The position numbers were made by a program, and so were the translations under genes. Below are positions 1 to 36,762 of a stretch of 36,762 bases of DNA, one piece after another. This DNA comes from Moorena sp. SIO3I8 (GTDB lineage Bacteria; Cyanobacteriota; Cyanobacteriia; Cyanobacteriales; Coleofasciculaceae). Position 1 is the stretch's first letter; every line of letters starts with the position of its first letter. Under the pieces are notes generated by a model that was not told where the DNA came from, ran no database searches, and saw only the letters and a program-made list of their open reading frames with translations. Location: assembly GCF_010692325.1 (NCBI RefSeq), contig NZ_JAAHHW010000069.1, positions 1 through 36,762 on the forward strand, written 5' to 3'.

Positions 1-337
1 AGGTTAAAGCAATCTTAGGATCTTTAAAGGGAGCTAACAGCTTTTCAATCCAATCTTGGTAGATGGGATAAACGTGAGCACTGGCAATAACGATGAATTG
101 CCCGGTGGCAGCCTGACATCCAAGGTTGAGCGCTCGCCCAAAGGAAAACTCCTCCGGTTTGATGGATAAGAGTTTGACTCGATAGCGGGATGCAATGGAT
201 GGAGTGGCATCAGTAGAACCTGAGTCAACAACAATGATTTCTACATCTTGGATTGTCTGCTGCATGATGCCACTGAGCAGACGACCGATGTGTTCTTCTT
301 CGTTATAGCAACGAATGATAATGGATATTTCAGGCAC
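1..337 (-). CDS. family 2 glycosyltransferase, N-terminal part (gene runs off the left edge)
   Basis: The minus strand gives an open frame starting PEISIIIRCYNEEEHIG, with VVDSGSTDAT about 35 residues in and then FSFGRALNLG. These are the usual landmarks of GT-A fold family 2 glycosyltransferases, which move a sugar from a nucleotide-sugar donor to an acceptor, often for surface polysaccharide or lipid-linked glycans. The start is a GTG at 337; an in-frame stop lies four codons further upstream, so no longer N-terminus is possible. About 112 residues are visible and the C-terminal part lies outside the window. The acceptor and sugar cannot be told. The next gene on the same strand is a carbamoyltransferase remnant, so both may once have belonged to a polysaccharide or glycan-modification cluster (inference). 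Confidence 0.85.
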   Translation of the reverse strand, partial: MPEISIIIRCYNEEEHIGRLLSGIMQQTIQDVEIIVVDSGSTDATPSIASRYRVKLLSIKPEEFSFGRALNLGCQAATGQFIVIASAHVYPIYQDWIEKLLAPFKDPKIALT

Positions 338-496
338 TTTGCTTAACTATAATGGGGTTTATAGTACAGCGTTAAGTATATACACTTAACCATTGGATAT
401 GAGTTCCAAAACCAAGGATTTATAGGTTGAATCAGGGTAAACGCATATAATTTTATGAGTCCTATATATAGTGTTTTTTGATTGGTATTTTTAAGA

Positions 497-1020
497 TTAA
501 CTTACTTTTTGTTTAGATAAAACAGGTTGAACTTTATTGGAGTTGTCAACTAAAAAATTACCCATCACCAGTAGATCTATATCACTGTAAACAAATGTGC
601 GCAAGGCATCTTCTGGTGTATTCACAATTGGTTCACCCCGTAAATTGTAGGAAGTGTTTAAGAGGACGGTAATTTCAGTTGCCTCACCAAACTTTTCGAT
701 TACTTGATAATAGAACGGGTTAGATTCTTGGCGAATAGCTTGTAGGCGACCTGTGCCATTATGGCAGACAGCTTGAATTTGCTCTTGCTTATCTTCAAGA
801 ATTGGTGCCACCATCTGCATATAGCGAGGCAGATATTGGTTTTGTAAATTAGAACCGGAAAAATAATGATTTACCTGTTCGGCTAAGATAACTGGTGCAA
901 AAGGACGAAATGGTTCTATAAATTTAATTTTGGTATTGACAATTTCCTTCATTTTTAGTTGACGTGGATCGGCTAAAATCGAGCGGTTTCCTAATGCTCT
1001 TGGACCCCATTCACCACGCC
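497..1020 (-). pseudogene. carbamoyltransferase (NodU/CmcH family), C-terminal fragment cut by an IS element
   Basis: The frame reads EWGPRALGNRSILADPR, then MKEIVNTKIKFIEPFRPFAPVI and later VLLNTSYNLRGEPIVNTPEDA. These are hallmark motifs of the C-terminal domain of NodU/CmcH-type O-carbamoyltransferases, which transfer a carbamoyl group from carbamoyl phosphate to a sugar or antibiotic. Family members are about 550-600 residues; only about 170 remain. The frame is open upstream of the ATG at 952, and homology continues to about position 1018, directly next to the terminal inverted repeat of the IS4-type element. The N-terminal half is not found on the far side of the IS, so the gene was interrupted and the rest lost or moved. 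A short protein could still be made from the internal ATG at 952, but it would lack the YrdC-like part of the active site. Confidence 0.85.
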
Positions 1021-2306
1021 TTTCAGGGGTAGGTTTTTAATAAACTGGAAAAAAACGCGATGCTCTTAAACAGCGGCTAAGGGAACACAGCCATGAAGAA
1101 GAATCAAGATTACCAAAAATGGTTGAGGACAGTGACTAAAAAAATGCCCCATCTGAGCAAACCTCAAGCAGAGGTTTTAGGGATGTGGAGTTTTGGCATT
1201 GTGATGACCGGCTCTTGTGGACTGACCACAGTGGCAGTTTTTCTAGCGGCCTTGCTCGGCAAAAAAGAAAACACTGTACGTCAACAGTTGCGGGAGTGGT
1301 ACAGAAATCAGCAAGACAAAAAAGGGGATAAACGAGCTGAACTTGATGTCACCAGCTGTGCAAGCCCCACTCCTGCAATGGGTGTTAAATGGATGGCCTC
1401 CCCAGAAAAAATCGATGGTTTTAGCTCTTGATGCTTCGTTCCTTTTGTTGCCGATTTACCCTCTTAGTTGTGAGGGTTGTCTATCGCGGCTGCGGTATTC
1501 CTGTGGCTTGGAAAGTGATCGAAGCCAAGGCTAAAGGCAGTTGGCAACCCTATTGGCTGGATTTACTCTCCCACCTTACAAACACAATTCCCCAGGACTG
1601 GTTAGTTTTGGTGATGGCTGACCGAGGACTGTATGCCAAGTGGCTCGTGCGTTGCAATTCAACAACAGGGTTGGCATCCGTTTTTACGAATTAACCAACT
1701 TCGACAGTTTCATCCGGTGGGTCAACCCAGCTTTGTTCCTTTAACCACAGTGGTGACCCAGAACGGTCAAAGCTGGTCAGGTCGAGTAACTTGCTTTTCT
1801 AGCAATCCCCTCAGTTGTACCTTGCTGGCTCGATGGGACTCTGGGTACTCAGATCCTTGGTTGATTGTCACCGATCTCGACCCAGATCAAGCTGAGGGTT
1901 GATGGTATCGAATGGGTTCTTGGATTGAGTGTCTCTTCAAGGATACGTTGGCGGGGAGGTTGGCAATGGCACCAGACGAAAATGACTGACCCCCAAAGGG
2001 CTGAGCGTCATTGGTTGGCAATTGCCATCGCCACCTTGTGGGTCGTCAGTGTTGGAGGGGAATCTGATCCTGATCTATCCTTCAACGACTCACAACAGTT
2101 ACCGGCAACCCCTGTCGAGAGTCAAAACTCTGACACCGGTACACCGAAACCCCGTGTTTTGAGCTGTTTTCGTCGGGGCAAGTTAGCTGATTCTTGCTGC
2201 TCTACTCAATCATCTTCCGTTACCTATCGGTCAATTTTTTCCCGATTTTTCTCCAAGTATTCCTTTTCTATCCTCAGCCCTTTATCTTAAAAACCTACCC
2301 TTGAAA
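1021..2306. mobile_element. degenerate IS4-type insertion sequence with 20-bp terminal inverted repeats
   Basis: The ends at 1021-1040 and 2287-2306 are inverted repeats that match at 19 of 20 bases (TTTCAGGGGTAGGTTTTTAA against TTTCAAGGGTAGGTTTTTAA). Between them lies a frameshifted DDE transposase. The length of about 1.29 kb suits an IS4-group element. No matching target duplication is visible (CGCC before, GAAG after), and the right flank does not continue the carbamoyltransferase. The right border has therefore probably been rearranged, or the element was not a simple recent insertion. Confidence 0.8.
1093..2290 (+). pseudogene. IS4-type DDE transposase, broken by several frameshifts
   Basis: The protein is spread over at least five frame segments. 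The N-terminal part runs from MKKNQDYQKWLRTVTKKMPH at 1093. The first catalytic Asp is in MVLALDASF (about 1415). The second is in LVLVMADRGLYAKWL (about 1600-1650). The Glu region is WIECLFKD (about 1922), and the frame then jumps again to MTDPQRAERHWLAIAIATLW. All three DDE landmarks are recognisable in order, so this was a full transposase of roughly 400 residues. It can no longer be made as one protein. Programmed frameshifting would explain at most one shift, not four. Confidence 0.85.
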
Positions 2307-2311
2307 GAAGG

Positions 2312-2424
2312 TAGGGTCGCCTTAATCAATAAGTTTCAACCAAAGGTGCCCTTGACCCGTAATTAAATTCGCCACGGGTCGCACCTCTTTTATGCATAGC
2401 CTGCCAACCCTAAAGGCGACCCTA
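2312..2424. repeat. nested palindrome, MITE-like, 113 bp
   Basis: Outer arms TAGGGTCGCCTT (2312-2323) and AAGGCGACCCTA (2413-2424) are perfect inverted repeats. Inside them AGGTGC/GCACCT (2344-2349, 2381-2386) encloses GACCCGT/ACGGGTC (2354-2360, 2374-2380), followed by CTTTTAT, which looks like a rho-independent terminator. It starts six bases after the IS right end. It could be a small non-autonomous element or a folded RNA. No gene is seen between 2307 and 2595. Confidence 0.6.
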
Positions 2425-2595
2425 TCCTTACGGTAACTTCAAGACGCTCACCCTACCGGGTAGAGCGCGGGGCTTCTCGCGGTTCGGCTAACGAAGGCAC
2501 CAGCTTAATTTATATCCCACAAAGCGCTAAAATAAGCCAGTGACCCTCCCTGTCCTATTCATAGGATTGGGAGAATCAAGCTCGAAACTGATAAA

Positions 2596-2916
2596 ATGCC
2601 CAAGACTTACACTGTCGAATTTAATCACAAAGGCAACACATACACTATAGAGGTGCCAGAGGATAAAAAAATTCTTGAAGCTGCCCATGGGGCAGGGATA
2701 GATTTACCCAGTTCCTGCACGGCTGGAGTCTGTACCACTTGCGCTGCCAAACGAGTAGCAGAAGGCAGTGTAGACCAAACCGATGGCATGGGTTTAGGCC
2801 CACAACTCCAAGCAGAAGGCTATGTGCTGCTGTGTGTAGCTTATCCCCGCTCTAACCTGAAATTTGACACCGAAAAAGAAGATGAAGTGTACGACCGGCA
2901 GTTTGGTCAGCCGTGA
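2596..2916 (+). CDS. plant-type 2Fe-2S ferredoxin
   Basis: A 106-residue soluble protein with the plant-type [2Fe-2S] ferredoxin fold. The cluster ligands are C41, C46, C49 (PSSCTAGVCTTCAAK) and C80 (YVLLCVAYP), the canonical C-x4-C-x2-C spacing with the fourth Cys about 30 residues later. It would carry single electrons between photosystem I or other donors and soluble reductases. The C-terminus (KEDEVYDRQFGQP) is longer than in the main photosynthetic ferredoxin, and the sequence resembles the minor cyanobacterial ferredoxin group (Slr1828-like, from memory), so the specific partner is unknown. It stands alone, with a gene-free stretch on each side. Confidence 0.93.
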   Translation: MPKTYTVEFNHKGNTYTIEVPEDKKILEAAHGAGIDLPSSCTAGVCTTCAAKRVAEGSVDQTDGMGLGPQLQAEGYVLLCVAYPRSNLKFDTEKEDEVYDRQFGQP

Positions 2917-2950
2917 TCAGGTCAGTGCTGCTATATAATCTTAAGTATTT

Positions 2951-2987
2951 AGCTGTCAGCTATCAGCTATGAGCTATCAGCTATCAG
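2951..2987. repeat. heptanucleotide tandem repeat (AGCTATC type)
   Basis: About five imperfect copies of a 7-base unit (AGCTGTC, AGCTATC, AGCTATG, AGCTATC, AGCTATC). Related words recur in inverted orientation near 3082-3112. This is a short tandem repeat of the kind common between cyanobacterial genes. Confidence 0.75.
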
Positions 2988-3211
2988 AGGCTTTAACTGC
3001 TCCGGGTTTGATGAGTAAAACAAGCAGGGATTTTCAAGCAGCCGTATCAGCAGCCCCAGCTTGTTTACTACCGACCGTTGATTAGCTGACGACTGACGGC
3101 TGATAGCTGAATGCTTAAATATAATCAAATACCATTAGCCGAATAGCGAGAAGTAATGGTTAGATAGATTAGGATAGCCAGATTATCCTAATTAGAATTA
3201 GGGAGAAAACT

Positions 3212-3391
3212 ATGACAACCCATTTCATTACTGCAGAAATTGACCTCCAAGAGTCCCCTAAGGAACTGCACCAAGCTATTGAAGCAGAACTACAAGAACG
3301 GGGAGAACCCCTGCGCTGGGCAGTTACCCATGTAGACCCTGAGCAGGAGAAAGCTACGGTAGAGGCGATTGTGACTAAAGAGCGCAAATAG
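3212..3391 (+). CDS. 59-aa conserved small cyanobacterial protein upstream of DUF3326
   Basis: The frame starts MTTHFITAEIDLQESPKELH and ends VEAIVTKERK. It has a good ribosome binding site (AGGGAGA, about 6 bases before the ATG) and stops three bases before the DUF3326 start. It is acidic, has no membrane segment or signal peptide, and is predicted to be a small alpha/beta protein. I recall similar short proteins in other cyanobacteria next to the same neighbour, but no function is known to me. The three-base gap to the next gene makes co-translation with DUF3326 very likely. Confidence 0.8.
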   Translation: MTTHFITAEIDLQESPKELHQAIEAELQERGEPLRWAVTHVDPEQEKATVEAIVTKERK

Positions 3392-3394
3392 TAA

Positions 3395-4519
3395 GTGAAT
3401 CAGCGTGCCTATACCGTTGTTTTAATCATTCCTACTGGTGTAGGAGCGTCGATTGGTGGGTATGCCGGGGATGCCTTGCCAGTAGCTAGAGCGATCGCAC
3501 AAGTTAGCGATCGCTTAATCACCCATCCCAATGTGCTCAATGGTGCCCAGTTGTACTGGAACTTACCCAACGCCTTCTATGTAGAAGGCTATGGCCTTGA
3601 CAAATTTGCCGCTGGATGCTGGGGATTACGCCCAGTACATCAGAACCGGGTGGGATTACTCCTGGATCAGGGGATTGAACCAGAACTACGGTTGAGACAC
3701 CTACAAGCAGCAGATGCCACCAGAGCTACCCTAGGACTGAATCTAACCGACTACGTAGTCACAGATGCTCCCTTAAATGTAGAACTGCGCACAGCAGCAT
3801 CTGGAGCGAGTTGGGGAACAATTGGAAATCCCGATAGTTTATTGCGAGCAGCCCAAGTCTTGATTGAGCAAGCCGGAGCAAATGCGATCGCAGTAGTCGT
3901 GCGTTTTCCCGATGACATGGATAGTCAAGCATTGCAAGATTACCGTCATGGCCGAGGCGTAGACCCCCTCGCTGGTGCTGAAGCCATTATCAGTCACTTG
4001 ATTGTTCGTACCTTTCAAATTCCCTGTGCTCATGCACCAGCATTGATGCCTTTACCCATCGATCCTAAATTGTCACCTCGTTCAGCAGCAGAGGAATTGG
4101 GCTATACCTTCTTACCCTGTGTTTTAGTAGGATTGAGTCGCGCTCCCCAATTTGTCCTCAACCAAAAAAATTTTCCCTCCTCCCTTGCTAATCCAGATTC
4201 TCAAACGATTTCCTCAAAACCGGGAGACATCTGGGCTGATGATGTAGATGCGATTGTGATACCAGCAACCGCCTGTGGTGGTAGTGCAATGTTAAGCTTT
4301 AGCCAGCTGCAAACCCAGATCATTGCCGTTGAAGAAAACCAAACTACCATGGAAGTACCTCCAGAACCTTTGGGAATTAAAGCCATACGAGTAAACTCAT
4401 ATTTAGAGGCTCTAGGCTTGCTGGTTAGCCATCGTGCTGGGATCAGTCCTAAAGCTCTGAGTCCATCCCTATCATCCCTGGGTCGCTTAAATTTTTGTGA
4501 CAAAACAAATTCCCGATAA
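3395..4519 (+). CDS. DUF3326 family protein
   Basis: A 374-residue protein from a GTG start three bases after the preceding stop. It opens with VVLIIPTGVGASIGGYAGDA, a glycine-rich segment typical of DUF3326, a family conserved in cyanobacteria and plastid-bearing plants with no assigned reaction. Other conserved-looking parts are HPNVLNGAQLYWNLPNAFYVEG, TDAPLNVELRTAASGASWGT and VIPATACGGSAM. No signal peptide or membrane helix is seen, so it should be cytosolic. Its 3' end overlaps the CPBP protease gene by 23 bases in another frame, and it follows the 59-aa gene closely, so the three genes look like one transcription unit. Confidence 0.88.
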   Translation: MNQRAYTVVLIIPTGVGASIGGYAGDALPVARAIAQVSDRLITHPNVLNGAQLYWNLPNAFYVEGYGLDKFAAGCWGLRPVHQNRVGLLLDQGIEPELRLRHLQAADATRATLGLNLTDYVVTDAPLNVELRTAASGASWGTIGNPDSLLRAAQVLIEQAGANAIAVVVRFPDDMDSQALQDYRHGRGVDPLAGAEAIISHLIVRTFQIPCAHAPALMPLPIDPKLSPRSAAEELGYTFLPCVLVGLSRAPQFVLNQKNFPSSLANPDSQTISSKPGDIWADDVDAIVIPATACGGSAMLSFSQLQTQIIAVEENQTTMEVPPEPLGIKAIRVNSYLEALGLLVSHRAGISPKALSPSLSSLGRLNFCDKTNSR

Positions 4520-5090
4520 TCCCGAACTTGAACCCCTAACCCGCATCCAAGTACTAGTGGCAATGGGTATAACTGCCGTAGTCTTACTCATCTTTGCCAA
4601 GCTATGGCTGCAACTAGGCAAGCTCACTCTCCTGCCCATCAAATTTACCCCCAATGCCCTAGTTATAGGACTAGCCATGGGGTTGGCAATTACTGGAGCC
4701 AGTGGCTTAGTGTATCGTCTTTGGCCAGCTTATCGCCAGAGTGCAGAAGTATACCTAAAGTTAATTCTCAAGCCCCTAATCATACCAGATTTAATGTGGC
4801 TAGGACTGTTGCCCGGTATGAGTGAAGAATTACTGTTTCGGGGTGTCATGTTGCCAGCAGTAGGGTTGAATGCTATCGGTATCATAGCCTCCAGTATGCT
4901 ATTTGGGATTTTGCATCTAAGCGGTATCCAACAATGGCCCTATGTAGTTTGGGCAACCCTTGTTGGTTTGCTTCTGGGGTATAGTGCGGTAGCAACAGAC
5001 AATTTACTCGTACCAATTGTAGCTCATATCGTGACCAACTTTGTCTCTAGCTTGGTATGGAAATTGGGGAATTTAGAAAATAGAACATAG
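4497..5090 (+). CDS. CPBP family intramembrane metalloprotease
   Basis: A 197-residue membrane protein with about six hydrophobic segments and the CPBP/Abi (CaaX protease and bacteriocin-processing) motifs in order: EELLFRG (EExxxR) near residue 113, FGILH (FxxxH) near residue 140, and HIVTN (HxxxN) near residue 181. These form the metal and catalytic centre of glutamic-type intramembrane proteases such as Rce1. The substrate is unknown. It begins at a GTG inside the last 23 bases of the DUF3326 gene, so translational coupling is likely. Confidence 0.9.
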   Translation: MTKQIPDNPELEPLTRIQVLVAMGITAVVLLIFAKLWLQLGKLTLLPIKFTPNALVIGLAMGLAITGASGLVYRLWPAYRQSAEVYLKLILKPLIIPDLMWLGLLPGMSEELLFRGVMLPAVGLNAIGIIASSMLFGILHLSGIQQWPYVVWATLVGLLLGYSAVATDNLLVPIVAHIVTNFVSSLVWKLGNLENRT

Positions 5091-5180
5091 AAAATTTAAA
5101 ATCCAATAAAAAATAACAATTAAATAACAATTAAATAATAATCCGTGTAGGAATTGTGATAATTTTTGTTCCCTCTTCCC

Positions 5181-5229
5181 TACTCCCTACTCCCTACTCC
5201 CTACTCCCTACTCCCTACTCCCTGTTCCC
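5181..5229. repeat. heptanucleotide tandem repeat (TACTCCC x6)
   Basis: Six perfect copies of TACTCCC (5181-5222) followed by one degenerate copy (TGTTCCC). It lies between the convergent ends of the CPBP protease gene and purN, so it could affect the 3' ends of both transcripts. Confidence 0.9.
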
Positions 5230-5244
5230 TTTGCTAAATAACAA

Positions 5245-5904
5245 TTAACAATTGATTAATGCGATCGCTTCCACTAAAATCCGATGTTCTTGGACTTGAA
5301 TCCGGGCATGGAGGGTTTCTGGGGTATCATCGGGTAGCACAGGAACAGCTGCCTGAAAAAGGATTGGACCACTGTCAACATCTAGACTGACCACGTGAAC
5401 CGTACACCCTGTAATTTTTACCCCAGCCTCAAGGGCTTGTTCCACCGCCCGCACCCCTTTGAAACTAGGTAATACGCTGGGATGGATGTTGAGAATCCGG
5501 TTAGGAAAAGCGTCTAGGAGTACCTGTGTCACCACTCGCATCCAACCAGCCATCACGACCCACTCCACCTCATACTGTCGTAAAGTTTCGACAATTTGTT
5601 GATCGAAATCTTCCCGTTTTTTGGTGTGCCGGTGATTATGTAGGACTGCTGGAATGCCGTATTTTTCTGCTCTAGCTAACGCTTTAATGCCTGGATTATT
5701 GTAAATGAGTACTTGAATTTGGGCATTGAGTTGGCCGTTAGCGATCGCACTAGCTATGGCTTCAAAGTTACTGCCACTTCCGGAAGCCATCACTCCCAGT
5801 TTCAGAGGGGAAGTAGTCGGTAAGGAGTCTACGGTCTGTGGTCGAGAAATGGTAGGGGAAATCAAGGTCGGGCTGGAATCTGGGGAAGTTAGATTGGCAG
5901 TCAT
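5245..5904 (-). CDS. purN: phosphoribosylglycinamide formyltransferase
   Basis: This enzyme transfers a formyl group from 10-formyltetrahydrofolate to glycinamide ribonucleotide, the third step of de novo purine synthesis. The 219-residue protein has a 35-residue low-complexity N-terminal extension rich in Ser, Thr and Pro, then LGVMASGSGSNFEAI (phosphate-binding loop), VVMAGWMRVV, and the active-site stretch ILNIHPSVLPSFKG with N139 and H141. VDSGPI supplies the catalytic Asp (D177). The ending QVQEHRILVEAIALI is also typical. All catalytic residues are present. It is transcribed away from gpmI, with a 490-bp gap holding a palindromic element. Confidence 0.93.
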   Translation of the reverse strand: MTANLTSPDSSPTLISPTISRPQTVDSLPTTSPLKLGVMASGSGSNFEAIASAIANGQLNAQIQVLIYNNPGIKALARAEKYGIPAVLHNHRHTKKREDFDQQIVETLRQYEVEWVVMAGWMRVVTQVLLDAFPNRILNIHPSVLPSFKGVRAVEQALEAGVKITGCTVHVVSLDVDSGPILFQAAVPVLPDDTPETLHARIQVQEHRILVEAIALINC

Positions 5905-6092
5905 ATCGGTAAATGCGATCGCACAGTCATAAGCATGACCATTAACATATCAATTTTATAGGAATGTTGAGATAAATGAGTTTCTGTAACCTTTCCACAC
6001 CTCTGTTACTTGTAACTGTAGGCTGTCAGTAGCCGTGAGCCAAACATGCACCGGCACGCCTAATTAATTGCATACAAAGCTTAATTTCCGAG

Positions 6093-6219
6093 TCAGGGCA
6101 AACCCATCTTATTTTAAAATGCCTACTCGATATGAAACTCATACGATAAGTAATTTTGCTTATGAATTTTCTAATTTTGTCTGAGTAAGGCTTTTATAAT
6201 TTAGATGGGTTTGCCCTGA
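6093..6219. repeat. 127-bp palindromic MITE-like element with perfect 17-bp inverted ends
   Basis: The arms TCAGGGCAAACCCATCT (6093-6109) and its exact reverse complement (6203-6219) enclose 93 bases. The palindrome continues inward imperfectly (GCCTACTC against GAGTAAGGC, then ATAAG against CTTAT). The whole unit would fold into one long hairpin. It sits in the gene-free region between divergent purN and gpmI (5905-6393), where I see no coding sequence. A TATGAT near 6354 could be a gpmI -10 box. Confidence 0.7.
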
Positions 6220-6393
6220 TTTGCGAGTATAAATTCCTATTAGCTTGTGGGACTCAAAACTTGTGCTAAGACCAGATTTAAGCATTATCCTGACTCTGCC
6301 AGCCGAAACCTAATAAAAATCGAAATTTATCATGAATATGCGGATTTTGAATGATATGATCGCGGTGAAATTAAGAGTAGGATAAAAGGCGAT

Positions 6394-7995
6394 ATGATGA
6401 GGCAAGCACCTGTTTCTCCTGTGGTGCTAGTTATCTTAGACGGTTGGGGTTACCGCGAAGTAACTGATGCCAATGGGATAGCCCTAGCAGAAACCCCTGT
6501 AATGGACAGCCTCTGGGCGGCCTATCCGAGTACATTAATTCGCACCTCTGGAAAGGACGTGGGACTCCCAGAGGGTCAAATGGGCAATTCGGAAGTGGGG
6601 CACTTGAATATAGGTGCTGGGCGTGTGGTGCCTCAAGAACTTGTGCGCATCTCTGATGCGGTGGAAAATGGCACTTTAAACGATAACCAAGCTATTGTGC
6701 AAGCATGCCGAGAGGTTAAATCTCGGGGTGGGAAGATGCATATCGTGGGTTTGTGTTCTGAGGGTGGGGTACACTCCCATCTCAATCACCTCCTAGGATT
6801 GCTAGCGCTAGCCAAAGCCCAAAATCTATCTGAGGTCTATATCCACGCGATTACCGATGGTCGTGATACTAAACCGACCGACGGCATTGAAGCAATTCAA
6901 AAAATTCAAGATTATATTGATCAAGTTGGCATTGGATGCATCGCCACCATTAGTGGTCGCTACTACGCCATGGATCGAGACCGACGCTGGGAAAGGATTT
7001 CAAAAGCCTATGAAGTTATGACTCAGGATGGTCCTGGAAATGCTATCTCAGCAGTACAATTCCTCAAGGAGTCTTATGAGTCAGAAATTACTGACGAGTT
7101 TATCTTGCCCACACGGCTTACTCCTGGAGCTGTGACAGCAGGAGATGGAGTAATTTTCTTTAACTTCCGCCCAGATAGAGCCCGACAGCTTACCCAAGCC
7201 TTCGTGGATCCTAACTTTGATGGCTTTGAGCGGGAACAGATCAAACCCCTAACCTTTGCCACCTTTACCCAGTATGACCCCAGTTTTCCGGTATTGGTCG
7301 CCTTTGAACCTCAGAACTTGACTAATATTCTGGGGGAAGTTATATCCCAGCATGGGTTGCGCCAATTCCGAACTGCGGAAACAGAAAAATACGCCCACGT
7401 CACTTACTTTTTTAATGGTGGTCTAGAAGTTCCCTTCGAGGGTGAAGACCGGAAATTGGTGCAAAGTCCGATGGTACCAACCTATGATAAAGCACCAGCC
7501 ATGTCAGCTAAGGAAGTGACCGATGAAGTGATCGCAGCGATCGAAAAACGCATTTACTCCCTGGTAGTGATTAACTATGCCAACACTGATATGGTGGGCC
7601 ATACTGGCAATGTGGAAGCCTGCATAGAAGCAGTGGAAACCGTAGACCGCTGCATAGGACGCTTAATTGATAGGATTATTAAAGTTGGTGGCACTACCCT
7701 GATTACTGCTGACCACGGCAACGCCGAGACTATGCGCGATGAGACAGGTAATCCTTGGACAGCTCACACGACAAACCCAGTACCCTTTATCCTAGTAGAA
7801 GGGGAAAAATTAAAAATCCCTGGACATGGTACAGAAGTTGCATTGCGCTGTGATGGATGTCTGGCAGATATTGCCCCGACCATCTTGGAAATCTTGCAAC
7901 TTCCCCAGCCAAAAGAAATGACTGGGCGTTCTATGATCCAACCCGCTAAGTTGGAAGTCCGTAATAATCGGACACCCGTGCGAGTTTCTCTATAA
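6394..7995 (+). CDS. gpmI: 2,3-bisphosphoglycerate-independent phosphoglycerate mutase
   Basis: Interconverts 3- and 2-phosphoglycerate in glycolysis, using two Mn2+ ions and a serine phospho-enzyme. The 533-residue length is normal. VVLVILDGWGYRE carries the first metal-binding Asp (D16). QMGNSEVGHLNIGAG holds the nucleophile S66. SEGGVHSHLNHL, AITDGRDTKP and SGRYYAMDRDRRWER are substrate-binding motifs, and VVINYANTDMVGHTGN and ITADHGNAE supply the remaining metal ligands. Two adjacent ATGs (6394 and 6397) can serve as start. secG follows after 77 bases on the same strand, an arrangement I recall in other cyanobacteria, so co-transcription is likely. Confidence 0.97.
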   Translation: MMRQAPVSPVVLVILDGWGYREVTDANGIALAETPVMDSLWAAYPSTLIRTSGKDVGLPEGQMGNSEVGHLNIGAGRVVPQELVRISDAVENGTLNDNQAIVQACREVKSRGGKMHIVGLCSEGGVHSHLNHLLGLLALAKAQNLSEVYIHAITDGRDTKPTDGIEAIQKIQDYIDQVGIGCIATISGRYYAMDRDRRWERISKAYEVMTQDGPGNAISAVQFLKESYESEITDEFILPTRLTPGAVTAGDGVIFFNFRPDRARQLTQAFVDPNFDGFEREQIKPLTFATFTQYDPSFPVLVAFEPQNLTNILGEVISQHGLRQFRTAETEKYAHVTYFFNGGLEVPFEGEDRKLVQSPMVPTYDKAPAMSAKEVTDEVIAAIEKRIYSLVVINYANTDMVGHTGNVEACIEAVETVDRCIGRLIDRIIKVGGTTLITADHGNAETMRDETGNPWTAHTTNPVPFILVEGEKLKIPGHGTEVALRCDGCLADIAPTILEILQLPQPKEMTGRSMIQPAKLEVRNNRTPVRVSL

Positions 7996-8072
7996 CACAG
8001 GAAGTTGAGAACCCCTTTGTTTTAACCGAGGGAGAGTTCAAAACTTCTCAATGCCGTAATATTGTCAAAAGA

Positions 8073-8303
8073 ATGGTTAATCAAATCCTGCAAATTATTT
8101 GGGTTTTATCTGGCTTGGGTCTGATTATTTTGGTTTTGCTCCATAGTCCCAAGGGAGATGGCCTTGGCGGTATCGGTGGTCAAGCTCAGCTGTTTACCAG
8201 CACCAAGAGTGCTGAAAAAGCCCTGAACCGGGTGACCTGGATCTTGGCGATTACCTTTATGAGCTTGACAGTGATTTTAAGTGCAGGTTGGTTAAACCAG
8301 TAA
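8073..8303 (+). CDS. secG: preprotein translocase subunit SecG
   Basis: A 76-residue membrane protein with two hydrophobic helices (about 4-22 and 54-73), separated by the SecG loop with HSPKGDGLGGIGGQAQLF. SecG is the small accessory subunit of the SecYEG channel that exports proteins across the plasma and thylakoid membranes. Length and topology fit the family. It lies 77 bases after gpmI and 17 bases before the peptidase gene. Confidence 0.95.
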   Translation: MVNQILQIIWVLSGLGLIILVLLHSPKGDGLGGIGGQAQLFTSTKSAEKALNRVTWILAITFMSLTVILSAGWLNQ

Positions 8304-8320
8304 ATAATTAGAGTTAAACC

Positions 8321-9190
8321 TTGGGGAGTAGGTGGGATAAAAACGATCAGCAGCTATGGATAGCCCTGTTTCTAGGGGGTGTCACTTGTCTGTTAGTTAT
8401 GTTGATTCAGTCCAGCACCGCAGCCGGTTTATACCTAAAGTTTAACCAATTAACAGAAGCCTCCTCTGCTATCGTGGCTTCGATGCCAGTCACCTCACCT
8501 GCCCTACCAGCTCCTAAGCCTCACCCTCTACCAAATCCCCTTGCCCAGTGGCAAGACCCTACCGGCAGCGGTGATTATTTTTATGAAATCAAGGGGACTC
8601 CCTTAGGTTATCTGATCTGGTCTCAGTTTCCCGTGAAGGTTTATGTGGAACACCCCCAACCACCTGCTGTGGTTGATGCTAAGCACCAGCGCTTCCAACA
8701 ATGGGTTGATGCGGTGTTAAAGGCGGTGGCAGAATGGGGGGTGTATTTGCCCCTAGAACTAGTTGACCAGCAGGAATTAGCAGATATATCGATTTTGCGA
8801 TCGCGCCCTCCTCTAAAAGTTTCCTTGAACCGTGAGACCGGAACCTTTGATTGGTCTCGCGCTCGCTCAGCCGTTACTCGCTATGAATTTTACCTGGGGC
8901 AATCCATCAGGGCACCAGAGCAAATAGTAGATAATCTATTATTACATAAGTTTACCATACTTCTCTCCCCTGAGCAATCCATTGACTACACCCTTGCCAC
9001 TGCCCGTCACGAACTCGGTCATGCACTAGGTATTTGGGGTCATTCTCCTTTAAAAACTGATGCGCTATACTTTTCCCAAGTTCGCAATCCCCCGAGAATT
9101 TCTGCTAGAGACATCAATACCCTCAAACGGATATACCAACAGCCAACTCGCTTGGGATGGCCTTTGCTCAAGGTAAAAAGTAAAAGCTAA
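8321..9190 (+). CDS. membrane-anchored metzincin-like zinc peptidase
   Basis: A 289-residue protein with one hydrophobic segment near the N-terminus (about 12-36), a Pro-rich linker, then a catalytic domain. The zinc-binding motif HELGHALGIWGH (230-241) is a full metzincin HExxHxxGxxGH, so the fold should resemble matrixins (M10). Downstream NPPRISARDINTLKRIYQQP matches matrixin-type C-terminal helices. The expected Met-turn methionine appears to be Leu (DALYFSQ, where relatives as I recall have DVMYFSQ). The start is uncertain: TTG at 8321 gives the membrane segment but lacks a clear ribosome site, while the first internal ATG (8399) would remove most of it. Likely acts outside the plasma membrane; substrate unknown. 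Confidence 0.8.
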   Translation: MGSRWDKNDQQLWIALFLGGVTCLLVMLIQSSTAAGLYLKFNQLTEASSAIVASMPVTSPALPAPKPHPLPNPLAQWQDPTGSGDYFYEIKGTPLGYLIWSQFPVKVYVEHPQPPAVVDAKHQRFQQWVDAVLKAVAEWGVYLPLELVDQQELADISILRSRPPLKVSLNRETGTFDWSRARSAVTRYEFYLGQSIRAPEQIVDNLLLHKFTILLSPEQSIDYTLATARHELGHALGIWGHSPLKTDALYFSQVRNPPRISARDINTLKRIYQQPTRLGWPLLKVKSKS

Positions 9191-9265
9191 AAGGCTTGCA
9201 TTCATAGGACAAGCCCCAGCTAATATCAAGTCAGGTTGAATACCCATAATTAGAGGGAGGGTGGG

Positions 9266-9384
9266 ACCCACCCCTAACCCCTCCCAGGAGGGGAAGTGTG
9301 GGGAGGGTGGGAAGTGTGGGGAGATGGGGAGATGGGAAGATGGGGAGATGGGAACCCACCCCTAACCCCTCCCAGGAGGGGAAG
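9266..9384. repeat. 31-bp direct repeat pair with GGGGAGAT-type repeats between
   Basis: The block beginning ACCCACCCCTAACCCCTCCC and ending GGAGGGGAAG occurs at 9266-9296 and again at 9354-9384. Each copy contains the small hairpin CCCCTCCCAGGAGGGG. Between and after them run purine-rich copies of GATGGGGA and GAAGTGTGGG. This is non-coding, strand-asymmetric repeat DNA downstream of the peptidase gene. Confidence 0.8.
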
Positions 9385-9449
9385 ATGGGGAGATGGGGGA
9401 GATTTTTATTAAGGGTAATTATCCCGACATGATATAAAACGAAAAATCA

Positions 9450-9491
9450 AGGTTTTTACTAATAGGTTTTTACTAATAGGTTTTTACGAAT
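9450..9491. repeat. 14-bp tandem repeat, three copies
   Basis: AGGTTTTTACTAAT occurs at 9450-9463 and 9464-9477, and with one change (AGGTTTTTACGAAT) at 9478-9491. A further degenerate copy follows (AAGTTTTACTTAAT). Confidence 0.85.
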
Positions 9492-9530
9492 AAGTTTTAC
9501 TTAATAATTTTAAACGAATAGGAAAAAGCG

Positions 9531-10040
9531 AACTTCGGATCACAGAACTTCAGATTTACAGAGGTTGTACACGGAAAGGGTGCATAAGTCCTGATCCAAA
9601 TGAGATTGCAAACAAATCCTTGTGACATCCTACTTTCGGCGAGTATTGGGGAAGCTCGAAGCTAGTGGCTGTGAGCTTCAGTCGGTAGGAATACTTACCA
9701 CTGTGCCAATAGCTCGAGCAATTGTCTGGTTTTAAGGGATTACACTATACTAGTAATTCTTTAAGAAATGGCACAATAGTAGTTCGAATACTATGCTATA
9801 ACACTCAGTTATGGGTATGACGTTTTCATAGCCATCGGCATCTGAGTTAGTTACTTAGCTTTACCAGAGTGCTCGTACCAAGTTGCAGCTTAAATCGTAA
9901 CGAGAGGAAATAAGGACTTGGGAATTTTCACCATTGTCCGATAAGTAAATTGCACTTGAAAAACGCAACTTGGTCTTAGCTTTCAGCCCACTTGTCTGAT
10001 TCATTAGTATCGGACATTTTTGTGGGTAAGATTTTTATTT
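9531..10040 (+). ncRNA. candidate structured RNA region in a 900-bp gene-free interval
   Basis: No protein frame is convincing between 9191 and 10102, yet the second half is rich in strong hairpins. GAAGCTC/GAGCTTC pair at 9651-9657 and 9673-9679. GTGCCA (9703-9708) and TGGCAC (9769-9774) enclose a 12-bp stem, TTAAGGGATTAC against GTAATTCTTTAA, with two G-U pairs that only work in plus-strand RNA. ACCAAGTTGC/GCAACTTGGT pair at 9877-9886 and 9965-9974. TGTCCGATA/TATCGGACA lie near 9936 and 10008, the latter followed by TTTTT. It could be a regulatory RNA, a leader of the carboxypeptidase gene, or the non-coding end of a lost IS200/IS605-type element. I do not recognise a known RNA family. Confidence 0.35.
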
Positions 10041-10102
10041 TCGGTCGTCAGGTGTACATTTACTATTCGGCAAAATACCGTAACCCTAAACTAATAGCCT
10101 GA

Positions 10103-11644
10103 ATGTGTCAATCTAGCATCATGCAGACTACCGAAAAAACTCAACCGAAACTTCTCAACCTCAAAAAACGCCTTAGTGAAATTAACGACTTAGAAGCAGC
10201 CGCATCTTTGTTGTACTGGGATCAGGCAACCTATATGCCTCCCGGTGGTGCAGCTGCTAGGGGACGTCAGCTGGCTACTCTACAAAAAATTGCCCATAGT
10301 AAATTTACTGACCCAACCATGGGCGAACTGCTGGAAGGGTTACGCCCCTATGAAGAAACTCTACCTTACTTTTCTGACGAAGCTAGCTTAATCCGCTGCA
10401 CTAGAAAAAATTACCACAGAGCCGTGCAGGTGCCAGCGGAATTTATGGGAGAATTCTCTGAACATCGGACAGAAACGTACAGTGTTTGGGTAAAGGCAAG
10501 AGCTACCAACGACTTTGCAGCGGTGCGCCCTTACTTGGAAAAAACCCTTGACCTCAGCCGTCAAATGGCTTATTTTTTCCCTGGTTACGAACATATCGCT
10601 GACCCGTTAATTGACTTTGCTGACTATGGGATGAAAGTCTCTATTTTGCGGACGCTTTTTTCTCAGTTGCGAGAGGAATTAGTGCCAATTGTGGAGGCTA
10701 TTACTGCCCAAAGTCCCACGGATGACAACTGTTTACACCAACGATATCCTGAAGAGCAACAGTTAGATTTGACTCTCAAGGTCATGAAGCAAATGGGATA
10801 TGACTTTGAGCGCGGAAGGCAAGACCAAACCCATCACCCATTTATGATCAACTTCTCTACCGGTGATGTGCGCATTACGACCCGTGTTGATGAAGATGAC
10901 CTGAGTCAAGCTCTATTTAGCAGCATCCACGAAATGGGTCATGGTCTTTATGAGCAAGGAATTAGACGAGATTTGGAAGGCACTCCTCTTGCCTGTGGGA
11001 CATCTTCGGGTGTCCACGAGAGCCAGTCCCGACTTTGGGAAAATATAGTTGGGCGTAGTCGGGGCTTCTGGAAATTTTTCTATCCCCAAGTACAATCCTA
11101 CTTCCCCTCCCAACTGGGTAATGTTTCCCTCAATGCCTTTTATCAGGCCATCAACAAGGTGCAGCGGTCTGTAATCCGCATGGATGCTGATGAGGTGACT
11201 TACAATCTCCACGTCATGATCCGCTTTGACTTAGAACTGATGATGCTTGAGGGTCGGCTGCAGGTGAGGGATTTACCGGAAGCCTGGAATGAACGCTATC
11301 GTGAAGATTTAGGGGTTGTTCCCGAGAATGACAGTGACGGGGTGTTGCAAGATGTTCACTGGTACACTGGTCAGATTGGGGGAATGTTCCAATGCTACAC
11401 CTTGGGTAACTTGATGAGCGCCCAGTTTTTTGAAGCTGCAGTAACGGAACAGCCTGAAATTATACCAAAAATTGAGCAAGGAAACTTTAGTACGCTCCAT
11501 AATTGGTTGAAGGACAACATTTACCAACACGGTTGCAAATACACAGCAGCTGAATTGATTAAGAGCGTCACTGGTACTGCTTTACGCATCGATCCATTCA
11601 TCCGCTACATCCGGCACAAGTATGGGCAGCTTTACATGCTTTAA
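10103..11644 (+). CDS. carboxypeptidase Taq, M32 family metallopeptidase
   Basis: A 513-residue cytosolic zinc carboxypeptidase that removes C-terminal amino acids with broad specificity. Family landmarks are LEAAASLLYWDQATYMPPGGAAARG near the N-terminus, DEDDLSQALFSSIHEMGHGLYEQG with the zinc motif HEMGH at 276-280, then GVHESQSRLWEN, which brings the third ligand, and later DADEVTYNLHVMIRFDLE and WNERYREDLG. Length is normal for M32. ATG at 10103 is taken as start; the ATG at 10121 is also possible because the first residues are not conserved in the family as I recall it. The gene has its own long upstream region and the next gene follows after about 160 bases. Confidence 0.94.
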   Translation: MCQSSIMQTTEKTQPKLLNLKKRLSEINDLEAAASLLYWDQATYMPPGGAAARGRQLATLQKIAHSKFTDPTMGELLEGLRPYEETLPYFSDEASLIRCTRKNYHRAVQVPAEFMGEFSEHRTETYSVWVKARATNDFAAVRPYLEKTLDLSRQMAYFFPGYEHIADPLIDFADYGMKVSILRTLFSQLREELVPIVEAITAQSPTDDNCLHQRYPEEQQLDLTLKVMKQMGYDFERGRQDQTHHPFMINFSTGDVRITTRVDEDDLSQALFSSIHEMGHGLYEQGIRRDLEGTPLACGTSSGVHESQSRLWENIVGRSRGFWKFFYPQVQSYFPSQLGNVSLNAFYQAINKVQRSVIRMDADEVTYNLHVMIRFDLELMMLEGRLQVRDLPEAWNERYREDLGVVPENDSDGVLQDVHWYTGQIGGMFQCYTLGNLMSAQFFEAAVTEQPEIIPKIEQGNFSTLHNWLKDNIYQHGCKYTAAELIKSVTGTALRIDPFIRYIRHKYGQLYML

Positions 11645-11805
11645 TATTTGTTTGTGCCAAAAAAGTGGTTTTGCGAGAACGTTGTCCATATATCTAAAAG
11701 AATATCTATTCCTGATCTGTAGTGCGCGGGAATCACTATTCTTTAGAGGAATTTTTTATAGGGTTGTTGGTTTCAATATAGTTGACTTGTATTTGGGGAG
11801 TTTCA

Positions 11806-12709
11806 ATGCTCAACCTAATTCAGGATGTTCTCGAAAGTGACGAAAAGAGCGATCTACGTCACTTTACCAGCCAGTTAAAAACCGCAGAACCCAGGTATTT
11901 ACTGCGCAACGAAATTCTGGCTGCTTTTAATGAATACTGCACTAACCACAAAAAATCCGAATACTTTTATCATTCTTCTCATTTAGGGAAGCTGATTTAT
12001 TACACCCAAGAAATTATTCTGGAAGATGAAAGTCTATGCTTGATTATCCGACCAAAAATTGCGGCTAAAAGAGCTTTCCGTCTGTTTGAAGACTTAAGGG
12101 CGCAAGAGGTTACACCAGAGGAACTGCTGAATATACGCGATCGCTTTGTCAATCGCTACAACCCCAAGGTCGGGGAGGTTCTCCAGCTGGATTTTCAGCC
12201 GTTTTATGACTACAGCCCAGTCATTCGCGATCCCAAGAATATTGGTAAGGGAGTCCGCTTCCTAAACCGCTATCTCTCCAGTAAACTCTTTCAAGACCCT
12301 GAGCAGTGGTTGGAGTCGTTGTACGGTTTCTTGAAAGTGCTTTATTTCCAAGGAAACCAGCTACTGATTAACGAGCGCATTCACAATCACCAGCAACTCT
12401 CAGAACAGGTGAAGTTGGCCTTGGAATTTGTAAGCGATCGCCCAGACAGCGAATCCTATGATAAATTCCGCTTTAAGCTGCAAGAGATGGGTTTTGAAGC
12501 AGGCTGGGGAAACACGGCTAGTCGGGTGCGGGAAACCTTGACAATGCTGGATGAATTGATTGATGAACCGGATGATAGGGCATTGGAACAGTTCCTATCC
12601 CGCATCCCAACGATTTTCCGGATTGTCCTGGTATCGGTTCACGGCGTTGTTCCATCTGATTTATAAGCCTCGGGCTAAAAAGCTTTTGGAGGAGCATATG
12701 CGTCGATAA
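11806..12709 (+). pseudogene. sucrose synthase with the glycosyltransferase domain deleted
   Basis: Sucrose synthase reversibly makes UDP- or ADP-glucose and fructose from sucrose; the intact enzyme is about 800 residues. The first 280 residues are clearly its N-terminal region: YLLRNEILAAFNEYC, HSSHLGKLIYYTQEII, ESLCLIIRPKIA, YSPVIRDPKNIGKGVRFLNR, GWGNTASRVRETLTMLDELI, and IPTIFRIVLVSVHG. At about 12645, where the family continues into the catalytic GT-B domain (G-WFGQE...GRPDTGG), the frame instead runs six residues to a stop at 12666. In another frame, from about 12644, the DNA reads ALFHLIYKPRAKKLLEEH then MRR and stop (12707-12709), matching the C-terminal tip as I recall it. About 500 codons are missing. 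The start ATG has a GGGGAG site. Confidence 0.8.
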
Positions 12710-12822
12710 TAGGATTAAGTGCGTCAGTGCTCAGTGTTCAGAGTAAAAACTCACCAGTGTCAACTACCGCACACTGAGCCATTGATGGCACTTATTTCAG
12801 GAAACAGAGAATTGAACATCGA

Positions 12823-13893
12823 ATGCAGCGATCGCATAACTATACCCAGCAGCCAAAGGAAGAAGACTACAGCGAAATTATTGATGTGCGCTCCCCGAGT
12901 GAGTTTGCTGAGGATCATATGCCAGGTGCGATTAATCTACCTGTGCTCGATGATCAGCAACGGGCTAAGGTAGGGACTATCTATAAACAAGTGTCTTCCT
13001 TTGAAGCTCGTAAAATTGGTGCCTCTCTAGTTGCTGGGAATATCTCTAGACATCTGGAAAGTCACTTTGCTGCTAAGGATAAAAATTACCATCCCTTGGT
13101 CTATTGTTGGCGGGGTGGACAGCGTTCCCAGAGTTTGGCAGCAGTGTTAGTTCAAATTGGCTGGCAAGTTACAGTTCTCGACGGGGGATACAAAACCTAT
13201 CGAGCTTATGTAAGGGAAGAATTAGAACAGTTGCCACAACAGTTTACTTACCGGGTATTGTGTGGACTAACGGGTAGTGGGAAAACCCTGATCTTGCGGC
13301 AACTTGCTAAGCAAGGTGTCCAGATGCTGGATTTGGAAGAGTTAGCCAATCATCGAGGTTCGCTGCTGGGTCAAGAGTGGGAAGGTGAACCATTATCTCA
13401 ACCGTCACAAAAATGGTTTGAATCCCTGCTATTGGAAAAATTGCAACGCTTTGATGTCGATAAGCCAGTATGGGTAGAAGCAGAAAGCAATAAGATTGGA
13501 AAAATTTATTTGCCTCATTCAGTATGGCAAAATATGAAGGATGCTAGGTGTGTGGAAGTTGAGTTACCCCTGGCACGTAGAATTGAATGGTTGTTGCAAG
13601 AGTATCCTCACTTGCTTACTAACCCTGAGTTTTTCAAAAGTAAGCTAGAGTGTCTAAGGTTTCGCTATGGCTGGAAAAAAATTAACCAGTGGTATGGGAT
13701 GATTGATGGGGGTCAAGGTCATGCTTTGGTAGGAGATTTGCTTGAAAGTCATTATGATCCAGCTTACCGCCGCTCGATTAGTAAGTGTTATGGAAATGTA
13801 GTATCGACGTTACCGATTGTGGATTTATCAGAGCACAGTGTTCAGACTTTTGTCAATAGTTTAGTGTCTTGGACAGAATTATGCTCAGGATAG
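12823..13893 (+). CDS. mnmH: tRNA 2-selenouridine synthase
   Basis: MnmH (SelU, YbbB) replaces sulfur by selenium in 2-thiouridine at the tRNA wobble position, passing through a geranylated intermediate. The 356-residue protein has a rhodanese domain (about 15-130) with catalytic C95 in LVYCWRGGQRSQS. A P-loop domain follows with GLTGSGKT at 148-155 and later VWVEAESNKIG. Both halves are complete. The start ATG at 12823 has no strong ribosome site. Upstream lies a 156-bp stretch holding an 18-base repeat shared with the region after the SucC-like gene. Selenium use by this organism cannot be judged, since no selD is in the window. Confidence 0.93.
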   Translation: MQRSHNYTQQPKEEDYSEIIDVRSPSEFAEDHMPGAINLPVLDDQQRAKVGTIYKQVSSFEARKIGASLVAGNISRHLESHFAAKDKNYHPLVYCWRGGQRSQSLAAVLVQIGWQVTVLDGGYKTYRAYVREELEQLPQQFTYRVLCGLTGSGKTLILRQLAKQGVQMLDLEELANHRGSLLGQEWEGEPLSQPSQKWFESLLLEKLQRFDVDKPVWVEAESNKIGKIYLPHSVWQNMKDARCVEVELPLARRIEWLLQEYPHLLTNPEFFKSKLECLRFRYGWKKINQWYGMIDGGQGHALVGDLLESHYDPAYRRSISKCYGNVVSTLPIVDLSEHSVQTFVNSLVSWTELCSG

Positions 13894-14072
13894 TTAATCA
13901 GCAAGTCAATATTTTATGTCCGAGTACTTATCAAATTCGGATGATTACTTACTGATAAAAAAGAATGATATCGTGTCCGGTTGTTTCGGTTAAGTTCATA
14001 GTTGAAGTTTTTTACTCATTACCCTCAATTATTGCACAATTGGGCAACGCTAAATTATGACTCATGCAACGC

Positions 14073-15384
14073 TTATGCCCGTTCCCAGTCCTCTGGCACC
14101 CCATAGTTTTGAGACTTTTGGCAGCGTTTGACATAGAGCATGGCTGCTTTATCCTGGGGATTAGTTTGTAAAACTGACTGAAATATCTGTTCAGCTTGGG
14201 CGAAAGCTTGCCGATGGTAGAGAAATGCAGCTTGTTCAAAGTTACTCTTAGTTTTTATCTTTAACTGCTTCAGTTGCGGCTGATCTTGATCAAATAGCTC
14301 AAATACTGCCACCGGTTTATTTTTTACTTTAACTTTGACTCGATCCAGAAACCTATAACTGTACTTTTGAAACTCATTCAGGTTATAGAGGGTTTGTTGG
14401 CTAATCATAATCCCTGCACCATAAAGTTTGGTTAATCCTTCCAAGCGGGAAGCAAGATTAACTGCATCAGAAATCACGGTACTTTCCATCCGCTTTTGTT
14501 CACCGATTGTTCCTAGCATTAAGCTACCTGTATGTAAACCAATACCGATAGTAATCGGAAGATAACCACTTTGGCACCGATGCTGGTTGTAGACCGCTAC
14601 TGTTTGTTGCATCTCAAGTGCACCTTGAACCCCATCATCCGCTGACTCAGGAAAAAGTGCCATAACTCCATCTCCAATGTACTTATCAATAAACCCGTTG
14701 TGAGCCCGGATTGCTGGACTAACTCGACTCAGATAACTATTAATAAAATTCAAATTTTATTGAGGAGATAACTGTTCTGATAGGCTGGTAAAAGAGCGAA
14801 TATCAGCAAAAATAACAGTCATTTATTTTTGAACATAGTTCCCTAATTTAACATCAATAATACTGTCATATCCCAGGAAGCGCAAAAAGTCATGGGGGAC
14901 AAACTTACCATAAGCAGAGGTAATTTTATAAAGCCGTAGATGACTTTTAATTCGGGCTAACAATTCATGCTTATAAAAAGGCTTAGTCAGATAATCATTT
15001 ACCCCACAAGTAAACCCTTCCACCAAATCAGAAACTTGATTGTTGGCGGTTAACATGATCACCGGAAGTTCACTGGGCAAAAACTTCTGGCGAATTTTTT
15101 CACAGACTTCATAGCCCCTCATGCGGGGCATCATCACATCCAGTAAGATCAAGTCAGGCTGGAAACGACTTGAGAGAATTTCTAAAGCTTCTAAACCATT
15201 AGTGGCTGTAGCGATCGCATAATTTTCCATGGAAAGATAATTGGTAAGAACCTGACGGTTGACTGGTTCATCGTCCACAATCAAAATTTTGATATATCCA
15301 CTTTCTGCTGCTAAGGCTCCAGTGAAGTTCGGGGTTTCATTGGTGAAGTCGGGGACTGGAGCGATGGATTCAATTGGTGGAAAC
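14073..15384 (-). pseudogene. response-regulator/adenylate cyclase, split by two in-frame TAA stops
   Basis: One minus-strand frame reads a receiver domain (ILIVDDEPVNRQVL, DLILLDVMMPRMRGYE, VIMLTANN, NDYLTKPFY), the linker GKFVPHDFLRFLGYDSI, and a class III cyclase domain (MTVIFADIRSFTSLSEQ, FIDKYIGDGVMALFP, ISDAVNLASRLE), then a TPR-like tail. It is broken by TAA at 14823-14825 (after LGNYVQK) and a second TAA about 21 codons later (LSPQ-stop-NLNFINSYLSR). The two stops are in the same frame and both stand where relatives, as I recall, have Glu (VQKEMTVLF, PEENF), so each could be a single G-to-T change. The receiver frame also lacks a normal start. Probably a dead gene; fragments starting inside would lack the first metal-binding Asp. 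Confidence 0.8.
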
Positions 15385-15804
15385 TCTTAGTATCAGTGTA
15401 CCATCATCTAATCGTTCTGCTCCTAGGTTGTCTTTATTCTCTAAGCCTAATCCAGTAAATGTAAGGGTATTAAAGATCTGAAGCTGCTGCCAAAAGTAAC
15501 GCTCTAATTCAGGAATATCTTGCAAATTCAATTGACCTAGATTAATGGCAGTGGCATTAATCTGATTAACTAGATGAGGAATGGTTAGGTAAGCCTCCAA
15601 ATTCTGCTCAACCCGAGCATTGACTTCTTCAAGCAGTTGAGTCGCAACATCATTAACCGCTGTCTTGCCGTTTCTATAGGACAGATATCCCACAAGTCCC
15701 ACTGCTGCGAAGATTTGCAGGACAAATGGTATGACCAAGATCAGGGGAAGGGTAACTTTCCCAGAAACCTTGGAAACCCCTTGGGCTAAAGATTTGAATA
15801 ACAT
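15370..15804 (-). pseudogene. N-terminal sensor fragment of a cyanobacterial membrane signalling protein
   Basis: A 144-residue frame starts MLFKSLAQGVSKVSGKVTLP and has one membrane helix (about 18-42, LILVIPFVLQIFAAVGLVGYL). The start of a periplasmic sensor domain follows (VEQNLEAYLTIPHLVNQIN, FNTLTFTGLGL). This is the typical opening of dCache-type sensor kinases and cyclases in cyanobacteria. It breaks off after DGTLILRVS. The next bases, in another frame, read PPIESIAPVPDF and lead into the receiver domain of the neighbouring fragment. The two remnants therefore look like one gene whose middle (rest of the sensor, second helix, HAMP and probably kinase) was deleted. Confidence 0.75.
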
Positions 15805-15915
15805 TTGCTTGTGCCATCCTGCTTGACTGACAAATCGTTAGGAGTTACATTCACAGAATTCCCAGAAATCAAGAAAAAGTAGCGTCAGCACCCTTGACTG
15901 AAGTAAGGAGGCTTA

Positions 15916-15957
15916 AAGTCCTTTATTTCCTGATGCCTGAATGCTTAAAAAGGACTT
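15916..15957. repeat. inverted repeat AAGTCCTTT/AAAGGACTT
   Basis: Perfect 9-base arms at 15916-15924 and 15949-15957 with a 24-base loop, in the gap between the divergent sensor fragment and the PEP-CTERM gene. It could be a hairpin in the PEP-CTERM leader or an operator; nothing decides which. Confidence 0.45.
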
Positions 15958-16070
15958 AATAAATCTTTATCTGGAGTATTGCCTTTTTTGTGATAAAATT
16001 CTCTCACCGAAGTATAATAGAGTTATTTTTACATTAACTCTAATGTTAGTTTTGGTTTGGAACTATTAAA

Positions 16071-16730
16071 ATGCTTACTTTAAAAGGGTTCTCAGTGGCT
16101 ACAGTTGCCGTCGTTTTGAGCAGTTGCTTAATACCTGAAAAAGCCTTGGCTAGTCGTCTTGATTTCACAGCTGAAGCGATTGGCAGTTCAACTCCTTCTA
16201 CAATACTAAATGCCAGTATTGGTCAAACCCTACAAAACGGCGATTTTACCATAGAAAGGACTGGGGATAACACCACCCTTGGTAATGGGATTGATGAAGA
16301 TACCAGTTGGAGCTTTGATTTTTCTGACTTGGCGACATCAATCAATGACTTATCGCAAGCGGAACTAATTTTAGACCTGACACCACACAACGCCCTGATT
16401 ACTACCGATTTATTTGGTATCATAGGATTGGATACTATTACTATTGATCTGATCCGCAATCTCCCAGTAGGAACTAAGCAATCGCTGTCTTTAAATTTAC
16501 TGGAGTTTTACGACTCAGGAGAAATCGTGAACGTCTTTAATGCCAATAGTGGCAAAATTCCGGTATTTTATGGAGATGATGCCATTGTATCTCGTGCTGA
16601 GCTGTCATTGTCTACAGGTGAAAGAGTTCCCGAACCTGCTTCTACCCTAGGAATTTTCGCTTTGGGGGCTTTAGGAATTAGTTCAGTATTGAAGCACGAA
16701 CTCAAACAGCAGAAACAAGCAAAGCAGTAA
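16071..16730 (+). CDS. PEP-CTERM sorted exported protein
   Basis: A 219-residue protein with a signal peptide (residues 1 to about 27, ending at KALAS) and a C-terminal sorting tail. VPEPASTLGIFALGALGIS is a classic PEP-CTERM motif plus membrane helix, followed by a basic end. Such proteins are processed by exosortase and end up in the cell envelope or extracellular matrix. The middle part (about 30-185) is acidic and beta-rich, with repeated LSLNLL/LILDLT patterns. I recognise no enzyme in it. No exosortase gene is nearby. Confidence 0.88.
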   Translation: MLTLKGFSVATVAVVLSSCLIPEKALASRLDFTAEAIGSSTPSTILNASIGQTLQNGDFTIERTGDNTTLGNGIDEDTSWSFDFSDLATSINDLSQAELILDLTPHNALITTDLFGIIGLDTITIDLIRNLPVGTKQSLSLNLLEFYDSGEIVNVFNANSGKIPVFYGDDAIVSRAELSLSTGERVPEPASTLGIFALGALGISSVLKHELKQQKQAKQ

Positions 16731-16839
16731 TCTTCATCAAGATTGATAACTAGTCAACCGGACACAATATAACTAAAAATATAATAAAAATATAACTAGT
16801 GTGTTGTTGACGGTTGATTAGTGAACTGTTAACTGTTAA

Positions 16840-16915
16840 CTTTTCACTTTCAATCGTCAACCATGGCCTTAAGGCCGTAGGCCACGCTGCGCGAACGGCC
16901 ACGCGTGCGCGTTCA
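16840..16915. repeat. GC-rich palindromic repeat
   Basis: Contains overlapping palindromes around GGCCTTAAGGCC, GTAGGCCACGCTGCGCGAAC and GGCCACGCGTGCGCG, much more GC-rich than its surroundings. A similar GCGTTCGCGCC-type sequence occurs just before the IscB start. It lies at the 3' ends of two convergent genes (PEP-CTERM and the peptidoglycan-binding protein). Confidence 0.6.
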
Positions 16916-16927
16916 ACAAAAATTTCA

Positions 16928-17737
16928 TCAACGTAGCAAAGCATTCCAAGTAGCAGGACCAACAATGCCATCAGGTTCTAGTTTGAACTTGCGCTGAGCC
17001 GTTTGTACTGCGGCTTTCGTAACCTCTCCAAATACCCCATCTACTGTGGCTTTTAAAAAACCAAGAGATTTCAGTCGCCTCTGCAATTGCTGGACTGCTG
17101 GACCACGCATACCTTGTCGGAGAATTGGTAAGGTTATAGCGCTAGGCTTAGTTCTCTCAACAGTGACCGCATTGCCTGTTGTGGTAGTGCGATTACCAAA
17201 GCTAGTGCTGGTTGCTGGGGAGGAAGGGTTGGAACTAGTTGTGGTGGTTTGGGTAATAGCTTGTGTGATGGAAGGCGTCGGAAAGGATGAAGCTGAGATG
17301 CCATCAGAGGTGGTCGGGGGTCTTATACTTGCTGAGGGTAAGGGATTTGAAGTAGAGGTTGAGGATGTTGGATTGGGTGGGATGCTCGGAAACAGAAGAT
17401 TCCATTCAGCAGCTCCCATGATGCCATGGGGAGTCAAACCCGCTTCTTGCTGCAACTTGGAGACAGCCATCGCAGTATTATCTCCATAAAACCCATTTAC
17501 CTCTCCTGTGTAATACCCTAATAATTTAAGAACTGCTTGTAATTCAGATACTCTTTCCCCCTCACTACCAATATCGAGAGTTGGTCGGTTGATTTTGACT
17601 GGGGTAATTGCTTGAGCCAGTTTTGGGACAACGCCATTGGCTTCAAGGGCAACTGCTGGCAAGTTCCCTAAGCTAAGGGCTACTGATCCAAAGATAGTTA
17701 TACCGATGATGCTGTTAGTGGTGTGTATAGAATCCAT
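16928..17737 (-). CDS. exported protein with two peptidoglycan-binding domains
   Basis: A 269-residue protein with an N-terminal hydrophobic signal region (about 8-30, IIGITIFGSVALSLG) and two PG_binding_1 repeats. The first (about 55-115) has GSEGERVSELQAVLKLLGYY and later GIMGAAEWNLLF. The second (about 200-268) has GMRGPAVQQLQRRLKSLGFL and later GIVGPATWNALL. Between them lies an 80-residue linker made almost only of Ser, Thr, Pro and Asn. No catalytic domain is present. It probably binds the cell wall in the periplasm and may serve as a wall-associated structural or adaptor protein. Transcribed toward the PEP-CTERM gene. Confidence 0.9.
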   Translation of the reverse strand: MDSIHTTNSIIGITIFGSVALSLGNLPAVALEANGVVPKLAQAITPVKINRPTLDIGSEGERVSELQAVLKLLGYYTGEVNGFYGDNTAMAVSKLQQEAGLTPHGIMGAAEWNLLFPSIPPNPTSSTSTSNPLPSASIRPPTTSDGISASSFPTPSITQAITQTTTTSSNPSSPATSTSFGNRTTTTGNAVTVERTKPSAITLPILRQGMRGPAVQQLQRRLKSLGFLKATVDGVFGEVTKAAVQTAQRKFKLEPDGIVGPATWNALLR

Positions 17738-17820
17738 ATCTTTACAGCCAATTAAATCTTGTCACGACTTAATTTAACTTTATCGATTCAAGCGGATTTA
17801 TAGACAACAATATATTGAGA

Positions 17821-17852
17821 TCTCCCCCGGTTAAAAGGTAAAACACGGGAGA
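17821..17852 (-). terminator. possible terminator hairpin after the M16 gene pair
   Basis: TCTCCC (17821-17826) and GGGAGA (17847-17852) form a 6-bp stem with a 20-base loop, 26 bases after the stop of the second M16 gene in the direction of transcription. It is followed by AT-rich DNA but not by a clean run of T, so the assignment is weak. Confidence 0.35.
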
Positions 17853-17877
17853 GACCTCAAGTTTTTAGTTTGCTCTG

Positions 17878-19152
17878 TTAACCGAGGAAGTTGATTGCTT
17901 CAGCAGGTCCGACTAGAGAAATATAAGGTTCAATGAAATAACGATTAGCTGCTGCTTGAGCCATCTCTGGAGTAACCCTTGTCACATCCTGTTGAAACAG
18001 GGTATCAAACTCAACTCCTAGCCCGATCGTCTCATACCAGCCATAGACTTGAGCTAGCTGACCATTAGTTTGTTTACCTAGTGCATACTGACCAAGAAGC
18101 TTATTTTTGGCAACTTGCAATTCATCCTGACTCAGTTGTTGAGAACAAAGACGTTCCACTTCGGTAACCAGACCAACCAGTGCAGTTTCTGTATTTTCCG
18201 GTGCTGTCCCCATGTAGGCTATAAACGTAGAAGCCGACTGGCGTGTCGGAAACAATGCTGAGACATCATAGGCTAAACCCCGCTTTTCTCTGAGTTCTAC
18301 AAATAAGCGGCTAGAAAGACCATTCCCCAGGTAGGTATTCAGGAGTTTGAGGGTAGCAAAGTCAGCCTCTTGTACGGCTGAGGTAAGATAACCCAGCATC
18401 ACAATCGACTGCTGCGTCTCTTGGGCAGTAGTCACTTGGCAGGGTTGGGCAATGGGGGAGGGTAAGGAGGGTTTGCTCAGGGGTGTATCGGGAACTTGCC
18501 AATCCCCAAACACTTGCTCTACCTGCTTAATCGCATCTTCTGAGTTAATACGACCTGCAATACTAATTATTAGGTTATCAGGGCGGAAATAAGTCTGATG
18601 ATAGTGTTCTAAGTCAGCTCGACCCAGTGTAGATACGGTAGCTTCTTCTCCCAACACTGAGAAGCCATAGGGATGGTCTTGATACATTGCCTGTCGCAAT
18701 TGCTTATAGGCAATGTTAAAGGGTTGCTCCTGTTGGGCACGAATAGTTTGAATGGTTAGGTACCTCTCTAGGTCTACCTCAGCATCTGGGAAACTAGGCG
18801 ATCGCAAAATCTGCCCTGCTAGCTGTAACATTTCAAACCAGTCAGCTGCAACGGTTTTCAGGGAGAGTAGAAAATAATCGTTAGCCGCATCAGCACCAAG
18901 TTGAGCCCCCATAGACTCGACCCGTTCGGCAATGTCTATAGAGGATAAGTCTTGGGTTCCCTTGGTCATAACTGCTGAGACGAGGTGAGATAGCCCAGCT
19001 TGGTTTGGTGGATCGAACTGACTACCTGCCTGAATAAATAGACGGCTGGCAATGATATCAGCAGCAGCATTTTCAACTACTATCACCACGATGCCATTAT
19101 CTAGCACTGTGCGATGGATATTCTGTTGTTGCTTTAGTGTGATATTAGGCAT
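17878..19152 (-). CDS. M16 family peptidase-like protein, inactive partner subunit
   Basis: A 424-residue protein of the insulinase/pitrilysin fold. The zinc motif HxxEH is lost: the matching place reads AGLSHLVSAVMTKGT (H56, then L, V, S, A). The substrate-grip segment with the Arg-Tyr pair is kept (SSRLFVELREKRGLAYDVSA). In two-gene M16B systems one subunit has the zinc site and the other this R/Y pair, and together they form a closed chamber. The upstream gene on the same strand is the zinc-bearing subunit. Conservation of the fold with loss of the metal site therefore means a partner role and not decay. No signal peptide is evident. Confidence 0.92.
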   Translation of the reverse strand: MPNITLKQQQNIHRTVLDNGIVVIVVENAAADIIASRLFIQAGSQFDPPNQAGLSHLVSAVMTKGTQDLSSIDIAERVESMGAQLGADAANDYFLLSLKTVAADWFEMLQLAGQILRSPSFPDAEVDLERYLTIQTIRAQQEQPFNIAYKQLRQAMYQDHPYGFSVLGEEATVSTLGRADLEHYHQTYFRPDNLIISIAGRINSEDAIKQVEQVFGDWQVPDTPLSKPSLPSPIAQPCQVTTAQETQQSIVMLGYLTSAVQEADFATLKLLNTYLGNGLSSRLFVELREKRGLAYDVSALFPTRQSASTFIAYMGTAPENTETALVGLVTEVERLCSQQLSQDELQVAKNKLLGQYALGKQTNGQLAQVYGWYETIGLGVEFDTLFQQDVTRVTPEMAQAAANRYFIEPYISLVGPAEAINFLG

Positions 19153-19295
19153 GATAGTCTTAAGTCTTAGGCTTGATAGTCTTAGGTTTTAGGCAATTTT
19201 CAATTTTCAAAATTTCAATGCACGAATTTGTACTTTTACTACATGCCTTTGTGAATAGTTACCACCTTTAATTAGTTCCGATATAAGCTATCCTG

Positions 19296-19385
19296 TTGAG
19301 GATTGTGATAGCTCAGGCGATAGGTATAAAGATACAGTATCAGCTAATAAGTGCATTACGTCTAAAGATGTCAGCTTTTGAATCT
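19296..19385 (-). pseudogene. degenerate second copy of the 3' end of the active M16 gene
   Basis: These 90 bases align with the end of the active M16 gene at 19427-19511. Shared stretches include TTGAGGATTGTGATAGC, AAGTGCATTACGTC and AGCTTTTGAATCT, offset by about 130 bases. On the minus strand the copy reads IQKLTSLDVMHL and then YLSPELSQSSTG-stop, against IQKLTANDVMHLAQRYLSPHRYAITILNNID in the real gene. It is a diverged remnant, from a tandem duplication or from a lost second M16 gene. It fills most of the 261-bp gap between the two M16 genes. Confidence 0.75.
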
Positions 19386-19413
19386 AAAAATGAGTGACGA
19401 TTTCAGCTATACT

Positions 19414-20700
19414 TTAATCTATATTATTGAGGATTGTGATAGCATAGCGATGAGGAGAAAGATACCGCTGGGCTAAGTGCATTACGTCATTAGCTGTTAG
19501 CTTTTGAATCTCAATCGGATAACTATAGGCTGCTTCTGCTGTAGCAATAATGTTGTAGTAACCATACAAACCAGCAAGTTGACCAGCAGATTCTGTGGAA
19601 AAAATATAGTCGTTATAGAGCTGACGTTGACAGCGTTTGATTTCTGTGGTTGACACTGGTGTCTGTTGCAATTGCCACAGGTGTTCCCTAATTATTGCTT
19701 CTACCTGTTCTAGGTACTCGGGTTCTAGGTAGGCGGTAATAGTAAACAAACTCGAATCACGCTGTAGAGAGAAGCTACTACCAATGTCTTGCACTAATTG
19801 TTTCTCTTCCCTTAATTCTCTTACCAAGCGAGAAGAGCGTCCATCAGCCAGGAGCACAGAGAGTAAATCCAAACCACAAGCATCCCCAAGCTGATCTATC
19901 CCTGGTCCGTGCCAAGCCATCAATAGACGTGAGTGCTCCAGGCGAGGCAAGTTTAGTTCCTGACGCCTAATTCCGATAAATGGTGGTTCAGCTATCACCT
20001 CTGGTTTAGGACAATCAGTGGTGGAAGCAAAATCTTGAAATGACTGGTTAACTATAGTTAATGCTGATTCTTGGTCAATATCACCTACAATCACCACAGT
20101 CATATTTTCCGGCTGGTAATGGCATTGGTGGAAACAGCGCATTTGTTGGGGAGAGTGAGCCATCAAATCCGCTTCAGTACCCAGAATCGGTCTGCCATAG
20201 GGGTGACGTTGGTAAACGCTCTCAGAAAGAGCCTGAAATCCAACCCAATCAGGATTATCGTAGCTGCCACGAATTTCTTCTAACACCACACACCGTTCCC
20301 GGACAAATTCTTCTTCAGGAATAGCAGGATGCAAGAGTAATTCTGCCAAGGGAGGCAGGGTGTGTTTTAAGTACTCAGAAGCACTGGTTACGAAAAAATG
20401 AGCAAAGTCATGGCTAGTAGCGGCATTCGTTACACCACCGTGGCTTTCAATCACATAGTCAAACACACCAGGAGCAATGGTCTCGGTGCCTTTAAAAATC
20501 ATGTGTTCCAAGAAGTGAGCCATGCCATACAATTCTTCTGGTTCTGCGATCGCACCAGCACCAACCCACACATCCGCCACTACTACTGGTGTAGCGCTTA
20601 GGTATTGATGAATGACATTCAAGCCATTGGTCAGTTTGAAAACACTAGCAGGAAACTTTACTTGAGGTAGGGGCTCAGATAACAATGCTTCTAATCTCAA
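19414..20700 (-). CDS. M16 family zinc peptidase, active subunit
   Basis: A 428-residue insulinase/pitrilysin-type peptidase. The inverted zinc motif is intact: GMAHFLEHMIFKGT, with H62, E65 and H66. The third ligand lies in RERCVVLEEIRGSYDNP (E141 or E142). YQRHPYGRPILGTEADL and the C-terminal half SSRLVRELREEKQLVQDIG are family typical. It should act as a heterodimer with the inactive subunit encoded 261 bases downstream, degrading short peptides in the cytosol or periplasm. No export signal is seen. The last 30 residues are duplicated in degenerate form in the downstream gap. Confidence 0.94.
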   Translation of the reverse strand: MRLEALLSEPLPQVKFPASVFKLTNGLNVIHQYLSATPVVVADVWVGAGAIAEPEELYGMAHFLEHMIFKGTETIAPGVFDYVIESHGGVTNAATSHDFAHFFVTSASEYLKHTLPPLAELLLHPAIPEEEFVRERCVVLEEIRGSYDNPDWVGFQALSESVYQRHPYGRPILGTEADLMAHSPQQMRCFHQCHYQPENMTVVIVGDIDQESALTIVNQSFQDFASTTDCPKPEVIAEPPFIGIRRQELNLPRLEHSRLLMAWHGPGIDQLGDACGLDLLSVLLADGRSSRLVRELREEKQLVQDIGSSFSLQRDSSLFTITAYLEPEYLEQVEAIIREHLWQLQQTPVSTTEIKRCQRQLYNDYIFSTESAGQLAGLYGYYNIIATAEAAYSYPIEIQKLTANDVMHLAQRYLSPHRYAITILNNID

Positions 20701-20788
20701 TGTGTAACTTTTTACATGATATTACTTAACGTTAATTTTGATTAACCCAGTGTTAAAGATCATGATTACTACTTCACACTTCCCTAAA

Positions 20789-22237
20789 CTAAGTCCCAGG
20801 ACTGTGTACCTGAATCAGAGCCCCGTCAGCGGTATAGATTTCCATAGGGATATCGGAATTATAGCTAATCCCTTTGAGGGCATCTTCTAAAGTCAATACG
20901 TGATTGACGATGCCAGCGTGAGCCTCTACATCACCTCTGACTTGAGCCGTAATGGCTGTTTGTCTGACCTGATACATATAAGTAGGTGTTAATTCTACTT
21001 TAATCAGACTTTCATCAATGGTGTAATTACAAACTCGAGTTTCCCCAGTACAGATTTGTTCAAGATCACCACCAATTTGTTTTAACTTTACCTGCAACTG
21101 CAACTTGCTTTGAACTGCCTTAAGGGCGTTTTGATAAGGCTCAATTAAAGACTGTGCATTTTTGTGGTAGTACGTAGAGTTTGGAACTTGCTTCACGTAA
21201 GTTAAAGCGTTGCGCCAATGAATCGCAGCCACCGACCATTGCTGCTTTCCCTGAGCTTTTTGAGCCAACTGAGCCAAACGTAGTCCCTGATTGTAGGCGT
21301 TGGTAGCAATTTTTTCCTGGGTTTTGCGATCGCGCGCCCTGGCCAGATTATTTTTATAGAATTCCTCCAGTCGTTGCTTGTCCTCTTCAACGGTTGTTCC
21401 TTTAGGAATTTTGTTCAGACGGTCTAATGCGGTTTTCCAAGTACTATAGACTAGTTGCCATTCCTCTAAAGTCTGGGCTACACCCTGACGAGCTTGGGCA
21501 ATCTGAGCCGCTTTCTTAGCTGCTTTCATAATCTGATTACCCTGTCTTTCTTTGAGTAATCGCCGATTAACTTCCTCTAAATTGACCTTATATAGCTTAA
21601 TTTTATGTTGCGCTATAGCATTCAGGCTACTCTCCTTAGGCATTTGTTCAAGGCGGGCAATTGCCTCTCGCCACAGTTTTTGAATTGCTATCCACTTTGA
21701 TGCCTTATGGGGAGGATTTTTCCCTTTATGACCTGCCCTAGCCGCCATTTGCATGGCTGTCACTAACTGATCTAGGTCTTTACCTCTGACTTGATAGGCT
21801 TGAAGCAACTCTTGTGCTGTGTCATGCTTCATTGACCAAAACGGAATTGCTTTGAGTGCTTCAATCGCTGTCTTTAATTGCTTCTGAGCTTCGAGAATCT
21901 CCTTTCCCGATTTGGGTTTTTTCAGGGTGTCTGCTGACTTTTTACTCAATAGCTGAGCTTCATTCAGTGAACTACAAGACCCAAATACGCAGGGACGGGT
22001 AAAAACATAAAAGCCGCCGGTTAAAAATACTAAACCCAATCCCATGCCCACCACCACCAACAAAAGAAACGTACTTTTAGAATTTCCTTCATGGGGTTGT
22101 AGTGTTTCAGGGAATGGCTCATCGGTTTGAGCCTCGGGATCAGAAAGTGGTTCGTCCCAAGGGTGGGCTGCAACGTCAGAATCCATTGATTGATCGTTGC
22201 TTTGGTTAGACTCAGGGGTTAACTGGTTAGAATCCAT
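20789..22237 (-). CDS. single-pass membrane protein with repeated alpha-helical segments, function unknown
   Basis: Using the ATG at 22237 the protein has 482 residues; a TTG 11 codons upstream is also in frame but less likely. After an acidic N-terminal tail of about 50 residues comes one membrane helix (STFLLLVVVGMGLGLVFLTGG), a Cys-containing patch (RPCVFGSCSS), then a long Lys/Gln/Ala-rich helical region. A motif of the kind W-x-x-A-(I/L)-x-x-L-x-x-(I/M/V)-P recurs four times (KTAIEALKAIPFW, REAIARLEQMPK, KTALDRLNKIPK, RNALTYVKQVPN), TPR-like with about 90-residue spacing. A compact C-terminal domain of about 95 residues follows. I recognise no enzyme. The repeats suggest a scaffold on the outer face of the plasma membrane (inference). 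Confidence 0.75.
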   Translation of the reverse strand: MDSNQLTPESNQSNDQSMDSDVAAHPWDEPLSDPEAQTDEPFPETLQPHEGNSKSTFLLLVVVGMGLGLVFLTGGFYVFTRPCVFGSCSSLNEAQLLSKKSADTLKKPKSGKEILEAQKQLKTAIEALKAIPFWSMKHDTAQELLQAYQVRGKDLDQLVTAMQMAARAGHKGKNPPHKASKWIAIQKLWREAIARLEQMPKESSLNAIAQHKIKLYKVNLEEVNRRLLKERQGNQIMKAAKKAAQIAQARQGVAQTLEEWQLVYSTWKTALDRLNKIPKGTTVEEDKQRLEEFYKNNLARARDRKTQEKIATNAYNQGLRLAQLAQKAQGKQQWSVAAIHWRNALTYVKQVPNSTYYHKNAQSLIEPYQNALKAVQSKLQLQVKLKQIGGDLEQICTGETRVCNYTIDESLIKVELTPTYMYQVRQTAITAQVRGDVEAHAGIVNHVLTLEDALKGISYNSDIPMEIYTADGALIQVHSPGT

Positions 22238-22774
22238 TGCCTGTAGCAGGAGCAAAGCCAGAGATACCAAAAAAGGTACCTAATCTTAACCCAAAATATC
22301 CTCCTATGCTTCCAGTGGTTAGGCAGGAATTGGTGAGATATCAAGCCAACAGTGACGAATTATAGCGGTTAGGGGGAAATTATGAAGAATCAAAGAAGCA
22401 AGGAGTGACATCCTCCGACACCGTCATCTTTGATTGGGTCTAGACTTCCAACCTTACGATTAGACATGCCAAGATCCGCACTTATCTAGAACCATCAACA
22501 AACAGCTACCGTGATCTGGCTGCGGCGGTGATCTGGAGTTATCAACTATTGACTTCTATCATAGATTAATAACTTAGTGATGGCGTTTAAAGCGATCGAC
22601 ACCTGCTTCCCTTCTACCTATTCTACCTAGGGGCTACTGGGGGAATAATTTTCCTGTTTTTAATAACCAATTTCAGGCCGCTTCAGCTGGCAGACACTTT
22701 CACGGAAGTGTTTCTACAGCATGGACCAAGTGGCAAAAGATTTGAAATGTCGTGCTTAGGATTGTTCGCGAATC
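22238..22774. other. gene-free region between divergent genes
   Basis: No convincing coding frame in either strand. A small hairpin (ACACTT, loop TCACGG, AAGTGT) lies at 22694-22711, about 60 bases before the SucC-like start, and could be part of its leader. Near 22405 the words AAGGAGTGACATCCTCC form a short stem of a kind I associate with ends of IS200/IS605-type elements, but no transposase is present. Confidence 0.4.
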
Positions 22775-24085
22775 ATGCATCTACTAGAATACCAGGCTAA
22801 AGAATTATTCCGTGAGATTGGCATTCCGGTTTTGCCTGCTCAACGCATTGACCATCCTACCGACATCAAGGGATTACAGATTCCCTATCCGGTGGTGCTC
22901 AAATCTCAAGTATCTACTTATGGAGACAACCCAGCTCGTCGCATCCGGTGTGTAGAGAATACCATCGATGCGATCGCAGCAGCTAGGGCAATTTTCAAAC
23001 TCCCGATTCTGGGTAAGCATCCTCAAGTGCTGCTAGCAGAATCCCGTTACAATGCTGAACAAGAATTTTATCTAGCCGTGTTCCTAGACTACAACTTGGC
23101 CCGTCCTGTGCTATTTGGTTCTTCCCAAGGGCGTATGGACACCAAAGCCTTGATCACCGATATGCAAAAGGTTGTGGTCGAGCAAAACTTTTCACCCTTC
23201 TATGGGCGGCGTCTTGCCATCAAAATGGGACTTCATGGTAACCTGATTGAGTCAGTGAGTGGGATTATTAATAAAATGTACCAACTTTTTGTCCAAAAAG
23301 ATTTGGACATAGTGGAAATTAATCCCCTCGGTGTTAGCCCGACTGGTGAACTCATGGCTCTTGATGGCAGGATTGCTATCAACGACAAGGCTCTGAGACG
23401 TCATCAGGATTTGATCAACTTGACATCGACCATGGCTGACAGTGGATTTTACCAAGAGATGCCCACTAACTCAAGCCATAATTTCAATGGTTGTGATCTC
23501 AAAGGTCGTGATCTCAAAGGCAACATCGGGATTATATGCAACAGCATGTGTCTAGCTGCAACAACAGTTGATCTGGTATACCAAGCAAAGGGTAAACCAA
23601 GACAGTGTCATCTCGTTCCAACTATCAACTCTAACCAATACTGGCCAATAACCCCTGCTGCCATAGAGGAACTGCAAGAGGCTTTGCGAGAACTAACCAC
23701 ATCCGAAGGGATTAAAGTGGTCTTAGTGAATATCTTGAGCAATAGGGCTACCAGCAATGCCGCAGCTGAGATGATTGCCAACTATCTACTGTCTCAAAGT
23801 TGGGAAACAGCTGTACTCAATTCAGAGAACCAGGAGCAAAATTCCACCAGTCATCCCCTTAGCTCCCTTCACCAAGACCTGTTATCTAAGGGCAAATCTC
23901 CTGGATCAGCCTCTGGGATTGAGAGACCTCACCTTGTGATCCGTTTAGTTGGGACAAATTTTCACTCGATTCAACAGCGTTTGGCTCAGCTCCCGGTACA
24001 CTTTACAGACAATTTAGATGAGGCAGTCAAGCAAGCTGTATCTCTTGCCAAGAAGGGGTCACGACGTCCTAACCTAGTCAGCTAG
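22775..24085 (+). CDS. SucC-like succinyl-CoA synthetase beta subunit homologue, active-site loops altered
   Basis: A 436-residue protein with the SucC layout: N-terminal ATP-grasp domain (MHLLEYQAKELFREIGIPV), the Mg2+-binding motifs VEINPLGVSP (about E181, N183) and LMALDGRI (D197), and a C-terminal flavodoxin-like ligase domain from LKGNIGIICNSMC. Succinyl-CoA synthetase joins succinate and CoA using ATP or GTP. The glycine-rich loops that hold phosphate in E. coli SucC are changed: GGAGLAMGT is NSMCLAATT, DVGGGA is VPTINS, and NIFGGIVRCD is NILSNRATSN. An insert of about 40 polar residues lies near 350-385. With the similarly altered partner downstream, a standard succinyl-CoA synthetase reaction is doubtful. 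Confidence 0.8.
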   Translation: MHLLEYQAKELFREIGIPVLPAQRIDHPTDIKGLQIPYPVVLKSQVSTYGDNPARRIRCVENTIDAIAAARAIFKLPILGKHPQVLLAESRYNAEQEFYLAVFLDYNLARPVLFGSSQGRMDTKALITDMQKVVVEQNFSPFYGRRLAIKMGLHGNLIESVSGIINKMYQLFVQKDLDIVEINPLGVSPTGELMALDGRIAINDKALRRHQDLINLTSTMADSGFYQEMPTNSSHNFNGCDLKGRDLKGNIGIICNSMCLAATTVDLVYQAKGKPRQCHLVPTINSNQYWPITPAAIEELQEALRELTTSEGIKVVLVNILSNRATSNAAAEMIANYLLSQSWETAVLNSENQEQNSTSHPLSSLHQDLLSKGKSPGSASGIERPHLVIRLVGTNFHSIQQRLAQLPVHFTDNLDEAVKQAVSLAKKGSRRPNLVS

Positions 24086-24163
24086 CTGAGTGCGTCAGTG
24101 CTCAGTTACGATTCTTTTGTTCCTTATCCTTTTTGATTAGCCAGAGTCTTCTGGCAACTCAAA

Positions 24164-24203
24164 ATGATCAATGATCATTGATCATTGATCATTGACCAAT
24201 GAC
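24164..24203. repeat. heptanucleotide tandem repeat (TGATCAT type) before the SucD-like gene
   Basis: Consecutive copies of ATTGATC/ATGATCA run directly into ATGACCAATGACAAAC and the start region of the next gene. The unit is itself palindromic (TGATCA), so the tract can fold into a hairpin that could mask the ribosome site. Confidence 0.8.
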
Positions 24204-24212
24204 AAACAACAA

Positions 24213-25136
24213 ATGACTAAGGATCAATCACCAATTAACTTGAGCAGCGATAGCAAAGTCCTAGTACAAGGTATTACACAACCCTTAGGTTTGTACTACG
24301 CTGCCCGGATGAAAGCCTATGGCACCAATGTCGTAGCCGGAGTTAGTACTGGTCAGGGAGGGCAAACCTTACATGGCATTCCTGTATTTGATTTAGTAGA
24401 GCAGGCTTGCCATCATGTCGAAGCTGTAGACACAACCATTATTTTTGAAGAATCTTACCAGGTCAAAGATGCTGCCTTGGAAGCGATAGATGCTGGGATA
24501 GGGCAAATTATTCTAGTGACTGGTGGTATTCCTCCCTTGGATATGGTAGAATTGATAGCTATTGCCCAAGCTACTAAGACAATTATTCTTGGTCCGAGCA
24601 GTTCTGGAATTATTGTTCCAGGAAAAGTTTTGCTAGGGACTCACGAAAGTGAATTTTACACCCCTGGCTCAGTGGGATTAATTACCCGTGGTAGTTATCT
24701 GATCTACGAAGTGGCTTTTGGCTTAACTCAAGCCAACCTAGGACAGTCAATCGCGATTAACCTTGGCAGTGAAGCAATTGTTGGTTCTTCGTTTAGCTAT
24801 TGGCTGGAGGTTTTGGAAAAAGATAAAGCTACAAACGTTATTGTCCTAGTTGATCAGACTGGTGGCGGCTACGAAGACGTGGCCGCCGCTGCCTATATAG
24901 CCCAGGAAATCCATAAACCAGTGATTTCCTACATTGCAGGACGTTATACACCAGAGACACAACTAATTAGTAACCCTAGTGCTATGCTATCGACTCACCT
25001 ACCAGAGGCTATGAGTAATATGACTAAAGTGTCTACGGCACAGGGAAAAGTGGCAGTATTTAAGCAAGGGAGAATCCCAGTAGCCGAACGCCCTTCCCAA
25101 ATTCCCATCTTGGTTCAAAAGGCTCTCGAGCATTGA
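24213..25136 (+). CDS. SucD-like succinyl-CoA synthetase alpha subunit homologue, catalytic histidine missing
   Basis: The SucD fold is clear: KVLVQGITQPLGLYYAARMKAYG and VVAGVSTGQGGQTLHGIPVF form the CoA-binding Rossmann domain, and ILVTGGIPPLDM follows. However the CoA/phosphate motif GPNCPG is GPSSSG, SRSGTLTYE is TRGSYLIYE, and the phospho-histidine loop (GHAGA in E. coli, after YIAG) reads SNPSA, putting Asn at the His position. Without the histidine the usual phosphate relay cannot work. Numbering from the TTG at 24192 adds MTNDKQQ, which is encoded by repeat DNA, so ATG 24213 is preferred. It follows the SucC-like gene by 127 bases and surely forms a complex with it. Confidence 0.8.
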   Translation: MTKDQSPINLSSDSKVLVQGITQPLGLYYAARMKAYGTNVVAGVSTGQGGQTLHGIPVFDLVEQACHHVEAVDTTIIFEESYQVKDAALEAIDAGIGQIILVTGGIPPLDMVELIAIAQATKTIILGPSSSGIIVPGKVLLGTHESEFYTPGSVGLITRGSYLIYEVAFGLTQANLGQSIAINLGSEAIVGSSFSYWLEVLEKDKATNVIVLVDQTGGGYEDVAAAAYIAQEIHKPVISYIAGRYTPETQLISNPSAMLSTHLPEAMSNMTKVSTAQGKVAVFKQGRIPVAERPSQIPILVQKALEH

Positions 25137-25230
25137 CAGGCATTGATTCGCCACCCCATTACCCATTGGTCGGATTTACATCATACTTTGCATACTACAA
25201 ACTGACATGGGTAATGTGGGTTATAACCGG

Positions 25231-25279
25231 TAACCTACAACCTACAACCTACAACCTTTAACCTACAACTTTTAACCTT
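25231..25279. repeat. heptanucleotide tandem repeat (CCTACAA type)
   Basis: Copies of AACCTAC/AACCTTT run from 25231 to 25279 in the 315-bp gene-free region after the SucD-like gene (25137-25451). Apart from this repeat I see nothing coding there. Confidence 0.85.
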
Positions 25280-25451
25280 GTTAAGCCTAGTTTTTTGCAA
25301 AGTATCGTTAAGCGGGCTGGAATTTGGTTGAGATTGTTTACTAGAAAACAATCCTTTGGAAATAAATCGATAAAATAGAGGATGTAGGGTTTATGATAAG
25401 ACCCAACTAATCGTCGTTTTCAACTGACCTAGTTTAAATTTCAATTAATTT

Positions 25452-25643
25452 ATGGAACTTAGTGGCTCATCTGCCAACTCTTCTGACCCTCACCCATATA
25501 GATGGGCAGAAGTCTTGGGTACGGTAATTGCGCTGTTGACCTTAACATTACCTTTGTTGATCATCGCTTACTACTCTTCTTCAAATAACTACGTTAATGT
25601 TTTGCCACAACCCACCTACTCGCCTACGAGATTAGAAAATTGA
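25452..25643 (+). CDS. small single-pass membrane protein, function unknown
   Basis: A 63-residue frame starts MELSGSSANSSDPHPYRWAEV. It has one strong membrane helix (about 22-41, LGTVIALLTLTLPLLIIAYYS) and a short polar tail with NVLPQPTYSPTR. The balanced codon use and clean helix make it more likely real than chance, and I vaguely recall similar short cyanobacterial proteins, but no role is known to me. No clear ribosome site precedes the ATG. Confidence 0.6.
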   Translation: MELSGSSANSSDPHPYRWAEVLGTVIALLTLTLPLLIIAYYSSSNNYVNVLPQPTYSPTRLEN

Positions 25644-26215
25644 GATACAAGTTTTTTAGATAACCAAAGAAGGATATGTGGGTGCGCTGATTTAAAAACC
25701 TTCAATAGCTCAGGTGTAATAGAAAATGCCAGCGTCATGTCTCCTAGGCAATGGCGTAAGGGGGATTCTGTGAAATCTCAGCTTTATAGAAAGTTTGAGT
25801 TGAATGGTATACCACTTGCCTTGGCTCCTTGATGATAGTTAACAGCGGACTTGGAAAAGGAGAAAGGGGAATCAGAGGAGATTGGTGTCGTCTCTTTCAC
25901 CCAGGCTACCTCTGATCAAGCAAAGGGAAGGGAGACAAGGGAAAACCATCAACAATGAACAACAATGAACAATTACCAGTCTCCGTCGCTATATGCCAGC
26001 TTAAGTTGGTAGCCTTCACCCATAACCTTTCACTTTTCACTTTAACTAAATCTCTAAGGCAAAAAAACCTTTAATTTAAAGAGAATGAAAAAAATATAAC
26101 TAGAAAATAAAAGAGTTTGTAAAGTTGCGGAATTTCCCGGTTTAGGGATTGAAAATTATGTCAATGTGCGTAAAGATTAATTTCGCCTAACTCCATCTTT
26201 GGGCGTATTCCCAAA
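25644..26215. other. gene-free region upstream of the histidine kinase
   Basis: About 570 bases with no convincing frame. It contains short direct repeats (CAACAATGAACAACAATGAACAATTACC near 25950-25978 in pieces; CTTTCACTTTTCACTTTAAC near 26027-26045) and becomes AT-rich from 26040. No promoter stands out. Confidence 0.4.
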
Positions 26216-29200
26216 ATGATTTTCATCGCAAAAGGATTCTGGCAACACTTAACTAATGTAGGTTTACTGACTTTGGTTTACCTTGGGCTGGCAAACTTAG
26301 TCCATGGATTGATTGGAGGGAATACATTAGTACCACCAGTTTGGTCTCCCACAGGAATTACCCAAGCAACCGTATTACTACTAAGGGAGCATCTTTGGTG
26401 GTTAACCGAACACCAAGGAGTTTTGCCATCGGTTTCTTGGGGACAATTTTTCTGGACTGTGTCGCCTCAGAGGTTCTGGCCAGTTTCTGGGATCACTGCT
26501 TTAGGCTATATCTTGTCAGTATTGCTCTCGATAGGATTGGCACTGTGGTGGCAGCTTCGTCCTTCCCTAGAACGGCGACGAGATGTATTGGGTTTCCTAG
26601 GGGTGTCGATGTTTGCCACACTCATCGCTCCGACTGTCAGTCTAACTCACTTACACCTGAGTGGTGAATTTGATGGTAGGAATTTCGGCTGGATGTGGTG
26701 GCAATGGTGGTTAGGGGACTTAATGGTGGTTTTAGTCGTAGTACCAGTGTTTTTAGTTTGGTGCTACCTAGTGAAGGAGTTGAAGGTTGGCAGGTTCAAG
26801 GTTGAGAAAGTTGAAGAGTCAACCCAAACTAACCTCCAACTGTCTAACCAACAACCGTTAACCCCTCAAGCAAGCATAAAGATAAAGCAAATTATTTTGG
26901 TAGCTATCTGGCTGATTTCACTCTTGACAGTGAGTTGGGGAGTGTTTGGGTCGGACATTGCGCCAGAAATGGCAACCTATCCCCTCGCCTGCTTGATATT
27001 TCCCTGGCTGATTTGGGCTGCCCTCCAATTTGGTCAACGCCTGACCACCCTAGGCTGCTTGATGGTATCGAGCATTGCCATTGTAGGAACCAGTTTGGGT
27101 ACCGGACCGTTTCTTGCCAGCACCGGGAACTTGAGCGAAGCAGTTCCCCTACTACAGGTTTTTATGATACTGATGGCGACAATCCCTTTATTCTTGGCAG
27201 CGACTACATCAGAACGAAACTCAGCAGCAGAGTTGTTGCGCTTAAGCGTTGCCAAATACCGCAGCATCTTCGAAAATGCTGTCGAGGGCATTTGTCAGAC
27301 CACACCTGACGGACGCTATATCAGTGCTAACCCCGCACTAGCGAGAATATATGGCTATCAATCACCGGAAGAACTCATAGCAAGTGTCACCGATATTGCC
27401 CACCAACTTTACGTTGATCCTCAACGACGGGCAGATTTGCTTCTACAGCTACAGGAAGATGGTGTTGTTTCAGGGTTTGAAGCACAGATTTATCAAAAAG
27501 ATGGTACTATAATTTGGATTTCCAAAAACGTGCGGGCTATCCGCGATAGTAGTAACTTTCTACTCTACTACGAAGCTACTGTTGAGGAGATCACAGAGCG
27601 CAAGCACGCTCAAGAGGCACTCCGTAACCAGAATGAACGGCTGGAACATCAATTTCAAGAGCGAACAGCTACCTTGAGGCAGCTCAATCGACAATTAATC
27701 GCGGAGGTTCTTGAACACAAGCGCATTGAGGATGCACTTAGGGAGAGTGAGGAACGGTTTGCTCTGGCTATTCAAGCTAACACCAACGGACTCTTTGAAA
27801 TCAACCTGAAAACCTATGATCATTACTACTCGCCCCAATTTCTCAGCCTGATTGGCTACCCATTGGATCAAGAGGGACCGACCATTAATGAATTACTGGC
27901 GCTGATTCATCTTGAGGATCAAGATCAGGTCAAAGCCATCCTAGATAACCTATGTGCTGGACGAAGTTCTCAGCGATGCAGCGCGGTCTTGGGGGTTTCC
28001 CCCATGAGCGACTGCATCAAGAAGTGGAAACAAAGGTTTCGTCTGCTGCGCAAAGATGGCTCAATTTCCTGGATTCTCTCGACTGGTCTAGTGATCTCAG
28101 ATGATCAAGGTAAAGTGGTTCGTCTAGTCGGTACCTTTACTGACATTACTGATAGCCAGAGAGTTAAAGCCTTATTAGCTGGACAAAATCGTATCCTGGA
28201 AATGATTACCCAGTGGGAGAAGCTGCCAGATGTACTAGACCAACTGGCTCGATTGATTGAGCAGCAATTTCCCAAAATTAGGTGTGCCTTCTTCCTGGTG
28301 GACAAAAATGGGGTTAATTTGCGTTATACTGCCGCTCCCAGCCTTCCAGAATCCTACATTCAGGGGATTGATGGTATGGTTATTGGTCCATATATGGGTT
28401 GCTGTGGCACTGCCGCCTATTGGCGAGAACCGGTCATGGTTAAGGATATTGCCACTCATCCCTTGTGTCGAAGTATAAGGGATTTGGCACTTTGCCACAA
28501 TCTCAGAGGGTGTTGGTCTATCCCGATTTTGTCCACTCAAGGGACGGTGCTAGGCACCTTCTCAACCTATTACACTGAACCTCATACCCCAAACCGCGAA
28601 GAGCAAGAACTGGCGGATAAGGCCACCCAACTCGCTAGAATTGCCATTGAGCGCTCTGTGGCACAGGAGGATGTGCTCCGTACAAATGCCATGCTCAAAG
28701 CGCAACAAGAAGCTGCCATTGATGGAATTTTAGTGGTTGATGAAAATTTTCGGGTGGTTTCCTACAACCACCGTTTCTGTGACTTGTGGCAGACTCCAGA
28801 ACAGTTGTTTCAAGCCAATCATATTAAAGAATTGCTCAAGCAGGTGAGTTCTCAACTGAACCATCCCGAAGAATTTCTGGCTCAGGTGGACTATCTTCAG
28901 GCTCATCCCAAAACAACGAACTACGATGAACTTTTAATCAAGGATGGGCGTATTTTTGACTTTTATTCAGCACCAGTGCTTACCAGTGGTGGGGATTACT
29001 ATGGTAGAATCTTCTGTAACCGAGATATCACTGAACGCAAGCTATCAGAGGCAAAACTACGGCAGGCGGAACAGAAGTATCGCAAATTAGTTGAGTCAGC
29101 TGGTGATGCCATTCTGATGGCAGATGCGGAAACCGGAATCATCCTGGAAGCCAATCAGATGGCGGAACAGATGCTGGGCCGTGGGAGATCTGAAATTATT

Positions 29201-30478
29201 GGGTTACATCAGAGTAAGATTATTCCACGAGAACGATTCAAAGCCTACTCCCAAATTTTCCAGCAACATGTGGAGGCAGGGGGTGTATTTCAAGTAGAAC
29301 TGGAATTACTGCATCAAGTTGGTACAACCGTGCCTGTAGAAGTTAGTGGGACTACTTTAGAGCTGCAAGGGAAGACAGTTGTGCAGGGAATTTTTCGAGA
29401 CATTAGCGATCGCAAACAGGCAGAACAGGCGTTGAAGCAGGCTAAAGTTGAGGCGGAAGTAGCCAATCGGGCTAAGAGTCAATTTTTAGCCAACATGAGC
29501 CATGAATTACGTACCCCCCTTAACGGAATTTTAGGTTATGCCCAAATCCTCCAAGAGGAACCTAATCTGAGCGCTACGCAAAAAGAGCAGCTGAGTATTA
29601 TTCAGCAAAGTGGTCAGCATCTGTTAACCCTACTCAATGACATCCTGGATCTATCAAAAATCGAAGCCAGAAAAATGGAACTGGATGTCAGAGATTTTCA
29701 GTTTCCCAAGTTTCTGGAAGGTATTGTGGAAATTGTGGTGATCAGTGCTAAACAAAAAAACATTTCATTCCGTTACGAATTCCTTTCGCCCCTCCCTGAA
29801 TTTGTCAAGGGTGATGAAATAAGACTGCGACAAGTTCTGATGAACCTTTTGGGAAATGCTGTCAAATTTACAGATACTGGCGAGGTAACGTTTAAAGTTG
29901 GTTATTTGGGGTGTTCAGAGTTGAACGTTGATCGGTCTTTAACCGAAAAGCAAGGTACTCAAAAAATGCGCTTTGTCATAGCAGACACTGGCATTGGTAT
30001 CCCACCAAAACAACTAGCAGAAATATTTTTGCCATTCCATCAAGTGGGTAACACTGACCGTCAGGTTAATGGTACAGGCTTAGGACTATCGATTAGTAAA
30101 CGTTTAGCGGAATTAATGGGTAGTGAATTAAAGGTTAAAAGCACTGTAGGTCAAGGTAGTATTTTTTGGCTAGATTTAGATTTACCAGATGTTTCCCAGG
30201 AACAACAAGGAGGACAAGGAATTGTAGAATCCACTAAGGAAGAGAAAGCTGAAGAGGTTATGCCTGTAGCGCCATCGCCAGAGAAAATCTCCGTTCTGTA
30301 TGAACTCGCCATCATCGGTGATATTAGAGGGATCCAAGAGGAAGCTAATTTGATTGAACAGTTGGATGATAAATTCATCCCCTTTGCTCAAAATTTGCGT
30401 CAATTATCAAAAGGCTTTCAAGAAAGACAAATACTGGAATTTGTGGGCCAGTACATGGATAAAAAATACCGCGAATAA
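26216..30478 (+). CDS. MASE1-PAS-PAS-GAF-PAS-PAS sensor histidine kinase
   Basis: A 1420-residue membrane sensor. The N-terminus (about 1-335) is a MASE1-type domain with about eight helices and landmarks PPVWSPTGITQA and WWQWWLGDLMVVLVVVPVF. Then follow PAS1 (348-460, YRSIFENAVEGICQTTPDG), PAS2 (512-643), GAF (655-815, Cys-rich MGCCGTAAYW), PAS3 (825-936), PAS4 (951-1060), HisKA with phospho-acceptor H1096 (SQFLANMSHELRTPLNGIL), and HATPase_c (about 1190-1325: LLGNAVKF, DTGIGIPP, GTGLGLSISK). A helical tail of about 65 residues follows (ELAIIGDIRGIQEEAN), seen in many cyanobacterial hybrid kinases. No receiver domain is attached. The next gene begins with one, so that protein is the likely phosphotransfer target. 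Confidence 0.93.
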   Translation: MIFIAKGFWQHLTNVGLLTLVYLGLANLVHGLIGGNTLVPPVWSPTGITQATVLLLREHLWWLTEHQGVLPSVSWGQFFWTVSPQRFWPVSGITALGYILSVLLSIGLALWWQLRPSLERRRDVLGFLGVSMFATLIAPTVSLTHLHLSGEFDGRNFGWMWWQWWLGDLMVVLVVVPVFLVWCYLVKELKVGRFKVEKVEESTQTNLQLSNQQPLTPQASIKIKQIILVAIWLISLLTVSWGVFGSDIAPEMATYPLACLIFPWLIWAALQFGQRLTTLGCLMVSSIAIVGTSLGTGPFLASTGNLSEAVPLLQVFMILMATIPLFLAATTSERNSAAELLRLSVAKYRSIFENAVEGICQTTPDGRYISANPALARIYGYQSPEELIASVTDIAHQLYVDPQRRADLLLQLQEDGVVSGFEAQIYQKDGTIIWISKNVRAIRDSSNFLLYYEATVEEITERKHAQEALRNQNERLEHQFQERTATLRQLNRQLIAEVLEHKRIEDALRESEERFALAIQANTNGLFEINLKTYDHYYSPQFLSLIGYPLDQEGPTINELLALIHLEDQDQVKAILDNLCAGRSSQRCSAVLGVSPMSDCIKKWKQRFRLLRKDGSISWILSTGLVISDDQGKVVRLVGTFTDITDSQRVKALLAGQNRILEMITQWEKLPDVLDQLARLIEQQFPKIRCAFFLVDKNGVNLRYTAAPSLPESYIQGIDGMVIGPYMGCCGTAAYWREPVMVKDIATHPLCRSIRDLALCHNLRGCWSIPILSTQGTVLGTFSTYYTEPHTPNREEQELADKATQLARIAIERSVAQEDVLRTNAMLKAQQEAAIDGILVVDENFRVVSYNHRFCDLWQTPEQLFQANHIKELLKQVSSQLNHPEEFLAQVDYLQAHPKTTNYDELLIKDGRIFDFYSAPVLTSGGDYYGRIFCNRDITERKLSEAKLRQAEQKYRKLVESAGDAILMADAETGIILEANQMAEQMLGRGRSEIIGLHQSKIIPRERFKAYSQIFQQHVEAGGVFQVELELLHQVGTTVPVEVSGTTLELQGKTVVQGIFRDISDRKQAEQALKQAKVEAEVANRAKSQFLANMSHELRTPLNGILGYAQILQEEPNLSATQKEQLSIIQQSGQHLLTLLNDILDLSKIEARKMELDVRDFQFPKFLEGIVEIVVISAKQKNISFRYEFLSPLPEFVKGDEIRLRQVLMNLLGNAVKFTDTGEVTFKVGYLGCSELNVDRSLTEKQGTQKMRFVIADTGIGIPPKQLAEIFLPFHQVGNTDRQVNGTGLGLSISKRLAELMGSELKVKSTVGQGSIFWLDLDLPDVSQEQQGGQGIVESTKEEKAEEVMPVAPSPEKISVLYELAIIGDIRGIQEEANLIEQLDDKFIPFAQNLRQLSKGFQERQILEFVGQYMDKKYRE

Positions 30479-30726
30479 CCTCGTAAACCAAATAATTTAA
30501 AAAATAGATAAACTGAGTTGAAATAAAATACAAAAATTTTGTAAAATCAAGCCATTAAAATGATTGTTTAATCCAGAAATAATTTATTATATTTTTAGGG
30601 GTGTATTTTGAAGGTTTATTTTAAAATGTCAATAACTATTTTTTTGGGGAGATGATATCCGATTAGTTTGACTTTTAGAATTAGCCATTGATTAGCGACA
30701 AACCCCAATAACGAGTTCATGTGATT

Positions 30727-32277
30727 ATGAATATTTCCTCAGTAACTCAAACTAATAATTATTCCTCTTCCAGGAAAATTACCCTAACTGAGAGCTATAA
30801 CAAAATTGGCTATAAAGGTGTAATTGTGATTGTTGATGATAGTCCGACTAATTTAGGGGTGATGTTTGAGTTGTTGAGCAATTCTGGCTTCAAAGTCTTA
30901 GTCGCTCAAGATGGCTATAGTGCCCTCCAGAAAGTCAACTATACTCAACCGGATCTAATCTTACTGGATATTATGATGCCCGGAATTGATGGGTTTGAAA
31001 CTTGCCGTCGCTTGAAAGCTCAAGAGTCAACTAGAGACATCCCAGTTATTTTTCTGACGGCTCGTACTGATACTCTCGAAAAAGTTAAAGGTTTCAAACT
31101 CGGTGCAGTAGATTATCTCACCAAACCAGTGCAGCAGGAAGAAGTAAGAGCGAGAGTCAACACTCACTTGAAACTCGGGCGTTTACAAAAGCAACTACAA
31201 GAACAAAATTTTCAACTTCAACAGGAAATCAAGCAGAAACAAGAAGCTGAGCATAAATATCGCAGTATATTTGAAAATGCCACTGAAGGCATTTTTCAAG
31301 TTACACCAGAAGGACAATTTATCACCGCTAATCCAGCACTCGCAAGTATTTTGGGCTATCAGTCGCCAAAAGAACTGATTAATCAAGTCACCGATATTGG
31401 GACACAACTCTACCTCGAACCGATGCGTCGTGACGATATATTAGCCCTAATCCACAAAGAAGAAACCTTATCAGACGTTGAGTCCGAGGTCTATCGGAAA
31501 GATGGTATGGTAATTTGGATTTCGGAAAATATACGAGCAGTCAGAGACAATTTTGGTGATTTACTCTACTACGAAGGGACAGTTAGCGACATTACAGAGC
31601 GAAAAAAATATGAAGATGAACTTCGTCGTGCCCGAACCCAAGCTGAGCTTTTGCTGCTTAATATCTTGCCCCAACCGGTTGCAGAACAGTTAAAAAAAGG
31701 AGAACGTACCCTGGCAGAAAGTTTTGAAGATGTAACTGTTTTGTTTGCTGATTTAGTTGACTTTACCAAACTATCAACCCAAACCTCTCCCACCGAACTG
31801 GTCGAAATTCTGAATGTAATTTTTTCAGAGTTTGACCAACTAGCTGAGGAGCATGGTGTGGAAAAAATTAAGACGATTGGTGATGCTTATATGGCTGTTG
31901 CCGGTCTGCCAAAACCCTGCAAGTATCATGCGGACGCGATCGCTAAAATGGCATTGGATATGCAAAAATTAATTGCCCAGTACAATGCTCAAACGAATCA
32001 AAATTTCCGTCTCAGGATTGGCATCAACAGTGGACCAGTGGTGGCTGGGGTAATTGGAATCAAAAAATTCAGCTATGATTTGTGGGGTGATACGGTAAAT
32101 ATGGCTAGCCGTATGGAATCTCAGGGTATACCAGGTGGCATTCAGGTTACAGGTACAACATATGAAAAATTAAAAGATAAGTACCTGTTTGATAAACGGG
32201 AACCGTTTGAAGTCAAAGGCAAAGGGAAAATGACTACTTATCTGCTCACAGGTCCATTAGCAATGGGTAATGGGTAA
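30727..32277 (+). CDS. receiver-PAS-adenylate cyclase (class III)
   Basis: Numbered from the GTG at 30721 (ATG at 30727 is preferred as start), the protein has 518 residues. A receiver domain (about 33-150) has DD39-40, phospho-acceptor D83 in LLDIMMPGIDGFE and the conserved YLTKP. A short coiled coil follows, then PAS (about 180-300), then a class III cyclase domain. There VTVLFADLVDFTKLS and IKTIGDAYMAVAG supply the two metal-binding Asp, YDLWGDTVNMASRME supplies the base-binding Asp, Asn and Arg, and the Lys of EKIKTIGD completes the ATP-specific set, so the product should be cAMP. The PAS domain closely resembles PAS1 of the upstream kinase. The last residues and stop lie inside an AATGGGT repeat. 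Confidence 0.93.
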   Translation: MNISSVTQTNNYSSSRKITLTESYNKIGYKGVIVIVDDSPTNLGVMFELLSNSGFKVLVAQDGYSALQKVNYTQPDLILLDIMMPGIDGFETCRRLKAQESTRDIPVIFLTARTDTLEKVKGFKLGAVDYLTKPVQQEEVRARVNTHLKLGRLQKQLQEQNFQLQQEIKQKQEAEHKYRSIFENATEGIFQVTPEGQFITANPALASILGYQSPKELINQVTDIGTQLYLEPMRRDDILALIHKEETLSDVESEVYRKDGMVIWISENIRAVRDNFGDLLYYEGTVSDITERKKYEDELRRARTQAELLLLNILPQPVAEQLKKGERTLAESFEDVTVLFADLVDFTKLSTQTSPTELVEILNVIFSEFDQLAEEHGVEKIKTIGDAYMAVAGLPKPCKYHADAIAKMALDMQKLIAQYNAQTNQNFRLRIGINSGPVVAGVIGIKKFSYDLWGDTVNMASRMESQGIPGGIQVTGTTYEKLKDKYLFDKREPFEVKGKGKMTTYLLTGPLAMGNG

Positions 32278-32293
32278 TGGGTAATGGGTAATT
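32262..32293. repeat. AATGGGT heptamer repeat that contains a gene's stop codon
   Basis: Four and a half copies of AATGGGT. The cyclase frame enters it as AMGNG and ends at the TAA formed by the repeat unit itself (32275-32277). Because 7 is not a multiple of 3, a change in copy number would alter the last residues and the stop position. Confidence 0.85.
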
Positions 32294-32453
32294 GACCTAA
32301 CTATACATGAGTTGACCCTTGACGGATTTCTTTAGTTCAGCCTTTAGATCAGCAGTTTAGCAACACCCTAAATTAAACTAACCCATGGAAAAATAACCCA
32401 GATTGAGCAACCTGTGCTACTATCTGGGAAAATCCTCCTAGCTGAGATCACCA

Positions 32454-32951
32454 ATGGGTAAGGTTCTGGTGTTAAACGCCTCCTATGAGCCGCTCAACAT
32501 CACCAACTGGCGACGGGCGGTTGTGTTGTTGATCAAGGGTAAGGCAGAGCGTATCGAACATAACGGCAAATACGTTTACGCAGATTTTCCACTGCCTACA
32601 GTGATTAGACTGCGCCATTACGTCCGGGTACCCTACAAAGAGATTCCCCTTACCCGTCGTAACATCCTGCACCGTGATGGTCACTCTTGTCAATACTGCG
32701 GTTACAGTGGTGATGACTTAACGTTAGATCATGTAATTCCTCGTTCTCGCCATGGAGGTGACTCCTGGGAAAATCTTGTTACAGCTTGCGTGCGCTGCAA
32801 CGTCAAAAAAGGGAATCGCACCCCTAAAGAAGCCAACATGATGTTGCGAACCCAACCCCGGAGACCTTATAGTAGTCTCCACTTTGAAATTGCTAAAGAC
32901 TTAAAAACTGGACGGCATCAGGAGTGGCGGAAGTATGTGATTGGTGCTTAG
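32454..32951 (+). CDS. HNH endonuclease domain protein
   Basis: A 165-residue basic protein of a type conserved across cyanobacteria. The N-terminal half (VLVLNASYEPLNITNWRRAV) is the usual lead-in, followed by a zinc-ribbon HNH: C79 and C82 (CQYCG), D92-H93 in LDHVIPRSRHGG, N107, C112 and C115 (CVRCNVKKGN). The catalytic His and metal ligands are present, so nuclease activity is plausible. Its biological job is unknown; universal presence and absence of a partner immunity or mobile gene suggest housekeeping DNA work and not selfish homing (inference). Unrelated in layout to the IscB at the right edge, apart from the shared HNH fold. Confidence 0.9.
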   Translation: MGKVLVLNASYEPLNITNWRRAVVLLIKGKAERIEHNGKYVYADFPLPTVIRLRHYVRVPYKEIPLTRRNILHRDGHSCQYCGYSGDDLTLDHVIPRSRHGGDSWENLVTACVRCNVKKGNRTPKEANMMLRTQPRRPYSSLHFEIAKDLKTGRHQEWRKYVIGA

Positions 32952-32997
32952 TCCGCTAATTCATCCCACGATTAATGAAGCCAAAAGGGGGTTGAGC

Positions 32998-33082
32998 AAT
33001 GGCTAATGAGTAATGGCTAATGAGTAATGACCAATGGCTAATCACCAATGGCTAATGACTAATGACTCATAACTAATGACTA
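32998..33082. repeat. TAATGAC/TAATGGC heptamer tract overlapping a start codon
   Basis: About eleven imperfect 7-base units (GGCTAAT, GAGTAAT, GACCAAT, GACTAAT) run between the HNH gene and the NrnA-like gene. The ATG of the latter (33076) is the ATG of one repeat unit. Confidence 0.85.
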
Positions 33083-34323
33083 ACAATTTACTTAACAGTG
33101 GTGCATCTAGCTTAGATTCAGAACAGGTTGATGCTAAAGCGCAACCGTCATCTACTCAAGATGTAAATCCTTCCGTGGGAAATTCCCAAACAACAAGGCG
33201 GCAGTCTACATCAGGTTCAAAAGTACATTCAAAAGTACAACAGTTCCAAGAGACTCTAGAGCGTCATCAAAATGAGCGGCAACTGATCATCCTACAAGAT
33301 TTCCCTGACCCAGATGCTCTCTCTAGCGCTTGGGCTTACCAGCTGATTGCCCAGGAGTATAATATCCAATGCGATATTGTCTATGCTGGGACCCTCTCTC
33401 ACCAGGAAAACATTGCCCTGGTTAAGCTGACTGGTTTACCAGCCAAACGCTCCAGTGTCGAGACCACAAAAAATCAAGATTTATCGGTGTATCAGGGCTA
33501 TGTGCTGATTGATAACCAGGGTACAACCACCCAGCTATTACCGATTGTTACCAAGGCGAATATTCCTCTAATTGCCATCTTTGATCATCACAGTAGTCAA
33601 GGGGAGTGGAAAGCAGAATTTATTGACCTTCGTCCTCAAGCAAGAGCCACCGCGACGCTATTAACCCATTACCTTCAGGCTGGGTTACTACAGCTCGATA
33701 GTAGCATTAGTGAACATATCAAATGTGCGACAGCTTTGATGCATGGTCTGCGCTCTGATACTAATATGCTGATGCAGGCTCAGGAAGAGGATTTCTTGGC
33801 AGCTGGATATCTGAGCCGCTTCTATGACACTCAACTCCTTAACGCTATACTCAAGACATCTCGATCTCGTCGAGTGATGGATGTTATTGAGCGATCGCTT
33901 AAATATCGCATTCTCCAAGATAACTTCTCTATGGCTGGTGTGGGCTATCTTCGCTATGAAGACCGGGATGCTATTCCCCAAGCTGCTGACTTTTTAGTTA
34001 CTGAAGAAAATGTTCACACTGCTGTGGTTTATGGGATTGTTTACGATGAAGACCAAGAATTAGAAGTGGTGATTGGTTCCTTGAGAACCAATAAGTTAAC
34101 CCTCGACCCTGATGAATTTATCAAAGAAGCTTTCGGTCAAGACAGTCATGGGCGTTTCTTTGGTGGTGGACGCATGATGGCTGGTGGCTTTGAAATTCCG
34201 ACGGGATTCTTGAGTAGTTTTAATGACAAATCCGACTATGCCAAGCTCAAGTGGGAAGTGTTTGATACCCAAGTCAAGCAAAAACTACTGCGATTAGTTA
34301 ATCCCCAGGATACTGTTATCTAA
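33076..34323 (+). CDS. DHH/DHHA1 phosphoesterase, NrnA-like oligoribonuclease / pAp phosphatase
   Basis: A 415-residue protein. After a polar, Ser/Gln-rich 55-residue N-terminus that looks disordered comes the DHH domain: LQDFPDPDALSSAW with metal-binding D78 and D80, YVLIDNQG, and the namesake FDHHSS (170-172). The DHHA1 substrate-binding domain ends with GGGRMMAGGFEIPTG. Such proteins degrade short RNA fragments and dephosphorylate 3'-phosphoadenosine 5'-phosphate. All metal ligands are visible. The disordered N-terminus starts in a heptamer repeat, so the true start might be further in, but no later ATG precedes the domain at a natural place. Confidence 0.88.
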   Translation: MTNNLLNSGASSLDSEQVDAKAQPSSTQDVNPSVGNSQTTRRQSTSGSKVHSKVQQFQETLERHQNERQLIILQDFPDPDALSSAWAYQLIAQEYNIQCDIVYAGTLSHQENIALVKLTGLPAKRSSVETTKNQDLSVYQGYVLIDNQGTTTQLLPIVTKANIPLIAIFDHHSSQGEWKAEFIDLRPQARATATLLTHYLQAGLLQLDSSISEHIKCATALMHGLRSDTNMLMQAQEEDFLAAGYLSRFYDTQLLNAILKTSRSRRVMDVIERSLKYRILQDNFSMAGVGYLRYEDRDAIPQAADFLVTEENVHTAVVYGIVYDEDQELEVVIGSLRTNKLTLDPDEFIKEAFGQDSHGRFFGGGRMMAGGFEIPTGFLSSFNDKSDYAKLKWEVFDTQVKQKLLRLVNPQDTVI

Positions 34324-34331
34324 ACTCACAT

Positions 34332-34452
34332 CTTGCACCATTCTCAATAAGCTTGGTTCATGTAGGGTGGGCAGTGCACCAGACAGATAATGAACCTTGC
34401 AAAGCGCGTTGGTAGGCACTGCCCACCCGAAGATTAATGACAATGGTGCAAG
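34332..34452. repeat. 121-bp nested palindrome, MITE-like
   Basis: Outer arms CTTGCACCATT (34332-34342) and AATGGTGCAAG (34442-34452) enclose GGTTCAT/ATGAACC and then GGGTGGGCAGTGC (34365-34377) / GCACTGCCCACCC (34416-34428), all perfect. It lies between nrnA-like and sixA genes. The GGGTGGGCA palindrome is a word I recall as widely dispersed in cyanobacterial genomes. Confidence 0.7.
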
Positions 34453-34542
34453 TACTCAGTAAACTAACTAATACCAACTGATGAACTCAGGAGTATTTTC
34501 AGTGTAGCGATCGCATTTTAAGCGAATCTCAACCATCAGCCC

Positions 34543-35040
34543 ATGGAACTCTACTTAATTCGCCACGGTATTGCTGCTGAGCGAGGCACCTACAACAACG
34601 ATCGAGAGCGGCCACTGACCAAAATTGGCCATGAAAAAACTAGTAAAGTAGCAAAGGAGCTCCATAAACGAGGGCTAAACTTTGACCTAATCTTGACTAG
34701 TCCATTGGTCAGAGCTAAGGAAACCGCTGCTATCCTCCAAGATGTTGGTTTAGGCTCATTGGTTGAAGAGTCAGAGAGTCTCGCTCCTGAGGGAGACATT
34801 CACCAATGGCTCAGCTGGCTACAGCAGAGGTGGAGAAAGACTAATGCTCAAAGACGTTTGGCTCTAGTTGGTCATCAACCGGATTTAGCGAATTGGGCGG
34901 AAATGTTGGTGTGGGGAGTATCCAATCAAAAACTAGTGCTCAAAAAAGCTGGAGTAATTGGGTTAAAGCTTCCTAATACTGGGAAGCCCTTCGGTCGCAG
35001 TGAGCTATTCTTGCTGACCTCACCTAAGTGGTTAGTATAG
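34543..35040 (+). CDS. sixA: phosphohistidine phosphatase SixA
   Basis: A 165-residue histidine phosphatase. MELYLIRHGIAAERG has the RHG signature with nucleophile H8. LTSPLVRAKETAAIL carries the second Arg, and LALVGHQPDL the second catalytic His. SixA removes phosphate from phosphohistidine in Hpt domains or phosphotransferase proteins. Length is right for the family. A GCGATCGC (HIP1) site lies about 36 bases upstream. It is the last chromosomal-type gene before the IscB element. Confidence 0.93.
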   Translation: MELYLIRHGIAAERGTYNNDRERPLTKIGHEKTSKVAKELHKRGLNFDLILTSPLVRAKETAAILQDVGLGSLVEESESLAPEGDIHQWLSWLQQRWRKTNAQRRLALVGHQPDLANWAEMLVWGVSNQKLVLKKAGVIGLKLPNTGKPFGRSELFLLTSPKWLV

Positions 35041-35107
35041 CCATCTTTCAGGGTTGATGGTGTTCGGAATCTCCCCCCATTCATGGGTCAGAGAAGTCAA
35101 AGAGTGC

Positions 35108-35113
35108 TATAAT
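35108..35113 (+). promoter_or_regulatory. TATAAT -10 box candidate for the omega-RNA/iscB transcript
   Basis: A perfect TATAAT, followed within ten bases by the start of the structured region. No good -35 box is visible at the usual distance (TCATGG near 35081). Transcription would begin near 35120. Confidence 0.4.
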
Positions 35114-35119
35114 ATAGTC

Positions 35120-35489
35120 ATCACAGTAAAAATAATCTTTGTAGCACGGAAGAGTTAAGCACTAATCTCTGGTAAGTCGGCCTGAGATGAATGAAGATTC
35201 TGTAGGTAATAACGTCACGAACCCACCGTTAACCGCTAATCGCGGTATAACGGGGGCTTGAAAAAGCTCATAACGTGACCAGCCTAAGTACTCGAAGTAC
35301 TCCGTTTTTTGAGCTATCACACCCTTAGATGCGTCGCTAGTCTTTTGCTCTGTGGTTAATAGTTAAACAGTCGTAAACGGGTTAGGACAGTGCTATTAGC
35401 AAGACAAACTCAAAAAACATTGGCGTTCGCGCCAGCGTGTGCGAAGCACTCAGCGAACTTCACCCTAGTAATAGGAGAGAAACACAATT
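35120..35489 (+). ncRNA. candidate omega-RNA of the IscB system
   Basis: IscB proteins use a guide RNA encoded directly upstream of their gene on the same strand. These 370 bases are non-coding and well folded. GTCAC (35214-35218) pairs with GTGAC (35275-35279) and encloses a hairpin of CCGTTA/TAACGG (35226-35231, 35248-35253) with CCGC/GCGG inside it. AGCTCA (35265-35270), inside that loop, can pair with TGAGCT (35310-35315) outside, making a pseudoknot. AGTACT-CGA-AGTACT forms a hairpin at 35287-35301. TGGCG-TTCG-CGCCA forms a UUCG-capped hairpin at 35421-35434. GGCCTGAGATGAATG near 35179 resembles a motif I recall from a characterised omega-RNA. The guide should be at the 5' end, before the conserved scaffold; its exact limits cannot be read here. 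Confidence 0.7.
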
Positions 35490-36762
35490 ATGCGTGTTTT
35501 TGTACTCGATAAAAACCTTAAAACACTAGACCCTTGTCGTCCCGCCAGAGCTAGATTATTGCTCAAACAAGGTAGAGCCAAAGTGTTTAGAAGGTATCCA
35601 TTTACAATCATCCTGTCAGATTTGGAGGTAGAAAACTGTACTACTCATCATCACCAGTTAAAAATTGACCCAGGGGCAAAAACAACAGGTTTAGCAATTC
35701 GGCAAAACAACACTGTTATTTGGGGTGCTGAAATAACGCATCGTGGATTCCAAATCCGAGATGCTTTAACCTCAAGACGACAATTAAGACGTTCTCGCCG
35801 TAACCGTAAAACTCGTTATAGAAAACCTCGCTTTCTTAATCGGAAACGTCCCGAGAGGTGGTTAGCGCCTAGTTTAATGTCTAGAGTTCATAACATTCTG
35901 ACTTGGGTTAAAAAACTGATTCGGTTTTGTCCGATAGCGGGTATTTCTCAGGAGTTGGTACGGTTTGACACTCAAAAGACGGAGAACCCAGAAATCTCTG
36001 GTACTGAGTATCAGCAAGGTACATTGTACGGCTACGAAATTCGAGAATACTTGCTTGAAAAATGGAACCGTAAATGCGCTTACTGTGGTACAACGGATAC
36101 CAAGTTAGAAATCGAACATATCAAGCCCAAATCTTTAGGGGGTTCCGACAGAGTTAGCAATCTGGCAATTGCTTGTCACGATTGTAATCAGGCTAAAGGA
36201 AACCAGGAGATTCAACAGTTCTTGTCAGGGAAGCCTGATGTTTTGAGACGAATTCTGTCTCAAGCCAAACGACCTTTAGCTGATGCCGCTGCGGTTAATG
36301 CTACTCGCTGGAAGCTTTACAAAGAACTCAAATCTATCGGTAACCCATTAGAAACCGGTTCGGGAGGTCGTACTAAATACAATCGGTGTCGGTTTAACCT
36401 ACCTAAAACACATTGGCTTGATGCTGCCTGTGTGGGGAATGTTCAAAGCATTTATGTTGAGAATTATCAACCTCTATTGATTGAGGCTAAAGGTCACGGA
36501 ACTCGTCAAATCTGCCGAACAGATAAGTTCGGGTTTCCGAAGAGGTACTGTTCAAGAACTAAGATTCACAAAGGTTTTCAGACCGGAGATATTGTCAAAG
36601 CAGTTGTCACTAAAGGCAAGAAAATCGGAACTTACGTTGGACGGGTTGCCACTCGCAAAACCGGGTCATTCAATATTTCAACTGCTAACGGATTGATTCA
36701 AGGAATTAGTCATAAATATTGTCAGCCAATTCACAAAAAGGATGGTTATGCCTATACAATTT
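35490..36762 (+). CDS. iscB: IscB RNA-guided nuclease (runs off the right edge by a few residues)
   Basis: 424 residues are visible and the frame is open to the last base; relatives end at about this length. The start ATG has a good ribosome site (AGGAGAG). Domains in order: N-terminal PLMP-type region (MRVFVLDKNLKTLDPCRPAR, with LDPC where most have LMP), RuvC-I LKIDPGAKTTGLAI (D60), Arg-rich bridge helix (96-124), RuvC-II ISQELVRFDTQK (E155), HNH with CAYCG (C197, C200), LEIEHIKPKSLGG (H210) and CHDCNQAKGN (C229, C232), RuvC-III THWLDAACVG (D311), then the C-terminal target-interaction part with GFQTGDIVKAVVTKGKKIG and GRVATRKTGSFNI. All catalytic residues are intact. It is ancestral to Cas9 and works with the omega-RNA upstream. 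Confidence 0.95.
   Translation, partial: MRVFVLDKNLKTLDPCRPARARLLLKQGRAKVFRRYPFTIILSDLEVENCTTHHHQLKIDPGAKTTGLAIRQNNTVIWGAEITHRGFQIRDALTSRRQLRRSRRNRKTRYRKPRFLNRKRPERWLAPSLMSRVHNILTWVKKLIRFCPIAGISQELVRFDTQKTENPEISGTEYQQGTLYGYEIREYLLEKWNRKCAYCGTTDTKLEIEHIKPKSLGGSDRVSNLAIACHDCNQAKGNQEIQQFLSGKPDVLRRILSQAKRPLADAAAVNATRWKLYKELKSIGNPLETGSGGRTKYNRCRFNLPKTHWLDAACVGNVQSIYVENYQPLLIEAKGHGTRQICRTDKFGFPKRYCSRTKIHKGFQTGDIVKAVVTKGKKIGTYVGRVATRKTGSFNISTANGLIQGISHKYCQPIHKKDGYAYTI

Follow-up and report, generated by a model that had tools for sequence, protein, structure and literature searches.

At the right-hand end of the window, the whole stretch of 36,762 nucleotides from Moorena sp. SIO3I8 that was analysed, lies an iscB gene with an omega-RNA scaffold directly upstream (Table 1). 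The window is contig C477 of a 7.99-Mb genome in 510 contigs (G000). As the initial annotation had noticed, iscB has no stop inside the window, and the gene is not cut short: the coding frame occupies 35490-36761, base 36762 is the T of a TAA that is completed on contig C145, and only the 'AA' falls outside. In a profile search, the product scored 479 bits against the IscB model NF040563 (cutoff 175), with no other HNH/RuvC family on top, and matched both RRXRR and HNH of Pfam, which places it in the IscB family; its relatives in the PDB include TbaIscB, HfmIscB and OgeuIscB. Across an alignment of 25 homologues of our choosing, the RuvC residues D60, E155, H308 and D311, the HNH residue H210 and the cysteines C196, C199, C229 and C232 showed no variation, and D60, E155, H210 and D311, first read from the letters alone, stood where they had been placed. 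The TbaIscB chain has alanine at the positions of D60 and H210, probably as inactivating changes, and the spacing of H308 and D311 equals that of H340 and D343 in OgeuIscB (PMC9640706, cited throughout from excerpts). Against three copies of about 90% identity, dN/dS of the window gene was 0.15, 0.09 and 0.14; comparison with four further copies gave 0.08 twice and no computable value in the other two cases. These values, with the intact frame, support purifying selection on a gene that had been described as intact-looking. A separate 165-amino-acid HNH endonuclease-like protein is encoded at 32454-32951, about 2.3 kb to the left of the element.

A covariance search upstream of iscB returned HEARO (RF02033) with 125.3 bits against a gathering score of 83; no other Rfam family reached its gathering score in the window. 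HEARO also scored above gathering beside 12 of the 16 IscB copies of the same genome, contrary to the refuting condition that the upstream bases lack conservation. The initial annotation had described 370 structured bases before iscB; this held for 35214-35463, whereas the 106 bases at 35108-35213 are host leader, of which the last 16 or so form the predicted guide. A guide of about 16-17 nt is described for IscB (PMC9640706). The element does not start at 35108, a candidate that was ruled out because empty sites in two related genomes (G001 and G003) set the left end to the base. The TATAAT noted at 35108 is indeed present, in the host leader; it recurs in the corresponding leaders of G001 and G002 and is missing from that of G003, and a sigma-70 consensus scan of 34800-35700 found no promoter-like site (1.3 expected from shuffles). 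Judged by sequence, the combination confirms an apparently intact IscB element with its own omega-RNA, of the known IscB/HEARO kind.

Table 1 Features of the IscB element and its left flank in the window.
Feature	Position	Strand	Basis or remark
TATAAT, perhaps the -10 box of the gltA promoter; in host DNA left of the element	35108..35113	+	weak
Predicted omega-RNA guide, the host gltA 5' leader adjoining the left of the element	35198..35213	+	empty sites in G001 and G003
Omega-RNA scaffold (HEARO); left element end at 35214	35214..35463	+	Rfam RF02033 and empty sites
iscB	35490..36762	+	424 aa; NF040563 479 bits, Pfam RRXRR and HNH

In G001 and G003, both of the same genus, homology to the window ends at 35213 and resumes at C145:216. 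Both genomes therefore hold the empty site, and C145 continues the window contig. The element spans window position 35214 to C145:215, so that extending the contig, as had been proposed, located both its right end and the iscB stop beyond the window. The empty site reads leader-TAATAAC, then ATGATAGC. Position C145:216 opens the ATG of the citrate synthase gene gltA (Pfam 466 bits, 378 amino acids), and the target-adjacent motif (TAM), ATGA, is the gltA start codon. This ATG lies at the same place in G005, G009 and G012, which belong to other genera, and is there the first in-frame ATG downstream of the last stop; the start region of G004 differs by a codon or more, leaving three of four other-genus loci in agreement. 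The Moorena leaders hold an additional in-frame ATG nine codons upstream. The 16 guide nucleotides stand unchanged immediately before ATGA in the empty sites of G001 and G003, and, in a search with 15 guide bases, the G002 gltA site is a target with one mismatch. The guide in the 5' flank thus matches the empty site beside the TAM, and the window guide had no second perfect target in its own genome in a search up to 3 mismatches.

We give hardly any credence to the gltA junction being an assembly artefact in which C145 belongs to another IscB copy. It is true that the first 18 bases of C145 differ from the window copy and that the two contigs share merely a 126-base identical repeat end. However, the left flank on C477 and the right flank on C145 adjoin to the base in two other genomes, and gltA gave one match in the window genome (E up to 1e-30), which argues against an origin from another copy; on both grounds C145 as an unrelated copy was rejected.

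In sister genomes, the gltA leader carries other insertions. The leader in G003 (L031) has one of about 590 bases, and that in G002 (G002:C1:6722205-6723953) one of about 1.7 kb. On the minus strand of C145, near gltA, is a 410-amino-acid frame (L044:3125-4357) that we take to be a TnpB protein.

Residence at a start codon recurs in the subfamily of the window element. The 25 copies compared were picked because their ends fit a pattern of a purine motif and then ATGA, which builds in the presence of the motif and leaves the start codon free; L052, L072 and L079 fit the pattern through another kind of end and were excluded by hand (by open reading frame (ORF) length, L052 with 240 amino acids precedes a start, and L072 with 58 and L079 with 4 do not). 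An ORF of 89 amino acids or more begins at the ATG of the TAM in 21 of the 25 copies, all except L004, L046, L047 and L071. Counting L005 and L067 as one site, 20 of 24 independent sites are starts by ORF length, compared with 118 of 1,264 control ATGA sites, and four do not precede an ORF of 80 amino acids; scoring L061, which has an odd N terminus, as a miss gives 19/24 (p = 7e-16). When an in-frame stop at most 105 bases upstream was also required, 18 of 22 sites were starts versus 67 of 1,264 controls (p = 6.5e-20), L063 and L064 having no usable left end and entering the ORF-length test alone. Limiting the control to start and non-coding ATGA sites raised its share to 67/452 (14.8%) against the same 18/22 (p = 4.8e-12); smaller controls gave 9/285 for ATGA in the window and 20/318 in other loci. 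Dropping the end pattern altogether gave 25 starts by ORF length among 30 sites (p = 1.6e-21), a count that takes in all 33 copies of more than 62% identity with a complete C terminus: the 25 of the window type, seven of a second type (five sites) and L052.

The genes behind these insertions are diverse. Among 20 downstream proteins scanned, 19 matched Pfam families, the exception being that of L066, and the genes encode, among others, ribosomal protein L19, HypD, a peroxidase (presumably KatG), RmlD, LptF/LptG, glutaredoxin, an ArsR-type regulator and a CobB/CobQ-type amidotransferase.

The right end of the element carries what looks, from its sequence, like a spare ribosome-binding site for gltA: GGAGG at -12 to -8, 7 nt before the ATG. 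All 25 copies have a motif of this kind (GGAGG, GAGGG, GGGAG or GGGGG), at -12 in 24 and at -11 in one; its presence was built into the selection of the copies, its distance was not. A hairpin is predicted here, with GGAGG as its 3' arm and the 5' arm near the iscB stop. Between stop and ATG, 14 of the 25 copies have 69-72 bases; the spacing in the others, which have extra repeats or shifted stops, is 16-135. In an alignment of 14 of the 25 ends, 22 pairs were predicted and 11 had double-sided changes, three of these (columns 36, 37 and 39) in the GGAGG stem; four of the nine pairs there are disrupted in one or two of the sequences. The hairpin is thus conserved and, as modelled, partly covarying, and it may act as RNA, as transposon-end DNA or as both. 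In L066 (G001:C3:671480-672745), the right-end hairpin is deleted, and GGAGG and the downstream gene are retained.

Other lineages were counted with the ORF-length test, in which 34 of 78 loci were given a right end; the 55%-identical group of the same genome (L009-L016) and most of the distant loci were assigned none. Halomonad elements have no GGAGG and sit at starts in 11 of 15 cases (12/16 with L188, which was added through a wider end pattern), compared with 126 of 554 controls; 19 were listed, of which two were absent or partial (one, L186, from Crocosphaera) and two lacked the end motif. Elements of Crocosphaera, Cyanothece and a Xenococcaceae MAG have GGAGG at -12 and an ATGG target, with 4/5 at starts versus 30/207 in the control. 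Seven of these were listed, L176 lacking the motif, which gives 4/6, and 4/5 once L173 (Nostoc, another end) is removed; L178, whose contig runs out, was scored as a miss. Among Moorena ATGG/GTGG elements lacking GGAGG, the count was 4/11 (control, 22/205), and a mostly GTGA-type group gave 0/8 (control, 54/343; 12 listed, four without the motif, L197 among those counted having ATGA). A second Moorena ATGA type without GGAGG had four of five sites at starts, and a fifth set, made up of further Moorena and Prochloron records, had 5/5, three of which repeat counted sites, so that the set was not added. Of 16 listed downstream proteins in these lineages, ten were scanned and all ten had Pfam matches, several of which (cyclophilin and dTDP-4-dehydrorhamnose 3,5-epimerase, for example) begin near residue 1. 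Start-codon residence as a general IscB rule was rejected on the 0/8 and 4/11 counts; the lineage counts indicate that it is common among ATGA-type elements without being universal, and that GGAGG is not strictly required for it.

Of the 16 long IscB copies in the window genome, 13 are nearly full length and uninterrupted by a stop. A search with an E-value limit of 1e-60 gave 35 IscB matches in G001, 15 in G002, 13 in G003, five in G004 and four in G005, and none in four other genomes searched. No linked tnpA (Y1) match was found on C477 or C145; the 13 Y1 transposase matches elsewhere in the genome, several of them broken, make mobilisation in trans possible. Among the matches listed for 23 joined flank pairs, 18 pairs had a hit spanning the junction in one or more of G000-G003, and five (L047, L053, L062, L070 and L078) had none. 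The sister alleles of the L070 site are longer there by about 47 bases. From 30 loci among the matches listed, we read 30 empty alleles at 14 sites: in 29 the TAM is still beside the guide, and 18 of these are identical to the guide at all 16 bases.

We consider it probable that an apparently intact IscB/omega-RNA element has inserted exactly between the gltA 5' leader and start codon, is kept there by guide-directed homing and brings, at its right end, a GGAGG for gltA. Transcribed together with the omega-RNA, the flanking leader would serve as its 5' guide, and IscB with this RNA would cut any allele without the element, because leader and ATGA are joined there as target and TAM; repair from an occupied copy would then restore the element. 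Transcription of a guide that is not part of the element has to begin in host DNA, and landing in a gene leader would supply a host promoter, for which the TATAAT, as a gltA promoter serving guide transcription, is a candidate not kept in G003. We infer that GGAGG, seven bases before the host ATG and held in the hairpin, would serve gltA translation and so rescue it, and that a ribosome ending iscB could open the hairpin and couple gltA translation to that of iscB.

Several observations count against parts of this account. GGAGG doubles as one side of the right-end hairpin, which may be required in DNA form by a Y1 transposase; just three of the 11 double-sided changes fall in its stem, where four pairs are disrupted in places, and Halomonad elements reside at start codons without it. 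Four of the 24 independent sites precede no ORF of 80 amino acids. Also to be weighed are the in-frame ATG nine codons upstream in Moorena leaders, the missing TATAAT in G003 and the empty promoter scan. A stronger version, that of an IscB lineage specialised on start codons, with the TAM as start codon, a borrowed host promoter and a hairpin-gated Shine-Dalgarno sequence coupled to the end of iscB, is offered only tentatively and falls somewhat short of being probable. Rather unlikely, in our estimate, is an ordinary IscB element that reaches start codons through its ATGA target and through selection against intragenic insertions, with GGAGG merely the arm of a transposon-end hairpin. The Y1 transposase matches in the genome fit such an element, as do the low counts of the Moorena ATGG/GTGG and mostly GTGA types and the Halomonad elements without GGAGG. 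It predicts, however, 14.8% starts, the share among start and non-coding ATGA sites, where 18/22 were observed, and the fixed position of the motif at -12 argues against a mere hairpin arm. The five elements from Crocosphaera and its kin point the same way, having GGAGG at the same distance in a different arm, although they were selected by a pattern that includes the motif and perhaps share one origin. Domestication of this IscB copy into a gltA regulator would suit an element in the leader of a central metabolic gene that is single in the genome; it is nevertheless very unlikely, given that gltA of G001, G002 and G003 lacks the element and that sister copies precede many unrelated genes.

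The guide of TnpB lies at the 3' end of its RNA, and we know of no start-codon rule for TnpB, which is a different nuclease. Homing-like retention is nonetheless described for TnpB of IS200/IS605 elements, in which the guide records the flank and the empty site is cut (excerpts of PMC11870625); the window element shares the flank as guide and the empty site as target, and cutting here would follow the same course. IscB proteins carry out RNA-guided cutting beside a TAM with about 17 guide bases (PMC9640706). The IscB model match, the RuvC/HNH residues, RRXRR and the upstream HEARO liken the window element to IscB/HEARO (OMEGA) systems such as OgeuIscB, with which it also shares a 5' guide from the left flank and a TAM on the right (PMC9640706). 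It differs in its TAM, ATGA as the start codon of a gene instead of NNRR (PMC9640706), and in the Shine-Dalgarno-like GGAGG at -12. IStrons, which join a group I intron and an insertion sequence, likewise lessen the harm of insertion at the RNA level (excerpts of PMC4227781); they splice out, whereas the window element would remain part of the transcript, to which it apparently adds a ribosome-binding site.

Whereas IscB/HEARO elements are already known, what is unexpected at this locus is the residence at the gltA start codon with a motif resembling a spare ribosome-binding site, features that, by sequence comparison, appear common to most close relatives. The excerpts of PMC9755519, PMC13180657, PMC9640706, PMC11870625 and PMC9581776 make no mention of start-codon insertion. 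Nor was a report of start-codon residence of IscB found in the literature searched, a scope outside which the founding IscB/HEARO papers lie. Weinberg 2009 is said to report ATGA/RTGA after the HEARO element, so part of the start-codon finding may be in print. If the proposed account is true, it would explain how IscB elements can be numerous and still stand before important genes and why ATGA-type targets are preferred, and would show where the promoter of an IscB guide outside the element comes from. Under the stronger version, essential genes would be safe and binding homes, alleles that lose the element being cut again. The loci also offer natural triplets of guide, target and TAM with sister-species controls for native IscB function, and possibly a translational-coupling part that travels with a transposon.

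Three further loci showed unusual structures. L134 (G000:C68), an empty allele of insertion L085, has an extra AG between guide and ATGG that is absent in two sister genomes; it could be an excision footprint, because the right end of the element also finishes in AG. In the left flank of insertion L073 (for example, G001:C9:223540-223722), about 45 bases recur many times in the genomes compared, sometimes head to tail. At L045:1230-3590 (G000:C27, copy L009), a group II intron with a 561-amino-acid ORF, presumably a reverse transcriptase/maturase, seemingly lies inside an omega-RNA: a 5' HEARO part ending just before GTGCGA, missed by an Rfam scan of 1-3520, was seen by eye, and a 3' part (positions 53-197, 73.7 bits, below gathering) follows directly after domain V.
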